From NCBI GenBank assembly GCA_023264975.1, contig JAHFUS010000004.1, forward strand, positions 1-47,552: DNA of 47,552 bases, read 5' to 3'. The number at the start of each line of letters is the position of its first letter. Within the stretch, counting starts at the first letter, position 1. Below, one piece after another: positions 1 through 47,552 of this stretch. The DNA comes from Actinomycetes bacterium. Lineage in GTDB: Bacteria > Actinomycetota > Acidimicrobiia > Acidimicrobiales > GCA-2861595. Under the pieces are notes generated by a model. That model did no database searches. It had not been told where the DNA came from and was given only the letters and a program-made list of their open reading frames with translations. The translations under genes were made by a program, and so were the position numbers.

Positions 1-42
1 CAGGCCCGCCTCCAGCTCGGCGATGCGCTCGGCCGTGGTCAC
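1..42 (-). CDS. Possible 5' end of a gene leaving the window
   Basis: A GTG at 42..40 opens a frame read leftward as MTTAERIAELEAGL, which runs off the window edge. The sequence is short and coiled-coil-like. It could be the start of a separate gene or a displaced tail of the helicase that ends at 116. Nothing more can be said from 14 residues. Confidence 0.2.
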   Translation of the reverse strand, partial: MTTAERIAELEAGL

Positions 43-115
43 ACCGATGGTCTACCTAATGGCGCGCGCCCAGTGGTGGATATCGCGCGCTCCGCGCGCT
101 AGAGGACCTGACTGT

Positions 116-1690
116 TTACGGGCGGACCTTGCCCCTGGGTCCCTCGGCGAGGGCGGACTCAGCCGCATGGCGCAGTGCGGCGCCGGCATCGGCGCGGGCG
201 CGCAAAGACCGCTCGCCCACCGTCATCTCGAAGCGTTCGCCCCTGGTGTCGATGCGCCGGGCGATGGCGTCGTCGTGCTCGGCGACCACCGCCTCCAGCC
301 GGCGGACCCGGCTCTCGGCCGTCTCCAACACCTGCGCCAGGCGGCGCTGGTCGAGGTGGTGGGCCCGGCGCAGCCGCACCAGGCGCGCCACCTCGTTGTC
401 GACGCCGGCCTTCTCCAGCAGCAGCGGGCTCCCGCTGGCCAGTGCCTTGACCTCGGCGTAGGAGAGGGCCTGGTGACCGATGTCGTCGACCTCGCGCTCG
501 ACCACATTGCCGGTCATCACCTGGTGGATGAAGCCCGCCTTGCGCTCGACCGTCTGCCTTCATGAACACGTCGAAGCTGCCCTCGGTAACGTAGCGAACG
601 ATGGCCACCTCGGCGTTCTGGTTCCCCTGGCGCAGCGCCCGGCCCTCGCGCTGTTCGATGTCGGCCGGCCGCCACGGGCAGTCGAGGTGATGGAGGGCCA
701 CCAGGCGGGTCTGGATGTTGGTGCCCACTCCCATCTTCTCCGTCGAGCCCACCAGCACCGCTACCGTGCCGGCCCGACAGGCGGCGAACAGCTCGGCCTT
801 GGCCCGGTCGTCGCCGGCCTCGTGCACGAAGCGGATCTCGCCCTCGGGCACGCCGCAGCGCACCAGGTGGTCCCGTAGCTCGTCGTAGGCGTTGAACGCG
901 CCGTGACCGCCGGGGGTGCCCAGGTCGCAGAACACCATCTGGAACCCGCCGAGCTGGTCGGAGATCTCACCGGTTGTTTCGGTGTAGACGAAGTGGCGGG
1001 AGTCGTGGAACACCTGGGCGATGCGCTCGGCGGCGGCCGCGACCTTGGTCGTGCCGTCCGCCACCTCGCCCACCAGGCGAAGGTCGAGGGCCGCCTTGCG
1101 CCCGTCCCCGGAGATCTTCAGCATGTTGTCCTCCTCCGGCCGCACCGACCGGGAGCGCACCCGCTCGGCCCGCTCGGCCAGTCCGGCCACGTAGGACGCC
1201 AGCCCGTCGGAGGGAGCCACCACCACGGTCTCGGCCCGGCCGCCGGCAAGGGCCGGGCGGACCAGGGCGAGGGCGTCGGCGCCGCGAACGTCAGCCACCG
1301 AGGCGAACATGCTCAACAGCTCGGGGACGTTGCGGAAGCGGGCGAAGCGACTGGTGAGGCGATAGGAGGCGCCGTCGGGTGCCAACTCCAGGGCGGTGAG
1401 GGTGCGCCCGAAGGTGGCCGCCCAGGCATCGAAATGGGCCACCCCGGACCGCTCCAGCGCTTCGGGTTGGAGGTAGGACTGCATCACGTACATCTCGGCC
1501 AGGCTGTTGGAGATGGGCGTGGCGGTGGCGAAGGTGGCCACCCGGGTCCCGTGGCGACCTCGCAGGTAGTCCAGCTTGAGTTCCAGGTCCTCTGCCCGCA
1601 TCGAGCCGGCCCCGCCGACTCCTTGGATGCGGGTGGCGAATTGTCGGTTTTTATAGGCCTGTGCCTCGTCAATTTCACTGCTCCGAGTGG
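116..1690 (-). pseudogene. SNF2/DEAD-like helicase of a conjugative element, truncated and frameshifted
   Basis: This is the C-terminal half of a large superfamily-2 helicase of the type found on plasmids and integrative conjugative elements (often fused to a DNA methylase). Read leftward, it shows a DEAQ box with AYKNRQFATR at about 1660, ATATPISNSLAEMYVMQSYL (motif III-like), LVGSTEKMGVGTNIQ and QREGRALRQGNQN (motifs V-VI). The Walker A half is absent: homology stops near 1690 and the next residues are unrelated, so the 5' part has been lost. At about 560 the frame breaks. FDVFM is followed by out-of-frame codons, while QTVERKAGFIHQVMTGN and the coiled-coil tail continue in another frame to a stop at 116. 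One inserted base explains this. The gene is very unlikely to be functional; it marks the edge of a decayed element. Confidence 0.75.
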
Positions 1691-1773
1691 GCGACGGAGT
1701 GCCAAAGAGGCAGATCACCGGCTTGCTGAGTGTGATGGACATGTGGGTGACGTTCGCCCTTCGCGAAGTTCGC

Positions 1774-1980
1774 TCAACGTCCCGGGGTGATCGAGACGCC
1801 GCCCGCACCCTCGACCCGCACCGTGAAATGGCCCCCCGGCCGCCCAGGCGGCCTCAGGCGGAAGAAGATTCGCCAACCATGATCGTCACTCGTGACGCTG
1901 GCCCGCTCGTACTCATCGAGACGGTAGCCAGCTTCACGTGCTGCCCGCTCGGCGTGTTCGATCGCATCATCTTTCGTCAC
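1774..1980 (-). CDS. Small hypothetical protein (68 aa)
   Basis: The start is a GTG at 1980..1978 that overlaps the stop of the 173-codon gene upstream in a GTGA junction, so translation is probably coupled. The protein begins MTKDDAIEHAERAAREAGY and has an amphipathic N-terminal helix followed by a predicted beta-rich half (WRIFFRL, HFTVRVEG). I do not recognise the family. Its length and shape resemble small YSIRK- or PepSY-like or immunity-type folds, but no diagnostic motif is visible. It is the last gene of a six-gene chain that starts with an integrase at 8085. Confidence 0.5.
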   Translation of the reverse strand: MTKDDAIEHAERAAREAGYRLDEYERASVTSDDHGWRIFFRLRPPGRPGGHFTVRVEGAGGVSITPGR

Positions 1981-2498
1981 CGATCGACCTCGACTTCGAG
2001 CCGCGCTTCCCAACTGTGCGGACCGACCCATCGAGGATCGATTGCGGCGACCTCCTTGGGATCGCCCTTCAAGAGCCCACCCGTCTCGTCGGGCCAATCG
2101 CGATACTTACCATCGTTCCCAGGAACGACCCACAGTCGCCGGACGGTGCCGCTCGTCTTCCAGCGCTCGAAACCACCTTCGTCCATGTAGTCGAAGTGGT
2201 TGTCCTCGTAGAGCCGGCCCTCCCCCTCAAAGCCATCGCCGTCGGGGGGATCGGCGACAAAAACTTGAATCGGCCCGCACCTCAGGATCGCCATGGCCTG
2301 ACCCGTGCCGGGGAGCCGCTGCACCACCGGGCCGCCAAGGCGCATGGCGCCGGAGGCAAGCCTCTCAAGTCGCTCGGAGCCACTCGGCTCGAGGACGCCG
2401 CTGAAGACAAGGACTGCGCTCCATCGCTCGCCCGGTGCCGGGACGCTCCGGCAACAACCGACCTCCCCGTCCTCCACCCAGGCATCGATCGAGGTCAC
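1977..2498 (-). CDS. Hypothetical protein (173 aa)
   Basis: The start is a GTG at 2498..2496 overlapping the TGA of rarA (GTGA). The product is acidic, soluble-looking, and lacks a signal peptide or membrane segment. Visible features are a Trp/Gly-rich middle (RLYEDNHFDYMDEGGFERW, RRLWVVPGNDGKYRDWPDE) and no recognisable catalytic motif. It is coupled both to rarA and to the 68-aa gene downstream. The pair could be an accessory or toxin/immunity-type unit carried with the element, but that is only a guess from position. Confidence 0.5.
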   Translation of the reverse strand: MTSIDAWVEDGEVGCCRSVPAPGERWSAVLVFSGVLEPSGSERLERLASGAMRLGGPVVQRLPGTGQAMAILRCGPIQVFVADPPDGDGFEGEGRLYEDNHFDYMDEGGFERWKTSGTVRRLWVVPGNDGKYRDWPDETGGLLKGDPKEVAAIDPRWVGPHSWEARLEVEVDR

Positions 2499-3847
2499 TG
2501 CCCGAGGCTATCCGGGGGGAGTTCCTGGCTCCCGAACGAAGGCCGATCCTTCATCGCCGCCTCCTGGCCGTGCTCGGAGGGCTGGTAGTAGCGGGTGCCG
2601 GCGAGGTGCTCAGGCAGGTACTCCTGCTCGACCCAGCCCCGGGGGTCCTCGTGGGGGTAGAGGTAGCCGACGCCGTGGCCGATGCGCTCGGCGCTGCGGT
2701 AGTGGCTGTCGCGGAGGTGTGGGGGCACTGGGCCGGCTGGCCGAGAGCGCACGTCGTCGATGGCCTTCCAGATGGCGAGGGCGGTGCGGTTGGACTTCGG
2801 GGCGGTGGCCAGGTGCACGACGGCCTGGGCCAGGTTGAGCTGGGCCTCGGGCAGGCCGACGTACTCCACCGCGTTGGCCGCCGCGGTGGCGACGAGCAGG
2901 GCGGTCGGGTCGGCCATCCCGACGTCCTCGCTGGCGAGGACCACCAGGCGGCGGGAGATGTAGCGGGGGTCCTCGCCGGCCACGATCATGCGGGCCAGCC
3001 AGTGCAGGCCGGCGTCGGGGTCGCCGCCGCGGATTGCCTTGATGAAGGCGCTGATGACGTCGAAGTGGTCGTCGCGGCCCCAGGTGAGGGCGCGGGTGGT
3101 CCGGGCCCGCTCGACGTCGTCGAGGGTCACCGGCTGGTCCTCGCCGGCAACGGCGAGCGCCACCTCCAGGGTCGTCAGCAGGGCGCGGCCGTCCCCATCG
3201 ACGGAGTCGACGATCGCCTCGGCCGCCTCCTCCTCGATGGTGCCTCCCTCGGCCGCCAGGCCCCGGTCGAGCAGCGTGCGGAGGGACTCGCGGTCGAGCG
3301 GCTCCAGACGGAACAGGGTTGAGCGGCTCAGCAGCGGGCCGTTCACCTCGAAGAACGGGTTCTCGGTGGTGGCGCCCACCAGGGTCAGGGTGCCGTCCTC
3401 GACGCTCGGCAACAGCGCGTCCTGCTGGGACTTGGAGAACCGGTGCACCTCGTCGAGCAGCAGGACCGTCGAGACGCCGTTCTCGGCCAGTCGCCGTCTC
3501 GCCTGGCAGGCCGCCTCCCGCACGTCCTTCACGCCCGCACTGACCGCGCTGAGCGACTCGAAGGCGGCCCCGACGGCGTCGGCCAGCAACCGTGCGATGG
3601 TCGTTTTCCCGGTGCCCGCCGGTCCCCACAGGATGACCGAGGTGAGCCTGCGGGCGTCCACCAGGGCCCGCAGGGCGCCCCGAGGCCCGAGAAGGTGGTC
3701 CTGGCCGACGACATCGTCCAAGGTCGTCGGCCGCAGCCGGGCCGCCAACGGCCCCCGGGATCGGAGCCTCTCCTCGAGCCCGTCCTCGAACAGGTCCACC
3801 GGCCGAGCACCCGTTTGCGGTCCGTCCCTCGTGCCCTCCGCCATCAC
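2495..3847 (-). CDS. rarA: Replication-associated recombination protein A (RarA/MgsA) AAA ATPase
   Basis: RarA acts at stalled replication forks as a homotetrameric ATPase related to clamp-loader subunits. The 450-residue product has the full family length. It starts with the family's DLFEDGLEERLRSRGPLAARLRP region and the VVGQDHLLG box. Walker A is GPAGTGKTT (near residue 75) and Walker B is LLLDEVHRF, followed by GATTENPFF (sensor 1) and SRSTLF. The C-terminal tetramerisation/SSB region includes RGGDPDAGLHWLARM and SHYRSAERIGHGVGYLYPHE. The GTG start at 3847 overlaps the stop of the DUF6262 gene (GTGA), although an ATG follows immediately at 3844. The gene is intact, unlike much of the surrounding mobile region. 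Being locked between recombinase genes and two unknown genes is unusual for rarA. Confidence 0.93.
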   Translation of the reverse strand: MMAEGTRDGPQTGARPVDLFEDGLEERLRSRGPLAARLRPTTLDDVVGQDHLLGPRGALRALVDARRLTSVILWGPAGTGKTTIARLLADAVGAAFESLSAVSAGVKDVREAACQARRRLAENGVSTVLLLDEVHRFSKSQQDALLPSVEDGTLTLVGATTENPFFEVNGPLLSRSTLFRLEPLDRESLRTLLDRGLAAEGGTIEEEAAEAIVDSVDGDGRALLTTLEVALAVAGEDQPVTLDDVERARTTRALTWGRDDHFDVISAFIKAIRGGDPDAGLHWLARMIVAGEDPRYISRRLVVLASEDVGMADPTALLVATAAANAVEYVGLPEAQLNLAQAVVHLATAPKSNRTALAIWKAIDDVRSRPAGPVPPHLRDSHYRSAERIGHGVGYLYPHEDPRGWVEQEYLPEHLAGTRYYQPSEHGQEAAMKDRPSFGSQELPPDSLGQ

Positions 3848-4446
3848 GGCCTCGTTCTTCCCGGGCCGTTGGGGAACAGTTCGGTGACCCGGCGCTCGTT
3901 GAGGCGCGAGACGTTGGCCCTGGCGCCGTCGAGTCGACGCTGGACGTCGTCGCGCTCGCGCAGGAGCTGGTTGCGCTCGGCCAGCACCTGCTCATTCTCC
4001 CGGCGGAGCCGGGCCCGGTCGTGTTCGATCCAGGTGCCGTCGGGCTCTCTCAGCTGGCCCATCAGATCGCCGACCAGGCGGCGCTGGGTCGCTACCTCAT
4101 TGCGGAGCTTGCGCACCTCCTCTTCGGCGTTGAGGGCTCGCTCGCGCCAGGACGCTTCCTGCTGGGCCGTCAACGTCTCGACCCGGACCTCGGCGCGGGC
4201 CTGGGTCCTTTGCTGGGCGGCGGCGACGGCCGAGCGGGCCTGTTCGTTCTCGTAGGTGAACGACCGGGAGACCCCGGCGAGCTGTGACACCGCCGCCCGG
4301 GTGATCGGGGCCCCCGTGCGACCGAGCGCCTTGAGCGACTTGTGCACGGAGGCGAGCTTGGTGGTGGCCTGTCGCCTCCGGGCCTCGATGGCCCGCTCGG
4401 GCCTCGGCCGCGTCCGGTCCTCGGCCGCGGGAGTTGTGGTGCTCAC
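3844..4446 (-). CDS. DUF6262 family protein, TnpC-like partner of recombinases
   Basis: The 200-aa product has an N-terminal helical domain (SLKALGRTGAPITRAAVSQLAGVSRSFTY, read in parts, with an HTH-like AAVSQLAGVSRSFTY) followed by a long charged coiled coil to the C-terminus (RALNAEEEVRKLRNEV, ENEQVLAERNQLLRERD). This layout is typical of DUF6262 proteins, the third gene beside two tyrosine recombinases in Tn554-like and recombinase-trio elements. There it is thought to assist or orient recombination. The GTG start overlaps the second recombinase's stop (GTGA), and its own stop overlaps the rarA start. Confidence 0.75.
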   Translation of the reverse strand: MSTTTPAAEDRTRPRPERAIEARRRQATTKLASVHKSLKALGRTGAPITRAAVSQLAGVSRSFTYENEQARSAVAAAQQRTQARAEVRVETLTAQQEASWRERALNAEEEVRKLRNEVATQRRLVGDLMGQLREPDGTWIEHDRARLRRENEQVLAERNQLLRERDDVQRRLDGARANVSRLNERRVTELFPNGPGRTRP

Positions 4447-6997
4447 GACGCCGCCCTGGTCTCGTCGTCGTCACAGACCTCCAGCAACGGCGGGGAACCC
4501 TGCGCTGCCGTCGTCCCGCCGCCCATCTCCACCAGGTCGCCGGCTCGCCATCCCTGGGCCCAGACGGGGTCGAAGAAGTCCTGGTGCGGGCTGCGCAGGT
4601 CCAGCTCCTTGGCCTGGCCGAGCAGGCCGAGGGCGACCAGCGCCTTCTCCAGGCCGGCGAGCGCCAACGAGCTGCGCTCGAAGCCCCCGTAGATGTAGGC
4701 ACGTGCGGCCTCGTCGGGAGCGCCCTCGGCCATGGCCGCCCACCGTTGCTCCTGGCGCTTCCAGTAGGAGTAGTCGGCGCCGGTGATCACGAAGTGCTCG
4801 CACGAGTCGCACCTGCGCCCGAACGGGCACTCGAAGCCGCCGACGACGGGCTTGAAGGTGCACAGGCCGTGCTCGGTCGGGATGGCGGCGAGGTCGACCA
4901 TCAGGCGCTCGGCCGTGCTCGCCTCGGCGTCGCTCGGGGTGAGCACGACCTGGCCCGGCCTGGCGTTGCCCGGACCGTTGACCCACACCTGCTGCAAGAA
5001 GGGCTCGACCTGGGAGCCGGCGATCAGGACGTAGGAGTCGCTCATCCGCTCCGACACATGACCGAGCACCCGCTTGACGTGGGTCATGCTGGCGCCTGCG
5101 TTCACCAGCCTGGTGGCCAGGGTGTGGCGGGCCTGGTGGGTGGTGTGGCCGGGCAGGGCGATCTGGTCCGTCGCCAGCCACGCCTTGAATGCGACGGCGA
5201 AGCTCGACGGTGACAGCGACCGCTCGAACGTCGGGTTGGTGACGCGGCTGGGGAACAGGGCGATGGACCGCTGCTGGGTCGCCGTCGGTGCAACGCCGTG
5301 CTTGAGGCGGAACCGCTCCATGGTCTTGGCCTGGCGGACCCGGATCAGGTCGTAGACGTCCCGGGGGATCTGGATGGCGTAGTCGAGCTTGGCGACCTTG
5401 GTCATGTCGACCCACAGCCACGTCCGCCCGAGGTGCTCGCCCACACAGTCCAAGCGGAGCTTGACCACTTCGCCGATGCGACGACCGCACTGCACCTGGA
5501 TCGACCAGATGTCGCCGATCCCGTTGTCGTGGCTGTCCATGCGGTCGAGCAGGGCGATGTTCGCCGGGTCGCTCAGCTCCCGAAGGACCGGATCGGTGAA
5601 CGGCCGGGGGTTCTTGAACGATCCCCCGCCCCCGAAGGGAATGGCGACGATGAACTGGCGCGGGAGCCTGATGGTCGCCGCCGCGCCCGAGTCCATCGCC
5701 CAGCGCATGACCCGGCGCAGCGCGTTGAGGGTCAGCGAGATGGTCGTGGCCGTCGCCCGCGAGGGCTGGCCGTTGACGTTGAAGATGCCGCGCACCGCCT
5801 CGGCGTTGGACACGCACCGCTTCAGGTCGGCCGTGAACTCCTTGGCCGTTGACGCCGACAGCGAGCCGGGCGCCGCGCCGTGGTGCGGATCGCACTCCGA
5901 CAGGTAGGTGGCGAAGCACACCATGGAGCGCCGCAGCGTCTCGAAGGTCCCCTGCGTGCGGGGGTGGCGGGGGCCGTCGAGCTGGTCGGCCAGGTAGTCC
6001 CACGTCAGGTCGCGAAGCCACCGCTGGGAGATGGCGGTGAGGTCGAAGGCGGAGCGGCGATCCGGGAACCGGAAGCCCCAGTAGTTCGTGTCGAGGTAAC
6101 CGAGCTCGCGTGTGTCGGCGCGGGTGTGATGGATGGGGCGGACGTCCTTGAGCATCTCGCGCAGGATCCGGTTCACCGCCGCCGGCTGCGGCGTCCAGCC
6201 CGCGTCGCCCGGGTCGAGCTCGGTGAGCGAGGCGGCGCCGGTCGCCAGGCAGGACTTGACCAGCCTGCGCAGCCACATCGGGTGCCACCGGGCCGGCGCC
6301 GCGTTCTTGGTGTGCGCCCACAGGGCGTAGCGGATCTCGGCGTCGACCAGCGGGGGCAGGCCGACGAGGTTCACGACGCCGGCGACCGGGCTCCCGCTGC
6401 GCCTCGCCAGCCAGTTGTCCATCTCCGCGCCGTCGGGCCGCCCGGAGGCAACCAGACGATGCGGTGGTTCGGGCACAGCGACGGCTCGGCCTCCGACCGC
6501 CGGAGACAGTCCTCGACCCGGCAGTCGCCGACGCCTGCGAACGCGACCTGGCGGGCCGCCCACTCCTGCTCGTCGAACGCCGGGCCGCGCCGGGCGTGGC
6601 GGAGGCGCGCCTCGTGCCGGCGGCACAGCTCCCGGGCGGCGGCGTCGAGGTCCGGGCAGAACCGACAGGCCGGGCGCCGGCCATCGCTCGGCTTGCGCCT
6701 CGGCGCCAGGGGTATCGCACCGGCCAGCCACTCGGCCTCGCCGACACCGCCGCGCAGCGCGTCGCGCCGGTGATCCGCGTGTTGGGTGCACCACCACTCG
6801 GCCTGGGTGCTGTGCATGGGGCAGTGCGGGACACCGCAGCAATTGCCGTAGATCGGATGCGTCCGCTCGAAGCTGATCGGCTCGGCCCGCAGGTAGTCGT
6901 CGAAGTTCGGGCCGGCGATCAGCGCCTGGAAGCGACCGAGCGGGTCGAGGCGGAACAGCTCGTCGACCGAGGCCAGCGGGCGGGCGGCGGCGCTCAC
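4443..6997 (-). pseudogene. Large tyrosine recombinase (TnpB-like), probable frameshift near 6445
   Basis: This is the second recombinase of a trio. The first about 180 residues, from a GTG at 6997, form a Cys/His-rich region (CCGVPHCPMH, WWCTQH, CRFCPDL, LCPNHRIVW) that is probably zinc binding. Near 6445 the frame changes: LCPNHRIVWL continues as GRPDGAEMDNWLARRSG only if the reading shifts by one base. The rest is a typical catalytic region with GRRIGEVVKL (Arg), THQARHTLATRL (His-x-x-Arg), LGHVSERMSDSY (His and nucleophile Tyr), then a C-terminal Cys cluster (CPFGRRCDSCEHF). Total length is 2555 bases, one short of a multiple of three, which fits a single-base deletion. Programmed -1 frameshifting or two separate proteins (ATG at 6422) are alternatives. 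The frame open upstream to 7157 overlaps the integrase gene and is not real. Confidence 0.7.
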
Positions 6998-8085
6998 CGG
7001 GCCTCGCCCCAGATCCGCCCGAGCGCCGCCTCCAGCGCCGGGTCACCGGCCAGATGGGCGTAGGTCTCCTCGACGGTGCGAGAGCTCGACCAGCCGCCCT
7101 CGTCGGCCACGGCCTTGGTGTTGCCGCCGGTGGCCTCAACTTGGAGCAGGGCGGCACAGGTATGCCTCAGGTCGTGAAATCGAACGCGGTCCGGGAGACC
7201 GGCCGCTGCCAGCGCCGGCTTGAAGTGGCGCCGATAGAAATTGTGGTGTCGCAGCGGCCCGCCGCTGGGAGCTGTGAACACCAGCGCCTCGGGGTCGTGC
7301 GGGCTGCCGGCCAGGTGGGCAGCCAGCTCGTCGGCCAGCGTCCGGGGGATGGGCACACCCCGGCGCTCGCAGGTCTTGGGCGGACCGTAGACGAGACCGT
7401 GGCCGGTCACCTCCGACACGGTCTCGGCTACTTCGAGCCGCCGGCGGAGAAGGTCCTGCCGGCCGATCCGCAGCGCGCCGATCTCGCCCGCCCGCAACCC
7501 GGTGAGGGCGGCGAAGCGCACCAGCAGGCCGTACTCGGGACGGCGCATGGCGGCGGACAGGGCGACGACCTCGTCCATGGTTAGGAATGCCATCTCGACG
7601 GGCTCGGAGCGGGCGAGCCGCATGCCGTTGCATGGGTTGGCGCGCACAGCGCCGCCCTCGACCGCCGTGGCCAGGATGAGGCGCAGCACCTTGCGAGCCG
7701 ACCGCACGGTGCCGGGTCCGGCGCCGGCCGCAGTCAGGTCGGCGAGGAACTGGCGGACGTGGACGGGCTCGATGCGACCGACGGCTCGGCCCGTGAAGTG
7801 AGGGAGGACATTCACCCGTAGCATCGACTCGTAGCCGACCTGGGTCTTCGGGCGGAGGTCGGCGGTGGTGCGCAGCCAGGCTGCCGCCCAACGGTCGAAC
7901 TTGCTGCGGGCCAGGTCGGGTTGTAGGTATTCGCCCCGCACGACATCTGCCTCGACGGTCTTGGCGAATGCGCGGGCGTCGGCGGTGCGCGGGTACGTCC
8001 TGCGCCGGGACCGACCGTTCGGGTCGCGGTAGCGCACGTCGAACACGACGCCTCGTGTCACTTCCCGCTTGGTGATGGACGCCAC
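6994..8085 (-). CDS. int: Tyrosine-type site-specific integrase
   Basis: The 363-aa integrase has an N-terminal arm-binding domain (residues 1-55), a SAM-like core-binding domain (about 62-155) and a catalytic domain. Visible catalytic residues are Arg198 (TGLRAGEIGALR), Lys237 (GPPKTCERRGVPIP), His304-x-x-Arg307 (RFHDLRH) and nucleophile Tyr342 (EETYAHL). The second His position is Trp332 (EGGWSSS), a substitution known in some family members. It resembles integrases of actinobacterial phages and integrative elements. Its stop overlaps the next recombinase start (GTGA). Upstream lie a toxin-antitoxin pair and an excisionase-like gene, the common relaxase-xis-int order of integrative elements. 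Confidence 0.9.
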   Translation of the reverse strand: MASITKREVTRGVVFDVRYRDPNGRSRRRTYPRTADARAFAKTVEADVVRGEYLQPDLARSKFDRWAAAWLRTTADLRPKTQVGYESMLRVNVLPHFTGRAVGRIEPVHVRQFLADLTAAGAGPGTVRSARKVLRLILATAVEGGAVRANPCNGMRLARSEPVEMAFLTMDEVVALSAAMRRPEYGLLVRFAALTGLRAGEIGALRIGRQDLLRRRLEVAETVSEVTGHGLVYGPPKTCERRGVPIPRTLADELAAHLAGSPHDPEALVFTAPSGGPLRHHNFYRRHFKPALAAAGLPDRVRFHDLRHTCAALLQVEATGGNTKAVADEGGWSSSRTVEETYAHLAGDPALEAALGRIWGEAR

Positions 8086-8163
8086 GGTGTCTCCTTCGGA
8101 ACTTGCTTCCGGAAGGGGGCACAGGCCCCGAGGCGCCGTGGCGCTCGAACAGGTACGCGGCCG

Positions 8164-8598
8164 CTACGGCGTGAGCGCCGTTTCCAGCGTCAGCCCGGGC
8201 GCGGCGCGGAAGACGGAGTCGTGGGAGACGAGCGGGACGCCGAGCCGGATGGCGGTCGCAGCGATCCACCGGTCGCTGTCGTGGATGGCGTGGGCCAGAC
8301 CGTGGCCGGCACGCTCACAGCGCTCCCGCAGTTCGACGTAAGTGCGAAGCAACTCCGGCCCCGCCCATACCACCTCCGCCCGGGCGATCCGTTCCCCGAG
8401 GCGGCCGAGCCTCACCGGGCCCCAGTCCTTGCGGGCGGCGCCGAACGTGAGCTCGGCCACCGTCTGGAACGACACCACGAACGACCGACCTTCGAGGAAC
8501 GGACGGTAGAGCGTCGCCAGCGCCGCCCCTCGCCGCACGAGGTCAGCACCGAACACGTTGGTGTCGACCACCACGACCGGGGCGCGGGCCGTGCCCAC
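8164..8598 (-). CDS. vapC: VapC-type PIN-domain toxin
   Basis: The 144-aa product is a PIN-domain ribonuclease toxin. It begins MGTARAPVVVVDTNVFGADL, giving the first acidic residue of the active site. The second is in FQTVAELTFG, and the last cluster is in HDSDRWIAATAIRLGVPLVSHD. These match the metal-binding acidic residues of PIN domains. The GTG at 8598..8596 is chosen because it overlaps the antitoxin stop as TAGTG and leaves a full-length domain; longer upstream frames cover the antitoxin. It sits between the integrase and excisionase genes, probably as a stabilisation module of the element. Confidence 0.85.
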   Translation of the reverse strand: MGTARAPVVVVDTNVFGADLVRRGAALATLYRPFLEGRSFVVSFQTVAELTFGAARKDWGPVRLGRLGERIARAEVVWAGPELLRTYVELRERCERAGHGLAHAIHDSDRWIAATAIRLGVPLVSHDSVFRAAPGLTLETALTP

Positions 8599-8762
8599 TA
8601 CGCGGTGATGGCCTCCCAGAACGCGTCCTCCTCCTCGTCGGTGAGGTCTTCGAGGACCAGCTCGTCCCGGGACGGGTACGGCTTGGCGTTGCGAAGCACC
8701 TCGTCGACGGGCAACTCGCCGTGCTCGGACGGCTGGCTGGCGTGGGAGGCCGGGGAGGACAT
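8598..8762 (-). CDS. VapB-like antitoxin (54 aa)
   Basis: A short acidic protein encoded directly upstream of the PIN toxin and overlapping it by one base (TAGTG). The ATG at 8762..8760 gives MSSPASHASQPSEHGELPV followed by an acidic tail (LEDLTDEEEDAFWEAITA). The Asp/Glu-rich C-terminus with a bulky aromatic segment is typical of antitoxin regions that thread into a PIN toxin. A clear DNA-binding domain is not visible in so short a protein, so naming it VapB rests on position and composition. Confidence 0.7.
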   Translation of the reverse strand: MSSPASHASQPSEHGELPVDEVLRNAKPYPSRDELVLEDLTDEEEDAFWEAITA

Positions 8763-8785
8763 GACGACATCGAGTGTAGGGGTGA

Positions 8786-8983
8786 TCACGCGGCCGGCGG
8801 CTGACGGCGCTCGTCGAGCCAGTCCTCGAGGTCGGCCGGGGCAAAGCGCAGGAGATGGCCCCACTTCACGAACGGGATGCGCCGCTCGGCGACCAGCCGG
8901 CGCACATGGCGCTCGGAGACGCCGAGCCAGATGGCGACAGCGGAAAGGTCGATGAGTGGGCGGGCGAACGGGTCGGTCGGCAT
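8786..8983 (-). CDS. xis: Excisionase-like helix-turn-helix protein
   Basis: The 65-aa protein starts at an ATG (8983..8981) with a strong GAGGAGGA ribosome site just upstream. The core DLSAVAIWLGVSERHVRRLV is a MerR/excisionase-type helix-turn-helix, followed by the wing KWGHLLRFAPADLEDWLDE typical of the HTH_17 (BldC/Xis-like) family. Such proteins direct the integrase toward excision or regulate the element. It lies between the relaxase and the integrase; a toxin-antitoxin pair now separates it from the integrase. Confidence 0.85.
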   Translation of the reverse strand: MPTDPFARPLIDLSAVAIWLGVSERHVRRLVAERRIPFVKWGHLLRFAPADLEDWLDERRQPPAA

Positions 8984-9051
8984 GAGTCCTCCTCTGTCGA
9001 TGATCACCCCAGCTACGCCGCCGATGGCCGCCAGTCTCGCGAGGGACTTCG

Positions 9052-11855
9052 TCAACGTCGCCGGGCACGGGCCGGCGGGCGCCGGCCGTCGAGCCGCTGG
9101 AGCGCCCGGATTGCGCGCGCGACCTTGTCGTCGTCGACCTCCGCCGCCTCCAACGCGTCGGCATCGACGTCTGCTGTGCGGCCGAACGGCGGTCGGTCGG
9201 GCTCCTTCTCCAAGCCGGTGTCCTTGCCTCTCGGCGCCGCCGGTCCCGGCCGGTCGGGCACCGGCGACCGAGGGGCCGAGGCTGCCGATCGACCACGGAC
9301 GGCCTGCTCCACCGGCATCTCGCCCAGCCGGTCCCGGGTGGCCAATGCCGTGTGGGCATTGGCCGGCCGGGCAATGACGGAGGCGAAGGCCTCCTCGGCG
9401 TCGGCCAGGCCGCGGGCGTCCATCACGAGGGCGAGGTTGCGGCCCCGGCCCCTCGTCATGCCCACGTAGATCCCGGCTCGTGTGCTCGACGGCTCTACGA
9501 CGCAGATGCCGTGGTCGGTCGTGTCGCCCTGGTTGCCGTAGCCGGTGACAGCCCAGCCCAGCCCAGCTCCAGGTGGCGGGCGGCGTAGGCGGCGGGCAGC
9601 CGGGCCCGTCCCCGCGTTGGATGGGAGACGACCAGCGAGCCGTCGTCTCCGACCGCCTCCACATCCCAGGTGTGGCGGTTGCGCACGGCGTTTCCCCGGT
9701 CGGTGACCGTGCGGTCGTTGCGCCTGGTGGCCACCCGGTCGCGAGCAAAGACTTGAGATCCGTCAGCAAGGACCACCGACGGCCCGGACCGCCGCGGGTT
9801 GCGCCGGCGCTGGATGGCCACGTTGATGTCCCGGGCCGTGCCAGCCGATGCGGTGGTGATGGCCACGGCCCGGCCGGCATCGGCCTGGACCTCGTGGATG
9901 CGGGCAACGCGGTCGGCCACCAAGGCGGGATGGACGGTGTCCAGGCGCCCGTGGGCGGCGTACGTAGCCGCCGCCGCCCGCTCCCCCCGACGAAGGGCCA
10001 GGCTGGCGGCCGCCTGCCAGTCGTCGTCGAAGCGCCGGACGGCGTCGAGGTGGTGGGCGCCCACCCGCTCGCACCACAGCTCGAACATCCCGCCCCGCCC
10101 CACGGCCGGTAGCTGGGCCGGATCGCCGACGCACACCAGCCGCCAGTGGTGGTGCTCGACGAGACCCACCAGGGCGTCGAGGTCGTCGGTACTCGCCATT
10201 CCGGCCTCGTCCAGGACGACCGAGGTGCCCGCCGGCACCGGCCGGACACCCGGACGTCGGTGGTCGACGAGAAGCTTGGCCAGCGTGGTGGTCGGCCAGC
10301 CCGTCTCGGCGGCGAGCACGTCGGCCGCCTTGCCCGACGGCGCCACGCCGACGGCGTGGCGGCCCTGGCCGGCCAGGAGCCGGGCCGCGGTGCCCAGGGT
10401 GGTGGTCTTGCCGGCGCCGGCCGGTCCGACCACCAGAACCAGACGCTCGTGACCGGCCACCGCCTCGGCCACCGCCGCCTGGGCCTCATCGTCCTCGGGC
10501 GCCGGGCCGGCCGGCAGCGTGGCGGCCGAATGGGCCCAGTCCAGCAGTCGGGTCTCCTGGTCGAGGATGGCGGAGGTGGTGAGATGGCGATCGGTGACGT
10601 GCTCGGTCACCGGGCGGCCGTCCCGGCGCCGGGGCACGTCGGCCTGCACATCGGGCTGTAGCTCGATGCAACGCTCGGCTGCGAGAGCGGTCAGCTCGTC
10701 GACCAGCTCCACCAGCTCCTCGGCGGAGGCAGTGGCGCCGGCCGGCAGCAGCGTGGCGATCTCCCCGCTCAAGTCGCCATGCAGCCAGGTGGAGGACGCT
10801 GCCGTCACCCGTGCTATGGCCTCGGCCACCACCGCCTCCCGGTTGACCACGGCCATCCCCGGCAACTCCGGTGCGGTTGTGGACACGGCGATGCCCACCA
10901 CGCCGGCCGCTGCCGCCTGGCGCCGCCAGTCCGCCCGGAGGGCCTCGGCATCGCCGACGGGCAGCTTGGCCGGCCGGCTTTCCAGCGCCGCCCACCGCTC
11001 CAGGCGGTAGAGCGTGCGGGCGTCGGGCTCGACGCCGTCGTGGGCCTCGACCCACCCGGCCACCAACTCCCCGAGCTTCTCCTTCACCTGGGCGGCACGG
11101 GCCGAGAAGACCTTCAGCAGTTCGGCGGGCACGCCGTCGATGTCGGCGCGGCCGTTTGTCACGGCGCCCCAGTCCACGCCCAGGCGAGCGGTGAGCTCGA
11201 CGCGCAGGGCCGAGGCGTAGATCCAGCCGATGAAGCGTTGTTGGTGCTTCAAGAAACCGGCGTCGAGGGAGAGCCATTTGCCGGTCGGGTCCTGGACCTT
11301 GGCCACCACGATGGCGTGGGTGTGCAGCTGGGGATCGGCACTGCGGTTGGTGTGTTGGCGGAACACCGCCACCGCCACGCCCTTCGTGTCGACCTGGTGG
11401 ACGCCGTCCCGGCCCCGGCGGGTGACGGCCCCGTGGCGGGCAAACCACTCCAGGGCGGCGTCCACGGCGGTGTCGTGGGCGGCGGCCACCTCGGCGCGCA
11501 CGAACGGGTCGTGGGCCAGAGCCCACAGGACTGACACGGACTTCGATGCCGAGAAGCAGGCGTCGAAGGCCCGGGCCGAGTCGACCCCGTAGCCCCGGCC
11601 CAGGCGGGCGTCGGTGACCGGGTGGCGGGCCAGCAGCAGCGCCTCCAGTTCCTCGGGCGCCACCTCGTCACCGAGGCCGAGCGCTGCCTTGCCCGCGCCC
11701 CACCACCGCCCCGGCGGCTCGGCCGGGTCGAGGTAGTAGTCGACCGGGCCCCGGCTAGCGCCGTCCCGGTGCGCCTGGTCGGCGGCCAGGCCGGCGTAGT
11801 AGTCGACCATGGCCTTCACGCCGTGGGTGCGGGCCTTGATGGTCGTCACCCGCAT
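9052..11855 (-). pseudogene. traA: MobF/TraA conjugative relaxase-helicase, frameshifted by a 5-bp repeat
   Basis: The relaxase nicks and unwinds DNA at oriT during conjugation. From the ATG at 11855..11853 the protein starts MRVTTIKARTHG. The N-terminal relaxase domain has the metal-binding His triad (His168 in FRQHTNRS, His178/180 in QLHTHAIVV). A RecD/TraI-type helicase domain follows, with Walker A GPAGAGKTTT, Walker B VVLDEAGM and VGDPAQLPAVG. At about 9550-9565 the expected LELGWAVTGYGNQGDT is interrupted because the unit GGGCT is present three times instead of two, which shifts the frame to a stop at 9495. Past the shift, VTGYGNQGDTTDHG and YVGMTRGRGRNLALV continue in frame to 9052. 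Removing five bases gives exactly 932 codons. The last about 150 residues and a helicase motif are lost unless the repeat count varies. Confidence 0.85.
9546..9562. repeat. (AGCCC)3 short tandem repeat causing the relaxase frameshift
   Basis: Plus-strand AGCCC is repeated three times within the relaxase frame. Two copies would restore the conserved LGWAVTGYGNQG helicase motif, so this is a slippage site that switches the frame by five bases. Confidence 0.7.
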
Positions 11856-12202
11856 CACGGCCGGCATCCCGCCCGGCGCAATGCACCCGTCTGTTGAATT
11901 CGGAGTTTCTTGTCGATGAGGGACTACGCCTGCGGCAGCTCTGGATCTCGCGAGGAAATTCTGAACTGCGACTCTTCGACGGGCGATGGCAGTCGGTTTG
12001 GTCCAGTTCGCAGGTAGTCGACGCCGATGCTCGGTGCCGTCAATGTCGAGCTTCGTTTGCTCGACCACGTCCCTGTCCTGCCGTCACCGCCGTTCGGTAC
12101 CCACCGTGGTCAAGCTGCGCCGACTGCCGGCGGCAGCTCGCTGCCCCCTCAACCGCCGCTACTCACCCCACGGTTCTTGCGACGTCCGACGGTAACTTGA
12201 CC
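11856..12202. other. Gene-free stretch between divergent relaxase and lipoprotein
   Basis: About 350 bases with no convincing gene. The minus-strand frame that extends the relaxase to 12068 has no family resemblance and low-complexity Arg-rich content. The stretch presumably contains the promoters for the two divergent genes and perhaps the element's oriT, but no clear inverted repeat or promoter pair stood out. Confidence 0.4.
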
Positions 12203-13042
12203 ATGATGGATCCGGGGATCAAGCAGATCGGCATAGGGATCGCGTTGTCGGTGGTCCTCCTGGGGTGCTCCGGCGGCCAATCTCCGCAGCGTCCCGCTGA
12301 CAGTCCTGGAGCCGCCGAGGCGCGCTCGGAGATGTGCGCGGCCTTTACGCGCCTCGAGGCGCAGGCGAGGGATGTCCGGCGGCTCACTCCACCGATGTCG
12401 AAACGAGAAGTCGTCACCATTGTGAGCGGTCGTCGCGCTTCGATGGCCGCTGTCGTGGCCTCGACAACGCCAGGCCTTTCGAGGATCGTGCGAAGGTTCG
12501 CCGCCGAGGACAACGCCCGGGGAGAGTTGCTCCTGGGCGCATGGGGTGCCAACGGGACCGACCTGCTTGCGGAGGTGGACGCGAACGACTTCAACTCGCT
12601 CAGTGCGTGGATCGCCCGCGACGGCATCCGTCTCGCCGACGGGACGATGTCCGATCAAGAGCAGTACGTCCGTGACTCAAGCCAGATGTTCGATCGGCTC
12701 GCTCAGACGTGTCGGCCCCCACCCGCGGGGTGGCGACTCCTGGCCAACCGCAAGTCTCTGAAATGGCCAAGGTCGAAGGTTGTCTTCGTCTCGGCGCGCC
12801 GCACGTTGGTTCGCGGAATTCTTACCGCCGAGGGGACCGTCGTCTCACGCAAACCCATTCATCGCGGGGGCATCAGCTGTCAGCTGCAGCCTTCTCCCCC
12901 AATGGAAGCCAGCTGGCCTATCAGGACGGCCGCACGGTGTGGATTGCGTCGAGCGATGGGTCGGGTGCGCGGCCGATCACGCCTGCCGGGGAGTACTGGG
13001 TATGCCCTGCTTGGTCGCCCGAATCAACGCAGCTTGTCGTAA
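12203..13042 (+). CDS. Putative lipoprotein, probably 3'-damaged
   Basis: An ATG at 12203 (or 12206) opens a protein with a lipoprotein signal peptide: charged start, hydrophobic IGIGIALSVVL and lipobox LLGC, with mature Cys at about residue 22. The next about 150 residues look like a soluble helical domain (MSKREVVTIVSGRRASMAAV, DLLAEVDANDFNSLSAW) ending near DRLAQTC at about 12710. From there to the stop at 13042 the frame reads Arg/Pro-rich nonsense while a TolB-like propeller is readable in another frame. The true C-terminus is therefore probably near 12720, or the gene once continued into the propeller. Function unknown. Confidence 0.5.
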   Translation: MMDPGIKQIGIGIALSVVLLGCSGGQSPQRPADSPGAAEARSEMCAAFTRLEAQARDVRRLTPPMSKREVVTIVSGRRASMAAVVASTTPGLSRIVRRFAAEDNARGELLLGAWGANGTDLLAEVDANDFNSLSAWIARDGIRLADGTMSDQEQYVRDSSQMFDRLAQTCRPPPAGWRLLANRKSLKWPRSKVVFVSARRTLVRGILTAEGTVVSRKPIHRGGISCQLQPSPPMEASWPIRTAARCGLRRAMGRVRGRSRLPGSTGYALLGRPNQRSLS

Positions 13043-13416
13043 GCAGACGTCTCCGGCCCGGCGCTCGGGTCGACATCGGCAGTGGTGCGATCACAAATCT
13101 CACCAGAGAAGTGCCGTTTCGGACGTCGTCGTGCGGCGAGTACCTGAACAAAGCGCACGCTCCTTGTTCTTCAACGCGATCCGACCACCCAGGACGTTCA
13201 GGTGTATCTGATGAGTACGGACGGCGGCGATATGCGACCATTCGCCGCTGTTGAGGGATGCAGTGTGGGGCTGGCGAGAGCCAGTCCAGACGGAACCGAA
13301 GTGCTCCTCAATGCTGGTTGCATAGTCAGCATGGAACGGCCGGCTCCGTTCCGCATCTGCGTGGATCATCCGCCACGCTGAGCGAGGCAGAGCCAACATA
13401 CGGAAAGGAGCCAGCC

Positions 13417-14511
13417 GTGCCAATTCTCCACCCCGACACGATCCATCTGGGTCTCGATGTCCACAAGGACTCGATCTCGGCGGGGATCTTGAACCCCGGC
13501 CATGAGACCCCCGATGTCGAGAAGATCTTCCACGACGAGGAGTCGGTCCGCCGCCTGATTGGGCGCTTCCCCGATCCCCGCCGGGTGCGGGCGTGCTACG
13601 AGGCGGGCCCCACCGGCTACGACCTGGCCCGCCTGCTGGTGTCGATGGGGGTGCGCTGCGAGGTGATCGCCCCGTCGATGATCCCCAAGGCGCCGGGCGA
13701 CAGGGTCAAGACGGACACCCGGGACTGCCGGCGCCTGGCTCGCCTGCACCGGGCCGGCGAGCTGGTGGCCATCCGCATCCCCACCCCGACCGAGGAGGCG
13801 GTGCGGGACCTGTGCCGGACCCGCGCCGACATGGTCGAGGATCTGACCCGGGCCCGCAACCGGCTCACGAAGTTCTTGCTCCGCCACTCCCGGGTGTGGA
13901 GGGGCGGGTCGAACTGGACGGTCAAGCACGAGGCGTGGCTGGCGGCGCAGAGCTTCTCCGAGCCGGCGCTGGCCACCACCTTCGGCCACTACCGGGCGGT
14001 GGTCCTGGCCCGTGACGCCGCGCTGGCTGCGGTCGAGGCCGATCTCGTCGCGTGGTTCGACAGGGCGCCCTTCGCCGAGGGGGTGCACCGCCTGGGCGCC
14101 TACCGGGGCGTCACCCGCATGGGTGCGCTGGCCTTGCAGGCCGAGGTGTGCGACTGGCGGCGCTTCGGGCGAGCGGCGGCGGTGATGGGCTTCGTCGGCC
14201 TGGTGCCGTCGGAGTACTCGAGCGGTGGCTCGACCCGCCGGGGCCACATCACCAAGGCCGGAAACACGCACCTGCGGGCGCAGCTGGTGGAGTCGGCCTG
14301 GGCCTACCAGCACCGCCCCAACGTCGGGTCCCAGATCGCCAAGCGCCACGATGGCCTCCCGCCCGAGGTGGTGGCCCGAGCGTGGGCCGCACAGCTGCGC
14401 CTGTGCGGGCGGTTCCGCCACCTCGCCGCCCGAAAGAACACCAAGAGCGTGGTGGCAGCCGCCGTGGCCCGTGAGCTCGCCGGGTTCTTGTGGGCGGAGA
14501 TGGTGGCCTGA
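13417..14511 (+). CDS. IS110-family transposase (DEDD recombinase)
   Basis: The 364-aa product starts at a GTG at 13417 preceded by GGAAAGGAG. The N-terminal RuvC-like DEDD domain shows Asp14 in HLGLDVHKDS, Glu in CYEAGPTGYDL and the Asp pair in VKTDTRD. A coiled-coil linker follows (DMVEDLTRARNRLTKFLLR). The C-terminal Tnp_20 domain has YRGVTRMGALAL, GFVGLVPSEYSSGGSTRRG (catalytic Ser region) and HITKAGNTHLRAQL. Length and domain order are normal, so the enzyme is probably active. Family members recombine DNA guided by a bridge RNA. Confidence 0.93.
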   Translation: MPILHPDTIHLGLDVHKDSISAGILNPGHETPDVEKIFHDEESVRRLIGRFPDPRRVRACYEAGPTGYDLARLLVSMGVRCEVIAPSMIPKAPGDRVKTDTRDCRRLARLHRAGELVAIRIPTPTEEAVRDLCRTRADMVEDLTRARNRLTKFLLRHSRVWRGGSNWTVKHEAWLAAQSFSEPALATTFGHYRAVVLARDAALAAVEADLVAWFDRAPFAEGVHRLGAYRGVTRMGALALQAEVCDWRRFGRAAAVMGFVGLVPSEYSSGGSTRRGHITKAGNTHLRAQLVESAWAYQHRPNVGSQIAKRHDGLPPEVVARAWAAQLRLCGRFRHLAARKNTKSVVAAAVARELAGFLWAEMVA

Positions 14512-14960
14512 GATGACCTTTCCTGTCGGGCGCCTGGGCCGGCTGGCCGGGTAACCGAGCGTTCCACGATGCGCCGGCGAACCGCCGTTGCAGGGCCGAT
14601 CCCCGTTGGATCTATGCCTCGGCCGAGCCGAGGCGAACCTAGTCAGGGGCACCTTCCTGCGGATAACCGACATGCGGTTCCGACCCGCGAACATCAGAGT
14701 GGCGGCCAGCCGAACCACCGTCCGCCGGCGCATCGTCGAACACTCGGAGCCAGATCACCACCCGCTCCTATCGATCGGGCGCCACAGCAAAGGCGCCCAC
14801 AAGAAGGCCTGGTGGCCTCCTTCATCCAGTGTGCTGGCGGCAACTGCCGGGCCCTCAAGGCTTCCCCTTCGGGCGGCCTGCGGCCGGCCTTGACCGCCCT
14901 CGTCTGCTTCAACGCGCCCTGAAACCCTGCGGAGGAAAGTCCGGTGGACCGCTTGACAAG
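14512..14960 (+). ncRNA. Candidate bridge-RNA region in the right end of the IS110 element
   Basis: A 450-base non-coding stretch within the element, downstream of the transposase. No frame here resembles a protein. Several short inverted repeats are visible, including AGGCC-TGGT-GGCCT near 14805 and the GC-rich GCGGCC/GGCCGC pairs near 14880. Position and length fit the structured bridge RNA of IS1111-like members, but I could not fold it or identify the target- and donor-binding loops. Confidence 0.35.
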
Positions 14961-15317
14961 CCGTTCCACATCAGATCCCTACCGGGCCGGATTGTGGATG
15001 GTTTCTGCCGATGGAGGACAGCCGACTCACGTCATTTCTGGTCATGTCGCAGCACCGGCTTGGCTGCCGGATGGGAAGCACGTCGTGCTCGGATACGTAG
15101 GACTCGGTCAGCCCACGGACCAGCCCACGCTCTGGGTCGCCACCAGCGACGGCGCAGCAGCTCGGCGACTGGTTGGTCCATCGGGGAATTGGAACAGCTG
15201 GCCAGCAGCGGCACCGGGCGATCCTGCGTAGGCGCGGCAGAACGTCGGCGTGGTGCCGCGAGACGGGCTTGTCGGTTCCGCGCGGGGGCGTGTAGAGCCA
15301 ACCGGCACAGTTGACAG

Positions 15318-15347
15318 GCCCGGCGGCCGTCAACGGCCGCGCCGGGC
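15318..15347. terminator. GC-rich hairpin after the propeller pseudogene
   Basis: Arms GCCCGGCGGCCG and CGGCCGCGCCGGGC pair around a TCAA loop with a small bulge. It lies between the pseudogene stop and the tRNA gene. There is no T-tract, so terminator function is inferred. Confidence 0.4.
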
Positions 15348-15364
15348 TCGTCCATGACACATCC

Positions 15365-15385
15365 ATGACACAGCGCGCGTGTCAT
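15365..15385. promoter_or_regulatory. Perfect palindrome ATGACAC-N7-GTGTCAT
   Basis: Seven-base arms at 15365-15371 and 15379-15385. The left arm is also preceded by a direct copy (TCCATGACACA twice, 15351-15372). It could be an operator or a recombinase binding site near the tRNA; no cognate regulator is identified. Confidence 0.3.
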
Positions 15386-15432
15386 ATGGCGGTAAATCGG
15401 GGGGTCTGGCGGACAACGCCGGACCACCAGAA

Positions 15433-15454
15433 CCCCCCCCCCCCCCCCCCCCCC
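15433..15454. repeat. 22-base poly-C homopolymer
   Basis: An uninterrupted run of 22 C between the pseudogene region and the tRNA gene. Nothing similar occurs elsewhere in the window. It may be a real slippage-prone tract or a sequencing/assembly artefact at a contig junction. Confidence 0.95.
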
Positions 15455-15485
15455 AGAAATGGGCCTTGACCTGCAGTTTTACCGG

Positions 15486-15560
15486 CGCCCCCGGCAGGAC
15501 TCGAACCTGCGACCCGCTGCTTAGAAGGCAGCCGCTCTACTCCGACTGAGCTACAGGGGC
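15486..15560 (-). tRNA. tRNA-Arg (anticodon TCT)
   Basis: A complete cloverleaf reads leftward from 15560. It has acceptor GCCCCTG paired with CGGGGGC, D arm GCTC...GAGC, anticodon stem GCTGC/GCAGC around CTTCTAA (anticodon TCT, reading AGA), T arm GCAGG-TTCGAGT-CCTGC and discriminator G. CCA is not encoded. Its 3' end faces the decayed mobile region, and 3' ends of tRNA genes are common integration sites. A second copy of the 3' end was not found in the window. Confidence 0.95.
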
Positions 15561-15916
15561 AAAAAAGGCCTGTGACCAGCGGTTGTGCGCCGGGCCCTCT
15601 GACGACGCTCGCACAAGTGCCCTAGAACCGATTTCCTAACCACAGCTGATGCCGAAAAAGTCACCCAAAAGGGAAACGGGGAGGAGGCGAGCATGGCAAG
15701 CGGCACTCCCGCCAGCGTAGGTGACCTGGCCGCTCTCGTCCCGTCCTTCGAGCGCTCGCTGCGCGCCGCCAACACGAGCCCAAGACATCGAAGGCTACGT
15801 CGATGAGCCCGCCGGCTCATCGCTTCCCGGCCCGTGAGCATCTGCCCACGAAACTGTCCGGTCGGGCGGCGAGCAAATAGAGGCGTCATCGAGGAGCCGG
15901 TCCTCGTCGGGACACG
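15561..15916. other. Spacer with an integrase remnant between tRNA-Arg and the CvfC-like gene
   Basis: Apart from the integrase remnant at 15693-15802, the stretch holds an A-rich segment (CCGAAAAAGTCACCCAAAAGGG) next to the tRNA and no other gene. The A-rich part just upstream of the tRNA (minus strand) may contain its promoter. Confidence 0.4.
15693..15804 (+). pseudogene. Truncated tyrosine integrase N-terminus
   Basis: A strong GGGAGGAGG site precedes an ATG at 15693 that encodes MASGTPASVGDLAALVPSFE and then RSLRAANTSPR. This is the usual SAM-like N-terminal start of XerD-type integrases (LxxxFERSLRAxNxSPRTIEGYVD). The sequence GAAGGCTACGTCGAT that should encode EGYVD follows in another frame, so a small deletion broke the frame, and nothing of the catalytic domain remains. 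It is a footprint of a second integrated element beside the tRNA gene. Confidence 0.6.
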
Positions 15917-17065
15917 TCACGGTGGCGTCCGGAGTGCGGCCTGAGCCTCCAGGCGGACACGGAAGTCCGGGTCCTCGGCCGCCGCCGCGATGGCCGGTCG
16001 GCTGGCCGCCGCCCCCAGCTCCGCCAGACCTCGCAATGCCTTCCAGCGCACCCAGGGATCGCCGTCGCCGAGGGACTGCTCCAGCAACGGGCGCAGGTCC
16101 GCCCTCCCGGCGTCCACCACTGCGTCCACGGCGGCCCGCCGCACCGAACGGCTGGAGTCCGTCACAAGCGTCTCCCATACGCGACGAGCGGTCTCGGCCG
16201 GGCCGCCGCCCACCAGGCCGGCGGCCACCTGGCGCCGCCCGGCATCGTCGTCAGTGGAGGCGGCGACGATCAGGTCGAGATCGGCGGTTTCGCCCGCCCG
16301 CAGGCCGCCCATCTCACGCCACGCCCGGTCCAGGCGGGTCTCCCGCCGTTCGCCCGAGGGACTGGCCGCGCCGGCCGCTTGCACCGATGCACCGGTCACG
16401 CCGCTTGGCGGCCCGGGCGTCGGCCTCCGGTCCGGGCCGGCGTCCGCGAACTCGTCCGTGACGGCCGCCAGCACCGCCGCCAGCAGCGCCTCCCAGCGGT
16501 CGGCCCGGCGCAACGTGAGGGCGACGAAGTCGCGTGCAACCAGGGCGGTGGCAAGGTCGGGGAAACGGTCGAAGAGGCGGGCCACGCGCGGATCGTCGGC
16601 TGCTTCCTCGGCCGAACGGTAGGAGCGACTGTCGCCGTCGTGCAGGGTGCCGGTACGGAAGACGAGGCTGCGCGGGTTCGGCGTGGCCTCCGGCGTGATC
16701 GGGCCGTCGAAGGTGGCCTCCAGGCCCGCGCGACCAAGGCCGTCGGCCGCGGCCACTGCATCGTCCGTTCCCGTAGCCTCCACCCGGAGCCCGAACCGCG
16801 GCCCTTCCCAGCCGAAGGCCAGGACCAGGCCGTCGTCCAGCGTCTCGGTCCACCATCCCGTGCCCGGTCCGACTGCGTCGGCCAGCGCGTCGCGGTCGGC
16901 GGGACCCCAGTCCTGGGCCGAGAAGAACCGCTTGAGCAGCGCCTTCACCGGTCCCAGCGCCTCGAACGGCAGCTCGCCCAACGCGTCCCTGGTCAAGGCG
17001 GTGATGGCGGCGGCTGTCAGTCCACGCTCCACCACGAGCCGGCGCGGGCCGACCGGAGCGTCCAC
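15917..17065 (-). CDS. CvfC-like protein: Nfu_N domain plus HEAT repeats
   Basis: The 382-aa protein starts at a GTG at 17065, three bases from the cupin stop. The N-terminal part (RRLVVERGLTAAAITALTRD, then LKRFFSAQDWGPADRDALAD) matches the conserved-virulence-factor-C layout. It is followed by an Nfu/NifU N-terminal-like domain (ITPEATPNPRSLVFRTGTL) that in Nfu proteins supports Fe-S scaffold function. The C-terminal third has HEAT-type helical repeats (TDSSRSVRRAAVDAVVDA, GDPWVRWKALRGLAELG, DPDFRVRLEAQAALR). The CXXC motif of true Nfu scaffolds is not seen, so a scaffold role is doubtful; a protein-binding role is more likely. It is probably co-transcribed with the cupin. Confidence 0.7.
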   Translation of the reverse strand: MDAPVGPRRLVVERGLTAAAITALTRDALGELPFEALGPVKALLKRFFSAQDWGPADRDALADAVGPGTGWWTETLDDGLVLAFGWEGPRFGLRVEATGTDDAVAAADGLGRAGLEATFDGPITPEATPNPRSLVFRTGTLHDGDSRSYRSAEEAADDPRVARLFDRFPDLATALVARDFVALTLRRADRWEALLAAVLAAVTDEFADAGPDRRPTPGPPSGVTGASVQAAGAASPSGERRETRLDRAWREMGGLRAGETADLDLIVAASTDDDAGRRQVAAGLVGGGPAETARRVWETLVTDSSRSVRRAAVDAVVDAGRADLRPLLEQSLGDGDPWVRWKALRGLAELGAAASRPAIAAAAEDPDFRVRLEAQAALRTPP

Positions 17066-17067
17066 GG

Positions 17068-17511
17068 TCAGCCCGCCGGCGCGGTGCCCGGCTCGAAGCC
17101 AGGGCCCGCCAGCTCGAAGCCGCTGAACTCGAAGGCGGGTGAGACCGTGCAGGTCACCAGCGTCCAGTCTCCGAGCGGGGACGCCGACTGCCACCACCCG
17201 CCTGGCACGCGACGCTGGGGCTCCTCGCCGCCGCCGAGGTCGGCGCCCAGGCGGGTGCCGGTGGGCGGGGTGGCGTCGTCCGGCGAGGTCCGGAGCAGGA
17301 GGGGAGCGCCGGCGTGGAAGAGCCATAGCTCGTCGGCATCCACCCGGTGCCAGTGCGACCGCTCGCCGGCCCGCAGCAGGAAGTAGATCGCCGTGCCGGC
17401 CCCCCGCCCGCCGCCGTCGGGCTCGTGGCGCCACGTCTCGCGGAAGTGGCCGCCCTCGGGGTGGGGCTCGAGTCCCAGCCGTCCGATCACGTCGTCCGCG
17501 CCCACTCCCAT
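17068..17511 (-). CDS. Cupin protein of the DUF985 family
   Basis: The 147-aa protein has the DUF985 signature at its start: DVIGRLGLEPHPEGGHFRET, then TAIYFLLRAGERSHWHRVD, DELWLFHAGAPL and a late GWWQSASPLGDWTLVTCTVS. These are conserved positions of the single-domain cupin, with SHWHRVD supplying metal or ligand-contact residues. Family members are often called RmlC-like cupins; the substrate is not known. The stop is followed after two bases by the GTG of the CvfC-like gene. Confidence 0.85.
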   Translation of the reverse strand: MGVGADDVIGRLGLEPHPEGGHFRETWRHEPDGGGRGAGTAIYFLLRAGERSHWHRVDADELWLFHAGAPLLLRTSPDDATPPTGTRLGADLGGGEEPQRRVPGGWWQSASPLGDWTLVTCTVSPAFEFSGFELAGPGFEPGTAPAG

Positions 17512-17964
17512 GCACCCGATGCTGCCACCCCTGGATCGGTAGCGTGGCCCGCACGCGACGGGAACTGTTCTGGCCGCAAGGGGGAGACGGCGGTGGCCGG
17601 CTGGATGCAGGAGGCGTCCACGCCCTGGTCCGGGACGCCGTCGAGGCGGCAGTCCCTACGGGGGAGCGCGCCCTCCTGCACCGCCGGGCGGCCTCGGCCA
17701 TCGAAGCCCTCCACGGCGACCGGCTGGCGAGCGCCTACTCGACCTCGTCCGCCACTCGGCGGCCCTGGCGCCGCTCGGTGAGGGCGGGGTTGCGGCCCGG
17801 TGGGCCGAGCGGGTGGCGGCCGTAGCGACGCTGGGCCTCCCCCTCGGTATGGCGATGGCCAGGCCCTCGGTGGTGGAGTTGGCGCCGGCGCTGTCGCAAC
17901 GACTGCTCGTGTTGTGTGTGCGGCGGGCGTACCATTGCCTCAGGCAAGAAAGCGGGTGAGGCCC
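17512..17964 (+). pseudogene. Remnant of an ATPase/LuxR-type regulator
   Basis: No intact gene fits this 450-base stretch. Between about 17612 and 17830 two adjacent pieces in different plus frames read HALVRDAVEAAVPTGERALL/HRRAASAIEALHGDR and LLDLVRHSAALAPLGEGG/VAARWAERVAAVA. This is the signature of the helical segment after the ATPase domain of large LuxR- or BTAD-type regulators (H-L-V-R-D-A...R-x-x-L-H-R-R...RHSAAAAPLGD...AARWAxRAA). The rest of the gene is gone. The promoter of the next gene must lie in the last about 100 bases. Confidence 0.55.
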
Positions 17965-18384
17965 ATGCGCCGCTACCTCGTTGTCTCGAACCAGACGCTC
18001 TCGAGCGAAGCGTTGGGTGAGAAGGTCCGTTCGTGCCAGGCCGAAGGCCCCTGCCAGTTCCACGTCGTCGTCCCCGCCACCCACGGGCATGAGCACCTGA
18101 CCTGGACGGAGGGCCATGACCGGGCGGTGGCCCGGGAACGCCTGGCCTCGACCCTCGAGCGCCTCCGGGAGGTCGGCGCGGCGGTTGACGGGGAGGTCGG
18201 CGACGCCCGCCCCCTCGACGCCATCGCCGACGCCGTGCGGGAGCGGCCGCCGTTCGACGAGATCCTCCTGTTCACGCACCCGCCGGGCCTATCCCGCTGG
18301 CTGCACCAGGACCTCCCCCACCGGGCGCAGCGGCAGTTCTCCATCCCGGTCACCCACATCGTGGCCGAGCCCGCGTCGGCCTGA
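17965..18384 (+). CDS. Hypothetical actinobacterial protein (139 aa), Usp/Rossmann-like
   Basis: Starts at ATG 17965 with MRRYLVVSNQTLSSEALGEK. The order of elements (YLVVSNQTL, then a helix, FHVVVPATH, then a long helix RLASTLERLREVGAAVDGEVG, then DEILLFTHPPGLSRWLHQDL and IPVTHIV) gives an alternating beta-alpha pattern. This resembles a permuted or short universal-stress-type Rossmann fold and is seen in many uncharacterised actinobacterial proteins. No ATP-binding GxxGxGxxxS motif is visible. Function unknown. Confidence 0.75.
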   Translation: MRRYLVVSNQTLSSEALGEKVRSCQAEGPCQFHVVVPATHGHEHLTWTEGHDRAVARERLASTLERLREVGAAVDGEVGDARPLDAIADAVRERPPFDEILLFTHPPGLSRWLHQDLPHRAQRQFSIPVTHIVAEPASA

Positions 18385-18563
18385 CACCCGCGTCGCGGTC
18401 GAACGGACGGACAGGTCGCAGCTCCGCGAAAGATCCGCCCGAGGCGTCCATCGGCGCCCTTCGGCGAGCGGGCTGACCCGGGTCGACGCCATCCCGGGCC
18501 GAGGGGCCCCATCTGTGGCACGCAGCGCGCGCCGGCCTGCTCCGCCGCAGCTCGAAAGCGGCG

Positions 18564-19571
18564 GTGGCGACTAGAACGTGCAGGGTGCTGGGCGCCATCT
18601 CCTACGACCCGCTGGTCCACATCGAGCTGGGCCCGCTGTCGATCTCGCCCCACGGCATCGGCATCGCTGCCGGCTTCCTCATCGGAGCCCGCCTGCTGCT
18701 CCCGCGTACCCGCCGGCTGGGCATCCACGACGACGACGTCTACTCCATGCTCAGCCGGGCGGCGATCGGGGCGATCCTCGGCGCCCGGATCGCCTACGTG
18801 GTCAACCACGCCTCGGACTTCGACTCCTTCATCGACGTGTTCAAGGTGTGGGAGGGCGGCATCTCGCTGCTGGGCGGCTTCTTCGGCGCCATCGGCTTCA
18901 CGGTGCCGGCCATGCGCCGGCGCCGGCTGTCGTTCTGGAAGCTCATGGACGGCTGCGCCCCCGGCATGGCCCTCGGCGTGGTGGTCGGCCGGATCGGCGA
19001 TCTGGTGGTGGGGGACCACCTGGGCAAGACCACCGACTTCTTCCTCGGTTACCTGTGCCCGCCCAACAGCGTCGAAACGGCCTCGCCGTGCACCCCCGGA
19101 ACCGTCGTCCACCAGACGGCGTTCTACGACCTCATCCTCACCATCCCGCTGCTCCTCGCCCTCTTGTGGCTGCGACGCAGAACTCGGTTCGACGGCTTCC
19201 TCATCATGGTGTTCGGTGCCTGGTACGGCTGCCAGCGGATCCTCGAGGACTTCCTGCGTGAGGACATCCGCCGCTTCGGCCTCACCGGCAGCCAGATGAC
19301 GGCGCTGGCCACCGTCACGGTCACGCTGTCGTGGCTGGCCTTCGCCCGCCACACGCCGAGATGGGGTCGCTGGGACGAGCTCCCACCGGGCCGCGCCGGT
19401 CCCGACGCGGGGCACGACCTCGATGAGGACAACGAGTCGGACGACGCCCTCGGGGCGCTCGACGACGCAGAGCTGGCCCGCCAACCGGCCGGCGACGCGG
19501 CCGCCGCCGACGATGCCGGGGACGTCCGTCCGGACGCACCCCGACCCGAACCACACGAACGAGAGGACTAG
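18564..19571 (+). CDS. lgt: Prolipoprotein diacylglyceryl transferase (Lgt)
   Basis: Lgt transfers the diacylglyceryl group from phosphatidylglycerol to the lipobox cysteine of prolipoproteins in the inner membrane. The protein has multiple membrane segments and key motifs: SPHGIGIAAGF near residue 30, WEGGISLLGGFFGA and VVGRIGDLVVGDHLGK (the equivalent of the signature GRIGNFxNGE, with Asp replacing Asn as in some actinobacterial proteins). A C-terminal acidic, disordered tail of about 70 residues follows the last membrane helix. Starts at 18564, or a GTG around 18585 giving MLGAISYDP, are both possible. Two lipoproteins in the window (12203, 30540) would be substrates. Confidence 0.88.
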   Translation: MATRTCRVLGAISYDPLVHIELGPLSISPHGIGIAAGFLIGARLLLPRTRRLGIHDDDVYSMLSRAAIGAILGARIAYVVNHASDFDSFIDVFKVWEGGISLLGGFFGAIGFTVPAMRRRRLSFWKLMDGCAPGMALGVVVGRIGDLVVGDHLGKTTDFFLGYLCPPNSVETASPCTPGTVVHQTAFYDLILTIPLLLALLWLRRRTRFDGFLIMVFGAWYGCQRILEDFLREDIRRFGLTGSQMTALATVTVTLSWLAFARHTPRWGRWDELPPGRAGPDAGHDLDEDNESDDALGALDDAELARQPAGDAAAADDAGDVRPDAPRPEPHERED

Positions 19572-19574
19572 CCA

Positions 19575-19805
19575 ATGGACGTGCGTATCGGCATCACCCA
19601 GACGCCGAGGGAGATCGAGCTCGACGTGGCTGAAGACGGCGACGCCGTGAAGAAGGCCGTCGAGTCGGCGGTGGCGGCGGGCGACACCCTGCTGTGGCTC
19701 ACCGACCGCAAGGGCCGCCGCGTCGGCGTGCCCGCGGCCAAGATCGCCTATGTCGAGATCGGCAGTGCGAGCGACGACCGCCGGGTGGGCTTCGGCGCCC
19801 ACTAG
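19575..19805 (+). CDS. DUF3107 family protein
   Basis: The 76-aa protein MDVRIGITQTPREIELDV... matches DUF3107, a small family almost confined to Actinobacteria. It has KKAVESAVAAG, LLWLTDRKGRRVGVPAAKI and AYVEIGSASDDRRVGFG. It starts three bases after the lgt stop region and precedes the ArsA-like ATPases, so all are probably one transcript. Function is unknown. Confidence 0.88.
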   Translation: MDVRIGITQTPREIELDVAEDGDAVKKAVESAVAAGDTLLWLTDRKGRRVGVPAAKIAYVEIGSASDDRRVGFGAH

Positions 19806-19819
19806 CGCTAGCCGCACCC

Positions 19820-20767
19820 GTGGGCGACCTCCTCGACCGCAAGCTGCTCCTCGTCACCGGCAAGGGCGGGGTGGGGAAGACGACCGTCGCCGCGTCGTTC
19901 GCCCTCCTCGCATCCCAGCGGGGCATGCGAACCCTCGCCTGCGAGGTGGACGCCAAAGGTGCCCTCGCATCGGTGTTCGAGACCGGCCCCACCTCCTTCG
20001 CGGAGCGCGAGGTCCAGCCGCGCCTGTGGGCAATGACCATGGACACCGAGGCGTCGCTCAAGGAGTACCTGGCCCTCCAGCTGCACCTGCCGGCCGCTGC
20101 CCGCATCGGGCCCCTGGCCCGCATGTTCGACTTCGTGGCCACTGCGGCGCCCGGCGTGCGCGAGGTACTCACCATCGGCAAGCTGGCCTACGAGGTGCGC
20201 CAGGGCCACTACGACCTGGTGGTGGTCGACGGCGCCGCGACCGGCCACGTGGTGGGGCAGTTGGCCGCCCCCCAGGCCATCAACGAGCTGGTGCAGGTGG
20301 GCATCATCCGCGAGCAGACGCGGTGGATGCTCGACATCCTCTCCGACCCGGAGAAGACCGGCATGGTGATCGTGGCCACGCCCGACGAGATGCCGGTGAA
20401 CGAGACCATCGAGCTGGCGGCGCGGCTCCGCTCGGACACCGTCGTCGACCTGGCCGCGGTGGTGGTGAACCGCGTCCTGCCCGAGCTGTTCGGGCGGGGC
20501 GAGGAGGCCATCTTCGAGCGGCTGGCCCGCCCCGACGCGCTGCCGGCACTGCGCAAGGCGGCGGGCGACGACGTCGGCCCCATCGTCGACGCCGCCCGCC
20601 TGGCCGTCACCCTGCGGCGCACCCGGGCAGACCACATCGAGCGCCTGCGCGCGGAGGTCGACCCAGCCGTTCCGATGCTCTACGTGCCGTACCTGTTCTT
20701 GCGTTCGCACGGGCTGAGGGCGACGCACCAGGTGTCCGAGGCGCTGGCCGCCGAGCTGGGCTACTGA
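19820..20767 (+). CDS. ArsA/GET3-like ATPase, first copy
   Basis: A 315-aa SIMIBI ATPase of the anion-transporting ArsA family. The deviant Walker A is GKGGVGKTTVA near residue 13; ACEVDAKGALASV is switch I-like; DLVVVDGAATGHVVGQL is the Walker B/switch II region with the family's DGxxTGH. Actinobacteria carry this as one of a tandem pair whose two chains are thought to work together; the true substrate is not established. A GTG start at 19820 is preferred over the longer upstream frame because it begins immediately before the beta strand leading into the P-loop. The stop at 20765-20767 is the first unit of a 14-base repeat array. Confidence 0.85.
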   Translation: MGDLLDRKLLLVTGKGGVGKTTVAASFALLASQRGMRTLACEVDAKGALASVFETGPTSFAEREVQPRLWAMTMDTEASLKEYLALQLHLPAAARIGPLARMFDFVATAAPGVREVLTIGKLAYEVRQGHYDLVVVDGAATGHVVGQLAAPQAINELVQVGIIREQTRWMLDILSDPEKTGMVIVATPDEMPVNETIELAARLRSDTVVDLAAVVVNRVLPELFGRGEEAIFERLARPDALPALRKAAGDDVGPIVDAARLAVTLRRTRADHIERLRAEVDPAVPMLYVPYLFLRSHGLRATHQVSEALAAELGY

Positions 20768-20840
20768 TGGGGCGGCACTGATGGGGCGGCACTGATGGGG
20801 CGGCACTGATGGGGCGGCACTGATGGGGCGGCACTGATGG
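20765..20840 (+). repeat. Five perfect 14-bp repeats forming overlapping mini-ORFs between the ArsA genes
   Basis: The unit TGATGGGGCGGCAC occurs five times without mismatch (20765-20834), followed by the partial TGATGG in which ATG 20837 starts the second ATPase. Each unit supplies a TGA that ends the preceding frame and, overlapping it by one base (TGATG), an ATG that opens ATG-GGG-CGG-CAC-TGA (MGRH). The array is therefore a run of stop-start overlaps leading from the first gene's stop to the second gene's start. The GGGGCGG in each unit could also serve as a weak ribosome-binding sequence. Confidence 0.97.
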
Positions 20841-22000
20841 ACCGGCCCCGCGGCCAGGCCTCGATCGAGCAGCTGCTGGCGGCCAAGGAGATCGTTGTCA
20901 CCTGCGGCTCGGGCGGGGTGGGCAAGACCACCACGGCCGCCGCCCTGGCGGCGATGGCGGCGGCGCGCCACGGGGGCAAGGTGCTGGTGCTCACCGTCGA
21001 CCCGGCCCGCCGGCTGGCCGACGCCCTCGGCGTGCAGGCTCTCGGCAACGACGCCCGGCGGGTGCCGGCGTCCGCCTTCACCGACGCCGGCCACCCGGCG
21101 CGAGGGGAGCTGTGGGCGGCCCAGCTCGACACCAAGCAGTCGTGGGACGACCTCGTGCGCGAGCACGCGCCCGACAGGCGCACGGCCCGCCGAATCCTGG
21201 ACAACAAGCTCTACGAGAACATCTCCGGGCGGTTCGTGCAGAGCCATGAGTACATCGCTATGGAGCGCCTCTACGACCTCCACAACGAGGGCACCTACGA
21301 CCTGATAGTGGTGGACACCCCGCCGACGCGCAACGCCCTCGACTTCCTCGAGGCGCCGGAGCGCATGGCCGAGTTCTTCTCCAGCAGGTTCCTGCGCGTG
21401 CTCACGGCGCCGGCCCGCTCGCGAGTGGTGAGCTTCGCCTCCAAGCCGTTCTTCACGGTGGCCGACCGTGTGCTCGGCTCGCAGTTCCTCCAGGACATCG
21501 CCGAGTTCTTCTCGCTGTTCCAGACCATGGCCCCCGGCTTCGTGGAGCGAGCCAATGCGGTGAGCCGCCTGCTCCGCAACAACCGCACGACGTACGTGGT
21601 CGTCAGCACCCTCGAGGCGGCGCCGCTGCACGAGGCCGGGCTGTTCGTCGAGGCGATCACGGCCAAGGGATTCCACCTGGGCGCGGTGGTGCTCAACCGG
21701 GTGCTGCCGTCGTACCTGCTCGACGAGCAGGCCGGCCTGGTGGCGGGGGCGCTGGCCGGCGACCCGAGTGCGGCGGCCGCCGCCCTGGCCAACGGCACGG
21801 GCGACGAGGCCCAGGTGGCGCGTGTCCTCACCGAGATCGCCGAGAGCTTCCTGCGCTTCCAGGTGGTGGCCCAGCGCGAGGCCGAGCAGCGCTCGGAGCT
21901 GTCGGTCGCCACCGACGTGGTGGCACCCGTCCCCTACTTCGAGACCGACATCTGCGACCTGGCCGGCCTCCTCCGCCTCGGCGAGCAGATCTGGACCTAG
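20837..22000 (+). CDS. ArsA/GET3-like ATPase, second copy
   Basis: A 387-aa paralogue of the upstream ATPase. Walker A is CGSGGVGKTTTAAAL; the second motif is LTVDPARRLADALGV, typical of true ArsA/Get3 proteins (VDPAxxL); DLIVVDTPPTRNALDFLEAP is the switch II region. A region rich in aromatic residues (EFFSSRFLRVLTAP, FASKPFFTVADRVLG, FFSLFQTMAPGF) resembles the lid region. This is the larger partner of the tandem pair. Its ATG at 20837 is part of the last unit of the 14-base array, so translation is tied to the array. Confidence 0.87.
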   Translation: MDRPRGQASIEQLLAAKEIVVTCGSGGVGKTTTAAALAAMAAARHGGKVLVLTVDPARRLADALGVQALGNDARRVPASAFTDAGHPARGELWAAQLDTKQSWDDLVREHAPDRRTARRILDNKLYENISGRFVQSHEYIAMERLYDLHNEGTYDLIVVDTPPTRNALDFLEAPERMAEFFSSRFLRVLTAPARSRVVSFASKPFFTVADRVLGSQFLQDIAEFFSLFQTMAPGFVERANAVSRLLRNNRTTYVVVSTLEAAPLHEAGLFVEAITAKGFHLGAVVLNRVLPSYLLDEQAGLVAGALAGDPSAAAAALANGTGDEAQVARVLTEIAESFLRFQVVAQREAEQRSELSVATDVVAPVPYFETDICDLAGLLRLGEQIWT

Positions 22001-22055
22001 AGCGGTGGGAGCCGAGGCTGGGGCTTGGGCGGGGGAGAGGGCCTAGATTTCGCGG

Positions 22056-22694
22056 GTGCCCGTGGTCGACCCAGCCCTGGAGGCCTACACCGAGGCCCAC
22101 ACAACCGCCCAACCGCCGCTGCTGGCCGAACTGGAAGCGGAAACCAAGCGGTCGCTCGACTCCCCCGGGATGATGGTGGGCGCGGTGGAGGGCCGGTTCC
22201 TCCAGGTGCTCGTGTGGATCACAGGGGCTCGCAGGGTCCTCGAGATCGGCACCTTCAGCGGATACTCGGCCCTGTCGATGGCGGCCGGCCTCCCGCCCGA
22301 CGGCCGCATCGTGAGTTGCGAGATCGAGCCGCGTCACGCCGAGGTGGCCCGGCGCTTTGTGGCCGACAGCGCCTTCTCCGACCGCATCGAGATCCGCCTC
22401 GGCCCCGCCCTCGAAACCATCGCCGACCTCGCCGGCCCCTTCGACCTGGTGTTCATCGACGCCGACAAGACGAGCTACGCCGCCTACTACGAGGCGGTGC
22501 TGCCCAAGCTGGCCGACCGCGGACTCATCGTCGTCGACAACACCCTGTGGAGCGGCAGGGTGCTCGACGACACCGACGACGGCGTGGACACCGTCGCCAT
22601 CCGGGCGTTCAACGACCTGGTGGCGAACGATGCCAGGGTGGTGTGCGTGCAGCTTCCCGTGCGCGACGGCGTCACCCTCCTGGCCAAGGCCTGA
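22056..22694 (+). CDS. SAM-dependent O-methyltransferase (catechol/caffeoyl-CoA type)
   Basis: A 212-aa class I methyltransferase of the Methyltransf_3 family. Motif I is VLEIGTFSGYSALSMA; the acidic residue binding SAM is in IVSCEIEPRH; FDLVFIDADKTSYAAYY gives the metal-binding Asp region and GLIVVDNTLWSGRV the following metal ligands, as in caffeoyl-CoA O-methyltransferases. It starts at a GTG at 22056. The natural substrate is not indicated by the neighbours. It lies between the ArsA pair and a PHP phosphoesterase on the same strand. Confidence 0.9.
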   Translation: MPVVDPALEAYTEAHTTAQPPLLAELEAETKRSLDSPGMMVGAVEGRFLQVLVWITGARRVLEIGTFSGYSALSMAAGLPPDGRIVSCEIEPRHAEVARRFVADSAFSDRIEIRLGPALETIADLAGPFDLVFIDADKTSYAAYYEAVLPKLADRGLIVVDNTLWSGRVLDDTDDGVDTVAIRAFNDLVANDARVVCVQLPVRDGVTLLAKA

Positions 22695-22705
22695 CTCGGT
22701 TCGCC

Positions 22706-23596
22706 GTGCTCGACTACCACCTGCACCTGTGGCCGCACGGCCGCCGGTCCGAGGGCGAGACGGTCGACCGCCTGGCTGCCTACTGCGAGCGGGCGGGAGC
22801 GGCCGGGGTCTCCGAGATCGCGGTCACCGAGCACCTGTTCCGCTTCTCCCAGGCCGACGCCGTGCTGGGCGGGTTCTGGGACGACGACCCTGACCCGGCG
22901 CTACGGGCCTTCATGGCCGCCTACTGGGCCGACCACGCCCACGAGGACCTCGATGCCTATGTCGAGGCGGGCCTGGCGGCCAAGGCGGCCGGTCTGCCCG
23001 TGGTCCTCGGCCTCGAGGTGGACCACTACGCCGGGCGCATGGACGACGTGCGGGCGCTGCTGGCCGGCTTCCCGTTCGACGTGCTGCTCGGCTCGGTGCA
23101 CTGGCTCGGCGCATGGGGCTTCGACTGCTACGAGGATCATGCCGTGGCGGCCGAGTGGGACCGCCGTGGCGCCGAGGCGGCGTGGGACGGCTACACCGCC
23201 GCCCTCGAGGAACTGGCCTCCTCGGGCGTGTGCGACGTGCTGGCCCATCCCGACCTGTGCATGGTGACGGGCCGGTTCCCCGAGGTGCCGGGGGAGTACT
23301 ACGACCGCATGGCCGAGGCCGCGGCGTCGAGCGGCATGGCGGCCGAGGTCTCCTCGGCCGGGTGGCGCAAGCCGGTCGGCCAGGCCTACCCGGCCCCGGA
23401 CCTGCTGCGCCGATTCAAGGAGCGGGGCGTGCCGGTGACCACCGCGTCCGACGCCCATACCCTGCCCGAGGTGGCCGAACGCTCCGCCGACCTGCGGGCG
23501 CTGGTGGAAGCGGCCGGCTACACCGAGCTGACCGCGTTCACCGGGCGCGTGCCCCGGCCTGTGCCGCTGGCTGCGTCCACCATGGTCGACGGGTGA
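22706..23596 (+). CDS. PHP-domain phosphoesterase (histidinol-phosphatase-like)
   Basis: A 296-aa PHP metalloenzyme starting at GTG 22706. It begins MLDYHLHLWPHG with the HxH metal motif, followed by VTEHLFRF (third His), LGLEVDHYAGR (Glu/Asp ligand), GSVHWLGAWGFD, DVLAHPDLCM and TTASDAHTL (late Asp-Ala-His). These are the standard ordered metal ligands of the histidinol phosphatase-like branch. A role in histidine synthesis is possible, but no other his gene is nearby. The stop overlaps the GTG of the kinase gene (GTGA), so the two are coupled. Confidence 0.87.
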   Translation: MLDYHLHLWPHGRRSEGETVDRLAAYCERAGAAGVSEIAVTEHLFRFSQADAVLGGFWDDDPDPALRAFMAAYWADHAHEDLDAYVEAGLAAKAAGLPVVLGLEVDHYAGRMDDVRALLAGFPFDVLLGSVHWLGAWGFDCYEDHAVAAEWDRRGAEAAWDGYTAALEELASSGVCDVLAHPDLCMVTGRFPEVPGEYYDRMAEAAASSGMAAEVSSAGWRKPVGQAYPAPDLLRRFKERGVPVTTASDAHTLPEVAERSADLRALVEAAGYTELTAFTGRVPRPVPLAASTMVDG

Positions 23597-25065
23597 CGCC
23601 GCCCGCCCGGGGGAACGAACCCGAACCGATCGTTCCCCTCGACGAGGGCCAGGCCCACCTCCAGCGCCTCATGGCCACCTGGGGGATGCTGGCCGACCTG
23701 TCGCGGGCCGACCTGGTGCTCTTCGTGCCGGCCACGCCGGGCGATCCGTCCCGCTTCGTGGTGCATGGCCAGATGCGGCCGACCACCGGCCAGACGCTCT
23801 ACCACGAGGACCTCGTGGGTCAGGTGGTCACCGAGGCGGACAGGCCGCTCGTGGTACGGGCGTGGCGACTGGGCGAGATCGTGGAGGGCGAGGCGGCCGC
23901 CGGTCGGGGGGAGCGGGCACGCGTGCAGGGAATCCCCGTGCGCTGGGACGGGGCGCTGGTGGCGGTCCTCACCCGCGAGTCGCCCCTGGCAGTGGGCGGC
24001 CGGCGCCCGGGCGAGCTCGAGCGGGTGTACGTGGAGATGTTCGACCGGCTGGCGCGCATGATCGTGGGCGGCCGCTTCCCGTTCGCGCAGGACGACGCAC
24101 CGACTGCAGAGGCCCCCCGCGTCGGCGACGGCGTGCTGGCCCTCGATGCGTCGGGACGGGTGGAGTACGCGTCGCCGAACGCGGTGAACGCACTGCACCG
24201 CATGGGCATCTACTCCAACGCGGAGGGGCTGCGACTCGACGAGCTGGGCGTGGAGGAGACCGCCATCCAGAAGGCCTTCTTCGAGGCCATGCCGGTCACC
24301 GAGGAGGTCGGCCGTCACCCGGACGTGATCGTGCTGCTCCGGTGCATCCCGCTGCTCGACAACGGCGATGTCTCAGCCGGGCTAGTCCTCCTGCGTGACG
24401 TCACCGACCTGCGCCGGCGTGACCAGTTGCTGGTGTCCAAGGACGCCACCATCCGCGAGGTCCACCACCGGGTCAAGAACAACCTGCAGACCATCTCGTC
24501 GCTGCTTCGCCTCCAGGCCCGCCGCCTCCCGCAGGGCGACGGCAAGACCGCCCTCATCGAGGCCGAACGCCGGATCCGGTCCATCGCCCTCGTGCACGAG
24601 ATCCTGTCGCGGGACCCCTCCGAGCAGGTCCCCTTCAACGAGATCATCAGCCCGCTCCTGCGCATGGCCAAGGAAGCGGCCATCTCGCCGGAGGGGGTCG
24701 TGGCCTTCTCGGCCGAGGGCGACGCCGGCCAGCTGCCGGCGGAGATGGCCACGCCCCTCGCCATGGTGATCACTGAACTGCTCCAGAACGCCGTCGAGCA
24801 CGCCTTCCCCGATGGCAGCGAGGCGCGTGACCGGTACGTGAAGGTCATCCTGAGCAACGACGCCACCTCGCTGTCCGTGGAGGTGCGTGACAACGGCATC
24901 GGCCTCCCGGAAGCCTTCTCCATCGAATGCGCCGCCACCCTCGGGCTCTCGATCGTCCACGACCTGGTCGTCGGCCAGCTCGCCGGCTCCATCGCCATGC
25001 ACAGCGACGGTGGCACCGTCGTCGAGCTCCACATCCCCCTCGACCGAACCCGCTCCATCGCCTGA
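23593..25065 (+). CDS. pdtaS: PdtaS-like sensor histidine kinase (GAF-PAS-HisKA_2)
   Basis: A 490-aa kinase close to the length of mycobacterial PdtaS (about 500 aa). N-terminal region (residues 20-170) is GAF-like; a PAS domain follows (GVLALDASGRVEYASPNAVN). The phospho-acceptor region is REVHHRVKNNLQTI (His in VHHRV), typical of the HisKA_2 family, then LVHEILSRDP and the ATP-binding domain with ITELLQNAVEHA, DNGIGLPE and LGLSIVHDLV. It has no membrane segments, so it is cytosolic. PdtaS normally phosphorylates the antiterminator-type regulator PdtaR, which is not in the window. A whiB gene lies convergent downstream, the same neighbourhood as in mycobacteria (pdtaS beside whiB1). Confidence 0.88.
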   Translation: MTPPARGNEPEPIVPLDEGQAHLQRLMATWGMLADLSRADLVLFVPATPGDPSRFVVHGQMRPTTGQTLYHEDLVGQVVTEADRPLVVRAWRLGEIVEGEAAAGRGERARVQGIPVRWDGALVAVLTRESPLAVGGRRPGELERVYVEMFDRLARMIVGGRFPFAQDDAPTAEAPRVGDGVLALDASGRVEYASPNAVNALHRMGIYSNAEGLRLDELGVEETAIQKAFFEAMPVTEEVGRHPDVIVLLRCIPLLDNGDVSAGLVLLRDVTDLRRRDQLLVSKDATIREVHHRVKNNLQTISSLLRLQARRLPQGDGKTALIEAERRIRSIALVHEILSRDPSEQVPFNEIISPLLRMAKEAAISPEGVVAFSAEGDAGQLPAEMATPLAMVITELLQNAVEHAFPDGSEARDRYVKVILSNDATSLSVEVRDNGIGLPEAFSIECAATLGLSIVHDLVVGQLAGSIAMHSDGGTVVELHIPLDRTRSIA

Positions 25066-25121
25066 CCAGACGGGCGGCTGTGTACCAGGCAGGGGTGCAG
25101 CGGACGCGCCGATCAGGGGGT

Positions 25122-25263
25122 GCCGGCGGCCGCCCCCCGCCGCCGAAGGCGGCCCACCCGGCTGCCGGCAAAAGGTTGAATGAGCGTTCAGAGCGAAGGA
25201 CGACCGGCTCCGCCGGCCGTCCGAAGCACGCTCAACTCGTTCCGGAACCTCCGGTTCCGGAAC
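25122..25263. repeat. Multi-hairpin intergenic element, copy A (between pdtaS and whiB)
   Basis: On the minus strand this stretch contains, in order, GGAACC-GGA-GGTTCC, CCGGC-GGA-GCCGG, CCGGC-A-GCCGG, GCCGCC-TTC-GGCGGC and GGCGGCCGCCGGC. The same five palindromes occur in the same order on the plus strand at 46895-47025. Both copies lie between convergent genes. It may act as a bidirectional terminator, a structured RNA or a mobile repeat. Confidence 0.75.
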
Positions 25264-25266
25264 GAT

Positions 25267-25563
25267 TCAGCTGGCCGCCGCCTGCCGCTGGCGGCTGAGC
25301 CAGACCTTGCGGAGCTTGCGGCGCTCCTCCTCGGAGGTGCCGCCCCACACGCCCGACTCCTGGTTGGTGGCGAGGGCGAACTCGAGACAGGGCGACTGGG
25401 CCGGGCAGCTGCGACAGATCGACTTGGCCGCCTCGATCTGATCGACGGCGGGGCCGGTGGTGCCCACCGGGAAGAACAACGTGGGACTCGTGTCACGGCA
25501 GGCAGAATGATCCCGCCAGTCGTCGGTGTCCCAGTCGATGCTGCGGCTCCACATCAAAGCCAC
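25267..25563 (-). CDS. WhiB-family iron-sulfur transcriptional regulator
   Basis: The 98-aa protein has the four cluster-binding cysteines Cys22, Cys50, Cys53 and Cys59 (C-x27-C-x2-C-x5-C), followed by the turn GVWGG at 71-75 and a basic C-terminus EEERRKLRKVWLSRQRQ. WhiB proteins bind a [4Fe-4S] cluster and the sigma factor's region 4 and respond to NO or redox state. Sequence order (CRDTSPTLFFPVG) is closest to the WhiB1/WhmD-type group. A perfect CRP-type palindrome is 38 bases upstream of the ATG, and in mycobacteria whiB1 is CRP-controlled. Confidence 0.94.
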   Translation of the reverse strand: MALMWSRSIDWDTDDWRDHSACRDTSPTLFFPVGTTGPAVDQIEAAKSICRSCPAQSPCLEFALATNQESGVWGGTSEEERRKLRKVWLSRQRQAAAS

Positions 25564-25600
25564 GTGCGATGTCCTCCTCGATTTGCGACGGCGTCGCCTT

Positions 25601-25616
25601 TGTGATTTTGTTCACA
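25601..25616 (-). promoter_or_regulatory. CRP/FNR-type operator upstream of whiB
   Basis: TGTGATTTTGTTCACA is a perfect TGTGA-N6-TCACA palindrome, the consensus of CRP-family regulators. It lies 38 bases before the whiB start codon. A TACACT hexamer (minus strand, 25633-25628) could be the -10 box, which would put the operator just after the transcription start, a repressing position. If the promoter lies elsewhere, activation is possible. Confidence 0.7.
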
Positions 25617-25812
25617 AGGTACACCAAAGTGTAGCGGCGCGAACTGCTCCGGTAGAAGGGAGGATAACGGTTTCGGGCAGGTGAAAGCAAGGGGTTGGTT
25701 GCCGGAAACCTTGTGGGCCACCGACCGCGTACCGTGACGACGCATGCAGATGGCAACGGGTGGGTGCCCAGGCCGGGCAGATGAGCTTGTCCGGACCGGC
25801 TAGGCACGTCCG

Positions 25813-26496
25813 GTGACCGCCGTATGGGCGCATCGGGGCGACACCGCCGGCGGGCGGGAGAACACCCTCGCCGCCTTCGCCGCCGCCCGGGCGGCGGGCG
25901 CCGACGGCGTCGAGCTCGACGTGCGGGCGGCGGCCGACGGCGTGCTCGTCGTCCACCACGATGCTGCCCTGGACGACGGCCGCTTCATCGCCCACAGACC
26001 GGCCAGGGACCTTCCCGCCTGGCTCCCCACCCTGGAGGAGGCCCTCGAGGAGTGCGCAGGCCTCCGGGTCGACATCGAGGTCAAGAACCTGCCCACCGAG
26101 GTCGGCTACGACCCCGAGGAGGGCATCGCCGTCGAGACGGCCCGGCTGGTGGTCCGCATGTGTGCCGGCGCCGGCGCCCTGATCTCCGCCTTCGCCATCA
26201 CCACCATCGATGCCGCTCGTGCCACTGCGCCCGACATCGCCACCGGCTGGCTCACCCTGGCCGGCTACGACCAGCTCGACGCCCTCGCCCTGGCCGCCGA
26301 GCGGGGCCACAGCGCCCTGCACCCGCGCCACGAGGCGGTGACCGAGGAGCTGGTTGGAGCCGCCCACGGGCGGGGCATGGCCGTGCACACCTGGACGGTG
26401 GACGACCCCGACCGGATCCGCCTGATGGACGCACTCGGTGTCGACGCCCTCATCACCAACGTGCCGGGCGTGGCGCGGGCGGCACTCGGGCGCTGA
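25813..26496 (+). CDS. Glycerophosphodiester phosphodiesterase
   Basis: The 227-aa enzyme starts at GTG 25813. It hydrolyses glycerophosphodiesters to glycerol-3-phosphate and an alcohol. Signature residues are AHRGDTAGGRENTLAAF (His-Arg and Glu-Asn), GADGVELDVRAAADGVLVVH (Glu and Asp metal ligands) with HHDAALDD (catalytic His), LRVDIEVKN (Glu) and the C-terminal VHTWTVDDPDR and GVDALITNVPG motifs. It has no signal peptide and is probably cytosolic. It is convergent with the lipid kinase gene 16 bases downstream. Confidence 0.93.
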   Translation: MTAVWAHRGDTAGGRENTLAAFAAARAAGADGVELDVRAAADGVLVVHHDAALDDGRFIAHRPARDLPAWLPTLEEALEECAGLRVDIEVKNLPTEVGYDPEEGIAVETARLVVRMCAGAGALISAFAITTIDAARATAPDIATGWLTLAGYDQLDALALAAERGHSALHPRHEAVTEELVGAAHGRGMAVHTWTVDDPDRIRLMDALGVDALITNVPGVARAALGR

Positions 26497-26512
26497 GGCG
26501 CCCCGCCCTCGG

Positions 26513-27451
26513 TCAGGAGGCGGCGTGGCCGGGCGGCGACGGCACGATCACCCGAAGGCAGTCCGGACGGTGCGTGATCTCGAGCGTGTCCACCTCGCCC
26601 ATGAAGTCGCCGTCGACCTGCCAGGGGAACGGGCCCCCGCCCTCCACCCGCACGGATTCGAGGCCCCGGTGGACGGCGACGCAGGCCATGCCCTCCAACC
26701 GGCGCCCGCCGGCCAGGGCGGCCAGGCCCGCCCCCACCAGGGTGACGACGCTGAGGTCGCGCAGCACCACCGCCGACAGGCCCGTCCCCGGCCCCGTGCC
26801 CGGCGCCACCCGGAACGCCCGGGGACCGAGGAACGTGTAGGGGTCGGTCTCCTCGACTATGGCGAAGTACCCGTCGGAGATCACCTCGCCCCCGGGTAGG
26901 TGGACGCGGAAGCGGGGCCGGCTGCGGTCGTAGTGACTGAGCCAGGTGGTGACCGCGCCATAGGCGAACAGGCCTTGGCCGAGCCACCGCTTCAGCCCGC
27001 CGCGCTTCTCGACCTGCTCCACGACGGCGGCGTCGAACCCGATGCCCACATGGAAGAGGAACGAGCGCGAGCCGGCCTGCCCGACGCCGACCCGGCGGAT
27101 GGAGCCCGCCGCGATGGCGTCGACCAGGAGGCGCACGGCGGGCACGGGCCGGTTGGGAAAGCCGAGGGTGCGGGCGTAAACGTTGGTGGACCCGCCCGGC
27201 AGGACACCCAGCGCAGTGCCCGTGTCGACCAGGCCGTTGGCCGCCTCGTTCACCGTGCCGTCCCCGCCCAGCACCACCACGGCGTCGACCCCCGAGGCGG
27301 CGGCGTCGGCCGCCAGAGCGCGGGCGTGCCGGCGGGCGCTGGTGACGGTGACGGTGACGGTGTGGTGCTCGCGCAGCGCCTGCTCGACCAGCTCCCGGTT
27401 GCGGGGGGTGACGTTCGAGGCCACCGGGTTCACGACGAGGAGGAGCTTCAC
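26513..27451 (-). CDS. Diacylglycerol kinase family lipid kinase
   Basis: The 312-aa protein belongs to the DAGK_cat/YegS-like family. It starts MKLLLVVNPVASN (the VNPxA motif). The nucleotide-binding signature is VVVLGGDGTVNEAANGL, with LGVLPGGSTNVYARTLG as the usual GTxNDxAR-like segment (here GSTNVYAR). HVGIGFDAAVV matches the conserved GxGxDA turn. The C-terminal domain ends WQVDGDFMGE. It probably phosphorylates diacylglycerol or a related lipid, consistent with a neighbouring phosphodiesterase. Confidence 0.9.
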   Translation of the reverse strand: MKLLLVVNPVASNVTPRNRELVEQALREHHTVTVTVTSARRHARALAADAAASGVDAVVVLGGDGTVNEAANGLVDTGTALGVLPGGSTNVYARTLGFPNRPVPAVRLLVDAIAAGSIRRVGVGQAGSRSFLFHVGIGFDAAVVEQVEKRGGLKRWLGQGLFAYGAVTTWLSHYDRSRPRFRVHLPGGEVISDGYFAIVEETDPYTFLGPRAFRVAPGTGPGTGLSAVVLRDLSVVTLVGAGLAALAGGRRLEGMACVAVHRGLESVRVEGGGPFPWQVDGDFMGEVDTLEITHRPDCLRVIVPSPPGHAAS

Positions 27452-27479
27452 TCCCCGCCGCGCCCCATGCAGCCCGCTC

Positions 27480-28232
27480 CTACGAGCCTTCGGCCGCCGA
27501 GCGGAGCTGGGCCAGGCTCCGGGCCAGCAACCTCGACACGTGCATCTGGCTGATGCCGAGCCGCTCGGCGATACCCGACTGGGTCAGTCCTTCGAAGAAG
27601 CGCAGGTGCAGGATGACCTGCTCCCTCTTCGGCAGCTGGGCCAGCAGGGGCGACAGGACGACGCGGTGCTCGGCGTCGATCATGCCGGCGTCCTCCGCGC
27701 CCAGCTGGGAGCTGATGGTGTCGCCGTCGTCCTCGCCCGGGCTGGGCGCGTCGAGGGAGGCGAACCGGTAGGCCTGCCCCGCTTCCAGGGCCTCGAGAAC
27801 CTCCTCCTCGGAGACCTGGGCGTCGGCCGCCAGCTCGGGGATGGTGGGGGAGCGGCCCAGCTCCTGGCTGAGCGTGCTGACGGTCCGGCCCAGCCGCAGG
27901 TACAGCTCCTGCATGCGGCGGGGGGCCCGCACCGCCCACCCCTTGTCGCGGAAGTGGCGCTTCAACTCGCCCACGATGGTGTGGGTGGCATAGGTGGAGA
28001 ACTCGACGCCGCGGGTGGGGTCGAAGCGGTCGACCGCCTTGAGCAGACCGACCGACGCCACCTGGGTCAGGTCGTCGAGCGGCTCGCCCCGGTTGCTGAA
28101 CCGGCGCGCAAGGTACTCGGCCAGCCCGAGGTGGGCCTCGATGAGCTCGTCGCGTGTCCTCGGTGAGCGCGTCTCGGCGAACTCGACGAACTTGCGGCGC
28201 AACTCGTCGCGCTGTGAGGCGTCGAGTGTCAC
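27480..28232 (-). CDS. SigB/SigF-type RNA polymerase sigma factor
   Basis: The 250-aa sigma-70 family factor starts at GTG 28232 and has no region 1. Region 2 is RRFSNRGEPLDDLTQVASVG and LLKAVDRFDPTRGVEFSTYA; region 3 covers MQELYLRLGRTVSTLSQEL; region 4 is LPKREQVILHLRFFEGLTQS with the HTH GIAERLGISQMHVSRLLARS. This is the general-stress/sporulation class controlled by partner-switching anti-sigma kinases. The gene directly upstream encodes an RsbW-like protein, as expected, with a 25-base gap. Confidence 0.93.
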   Translation of the reverse strand: MTLDASQRDELRRKFVEFAETRSPRTRDELIEAHLGLAEYLARRFSNRGEPLDDLTQVASVGLLKAVDRFDPTRGVEFSTYATHTIVGELKRHFRDKGWAVRAPRRMQELYLRLGRTVSTLSQELGRSPTIPELAADAQVSEEEVLEALEAGQAYRFASLDAPSPGEDDGDTISSQLGAEDAGMIDAEHRVVLSPLLAQLPKREQVILHLRFFEGLTQSGIAERLGISQMHVSRLLARSLAQLRSAAEGS

Positions 28233-28257
28233 CGGAGCGACCGTCCCCCGGGCCGGT

Positions 28258-28680
28258 TCACGACCCGTCGGTGGTCGGCTGGCGGCGCTTGACGAGGCGG
28301 AAGGCCGGTCGCCCCCGCTCGTCGCGGTAGACCGCGTAGTCGTCGACCAGGGCGGTGAGGATCTGCTCCGAGAACGACGCCAGCATCGGGTCGGTCTGGT
28401 CGTCGTCGAAGTTGCCGACGCCCACAACTTCAAGGGCGTCACTGTGCACCGCATAGTTGATGTCCACCGTGCCCGACCGGCCCCGGCTGCCGATGAGGGC
28501 GAAGCACAGCTCGTCGATGGCGAGGCGCAGGTCCTCCACCTCGTCGTAGCTGAACTGCAGCCGGCTGGCGAGGCCCGACGCGGTCACACGCGCCAGTCGC
28601 AGGAACTCCGGCGTGGCGGGGACTGCAAGCCGGATCTCGTCGCGCACCTCGTCCTGCGTCACCACCGATCCTCCTCGCAC
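28258..28680 (-). CDS. RsbW-like anti-sigma factor / serine kinase
   Basis: The 140-aa protein (ATG or GTG within MRGGSVVTQDEV) is of the HATPase_c_2 type. The start AVPATPEFLRLARVTASGLA and the N-box-like VEDLRLAIDELCFALIGS are typical of actinobacterial anti-sigma proteins that hold SigF-class factors inactive. The usual G1 box DxGxG is weak (VGVGNFDDDQT), so kinase activity is uncertain. It lies upstream of and is probably co-transcribed with the sigma gene. No anti-anti-sigma (RsbV) gene is in the window. Confidence 0.85.
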   Translation of the reverse strand: MRGGSVVTQDEVRDEIRLAVPATPEFLRLARVTASGLASRLQFSYDEVEDLRLAIDELCFALIGSRGRSGTVDINYAVHSDALEVVGVGNFDDDQTDPMLASFSEQILTALVDDYAVYRDERGRPAFRLVKRRQPTTDGS

Positions 28681-28774
28681 CCCGGTCGGACAGCGACGCT
28701 ACCCCAGCGCCTGGTGAGGCCGGATCAACCCCTCCCGGTTGGTGGGCATGGAATGGGTGGGCGAGTATGCGGGG

Positions 28775-29554
28775 ATGAAGGTGGCGGTGTGCGTCAAGCA
28801 GATCCCCGACCCGGCGACACCGGGCCGCCTCGACCCCACCACCAACACCCTCGTCCGCGACGGCAAGCTCATCCTCGACGACTCCGACGCGTACGGGGTG
28901 GAGATGGGGCTGCAACTGGTGGACGCAGCAGGCGGCGGGGAGGTCGTTCTCGTCTCCATGGCCCCGCACCGCGAGACGGGCGGGCTGCGGACCGCCTTGG
29001 CGATGGGCGCAGACCGGGCGGTGCTGGTGAGCGACGACGCCCTCGCTGGCTCCGACGCCCTGGGCACGGCCAAGGTCCTGGCCGCCGCCATCCGCCCACT
29101 CGGCGCCGACCTCGTACTGGCCGCCACCGAGTCCACCGACGGCTACACGGGAACCACGCCGGTGCAGCTGGCCGAGCTTCTCGGGCTGCCGTCGGTCACC
29201 TTCGCCAAGCGGGTCGAGCTCGAGGGCGGCGGGCTGCGGGTGCGGCGCCAGACAGAGGCGGGCTACGACGAGGTGACCTGCCCGCTCCCCGCACTGGTCA
29301 CCGTTACCGCTGGTGTCGTCGAGCCCCGGTACCCGTCGTTCAAGGGGATCATGGGCGCGAAGAACAAGCCGGTCGACGTGCATACGGTGGCCGACCTCGG
29401 GCTCGACCCTGCGGCCGCAGGATGGTCCGGCGCCCGTCAGGTGATCGTCGACGTGGCGCCTTCGGAGCAGCGCAGGGCGGGCGAGGTGGTGGAGGACCAA
29501 GGCGACGCCCACCAGGCGATCATCCGGTTTCTCGAGCAGATCAAGGTTCTCTAG
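28775..29554 (+). CDS. etfB: Electron transfer flavoprotein beta subunit
   Basis: The 259-aa subunit starts at ATG 28775 (MKVAVCVKQIPDPATPGRL). It has DDSDAYGVEMGLQL, DGYTGTTPVQLAELLG, the ETF-beta signature region VEPRYPSFKGIMGAKNKP, and the AMP-binding GADRAVLVSDDAL segment. ETF carries electrons from acyl-CoA and other dehydrogenases to the quinone pool. The stop overlaps the etfA start by one base (TAGTG). Confidence 0.95.
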   Translation: MKVAVCVKQIPDPATPGRLDPTTNTLVRDGKLILDDSDAYGVEMGLQLVDAAGGGEVVLVSMAPHRETGGLRTALAMGADRAVLVSDDALAGSDALGTAKVLAAAIRPLGADLVLAATESTDGYTGTTPVQLAELLGLPSVTFAKRVELEGGGLRVRRQTEAGYDEVTCPLPALVTVTAGVVEPRYPSFKGIMGAKNKPVDVHTVADLGLDPAAAGWSGARQVIVDVAPSEQRRAGEVVEDQGDAHQAIIRFLEQIKVL

Positions 29555-30543
29555 TGGCAGTCGGGCGGATCTGGGTCGTCACCGAGTCGTCCGGCGGCGT
29601 GGCCTCGCCGGCGGGCCTCGAGCTCCTGGCCGCCGCCCGCCGGCTGGCGCCGGTGGTGGAGGCCGTGCACTGGGGCGGCGACGCGGCCGAGGTGGCCGCC
29701 GTCCTCGGCGGCCACGGCGCCACCCGCATCCTCACGGTCGGAGATCTCGAGGGCGCCCTTCCGGCCGTGCCCGTGGCCGCCGCCCTGGCCGCCCGAATCG
29801 AGGCGTCCGGCCCGCCCGACGCCGTCTTCCTCACTGCCTCCTACGACCAGCGGGACCTGGCCGGGCGGCTGTCCGCCCGTCTCGACCGCCCCGTGCTCAC
29901 CAACGCCGTCGGCGTCACGGAGGGGGCGGACGGTCTGCTCGCCGAGCACGCCGCCTTCGGTGGATCCACCGTGGTGCGGGCCCGGATCACCGCCCCGCCG
30001 CCGCACCTGTTCGTCTTCCGCCCCCGCACCTTCGCGGCCGAGGCGGCCGGTGGGCCGCCGGCCGACGTCGAGGTGCTGGCCGTCCCCGATACCGGCGCGG
30101 CCGGCGCCGCCACCATCGTCCACCGCCACGTGGCCGAGCGAGCCGGCCCCGCCCTCGACGAGGCGTCGGTGGTCGTGGCGGGCGGTCGTGGCTTGGGCGA
30201 CCCGTCCCGCTTCGGGCTCATCGAGCAGTTGGCCCGCCGCCTCGGCGGTGCGCCGGCGGGCACCAGGGCCGTCGTCGATGCCGGCTGGGTGCCCTACTCC
30301 TACCAGGTCGGCCAGACGGGAACGACGGTGAAGCCCACCGTGTACCTGGCGTGCGGGATCTCCGGCGCCACCCAGCACCTGGTGGGCATGAAGGGCGCCC
30401 GCCACATCGTCGCCATCAACAAGGACCGCGATGCGCCTATTTTCGGCGTCGCCGACCTCGGTGTGGTGGGCGACGTGACCAAGGTCCTGCCTCGACTGCT
30501 CGAGGCCCTGGACGCACGCGACGATCGAGGAGGAACGCAGTGA
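29554..30543 (+). CDS. etfA: Electron transfer flavoprotein alpha subunit
   Basis: The 329-aa subunit starts at the GTG of the TAGTG junction. The N-terminal domain has [10 protein letters not shown] and [16 protein letters not shown]. The C-terminal FAD domain has [34 protein letters not shown] and [17 protein letters not shown], the FAD-contact motifs of ETF-alpha, then [19 protein letters not shown]. It forms the heterodimer with EtfB. The stop overlaps a lipoprotein start (GTGA). Confidence 0.95.
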
Positions 30544-31313
30544 GGCTTGGCCGACGGTGGGTCGTGGCGGCGGTGGCGATGGTGGCCGCGGTGCCCGCGT
30601 GCGGGGGCGACGAGAGCTCGTCCCTGGCCATCTCGCACCTGCGGGAGACGGCCGGCGAGGACCTGAGGATCGCCGGCCTGCCGGAGGACGGGCGGCTGGT
30701 CGGGAATGTGGCCAAGGTCGAACTGTCCGGGGCGGGCGTGAAGATCGTCGAGCCGGACGGCGACACGTCCGGCCGGACCGGTCACTACGTGGTGTTCGTC
30801 AACCGGGAGCCGGTCGCCCTCGGGGCGAAGATCCCCACCGGGCGCGGCGTGATCGAGACCACCGAAGGCGAGGTGACGATTCCGGGGTTCACCGCCGGGC
30901 CGCACACGGTTTCGCTCGTGCTGGCCGATGGGGCAAACCGCCGGATGGGCACGAATGCGGCTACCGCCTCGTTCACTGTGACCAGCCCCACCCTGGTGGC
31001 CTCGGCGCTGGCCAAGTCGCCGGCCAAGCAGCCGGTGATCATCAGCGTGGCGGTTGACGGCGTGCGGGCCCAGCCCCCGGACGGCTCCTCGGCCTCGGGC
31101 ACCGGCCACTTCGACGTCTTCATCGACCGGGAGCCGACAGCGCTCGAAAAGGCCGTGCCGAGCGAGGCCGGCATCGTCCACACAGGCGAGCAGACCATCA
31201 GCGTCGCCGACCTGAGCGGCGGCGAGCACGAACTGTGGGTCGTGCTGGTGCGGGGCGACGAGATCCCGTTCGCCCCGATGGTGGCCGACAAGGTGGTCGT
31301 GGAGGTCGGCTGA
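30540..31313 (+). CDS. Lipoprotein with two DUF4399 domains, coupled to etfA
   Basis: The 257-aa product has a short signal ([14 protein letters not shown]) and lipobox VPAC at about residue 21, so it is predicted to be lipid-anchored outside the membrane. Two similar halves follow: [20 protein letters not shown] with [20 protein letters not shown] and [12 protein letters not shown], then [20 protein letters not shown] with [20 protein letters not shown] and [14 protein letters not shown]. This is the DUF4399 pattern (HHH-less, G-H-[FY]-x-[VF]-[FI]-[VI]-[ND]-R-E-P). The GTG start overlaps the etfA stop (GTGA). The role beside ETF is unknown. Confidence 0.8.
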
Positions 31314-31339
31314 CAGGGCCGTCCGGGACCGACCCGGTG

Positions 31340-32212
31340 TCAGTCCCCGTCGGCCCCGTTGATCTCCATGGCGAACGGTTCGTGGTTGTCGAGTGCCTCG
31401 CCCGCCTGCTCCAGCACGGCACCGGTGGCGGCGCGAGCCTCGGCCACCACTGCACTCGACTCGGCGTCCTCCAGCAGGGCGGTGGCCAGCTCCTCGGCCT
31501 CGGCGACCATGGCGTCGGCCTCCTCGCGGGCCCGCCGGCGCACGTCCTCGGCGGACGACGCCGCTGCCCGCAACAGGCCGGCGATCTCGGCGCCCACCTC
31601 GGCGAAGGGGTCACAGGCCTCCTGGCCGGCTGCCACCGCGAGCTGGGCGGACACGGCGTCGAGCTGGGTCGTCATCTCGGCCAGCTGCGCCTCCACGGTC
31701 CCCCGGGCCGCCTGCTCCAGGCTCAACAGCTCGCGGGCCTCCGCGAGAGCCGCCTCGGCGTGCTCGACCGACGCCCGCAGGAGGCGGCGCTCGGCCTCGG
31801 CGACAACCAGCTTCTCCTCCGCCTCGCCGTCTCGTGCGCTGTCCTGGCGCGCCGCCCGCAGCTCGGCCCGGGTGGTGGCCAACAGTTGCTCGGACGCCGT
31901 GCGCACTTCGCGCAATTCGCGAAGTTCGGCCCGGGTGGTGGCCAGCAGTTGCTCGGACGCCGTGCGCTCCTCGCGCAACTCGCGAAGTTCGGCTCGGGCC
32001 CCCACCAGCTCCGCTTCCGCCTCGATCAGGTGCCGCGACGTGGCATCGATCTCGCCCAGGAGGTCGTCGGTCAGTCCGGAGACGGTGTCGAGGAGCTCGT
32101 CGACCTCAGCGGTGTCATAGCCGCGCCGACGGATGCTGAAGGCCCTTCGGACGATCGCGAGGCGAAGTGCGGTGTCCGTGCTGTCGATGGTCGTCACTGT
32201 CCCAGCCCCCAA
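31340..32212 (-). CDS. DivIVA-like coiled-coil protein
   Basis: The 290-aa protein has a short N-terminal DivIVA-type domain ([20 protein letters not shown]) followed by long coiled coil to about residue 215 and an acidic C-terminus. DivIVA/Wag31-type proteins bind curved or polar membrane and organise growth or division. Residues 70-120 contain two copies of a 21-residue unit ([19 protein letters not shown]), exactly three heptads, matching a 63-base DNA repeat at 31864-31990. Upstream is an AT-rich promoter region. It is on the opposite strand to the ETF operon. Confidence 0.82.
31864..31990. repeat. 63-bp tandem duplication within the DivIVA-like gene
   Basis: Two copies offset by exactly 63 bases (CGGCCCGGGTGGTGGCC at 31864 and again at 31927), with about five differences. 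The repeat adds three heptads to the coiled coil and keeps the frame. Confidence 0.85.
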
Positions 32213-32335
32213 GGTAGGACCACGCGCCGCCGTGGCCGCGGAGAGTGTTTAAATAATCGCTCTCAGTAGAAAAGGGTAGCAGTCCGGCGTAGGCCGCGCC
32301 ATGGGTCATTCGGTCCTCTATGTGTTGTCTGACCC
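32213..32335 (-). promoter_or_regulatory. AT-rich promoter region upstream of the DivIVA-like gene
   Basis: The stretch contains the only A/T-rich core for kilobases around: on the minus strand TTTTCTACTGAGAGC then GATTATTTAAACACTCTC. GAGAG/CTCTC form an inverted repeat about 13 bases apart. TATTTA could be a -10 box. It also includes the region after the stop of the SCO1664-type gene. Confidence 0.4.
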
Positions 32336-33085
32336 TCAGACCAGCGGCCACGGATAGGCCCGCCGGGACTCACCCGGGTCCGGGAACCGGCCGTACCGCA
32401 CAACGGCGGCGGCCCGCCTCAGGGTGGCCGCCACCTCCTCGGGTTGCAGCAGCGCGCCGAGCCCGGCGTCGTCACCGTCACCACCGGCGAAGCGGTCGAG
32501 ATCGGCCAGGAGGGCTTCGGGGATGGGCTCGCCCCCGAACTCCCAGATCACCGTGCGCAACCCCGGGTCGACGTGGAAGCACAGCCCGTTGTCGATGCCC
32601 CACACGTGCCCGTCCTCGTCATAGAGGCAGTGGCCGCCTTTGCGGTCGGCGTTGTTCGCCACGAGGTCGAAGGCGCAGATCGTGCGCAAGGCGCCGTGCA
32701 GCTCCGGGCGCTCGAGCAGGGTGAAGTAGTGCTGAGCGAAATCGGCCGGTACGAATCGTTGCAGCGAGCCCGGGCCGAGCGGTCCCTCGGTGCGGGCCAC
32801 CGTCGCCGGCACGATGCTCCATCCCAGGGCGTCGGACAGCCGGAAGGCGGCGACCTCCCGCAGGTGGAGGCCGTCGGGGAAGTCCCACAGGGGCCGCTCA
32901 CCCCGGTGCGGCTTGTAGATGGCGGGAAGGGTGGCGCCGTCGTGGCACACGTCGACCAGGAAGGTGGCGTTCGAGCTCCACGGCATGCGGCCCCGGATCT
33001 CGACCTCGCCGTTCGAGAGCAGGGCCAGCACACGGGGGGTACCGGACGGGTCGTCCGCCTGCCGGCCCGGAGCGGCGTCGTCCAT
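32336..33085 (-). CDS. SCO1664-family protein (PI3/4-kinase-like fold)
   Basis: The 249-aa protein belongs to a conserved actinobacterial family with remote similarity to phosphatidylinositol 3/4-kinases. Motifs are ATFLVDVCHDGATLPAIYKP (Lys of the nucleotide site), FPDGLHLREVAAFRLSDALG, CAFDLVANNADRKGGHCLYD (the catalytic-loop-like NNADRKGGH) and HVWGIDNGLCFHVDP (DxG/metal-binding-like). In other actinobacteria it sits beside DUF3090 and the MSMEG_4193 phosphomutase, as here. The biological substrate is unknown. Confidence 0.87.
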   Translation of the reverse strand: MDDAAPGRQADDPSGTPRVLALLSNGEVEIRGRMPWSSNATFLVDVCHDGATLPAIYKPHRGERPLWDFPDGLHLREVAAFRLSDALGWSIVPATVARTEGPLGPGSLQRFVPADFAQHYFTLLERPELHGALRTICAFDLVANNADRKGGHCLYDEDGHVWGIDNGLCFHVDPGLRTVIWEFGGEPIPEALLADLDRFAGGDGDDAGLGALLQPEEVAATLRRAAAVVRYGRFPDPGESRRAYPWPLV

Positions 33086-33146
33086 CGCTCAGGTCAGCAC
33101 GTCACGGCGCCGAGGAAGCCGGGTTGGGGCCCCGGCGCGGCAGATG

Positions 33147-33644
33147 TCACAGCGCTGGCGGCCGGTGCCCGTTCGTCCGGGGGCAGGCGTGGCCCCGCTG
33201 GTCGAGCGGGTACCCGCACAGCGGGCATGGCGGCCGGCCCGACTCCACCAGGCGCGTGCCGTGGACGGCGAGGGCGGCCACCTGCTCGCGGGTGAGGCTG
33301 AAGCGGGCTTCTGCCGCCGCCTCGCCTTCGGGGACCGCCTCCTCCATGACGAGGAGCAGCCGGTCCAGGGCGGCGTCGTACGAGGCGCCCAGGCTGGCGA
33401 TGACCCACTCGGGCTCGGCCGGATCCTCCAGCTCCAGGTCCTCCGGCAGGTGGCCCGGGCGGGGCAGCTCCTGGAGCATGGTGCCCAGATGGGTGGCCAG
33501 GGCGGCGACCTGGAGCTTCTCGATCTTGAGGGTCACAACCTGGGCGCCGGCCCGGGCCTGGAGCAGGAACAGGCGCTGGCCCGGCTCGCCCACGGCGCCC
33601 ACGGTGACCTTGTCAACGTCAAGCAGCTCGAATGACTCGCTCAT
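33147..33644 (-). CDS. DUF3090 family protein
   Basis: The 165-aa protein starts at ATG 33644 (MSESFELLDVDKVTVGAVGE). The pattern GQRLFLLQARAGAQVVTLKI, then WVIASLGASYDAALDRLLLV and the late zinc-ribbon-like CPLCGYPLDQRGHACPRTNG is that of DUF3090. The final CxxC...C motif probably binds zinc. It is between the SCO1664-like gene and the phosphomutase on the same strand; they form a conserved actinobacterial trio. Confidence 0.88.
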   Translation of the reverse strand: MSESFELLDVDKVTVGAVGEPGQRLFLLQARAGAQVVTLKIEKLQVAALATHLGTMLQELPRPGHLPEDLELEDPAEPEWVIASLGASYDAALDRLLLVMEEAVPEGEAAAEARFSLTREQVAALAVHGTRLVESGRPPCPLCGYPLDQRGHACPRTNGHRPPAL

Positions 33645-33791
33645 GCCGCCCTTCCTGGCGTTCTGGTCGGCAGTACGTCGTGAAATTCGCACCGGTTCGC
33701 CGACCAGAACGGCGCAGTCCGGGTCACCGGCGGACCATCCCATTGGGATGGCCCACGTCGAGCTGCTTGACGGACCGTCCTCCCGGGCCGG

Positions 33792-34436
33792 TCACGAGGC
33801 ACGCAACTGGGTCAGGTCGCTTACCGAGTTCACGGTGAGGACGATGGGGCCGCCGTCGCCGTAGGCGATGGCCGACACCGAGCACGGCGAGATGACGATG
33901 CGCTGGAACAGGTCTAGAGGGGTGCCGGTGGCGTCGGCCACCGCCGCCTTGATGGGGTCTGCGTGCGACACGAGCACGATCGTCTGGCCCGGGTGGCGGC
34001 CCCGCAGTCGGGCGACCGTCTCGTTGATCCGGGTGTGCATCTCCCGGAACGACTCGCCGCCCGGGAAGCGGAAGCCGCTCGGGTAGCGCTGCACGGTGCC
34101 CCACTCCGGCAGCCGGTTGAGGTCCTTGAGCTCGGCGCCGGTCCACTCGCCGAAGTCGCACTCGAGCAGTCCCTTCTCCACGCCCACTTTCAGGCCGAGG
34201 CGGGTGCCGATGGCGGCCGCCGTCTCCCGCGTGCGCTCCAGCGGCGACGCGTACACGGCGTCGATCTTCTTCAGCGAGGCGAGGCGCTCGGCCACCACGT
34301 CTGCCTGGGCCCGGCCGCTGTCGGCCAGGTGCAGACCCTTGGCCCGGCCGGGCAACACCTTGCCGGTGGTGGCCGTGACGCCGTGGCGGACGAACAGCGC
34401 GACGGTCGCCGGGGTCGGCTTCGGACGTCTCGGCAT
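33792..34436 (-). CDS. Histidine-phosphatase superfamily protein, MSMEG_4193-type
   Basis: The 214-aa protein is a phosphoglycerate-mutase-like enzyme. The RHG motif is ALFVRHGVTATTG with catalytic His; other core residues are ASPLERTRETAAAIG (Arg), LLECDFGEWTG (Glu/Asp) and VLVSHADPIKAAV (second His). These match the MSMEG_4193 putative phosphomutase family that accompanies DUF3090 and the SCO1664 type. The ATG is 25 bases from the divergent glycosylase gene, so the two promoters overlap. Confidence 0.9.
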   Translation of the reverse strand: MPRRPKPTPATVALFVRHGVTATTGKVLPGRAKGLHLADSGRAQADVVAERLASLKKIDAVYASPLERTRETAAAIGTRLGLKVGVEKGLLECDFGEWTGAELKDLNRLPEWGTVQRYPSGFRFPGGESFREMHTRINETVARLRGRHPGQTIVLVSHADPIKAAVADATGTPLDLFQRIVISPCSVSAIAYGDGGPIVLTVNSVSDLTQLRAS

Positions 34437-34461
34437 CTGTTCGTCAACCTACTCTCAACCC

Positions 34462-35151
34462 GTGCCGGAACTTCCCGCAGCCGGGCTCGCCGCCATCACC
34501 GACGAGGTGGTGTCGTGCCGGGCGTGCCCACGCCTGGTGGCATGGCGCGAGCGGGTGGCCGACGAGAAGCGCGCGTCGTTCGCGGCCGAGGAGTACTGGG
34601 GGAAGCCGGTACCCGGCTTCGGCGACCCGGCCGCCTCGCTCCTCGTGGTCGGCCTCGCGCCGGCAGCGCACGGCGGCAACCGGACGGGCAGGGTGTTCAC
34701 CGGTGACCGGTCCGGCGACTGGGTGTTCCGGGCGCTGCACAAGGCGGGCTACGCCAACCAGCCCGACAGCGTCCGCGCCGACGACGGCCTGGCCCTCGAC
34801 GGCGCCTACGTGGCTGCAGTGGTGCGCTGCGCGCCGCCGGACAACAAGCCCACCCCCCTGGAGCGGGACACGTGCGTCGGGTACCTGCGCCGAGAACTCG
34901 ACGAGCTCGCCTCGGTGCAGGTGATCGTGGCCCTGGGCGGCTTCGCCTACGAGGCGGTGGCCCGCCTGGCCGGCCTGCGCCCCCGGCCCCCCTTCGGCCA
35001 CGGCGTGGAGGCGACGCTTCCGGACGGCCGCCACCTCGTGTGCTCGTACCACCCGAGCCAGCAGAACACCTTCACTCGCCGCCTCACCGAGCCCATGTTC
35101 GACGCCGTGTTCGCCCGCGCCCGCCACCTTTCCCGTCTTTCGAGTAAATAG
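34462..35151 (+). CDS. Type 5 uracil-DNA glycosylase (UdgB-like)
   Basis: The 229-aa enzyme starts at GTG 34462. It removes uracil (and often hypoxanthine) from DNA. The N-terminal CRACPRLVAWRE and RCAPPDNKP, with Cys in ERDTCVGYLR, give the four cysteines of the Fe-S cluster. The catalytic motif A is VVGLAPAAHGGNRTGRVFTG and motif B is CSYHPSQQNTFTRRL (HPSxxN). The type 5 group is marked by an Ala/Gly-rich motif A with no acidic catalyst. The end of the frame runs into the left arm of a perfect hairpin. Confidence 0.92.
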   Translation: MPELPAAGLAAITDEVVSCRACPRLVAWRERVADEKRASFAAEEYWGKPVPGFGDPAASLLVVGLAPAAHGGNRTGRVFTGDRSGDWVFRALHKAGYANQPDSVRADDGLALDGAYVAAVVRCAPPDNKPTPLERDTCVGYLRRELDELASVQVIVALGGFAYEAVARLAGLRPRPPFGHGVEATLPDGRHLVCSYHPSQQNTFTRRLTEPMFDAVFARARHLSRLSSK

Positions 35152-35179
35152 GGTGTCATTTTGACACCCTATTTACTCG
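35141..35179 (+). terminator. Perfect 18-bp hairpin overlapping the glycosylase stop
   Basis: Arms CGAGTAAATAGGGTGTCA (35141-35158) and its exact complement (35162-35179) around TTT. The TAG stop lies inside the left arm. The arms are much more AT-rich than the flanks. There is no T-tract after it, so it may be a terminator or an mRNA-end stabilising structure. Confidence 0.7.
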
Positions 35180-35217
35180 GGAGCCGGGAAAGGCGCGCTC
35201 TCTCCTAGAGTCGGGAG

Positions 35218-36387
35218 GTGACTGACACTCCGGTCAAGGGTCGCTGGACCGCCCAGTGGAAGGAGCTGTTCTCCGAGGTCGTGACCTCGGGCCTGTGCAC
35301 TGGCTGCGCCGGCTGCGTGGTGGCCTGCCCCCACGATGTCCTCGCGTACAAGGACACCGAGGGCGTCTACAGGCCCTTCCACCTCGAAGAGGAGCTGGGC
35401 CCGGACAACTGCATCCACGGCGAGAAGGGCTGCACGTCGTGCACCCGGGCGTGCCCCCGCTTCCGCACGTGGGAGTCCGAGATCGACAACCATCTCTTCG
35501 GGCGCACCCGGCTCCCCGACGAGATGGACGGCGTGTCCAAGGACATCATCCTGGCCCGGGCCACCGACACCGAGGTCCACGAGAAGGGCCAGGACGGGGG
35601 CCTCGTGTCGGCCATCCTTCTGTGGGCGCTCGACCACGGCTACATCGACGCCGCCCTCGTGTCGTACCTGGAGGGAGACGGCACCAGCTGGAAGGCGATC
35701 CCCGGCGTGGCCACGACCCGTGAGCAGATCCTGGCATCGGCCGGCAGCCGCTACACGTACTCGGCCAACACCATGGCCTACGCCGAGGCGGTGGCGGGCG
35801 GGGCCGAGAAGCTTGCGCTCGTGGGCATGAGCTGCCAGTCGTCGGTGCCGCCGGTGCTCTCCCTGCGCAAGGCGGGCAAGCCGGCCCGGCGATTCGCCCT
35901 CAACATCGGCCTGCTGTGCTCCAAGACGTTCGACGACGCCATCTTCGAGGAGCTGTTCGAGGCGAAGTACGGCCTCAAGAAGCAGGACATGGTGAAGATG
36001 AACATCAAGGGCGTCTTCCAGATCTGGATGCGCAACGGCGACTACCACGAAGTCCCGCTGAAGGAGTGCCACGCCTGGACCCGCGAGGGCTGCAAGCTGT
36101 GCCCCGACTTCGCGGCCGAGCACGCCGACATCTCCACCGGCGGCATCGGCGCCTTCAACGACTGGACGCTCACCGTCATCCGCACCGACCTGGGCCGGGA
36201 GATCATCGTGAAGATGCTCCAGGACGGCACCATCCAGGGCCGCCCGGGCGACGACGACCCGGGCGCCATCGCCCTGCTGCGCAAGCTGTCGATCGTGAGC
36301 CGCCGGCGCTGGCCGGATACGGCGGTACCCGACCCGAAGGTCGGCGTGCCGCCCCGTAAGCCCAAGGCGGCGCCAGCTCCGGGTTGA
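35218..36387 (+). CDS. FrhB-type coenzyme F420 hydrogenase/dehydrogenase beta subunit family protein
   Basis: The 389-aa iron-sulfur flavoprotein starts at GTG 35218. It has two ferredoxin-like clusters, CTGCAGCVVACPH (residues 27-39) and CIHGEKGCTSCTRACP (62-77). These are followed by the FrhB N-domain (GQDGGLVSAILLWAL) and C-domain (VGMSCQSSVPPVL, FALNIGLLCSKTF, CKLCPDFAAEHADISTGGIG). FrhB-family proteins oxidise reduced F420 or related flavin cofactors. It is an isolated gene with no hydrogenase subunits beside it, so an F420-linked oxidoreductase role is likely. Confidence 0.87.
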   Translation: MTDTPVKGRWTAQWKELFSEVVTSGLCTGCAGCVVACPHDVLAYKDTEGVYRPFHLEEELGPDNCIHGEKGCTSCTRACPRFRTWESEIDNHLFGRTRLPDEMDGVSKDIILARATDTEVHEKGQDGGLVSAILLWALDHGYIDAALVSYLEGDGTSWKAIPGVATTREQILASAGSRYTYSANTMAYAEAVAGGAEKLALVGMSCQSSVPPVLSLRKAGKPARRFALNIGLLCSKTFDDAIFEELFEAKYGLKKQDMVKMNIKGVFQIWMRNGDYHEVPLKECHAWTREGCKLCPDFAAEHADISTGGIGAFNDWTLTVIRTDLGREIIVKMLQDGTIQGRPGDDDPGAIALLRKLSIVSRRRWPDTAVPDPKVGVPPRKPKAAPAPG

Positions 36388-36438
36388 CCTCGCCGCCGCG
36401 TGCACCGGCGGCGGCGCCCGGAGTCGTACTGTTCGACT

Positions 36439-38985
<2,547 letters not shown>

Positions 38986-39002
38986 CCAGGAGCCACTGCT
39001 TC

Positions 39003-39039
39003 GAGTAGATGGCCCTCGGAAGCCGAGGGCCATCTGCTC
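39003..39039. terminator. 17-bp hairpin between pepN and the ferredoxin gene
   Basis: Arms GAGTAGATGGCCCTCGG and CCGAGGGCCATCTGCTC around AAG, one G-T wobble. It lies between convergent stops and probably serves both. The left end, TTCGAGTAGAT, matches TTCGAGTAAAT of the hairpin at 35141. Confidence 0.7.
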
Positions 39040-39057
39040 CAGAGCGGCGGGGTCGGG

Positions 39058-39330
39058 CTACGGCTCGATGAAGATGCACTCCCCAGGGCACTCTTCAGCC
39101 GCCTCGATGACGTCCTCCAGCAGCGCGTCGGGGATGCGGCCCACGCCGTTGGCGGTGCCGCCCTGCCCGAGGGCGTCGTTGAACTTCTTGTCGGCGGAGA
39201 GGTCGGAGAAGTGCTCCTTCGGCTCCTTCACGTAGGCCAGGCCATCGTCCTCCATGAAGAACACGGCCGGGGCGATCTCGGCGCAGATGCCGTCGCCGGT
39301 ACACAAATCAGCGTCGATCCAGACGTTCAT
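39058..39330 (-). CDS. Ferredoxin (Fer4-type)
   Basis: The 90-aa protein starts MNVWIDADLCTGDGICAEIA. Three cysteines fit a [3Fe-4S] pattern: Cys10 in LCTGDGIC, Cys16, and a late Cys in ECPGECIFIEP, with AECPGEC giving two nearby. The acidic, slightly extended form is typical of actinobacterial ferredoxins that serve P450s or oxidoreductases. It is convergent with pepN and has no dedicated partner gene in the window. Confidence 0.87.
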   Translation of the reverse strand: MNVWIDADLCTGDGICAEIAPAVFFMEDDGLAYVKEPKEHFSDLSADKKFNDALGQGGTANGVGRIPDALLEDVIEAAEECPGECIFIEP

Positions 39331-39392
39331 GGTGCTCCTCGCATGGTGGCCGCATCCTACAAGGGCGGCGGGACGCGATAGAAAATCGGGCG

Positions 39393-39695
39393 GTGCTGCA
39401 CCAAGGCCTCTGGTACGACCGCGACGGCAAGGCAATCGGCGTTGCGGACATGGTGCGGCTGTGCCGCGACCACGAGTACCGGGTCGTGGCCAGGGACTTC
39501 GTGGGCAGGACCGAGGTCTGCACCGTGTGGCTGGGGTTCGACCACAGCTTCCGGGGCCGGGTGCCGCTGCTGTTCGAGACGATCGTCTTCGGTGGCCGCA
39601 TGGACCAGTACCAGCGCCGCTACACCACCGAAGAGGCCGCTCGCACCGGCCACGACAAGGTCCTGGCGTCGGTTCGCCGCCTGTCGGAGCCCTGA
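39393..39695 (+). CDS. Hypothetical protein (100 aa), actinobacterial/phage-type
   Basis: From GTG 39393 (MLHQGLWYDRDGKAIGVADM). The fold looks small and beta-rich with VARDFVGRTEVCTVWLGFDH and GRVPLLFETIVFGGRMDQYQ, then a helix RYTTEEAARTGHDKVLASVR. The phrase FETMVFGG...Q.RY.TE..A..GH resembles small proteins in actinobacterial and phage genomes. Function unknown. It is divergent from the ferredoxin gene. Confidence 0.55.
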   Translation: MLHQGLWYDRDGKAIGVADMVRLCRDHEYRVVARDFVGRTEVCTVWLGFDHSFRGRVPLLFETIVFGGRMDQYQRRYTTEEAARTGHDKVLASVRRLSEP

Positions 39696-39713
39696 CGACC
39701 GACGCGCTCACGT

Positions 39714-39743
39714 GTCTGCACTTCCCGCCGCGTTGTTGCAGAC
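39714..39743. promoter_or_regulatory. Inverted repeat GTCTGCA-N16-TGCAGAC before the MMPL gene
   Basis: Seven-base arms between a small gene and the MMPL transporter, about 125 bases before the transporter start. It may be an operator for a regulator of the transporter or a terminator of the upstream gene. No regulator gene is adjacent. Confidence 0.35.
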
Positions 39744-39868
39744 TGGAGGGGAATGGGCCCCGACGGACGTGCGATGAGTTTCGGTCGACCGCCGGTCTGA
39801 CCGGTTGAGCAACTCGCAGTGGCCGAGGTGACCGACCGCGTCGCCCTGGCCGGAGAGGAGTTCGTGCG

Positions 39869-42208
39869 ATGAGGCGGCTGGCCCAGGGGTGTTTCCGGCG
39901 ACGCGGCCGGGTGCTGATCGCGTGGGTTCTCGGCATCGTGGTCCTCGGCGCCATCACCGCCGCGGCGGGCACCGGCTACCGGTCCGACTTCACGCTGCCC
40001 GACGTGGAGAGCAAGACCGGCATCGACATCCTGGAGGACGGCTTCGGCGGTCAGGGTGCCGGCCAGGTCGGCAACATCGTGTTCCAGGCCGACAACGGCG
40101 TGGATGACCCGGCGGTGAAGTCGACCATGGAGGCCTACCTCGCCAAAGTGGCCGAGGTCGAGGGCATCCAGTCGGTCAAGAGCCCGTACGACCCGGCGAA
40201 CAAGGGGCAGATCGCCGAGCGGGGCGCCAACGCCGGCAAGATCGCCTACGCCGAGATCGAGGCGCCGTCGGACGCAAGCTTCGAGGAGACGGTCGCCATC
40301 GGCGCCGAGATCCGTGACGCCATGCCGAAGCTCGCCGGCCTGCGCATCGAGATCGGTGGCGCCGCCTTCGCCGAGTTCGAGGTCCCGTCGTCGGAGGCCC
40401 TCGGCATCGGCTTCGCCATCATCATCCTCATCATCGCCTTCGGCTCGGTGCTCGCCATGGGCCTGCCCATCGGCGTGGCCCTCGCCGGCATCGCGTCGGG
40501 CACCCTGATCGCCGGCCTCCTGTCGAAGATCATGACCATGCCCGACTTCGCCTCCACGATCGGCATCATGATCGGGCTGGGCGTGGGCATCGATTACGCA
40601 CTGTTCATCGTGACCCGGTTCCGGGAGAACCTGCACAAGGGCCACGGCGTCGAGGCGTCCACCCTCATCGCCATGGAGACGGCGGGCCGGGCCGTGCTGT
40701 TCGCCGGCACCACCGTCGTCATCTCGCTGATGGGCATGCTCATCATGCAGCTGGGCTTCATCTCCGGCCTGGCCGTGGGGGCCGCCGCCGTCGTCCTGAT
40801 GACGATGCTGGCGTCGCTCACCCTGCTGCCCGCCCTGCTCGGCTTCGCCGCCCATCGGGTGGAGATCACACGGCGCCGCGGCCTCATCGCCGCCGGCCTG
40901 GTGGCCATAACGCTCCTCGGCGCCGGCCTGGGCATCGGGGCCCTCGTGATCGCACTGCCTGTCGCCGTCGTCGTCATCCTGGCCAGCTTCGCCTTCGAGC
41001 CGCTGCGCAAGCAGGTGCTCGACAAGCCGCCCAAGCCGCTGCGCGAGACGGCCGCCTACCGCTGGAGCCGGGTAATCCAGCACCGGCCGTGGACCGCCGT
41101 CCTCGTCGGCAGCGCCATCGTGGTTGTGCTCGCCCTGCCCATCTTCGGCCTCCGGCTCGGCTTCTCCGACGAGGGCAACTACCCGGCCGACACCACCACA
41201 CGCAAGGCGTACGATCTGCTGGCGGAAGGGTTCGGCCCGGGCGTGAACGGCCCGCTGATCCTGGCCGCCAAGGTCCCGGCGGGCACCGACCAGGCCGAGT
41301 TCGACGCCGTCGCGGCGGCGCTCGGCCGGACCGAGGGTGTCGCCTTCGCAAGTCCGCCGATAACCAACGACGAGGCCGATCCCACCGCCGTGCTGTTCCG
41401 GGTCGTGCCGGCCACGGCTCCGCAGGATTCGGCCACCACCAGGCTGGTGAACCGGCTGCGCGACGACGTGCTACCGAAGGCAACGGCGGGGACCGGCCTC
41501 GATGTGTCTGTCGCCGGCGGCGTCGCCATCGGCGTGGACTTCACGAACTACCTGTCCACCCGGCTCCCGTACTTCTTCGGGGCGGTGCTCGGGTTGTCGT
41601 TCCTGCTCCTGATGGTGGTGTTCCGGTCGCTGCTCGTGCCGCTCAAGGCGGTGATCATGAACCTGCTCTCGATCGGGGCCGCCTACGGCATCGTGGTGGC
41701 GGTGTTCCAGTGGGGCTGGGGCAGTGCGCTGCTCAACATCGAGGGGGCGCCCATCGAACCGTTCGTGCCGATGATGCTGTTCGCCATCGTGTTCGGCCTC
41801 TCCATGGACTACGAGGTGTTCCTCCTCTCCCGCGTGAAGGAGGAGTGGGACCGCACGGGCGACAGCCGAACGTCGGTTGCCGACGGCCTCGCCTCCACCG
41901 CCCGGGTCATCACCGCCGCCGCCGCCATCATGGTCGTGGTCTTCGGGAGCTTCCTGGGCGAGTCGGACCGGGTGGTCAAGCTGTTCGGCCTCGGCCTGTC
42001 GTCGGCCGTCCTCATCGACGCCTCCATCATCCGCATGCTCCTGGTGCCCGCCACCATGGAGTTGCTCGGTGACCGCAACTGGTGGCTCCCGGCGTGGTTG
42101 GGCAAGGCGCTGCCCAAGGTCCACATCGAGGCGCCCGCCGACCTCGAAGCCGAGTTGGCCAACCTCGACCTCGAGCCGCCCGTCCCCTCCGGGCGCGGTC
42201 AGGCCTGA
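39869..42208 (+). CDS. MMPL-family RND transporter
   Basis: The 779-aa membrane protein starts at ATG 39869 with GGAGAGGAG upstream. Two halves each have a porter domain and six helices. The first has GLGVGIDYALFIVTRFREN and a hydrophilic loop after TM1; the second has IVFGLSMDYEVFLLSRVKEE. These two GxxxDY(A/E)xF motifs mark the proton-coupled sites of the MMPL family. Such pumps export lipids or hydrophobic compounds. It lies apart from any biosynthetic genes, so the cargo cannot be guessed. Confidence 0.95.
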   Translation: MRRLAQGCFRRRGRVLIAWVLGIVVLGAITAAAGTGYRSDFTLPDVESKTGIDILEDGFGGQGAGQVGNIVFQADNGVDDPAVKSTMEAYLAKVAEVEGIQSVKSPYDPANKGQIAERGANAGKIAYAEIEAPSDASFEETVAIGAEIRDAMPKLAGLRIEIGGAAFAEFEVPSSEALGIGFAIIILIIAFGSVLAMGLPIGVALAGIASGTLIAGLLSKIMTMPDFASTIGIMIGLGVGIDYALFIVTRFRENLHKGHGVEASTLIAMETAGRAVLFAGTTVVISLMGMLIMQLGFISGLAVGAAAVVLMTMLASLTLLPALLGFAAHRVEITRRRGLIAAGLVAITLLGAGLGIGALVIALPVAVVVILASFAFEPLRKQVLDKPPKPLRETAAYRWSRVIQHRPWTAVLVGSAIVVVLALPIFGLRLGFSDEGNYPADTTTRKAYDLLAEGFGPGVNGPLILAAKVPAGTDQAEFDAVAAALGRTEGVAFASPPITNDEADPTAVLFRVVPATAPQDSATTRLVNRLRDDVLPKATAGTGLDVSVAGGVAIGVDFTNYLSTRLPYFFGAVLGLSFLLLMVVFRSLLVPLKAVIMNLLSIGAAYGIVVAVFQWGWGSALLNIEGAPIEPFVPMMLFAIVFGLSMDYEVFLLSRVKEEWDRTGDSRTSVADGLASTARVITAAAAIMVVVFGSFLGESDRVVKLFGLGLSSAVLIDASIIRMLLVPATMELLGDRNWWLPAWLGKALPKVHIEAPADLEAELANLDLEPPVPSGRGQA

Positions 42209-42256
42209 TCCGTTCCGACACCGGGTCGGGCGCTCGTCCTCCCGTAGGCTCCGGCT

Positions 42257-43525
42257 GTGCAACAGCTGCCCCTGGCCCTACCTGACGACGGCGGGGTCCG
42301 CCGGCTCAGCCTGGTGCGGCTCTCGTCCGAGATAGCCAGGTCGCTGGCGGTCATCGGGCGGGTGGCGGTGGAGGGCGAGGTCGTCATGCCCCGCTCCCAC
42401 CCCGGCGGCGTGTACTTCACGCTGAAGGACCGCACTGCGCAGCTGTCCGTGCGCTGCCCGGGGCCCCGGGCGGGGCGGTGGCGGATCGTGGCCGGCGAGC
42501 GCGTGCTCGTGTCCGGCACAGCCACCTGGCTGAACGACCGGGGCCAGCTCCAGTTCGTGGCCGACGAGGTGGTGCCGGTGGGCGAGGGCGCCATCGCCGC
42601 CGCCATCGAGGACCGCCGGGCCCGCCTGGGCGCCGACGGCCTTCTCACCCGCCCCCGCCGCCCGTTGCCCATGCTGCCCGCCGTCATCGGTGTGGTGTGC
42701 GGCACCGAGGCCGCCGTGCGGGCCGACATCGAGTCGGTGGTCGCCGTCCGGTTCCCCGGCTACCCGATGGCCTGGGTGCCCACCAATGTGTCCGGGCCAG
42801 GGGCGGCCGACGCCATCGCCAACGCCGTGGGTGTGCTCGACGCCCGTCCGGACGTGGAGGTCATCGTGCTGGCCCGGGGCGGCGGCGACGCCGCCCAGAT
42901 GCTGCCTTTCAGCGACGAGGCCCTGTGCCGGGTCATCTGCGCCTGCTCCACGCCGGTGGTGTCGGCGGTGGGCCACGAGCGAGACCGCCCGCTGTGCGAC
43001 GAGGTGGCCGACCACCGGTACGGCACGCCGTCACTGGCGGCTGCCGCCGTCGTGCCGAGCCTCCACGACCTTCGGACGGTCCTCGATCGCCTGCGCCTGC
43101 AGCGCGACGAGATGGCGGGCCGGCGGTTCGCCGTCGCTGCCGCCAGGCTGGCCGCCGTCGACCGGGAACGCGCCGTGCGCACCGGGTTCGACGTGGCCCG
43201 AAGCCGCCTGGAGCAGGCCGGCGCCCGCACGAGGTTGATGCACCCGGCCCGGGCAGTGGCTTCGGCCGGGCTGCGGCTTGACCGGGTCGACTGGCGGGCG
43301 CCGGCGCAACGCCGGTGCGGCCAGGAGCTCCACCGCCTGACAGCTGCCCGCCGCCACCTCGATGCGCTCTCGCCTGCCCGGGTCCTCGAACGCGGCTACG
43401 CCGTCGTGCGCGACGGCGACGGGGCGGTCGTCCGCGACGCCGCGGCAGTGGTGGCCGGAGCGAGCCTCGACGTGCAGCTGGCCGCCGGCGGTCTTGCCGT
43501 GCGGGTCGACCAGGTGCGCCCGTGA
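42257..43525 (+). CDS. xseA: Exodeoxyribonuclease VII large subunit
   Basis: The 422-aa protein starts at GTG 42257. It has the N-terminal OB domain (VAVEGEVVMPRSHPGGVYFT) and the catalytic region RGGGDAAQMLPFSDEAL, SAVGHERDRPLCDEVADHR and GTPSLAAAAV, then a coiled coil and the C-terminal LERGYAVVRDGDGAVVRDAA. The order is that of XseA. It degrades single-stranded DNA with XseB; the stop overlaps xseB (GTGA). Confidence 0.95.
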   Translation: MQQLPLALPDDGGVRRLSLVRLSSEIARSLAVIGRVAVEGEVVMPRSHPGGVYFTLKDRTAQLSVRCPGPRAGRWRIVAGERVLVSGTATWLNDRGQLQFVADEVVPVGEGAIAAAIEDRRARLGADGLLTRPRRPLPMLPAVIGVVCGTEAAVRADIESVVAVRFPGYPMAWVPTNVSGPGAADAIANAVGVLDARPDVEVIVLARGGGDAAQMLPFSDEALCRVICACSTPVVSAVGHERDRPLCDEVADHRYGTPSLAAAAVVPSLHDLRTVLDRLRLQRDEMAGRRFAVAAARLAAVDRERAVRTGFDVARSRLEQAGARTRLMHPARAVASAGLRLDRVDWRAPAQRRCGQELHRLTAARRHLDALSPARVLERGYAVVRDGDGAVVRDAAAVVAGASLDVQLAAGGLAVRVDQVRP

Positions 43526-43788
43526 CGCCGGAACCGGGGGACGCGACCGGCGCCGGCGCGTCGGGCGACCGGCCGCTCACCTACGAGCAGCTGGTAGAGG
43601 CGCTCGAGGAGCTCACCCGGCGCATGGCCGACGGCGACATCGGCATCGAGGAGGCGGTGGACCTCTACGAGCGGGCCGGCCAGCTGCACGCCCAGGCGGC
43701 GGAGCGTCTGGCCGCGGTGCAGGCCCGCATCGAGCGCCTGGCCGGCGACGGCGCCGGGCCGGGGGAGTCTCCGGTCCCCCAGAGTTGA
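43522..43788 (+). CDS. xseB: Exodeoxyribonuclease VII small subunit
   Basis: The 88-aa protein starts at the GTG overlapping the xseA stop. The core is LTYEQLVEALEELTRRMADG, then DIGIEEAVDLYERAGQLH and AAERLAAVQARIERL, the usual two-helix XseB (small subunit) motif L-E-x-I-V-x-x-L-E-x-G. The N-terminus has about 18 extra Gly/Ala/Asp residues. Confidence 0.93.
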   Translation: MTPEPGDATGAGASGDRPLTYEQLVEALEELTRRMADGDIGIEEAVDLYERAGQLHAQAAERLAAVQARIERLAGDGAGPGESPVPQS

Positions 43789-43937
43789 TCGGGCGTCTGG
43801 TGGTTCCCACGAGCGACCCAGGACCTCGGGCTCGCGCGCGGGTCGACCTCGCCGCTGTCGTCGACGTGCTCCCTGCGCTCCGCACGCCCGGGTCGCAGAG
43901 GGGCACACGACGGCCCGGCGGACCGGACCGAGGTCCC

Positions 43938-45056
43938 TCAGCTGCGCGCCGGCCAGGTGTGGCTGAAACAGCGGTGGCTGCGCAGGCCGGGCGCGATGAG
44001 CCCCCAGAGGCCGCACAGGGCGCGGCGCGTGCCCTCGGTCCACTCGATGGCGTCCGGCGCCGCCACCCTCCGCACGACCTGGCGGATGCCACCCTCGTGC
44101 ACCGCGTACCCGGCCCACGTGCCGGGGTAGTGCATGGTGGCGCCGATCTCGGTGAGCACCAGGGGCCCGTAGCGGCGGCGCCGGTTGCGGTGGGTGTGGC
44201 CGGCGCTCACGAACGTGGCCGGGTTGGCGGCGATAACTGCGTCGAGGAGGGCGCGGGACTGGTCGCCGGGGACGCCGGGCGGGTACGCCATCGGTGTCCG
44301 GAACCGCTGGACGTAGTGGTGCATGCCCAGGAATGCAGGCCCGGGGGCGGCGCCCACCAGTTCGGCGATCTGGTCCCGCTGGCGTCCGAGGACGGCACCG
44401 TGGTGCCGGTGGGCGATTGCCGTATGGGCGAGCACGACGCGCAGGCCGGGCAGGTCGACGCTGAAGGCGTCGTGCGGCATCGAGATGCCCGACGAGGCCA
44501 GTTCCGGTCGCCCGTCGACGGCCCGCCGCCCCACGTCGTGGTTACCCAGCACGGCCGAGATCGGCACACCCACGCCGGCGAAGAGGCGCCCCAGCTCCGT
44601 CCACTGCTGGGGCCGGCCGTGGTAGGTGAGATCGCCCTTGGCCATGATCGCCTCGGCTCCCCAGGCCACCGCCTCTGAGAGGGCGGCACGGGCGCATCGC
44701 AGCGGGTAGGGCTCGAGGGGGCTCCCCGGCTCGTCGCGGATGCGGCGCAGCACCCCGAATCGTCGCTCGCCCAGGTGGATGTCGTTCACGGTGGCGAAGC
44801 GGCACAGCAGTTCGCCGGGCGGCGGGGCCAGCGTCTGCACGGCGCCCACGCGTCGTGCCGCGCCACCGCCAGGTGGTCTCACGTACAGCCTCAGGCGGGT
44901 GGAGGGCGGGAGGCCGTCGAGGCTGGCTGCGCCCGGACGGTGGTCCTGCACCTCCACCGACGCGTCGCCGAGGGAGATGGTGGACCCCGGTCGCAGGCGT
45001 CGCCAGCACACCTGTGCGGAGGTGTCCTCAACCGCGAAGATGCCCACCTCGGTCAT
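43938..45056 (-). CDS. Metallophosphoesterase (calcineurin-like)
   Basis: The 372-aa protein from ATG 45056 (MTEVGIFAVEDTSAQVCWRR) has an N-terminal fibronectin-like segment, then the dimetal phosphoesterase motifs: NDIHLGER (DxH), IMAKGDLTYHG (GD), VLGNHDVG (GNHD), LGMHHYV (His) and VSAGHTHRNRRRRYGP (GHTH). The order matches 3',5'-cyclic-nucleotide or UDP-sugar phosphodiesterase-like enzymes. No signal peptide is visible. The gene is divergent from the repeat protein at 45116. Confidence 0.9.
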   Translation of the reverse strand: MTEVGIFAVEDTSAQVCWRRLRPGSTISLGDASVEVQDHRPGAASLDGLPPSTRLRLYVRPPGGGAARRVGAVQTLAPPPGELLCRFATVNDIHLGERRFGVLRRIRDEPGSPLEPYPLRCARAALSEAVAWGAEAIMAKGDLTYHGRPQQWTELGRLFAGVGVPISAVLGNHDVGRRAVDGRPELASSGISMPHDAFSVDLPGLRVVLAHTAIAHRHHGAVLGRQRDQIAELVGAAPGPAFLGMHHYVQRFRTPMAYPPGVPGDQSRALLDAVIAANPATFVSAGHTHRNRRRRYGPLVLTEIGATMHYPGTWAGYAVHEGGIRQVVRRVAAPDAIEWTEGTRRALCGLWGLIAPGLRSHRCFSHTWPARS

Positions 45057-45115
45057 GTTCCGTTGTAGCACCCGGGGTACAGTTTGACCGTTCAAGCGGC
45101 GGCAGGAGGGCGTTC

Positions 45116-46867
45116 ATGACCAGGTCCAGGTGGGCGAGGAAGGCTGCATGCGCAGCGGCGCTGGTGGCGGCAGGGCTGCTCCCGGCGGTCACGGCGGGGC
45201 CGGCACGGGCCAACCACATCGTGCTCGCATCGCTCCAGGTCACGCCCGAGATCAGTTCGGTGCAGGTGGGCGACACCGTCACGCTCACGGCCCACTTCAA
45301 GACCTCGGTCGTCAGCGTCGGTTCGAAGGTCAACTTCCACTTCGAAGGAGGCCCCCTCGCCGGGACCCCGGACATGAGCTGCACCATCGCGGCGCTCGCC
45401 ACCACGTGCACGGTGCAGGTGGTGTCGAGCGTGTCGGGGTCGTCCCTGGTGCGGGCGTCGTTCGACGGCTCGACGAATGTCGACGCCACCGAGGGCCGGT
45501 TGGCCAGCTCCGCTACGTCCGGCGTCACGGCCGACTGCATCACCCCCGAGGAGGGCGAGACCGAGGCGACCGCCTGTCGGTCCGGCGACGTTCCCGCCGC
45601 AGGCACGGTGGCCGAGCCCGACGACACCGACGTGGTGCGGGTCACCTGGCGTGATCGCGGCGTCGACGTGGTGCCTGACAGCCAGGCCAAGGCCCTCAAC
45701 GAGATGGCCACACTCACGGCTACCGCCTACAACCTCAACGGCACCCCGGCAGCCAACGTGCCCGTGAAGTTCGAGTTCTTCGATGCGTCCGTGTCGGACC
45801 CGGGGGGCGGGAACACGCCGGCCACACCCGACAAGGCCTGCACCACGGGGGCGAACGGCACCTGCGCCATCACCTTCACGCAGGCGACGGACGGCATCGA
45901 CCTCCTCTGCGCGTGGACGTTGTCGACGCCGCCGGCCATGTCGGGCAAGGCCACCGACTCGGGCGGCGTCTGCAACTCCGAGGTGCTCTTCGACGTCGGC
46001 GGCAACGACGGGACGCCGGCCCCCATCGACGACGCCATCGACGTCGTCCGGGTCCTCTGGGGCAAGGCCAACCCGGTCATCACCCAGCCGACGGTCACGC
46101 CTCCGGTCCCCGTCGGCAGCGGCTATTGGCTGGTGGCCTCCGACGGCGGCATCTTCGCCCTCGGCGACGCCGTGTTCCAGGGGTCGACAGGCGCCATCAA
46201 GCTGAACCAGCCCATCGTCGGTATGACGTCCACGCCCACCCGCAAGGGCTACTTCCTTGTGGCGTCGGACGGCGGGATCTTCGCCTTCGGCGACGCCGTG
46301 TTCCGGGGCTCCACGGGCGCCGTCAAGCTCAACCAGCCCATCGTGGGCATGGCCACCACACCCAGCGGAAACGGGTATTTCCTGGTGGCCAAGGACGGCG
46401 GCATCTTCGCCTTCGGCAGCGCCGTGTTCCAGGGCTCCACGGGCGCCATCAAGCTGGCCCAACCCATCGTGGGCATGGACGTGACGCCCTCCGGCCAGGG
46501 GTACTTCCTCGTCGCCGCCGACGGCGGGGTGTTCGCCTTCGGCGACGCCGTCTTCCGGGGGTCGACGGGCGCCCTCAAGCTGGCCAGGCCCATCGTGGGC
46601 ATCACCGCGACCACCACGGGCAAGGGCTACTACCTGGTGGCGTCCGACGGCGGCATCTTCGCCTTCGGGGATGCGGTCTTCCGCGGCTCGACCGGCGCCA
46701 TCAGGCTCAACCAGCCCATCGTGGGCATGAGCCGCAGCGTCACCGGCCTCGGCTACCGCCTGGTGGCGTCCGACGGCGGCATCTTCGCCTTCGGTGACGC
46801 GCTGTTCAAGGGATCCACGAGCGCTATCAAGCTCAACAAGCCCATGGTGGGGATGGCCGGCTTCTAG
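45116..46867 (+). CDS. Secreted protein with six 42-residue [10 protein letters not shown] repeats
   Basis: The 583-aa protein starts at ATG 45116 (GGCAGGAGGG site). A signal peptide with a twin-Arg-like start (RWARKAACAAALVAAGLLPA) and cleavage near ARA precedes two Ig-like/big-domain segments (LQVTPEISSVQVGDTVTLTA, then AATYN-type invasin repeats with YNLNGTPAANVPVKFEF). From about residue 340 six repeats of 42 residues follow: GY-[WFYR][16 protein letters not shown] then [QR][15 protein letters not shown]. They resemble blades of a beta-propeller or a wall-binding repeat. It is probably surface-exposed. A close paralogue in opposite orientation starts at 47552. Confidence 0.85.
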   Translation: MTRSRWARKAACAAALVAAGLLPAVTAGPARANHIVLASLQVTPEISSVQVGDTVTLTAHFKTSVVSVGSKVNFHFEGGPLAGTPDMSCTIAALATTCTVQVVSSVSGSSLVRASFDGSTNVDATEGRLASSATSGVTADCITPEEGETEATACRSGDVPAAGTVAEPDDTDVVRVTWRDRGVDVVPDSQAKALNEMATLTATAYNLNGTPAANVPVKFEFFDASVSDPGGGNTPATPDKACTTGANGTCAITFTQATDGIDLLCAWTLSTPPAMSGKATDSGGVCNSEVLFDVGGNDGTPAPIDDAIDVVRVLWGKANPVITQPTVTPPVPVGSGYWLVASDGGIFALGDAVFQGSTGAIKLNQPIVGMTSTPTRKGYFLVASDGGIFAFGDAVFRGSTGAVKLNQPIVGMATTPSGNGYFLVAKDGGIFAFGSAVFQGSTGAIKLAQPIVGMDVTPSGQGYFLVAADGGVFAFGDAVFRGSTGALKLARPIVGITATTTGKGYYLVASDGGIFAFGDAVFRGSTGAIRLNQPIVGMSRSVTGLGYRLVASDGGIFAFGDALFKGSTSAIKLNKPMVGMAGF

Positions 46868-46894
46868 GCCTCACCTTCGGTTCGGTCTCGCCTC

Positions 46895-47025
46895 GGAACC
46901 GGAGGTTCCTTCGGCGAATCTGATCGTGCTCCGGGAGTCCGGCGGAGCCGGCCACCCGGAGCGCTGACGGCTTGTTCGGCCGGCAGCCGGAGGGGCCGCC
47001 TTCGGCGGCGTGGGCGGCCGCCGGC
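46895..47025. repeat. Multi-hairpin intergenic element, copy B (between repeat paralogues)
   Basis: Contains in order the palindromes GGAACC-GGA-GGTTCC (46895), CCGGC-GGA-GCCGG, CCGGC-A-GCCGG, GCCGCC-TTC-GGCGGC and GGCGGCCGCCGGC (47013). These are the same as in 25122-25263 in inverted orientation; spacers between them differ. Confidence 0.75.
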
Positions 47026-47057
47026 CGGCCCTGGCGCACCCCCTGGGCCTTGGCGCG

Positions 47058-47093
47058 GAACGTCCCCGGCTCCGCTTGGAGCCGGGGACGTTC
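47058..47093. terminator. Perfect 16-bp hairpin
   Basis: GAACGTCCCCGGCTCC (47058-47073) and its exact complement (47078-47093) with loop GCTT. It is close to the stop of the minus-strand repeat gene and is probably its terminator; there is no T-tract. Confidence 0.65.
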
Positions 47094-47117
47094 TCGTTGC
47101 TGCGGGCTGGCGGTGGG

Positions 47118-47552
47118 CTACGGGGTCGCAGCCATGCCGACGACCGGCTTGTTGAGCCTGATTGCGCCGGTCGACCCCTGGAAGGTGGCGTCGCCGAAGG
47201 CGAAGATGCCGCCGTCCGCCGCCACCAGCCAGTAGCCGGCGCCGCTGGCGGTCGCCGCCATGCCGACAACGGGCAGGTTCAGCCTGATGGCGCCGGTGGA
47301 GCCCTTGAAGACGGCGTCGCCGAAGGCGAAGATCCCGCCGTCGGAGGCCACCAGGAAGTACCCGTTCCCGCCGGGCGTCGTAGCCATGCCGACCACCGGC
47401 CTGTTCAGCCTGATGGCGCCGGTGGAGCCCCTGAAGACGGCGTCGCCGAAGGCGAAGATCCCGCCGTCGGAGGCCACCAGGAAGTACCCGTTGCCGCTGG
47501 GTGTGGTGGCCATGCCCACGATGGGCTGGTTCAGCCTGATGGCGCCGGTGGA
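47118..47552 (-). CDS. Second [10 protein letters not shown]-repeat protein, partial (3' end only)
   Basis: The C-terminal part of a paralogue of the protein at 45116, read leftward from the window edge. At least three full 42-residue units are present ([19 protein letters not shown] twice, then [19 protein letters not shown]), ending [10 protein letters not shown] at 47118. The repeats are almost identical to each other at the DNA level, more than those of the plus-strand gene. The N-terminus and secretion signal lie outside the window. Confidence 0.85.

Follow-up and report, generated by a model that had tools for sequence, protein, structure and literature searches.

Overlapping stop and start codons in a tandem chain between two ArsA/Get3-type ATPase genes of an actinobacterial genome

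Described stop–start systems and the repeat tract

The original MIRU report, by Supply et al. in 1997, is said to describe an ORF whose ends overlap the ends of the neighbouring genes. The MIRU unit measures 40–100 bp (PMC2734929), with lengths of 53 and 77 bp in the senX3–regX3 interval, where three tandem MIRUs differ between strains and promoter activity is reported (PMC4213456). According to a 2025 review, MIRUs insert at start codons in such a way that an internal ORF enters a −4 nt coupling with the gene, and this is likely to limit the effect on expression (PMC12548453). The geometry of ordinary termination–reinitiation is an overlap of stop and start codons, as TGATG or ATGA (PMC6728339, PMC10666635). 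Subunits of heteromeric complexes are over-represented among such overlapping pairs, and for coupling the final 15 nt of the upstream gene suffice; overlapping codons work well, whereas in the E. coli pairs a distance of 14 nt costs 40–80% of the coupling, and at ~20 nt coupling is nearly abolished in E. coli and Haloferax (PMC10666635). A two-codon minigene regulates txe, and coupled short upstream ORFs of this type (mg2 in axe–txe) raise translation of the next gene in a manner for which the stop–start distance is critical (PMC8708949).

Here we analyse a tandem tract in a stretch of 47,552 nucleotides (the window) that links two ArsA/Get3-type ATPase genes through a series of minimal ORFs. 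The features concerned are as follows.

18564–19571, + strand: prolipoprotein diacylglyceryl transferase (Lgt) gene, upstream (Pfam LGT, 4.3e-42)
19575–19805, + strand: DUF3107 gene, upstream (Pfam, 9.8e-26)
19820–20767, + strand: gene 1, ArsA/Get3-type ATPase, GTG start, TGA stop at 20765–20767 (Pfam ArsA_ATPase, 2.3e-31)
20763–20840, + strand: tandem tract, 14-nt unit in 5.6 perfect copies (Tandem Repeats Finder: period 14, 100% matches, score 156)
20767–20781, + strand: mini-ORF 1 (MGRH), read from the sequence
20769–20772, + strand, and again at +14, +28, +42 and +56: GGGG, 8 nt before the following ATG, a weak Shine–Dalgarno-like element
20781–20795, + strand: mini-ORF 2 (MGRH), read from the sequence
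20795–20809, + strand: mini-ORF 3 (MGRH), read from the sequence
20809–20823, + strand: mini-ORF 4 (MGRH), read from the sequence
20823–20837, + strand: mini-ORF 5 (MGRH), its TGA overlapping the gene 2 ATG, read from the sequence
20837–22000, + strand: gene 2, ArsA/Get3-type ATPase (Pfam ArsA_ATPase, 1.8e-26)

TGATG occurs six times in the tract, at 20765, 20779, 20793, 20807, 20821 and 20835. All five mini-ORFs read ATG GGG CGG CAC TGA (15 nt, four codons, product MGRH) and overlap by 1 nt, the A of each TGA being the A of the following ATG. The stop codon of gene 1 lies within the first TGATG and the ATG of gene 2 (20837–20839) within the sixth, placing the genes 69 nt apart. A perfect 5.6-copy 14-mer is not a product of chance, and the two-unit sequence has a single site in the whole 3.78-Mb genome when up to 2 mismatches are allowed. 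The initial annotation had described five perfect 14-base units with TGATG overlaps, running from the stop of one ArsA-like ATPase gene to the start of another; the sequence and Tandem Repeats Finder bear this out exactly (TGA 20765 to ATG 20837), and both flanks match Pfam ArsA_ATPase. Its further point, that the frame reset in each unit lets copy number vary with both genes unbroken, is correct but would hold for any unit length here: the tract is part of neither coding sequence, so that changes in copy number are harmless to either gene. What the 14-nt (3k−1) unit length preserves is the stop–start chain.

The best PDB match of gene 1 is Rv3679 (6bs3 chain A, 5e-25, phmmer) and that of gene 2 is chain B of the same entry (4.8e-62, phmmer), the partner of Rv3679, that is, Rv3680. 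Subunits of these two types occur together in PDB entries 6bs3, 6bs4 and 6bs5. Because the two genes match different chains of the same entries best, their products very probably assemble with each other into one complex. As adjacent ArsA/Get3-like genes that each best match their own subunit, they have both the subunit types and the gene order of the Rv3679–Rv3680 pair. We know of no array at that pair, and the comparison made here is one of subunit types and order only. The gene 2 start at 20837 is supported by sequence comparison, since there is no in-frame ATG, GTG or TTG between the last in-frame stop and this position and the orthologue from a genome of the same genus (G001) aligns from residue 1. 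The DUF3107 gene is likely to be in an operon with the ATPase genes.

Compared with MIRUs, the array shares the placement of tandem repeats between co-directional genes and an internal ORF that is stop–start-coupled to its neighbour (PMC12548453, PMC4213456), the coupling here being −1 nt (TGATG) at both ends of every unit rather than −4 nt. However, its unit is 14 bp as against tens of bp, and it is local to one genomic site, whereas MIRUs are dispersed and apparently mobile. By analogy the array would thus work like a minimal MIRU, but because unit size and dispersal both differ it is not one. An ordinary termination–reinitiation pair has a single step with the same overlap geometry (PMC6728339, PMC10666635), the ancestral state of this junction, whereas the array has six serial steps through five minimal ORFs (six TGATG here, one in relatives). 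Likewise mg2 stands alone, a minigene separated by 15 nt from the following start, and does not form a tandem chain of overlapping codons.

Origin of the array at the ATPase junction

In G001, whose protein is 93% identical, and in G003, the next closest genome and from the same family (82%), the two genes meet in a plain TGATG overlap (..TACTGATGG.., ..TACTGATGGA..) with no array. Across the order, 26 of the 60 orthologous ATPase junctions scored have a −1 nt overlap, mostly TGATG, making this the commonest type, and 11 of 60 have a −4 overlap; scoring was automatic and chose the start codon nearest the stop, a rule that may have misassigned some −4 overlaps involving GTG or TTG. Because relatives carry plain overlaps without a repeat, sequence comparison indicates that the array is a derived, lineage-specific tandem expansion at an ancestral TGATG coupled junction. 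The initial annotation had held that absence of the array from related genomes would speak against its proposal; the finding in G001 and G003 counts against a conserved function of the array but not against a lineage-specific one. Replication slippage probably expanded an ancestral TGATG overlap that coupled the two subunits of a heterodimer.

Two other relatives bridge a gap at this junction with mini-ORFs unrelated to those of the array. In G117 (same order; L043/L486) the 70 nt between the ATPase genes read as a 25-codon mini-ORF, with its ATG 2 nt past the gene 1 stop and its TGA overlapping the gene 2 ATG (ATGA). In G004 (L012, same family) the genes lie 24 nt apart, and the interval contains ATG AGG CCC TGATG, a three-codon ORF ending on the gene 2 start, and its congener G005 has a plain overlap. 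Gaps of >20 nt were verified at the orthologous junction in four genomes (the array genome, G117, G004 and G012), and are bridged in three of the four, G012 being the exception; this count leaves out the larger automatically scored gaps L045, L058, L061 and L063, which are probably mis-scored stops.

As a separate observation, the G117 junction holds a dispersed palindromic REP-like element (TTGGCTGCAGTTGGCCGCG..CGCGGCCAACTGCAGCCA) with ~10 sites in the G117 genome, and its mini-ORF, coupled at both ends, is a MIRU-like case outside mycobacteria.

The chain layout could also arise without selection. A duplicated unit that begins with TGATG yields a complete chain if its length is 3k−1 and it has no internal stop, and given such an expansion we compute a chance of ~1/3 × 0.95, or ~0.3. 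Because ~30% of unselected TGATG expansions would produce it, the layout alone is weak evidence of selection and no proof of function. Unit lengths do not add to this: junction arrays comprise three independent events with 14-nt units and one with 13 nt, too few for an enrichment, and a comparison of 3k−1 with other lengths in 396 actinobacterial genomes gave few junction arrays, the 15-nt units being mostly in-frame coding repeats.

TGATG chains at other junctions

A search for four TGATG motifs spaced 14 nt apart covered 84,980 species genomes and gives counts that are lower bounds; among the matches listed, 83 of 114 arrays are 7-nt microsatellites. A relay was called complete if it starts at the stop of one long ORF and ends at the start of another. 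Complete relays with Pfam-supported flanks are present in Microbacterium lacus (three mini-ORFs, MGDN, MGDI and MGDS, from Amidohydro_2 to acyl-CoA dehydrogenase) and in a Polyangiaceae MAG (five units, from aldehyde dehydrogenase to FAD_binding_3), and Streptomyces solincola has a relay with less certain flanks. The second survey, of the 396 actinobacterial genomes, found a complete two-unit relay, likewise with Pfam-supported flanks, from a short-chain dehydrogenase to a MerR gene in G210 and G198, two actinobacteria of one genus, as well as a chain in G235 and four 13-nt units, making two 26-nt steps, in G240, both with uncertain flanks. Three further loci (L154, L229 and L282) are relay-like and were not counted as firm, some of their flanking ORFs having no Pfam match; L280 is not a relay.

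The spacers of G198 and G210 differ at 5 of 18 sites, with the middle TGATG unchanged, and fourfold-site divergence between the two genomes is ~22–26% (68/310 over 1500 nt of their gene 1, 31/120 in its last 600 nt). Because spacer divergence is close to that at fourfold sites, the sequences indicate that this chain was in place before the two species diverged. Retention of the middle TGATG in this pair is not significant (p ~0.2). A relative, G172, lacks the array and shows an ATGA overlap instead.

The initial annotation knew of no described case of this layout, but it is not unique: it recurs in M. lacus, the Polyangiaceae MAG and G198/G210, and its principle is published for mycobacterial MIRUs. 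The array is real, derived, recurrent and suggestive of a mechanism, and the kind of system it belongs to is not unprecedented. Recurrence also bears on the chance that the tract is an assembly artefact. The genome is metagenome-type, in 139 contigs, and copies of a perfect short repeat may be counted wrongly; however, at 78 bp the tract fits inside an ordinary short read, the orthologues on either side are intact and arrays like it are present in unrelated genomes, so that an artefact is hardly credible.

GG directly follows ATG in 6 of 8 independent chains and in none of ~20 non-chain TGATG arrays from GC-rich genomes, a post hoc count for which the corresponding tool test gives 6/9 versus 1/22 (Fisher p 0.0007). 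The lone case on the non-junction side of that test is itself a chain, the one preceding the GNAT gene of L120. GG at this position places a run of G ahead of the following ATG. The L120 chain itself (L120:4357–4431, Acidimicrobiia MAG PFL8) consists of five TGATG-linked MGRT mini-ORFs before the GNAT acetyltransferase gene; no coding ORF ends at the first of these mini-ORFs, and the chain appears to be used as a leader.

Five scans of viral contigs (units of 11, 13, 14, 16 and 17 nt) gave no acceptable relay between long ORFs, the 11-nt result applying to the matches listed. Viral junction flags at 14, 16 and 17 nt were dismissed, the frames being short or at a contig end, and a wide variable-gap pattern search was dropped for its many coding matches. 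Two near-identical sequences with four TGATG at 11-nt spacing (TGATGTTGTTTTGATGTTGG[G/A]TTGATGTTTGACTGATG) account for 42 of the 80 matches listed (L329–L408) and constitute a conserved element in viral contigs.

Proposed translation across the tract

With a unit of 3k−1 nt that contains TGATG, every copy is a four-codon ORF terminating at the start codon of the next, and a ribosome finishing gene 1 could in this way reach gene 2 by repeated termination and reinitiation across the 69 nt. From the published distance dependence (PMC10666635), an insertion of 69 nt without mini-ORFs should uncouple the genes. The suggestion of the initial annotation that a ribosome could restart through the chain is thus a reasonable one, given the exact layout, the likely heterodimer partnership and the independent recurrence; the relay itself we infer. 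We favour, with moderate confidence, a recent local expansion at an ancestral coupled junction, in which the chain keeps the genes coupled and renders the insertion tolerable, rather than evolved control of the subunit ratio.

Some loss is probable at every relay step, and the minigene literature suggests that four-codon ORFs may suffer peptidyl-tRNA drop-off (PMC8708949), which counts against the relay. For a serial relay with an efficiency e of 0.9 per step, the computed gene 2/gene 1 ratio falls from 0.9 to 0.53, and with e = 0.5 it is 0.016 (six reinitiations, e^6). As efficiencies multiply along the relay, either each step must work with high efficiency or ribosomes must also load afresh.

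Fresh loading is central to a neutral account, in which slippage produced a 69-nt spacer, ribosomes start gene 2 anew at a weak G-rich site or through local unfolding, and the chain is a by-product of the 14-nt unit. The ~0.3 chance of the layout given expansion and the close relatives without an array both suit this account. GGGG stands 8 nt ahead of each ATG, and RNA structure in the tract is no stronger than in shuffled sequences (z −0.03), so that fresh initiation is not obviously blocked. The anti-Shine–Dalgarno duplex of the array (−6.2 kcal/mol, versus −4.0 at gene 1's own junction) is, however, unremarkable for the window, where random 20-mers have a median of −4.0 and a 25th percentile of −6.2: the match is weak and not above background. 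That complete relays have arisen independently elsewhere, and that this same ATPase junction carries two further relays in G117 and G004, also speaks against a neutral spacer, which we regard as possible but rather unlikely.

The tract was also scanned for promoter, terminator, Rfam, RNA-fold and G-quadruplex signals, and none was found. It is therefore very improbable that the repeats act as a DNA or RNA element (promoter, terminator, protein-binding repeats, G-quadruplex or structured RNA) with an incidental ORF chain. Such a role might be suggested by the five GGGG runs and by the promoter activity reported for the MIRU-bearing senX3–regX3 intergenic region (PMC4213456), but the tract has no sigma-70-like or terminator-like sites and no Rfam match, and its folding z of −0.03 comes with no G-quadruplex in the optimal fold.

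A stronger version of the relay, in line with the proposal of the initial annotation that repeat number could set the subunit ratio, would make the tract a selected contingency or tuning locus, its slippage-set repeat number fixing the ratio of gene 2 to gene 1 geometrically as e^(n+1). The perfect identity of the repeats implies that the tract is young and may be unstable, and intergenic repeat length correlates with downstream mRNA at M. tuberculosis fpg1 (PMC2734929). However, the fpg1 effect is at the mRNA level and opposite in direction (longer repeats, more mRNA), relatives of the array genome carry zero units, and it is not evident what likely obligate partners would gain from a shifting ratio. 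We consider such a dial distinctly improbable. Also unlikely, if less so, is the general form of the idea: that slippage at coupled junctions in GC-rich bacteria has generated 13–14-nt chains again and again, and that these serve as length-tunable relays, a geometric attenuator in which the number of units determines how much of the downstream subunit is made.

Under the favoured reading of a chain that maintains coupling, recurrence at unrelated junctions suggests a general bacterial route for tolerating insertions between coupled genes. Whether the post-termination ribosome scans or only restarts locally is still debated (PMC12548453), and a natural six-step stop–start chain offers a direct test. 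Local restart predicts that gene 2 output declines as e^(n+1) with unit number and collapses when one TGATG is destroyed, whereas scanning or fresh initiation predicts little change.

Other repeats lie elsewhere in the window. Arrays of a 126-bp repeat at 46130–46859 and 47122–47552 are apparently a + strand protein motif and its reverse complement near the window end, a run of 22 C at 15433–15454 is possibly slippage-prone, and a 63-bp repeat occurs in 2.2 copies (93% matches) at 31863–31998.
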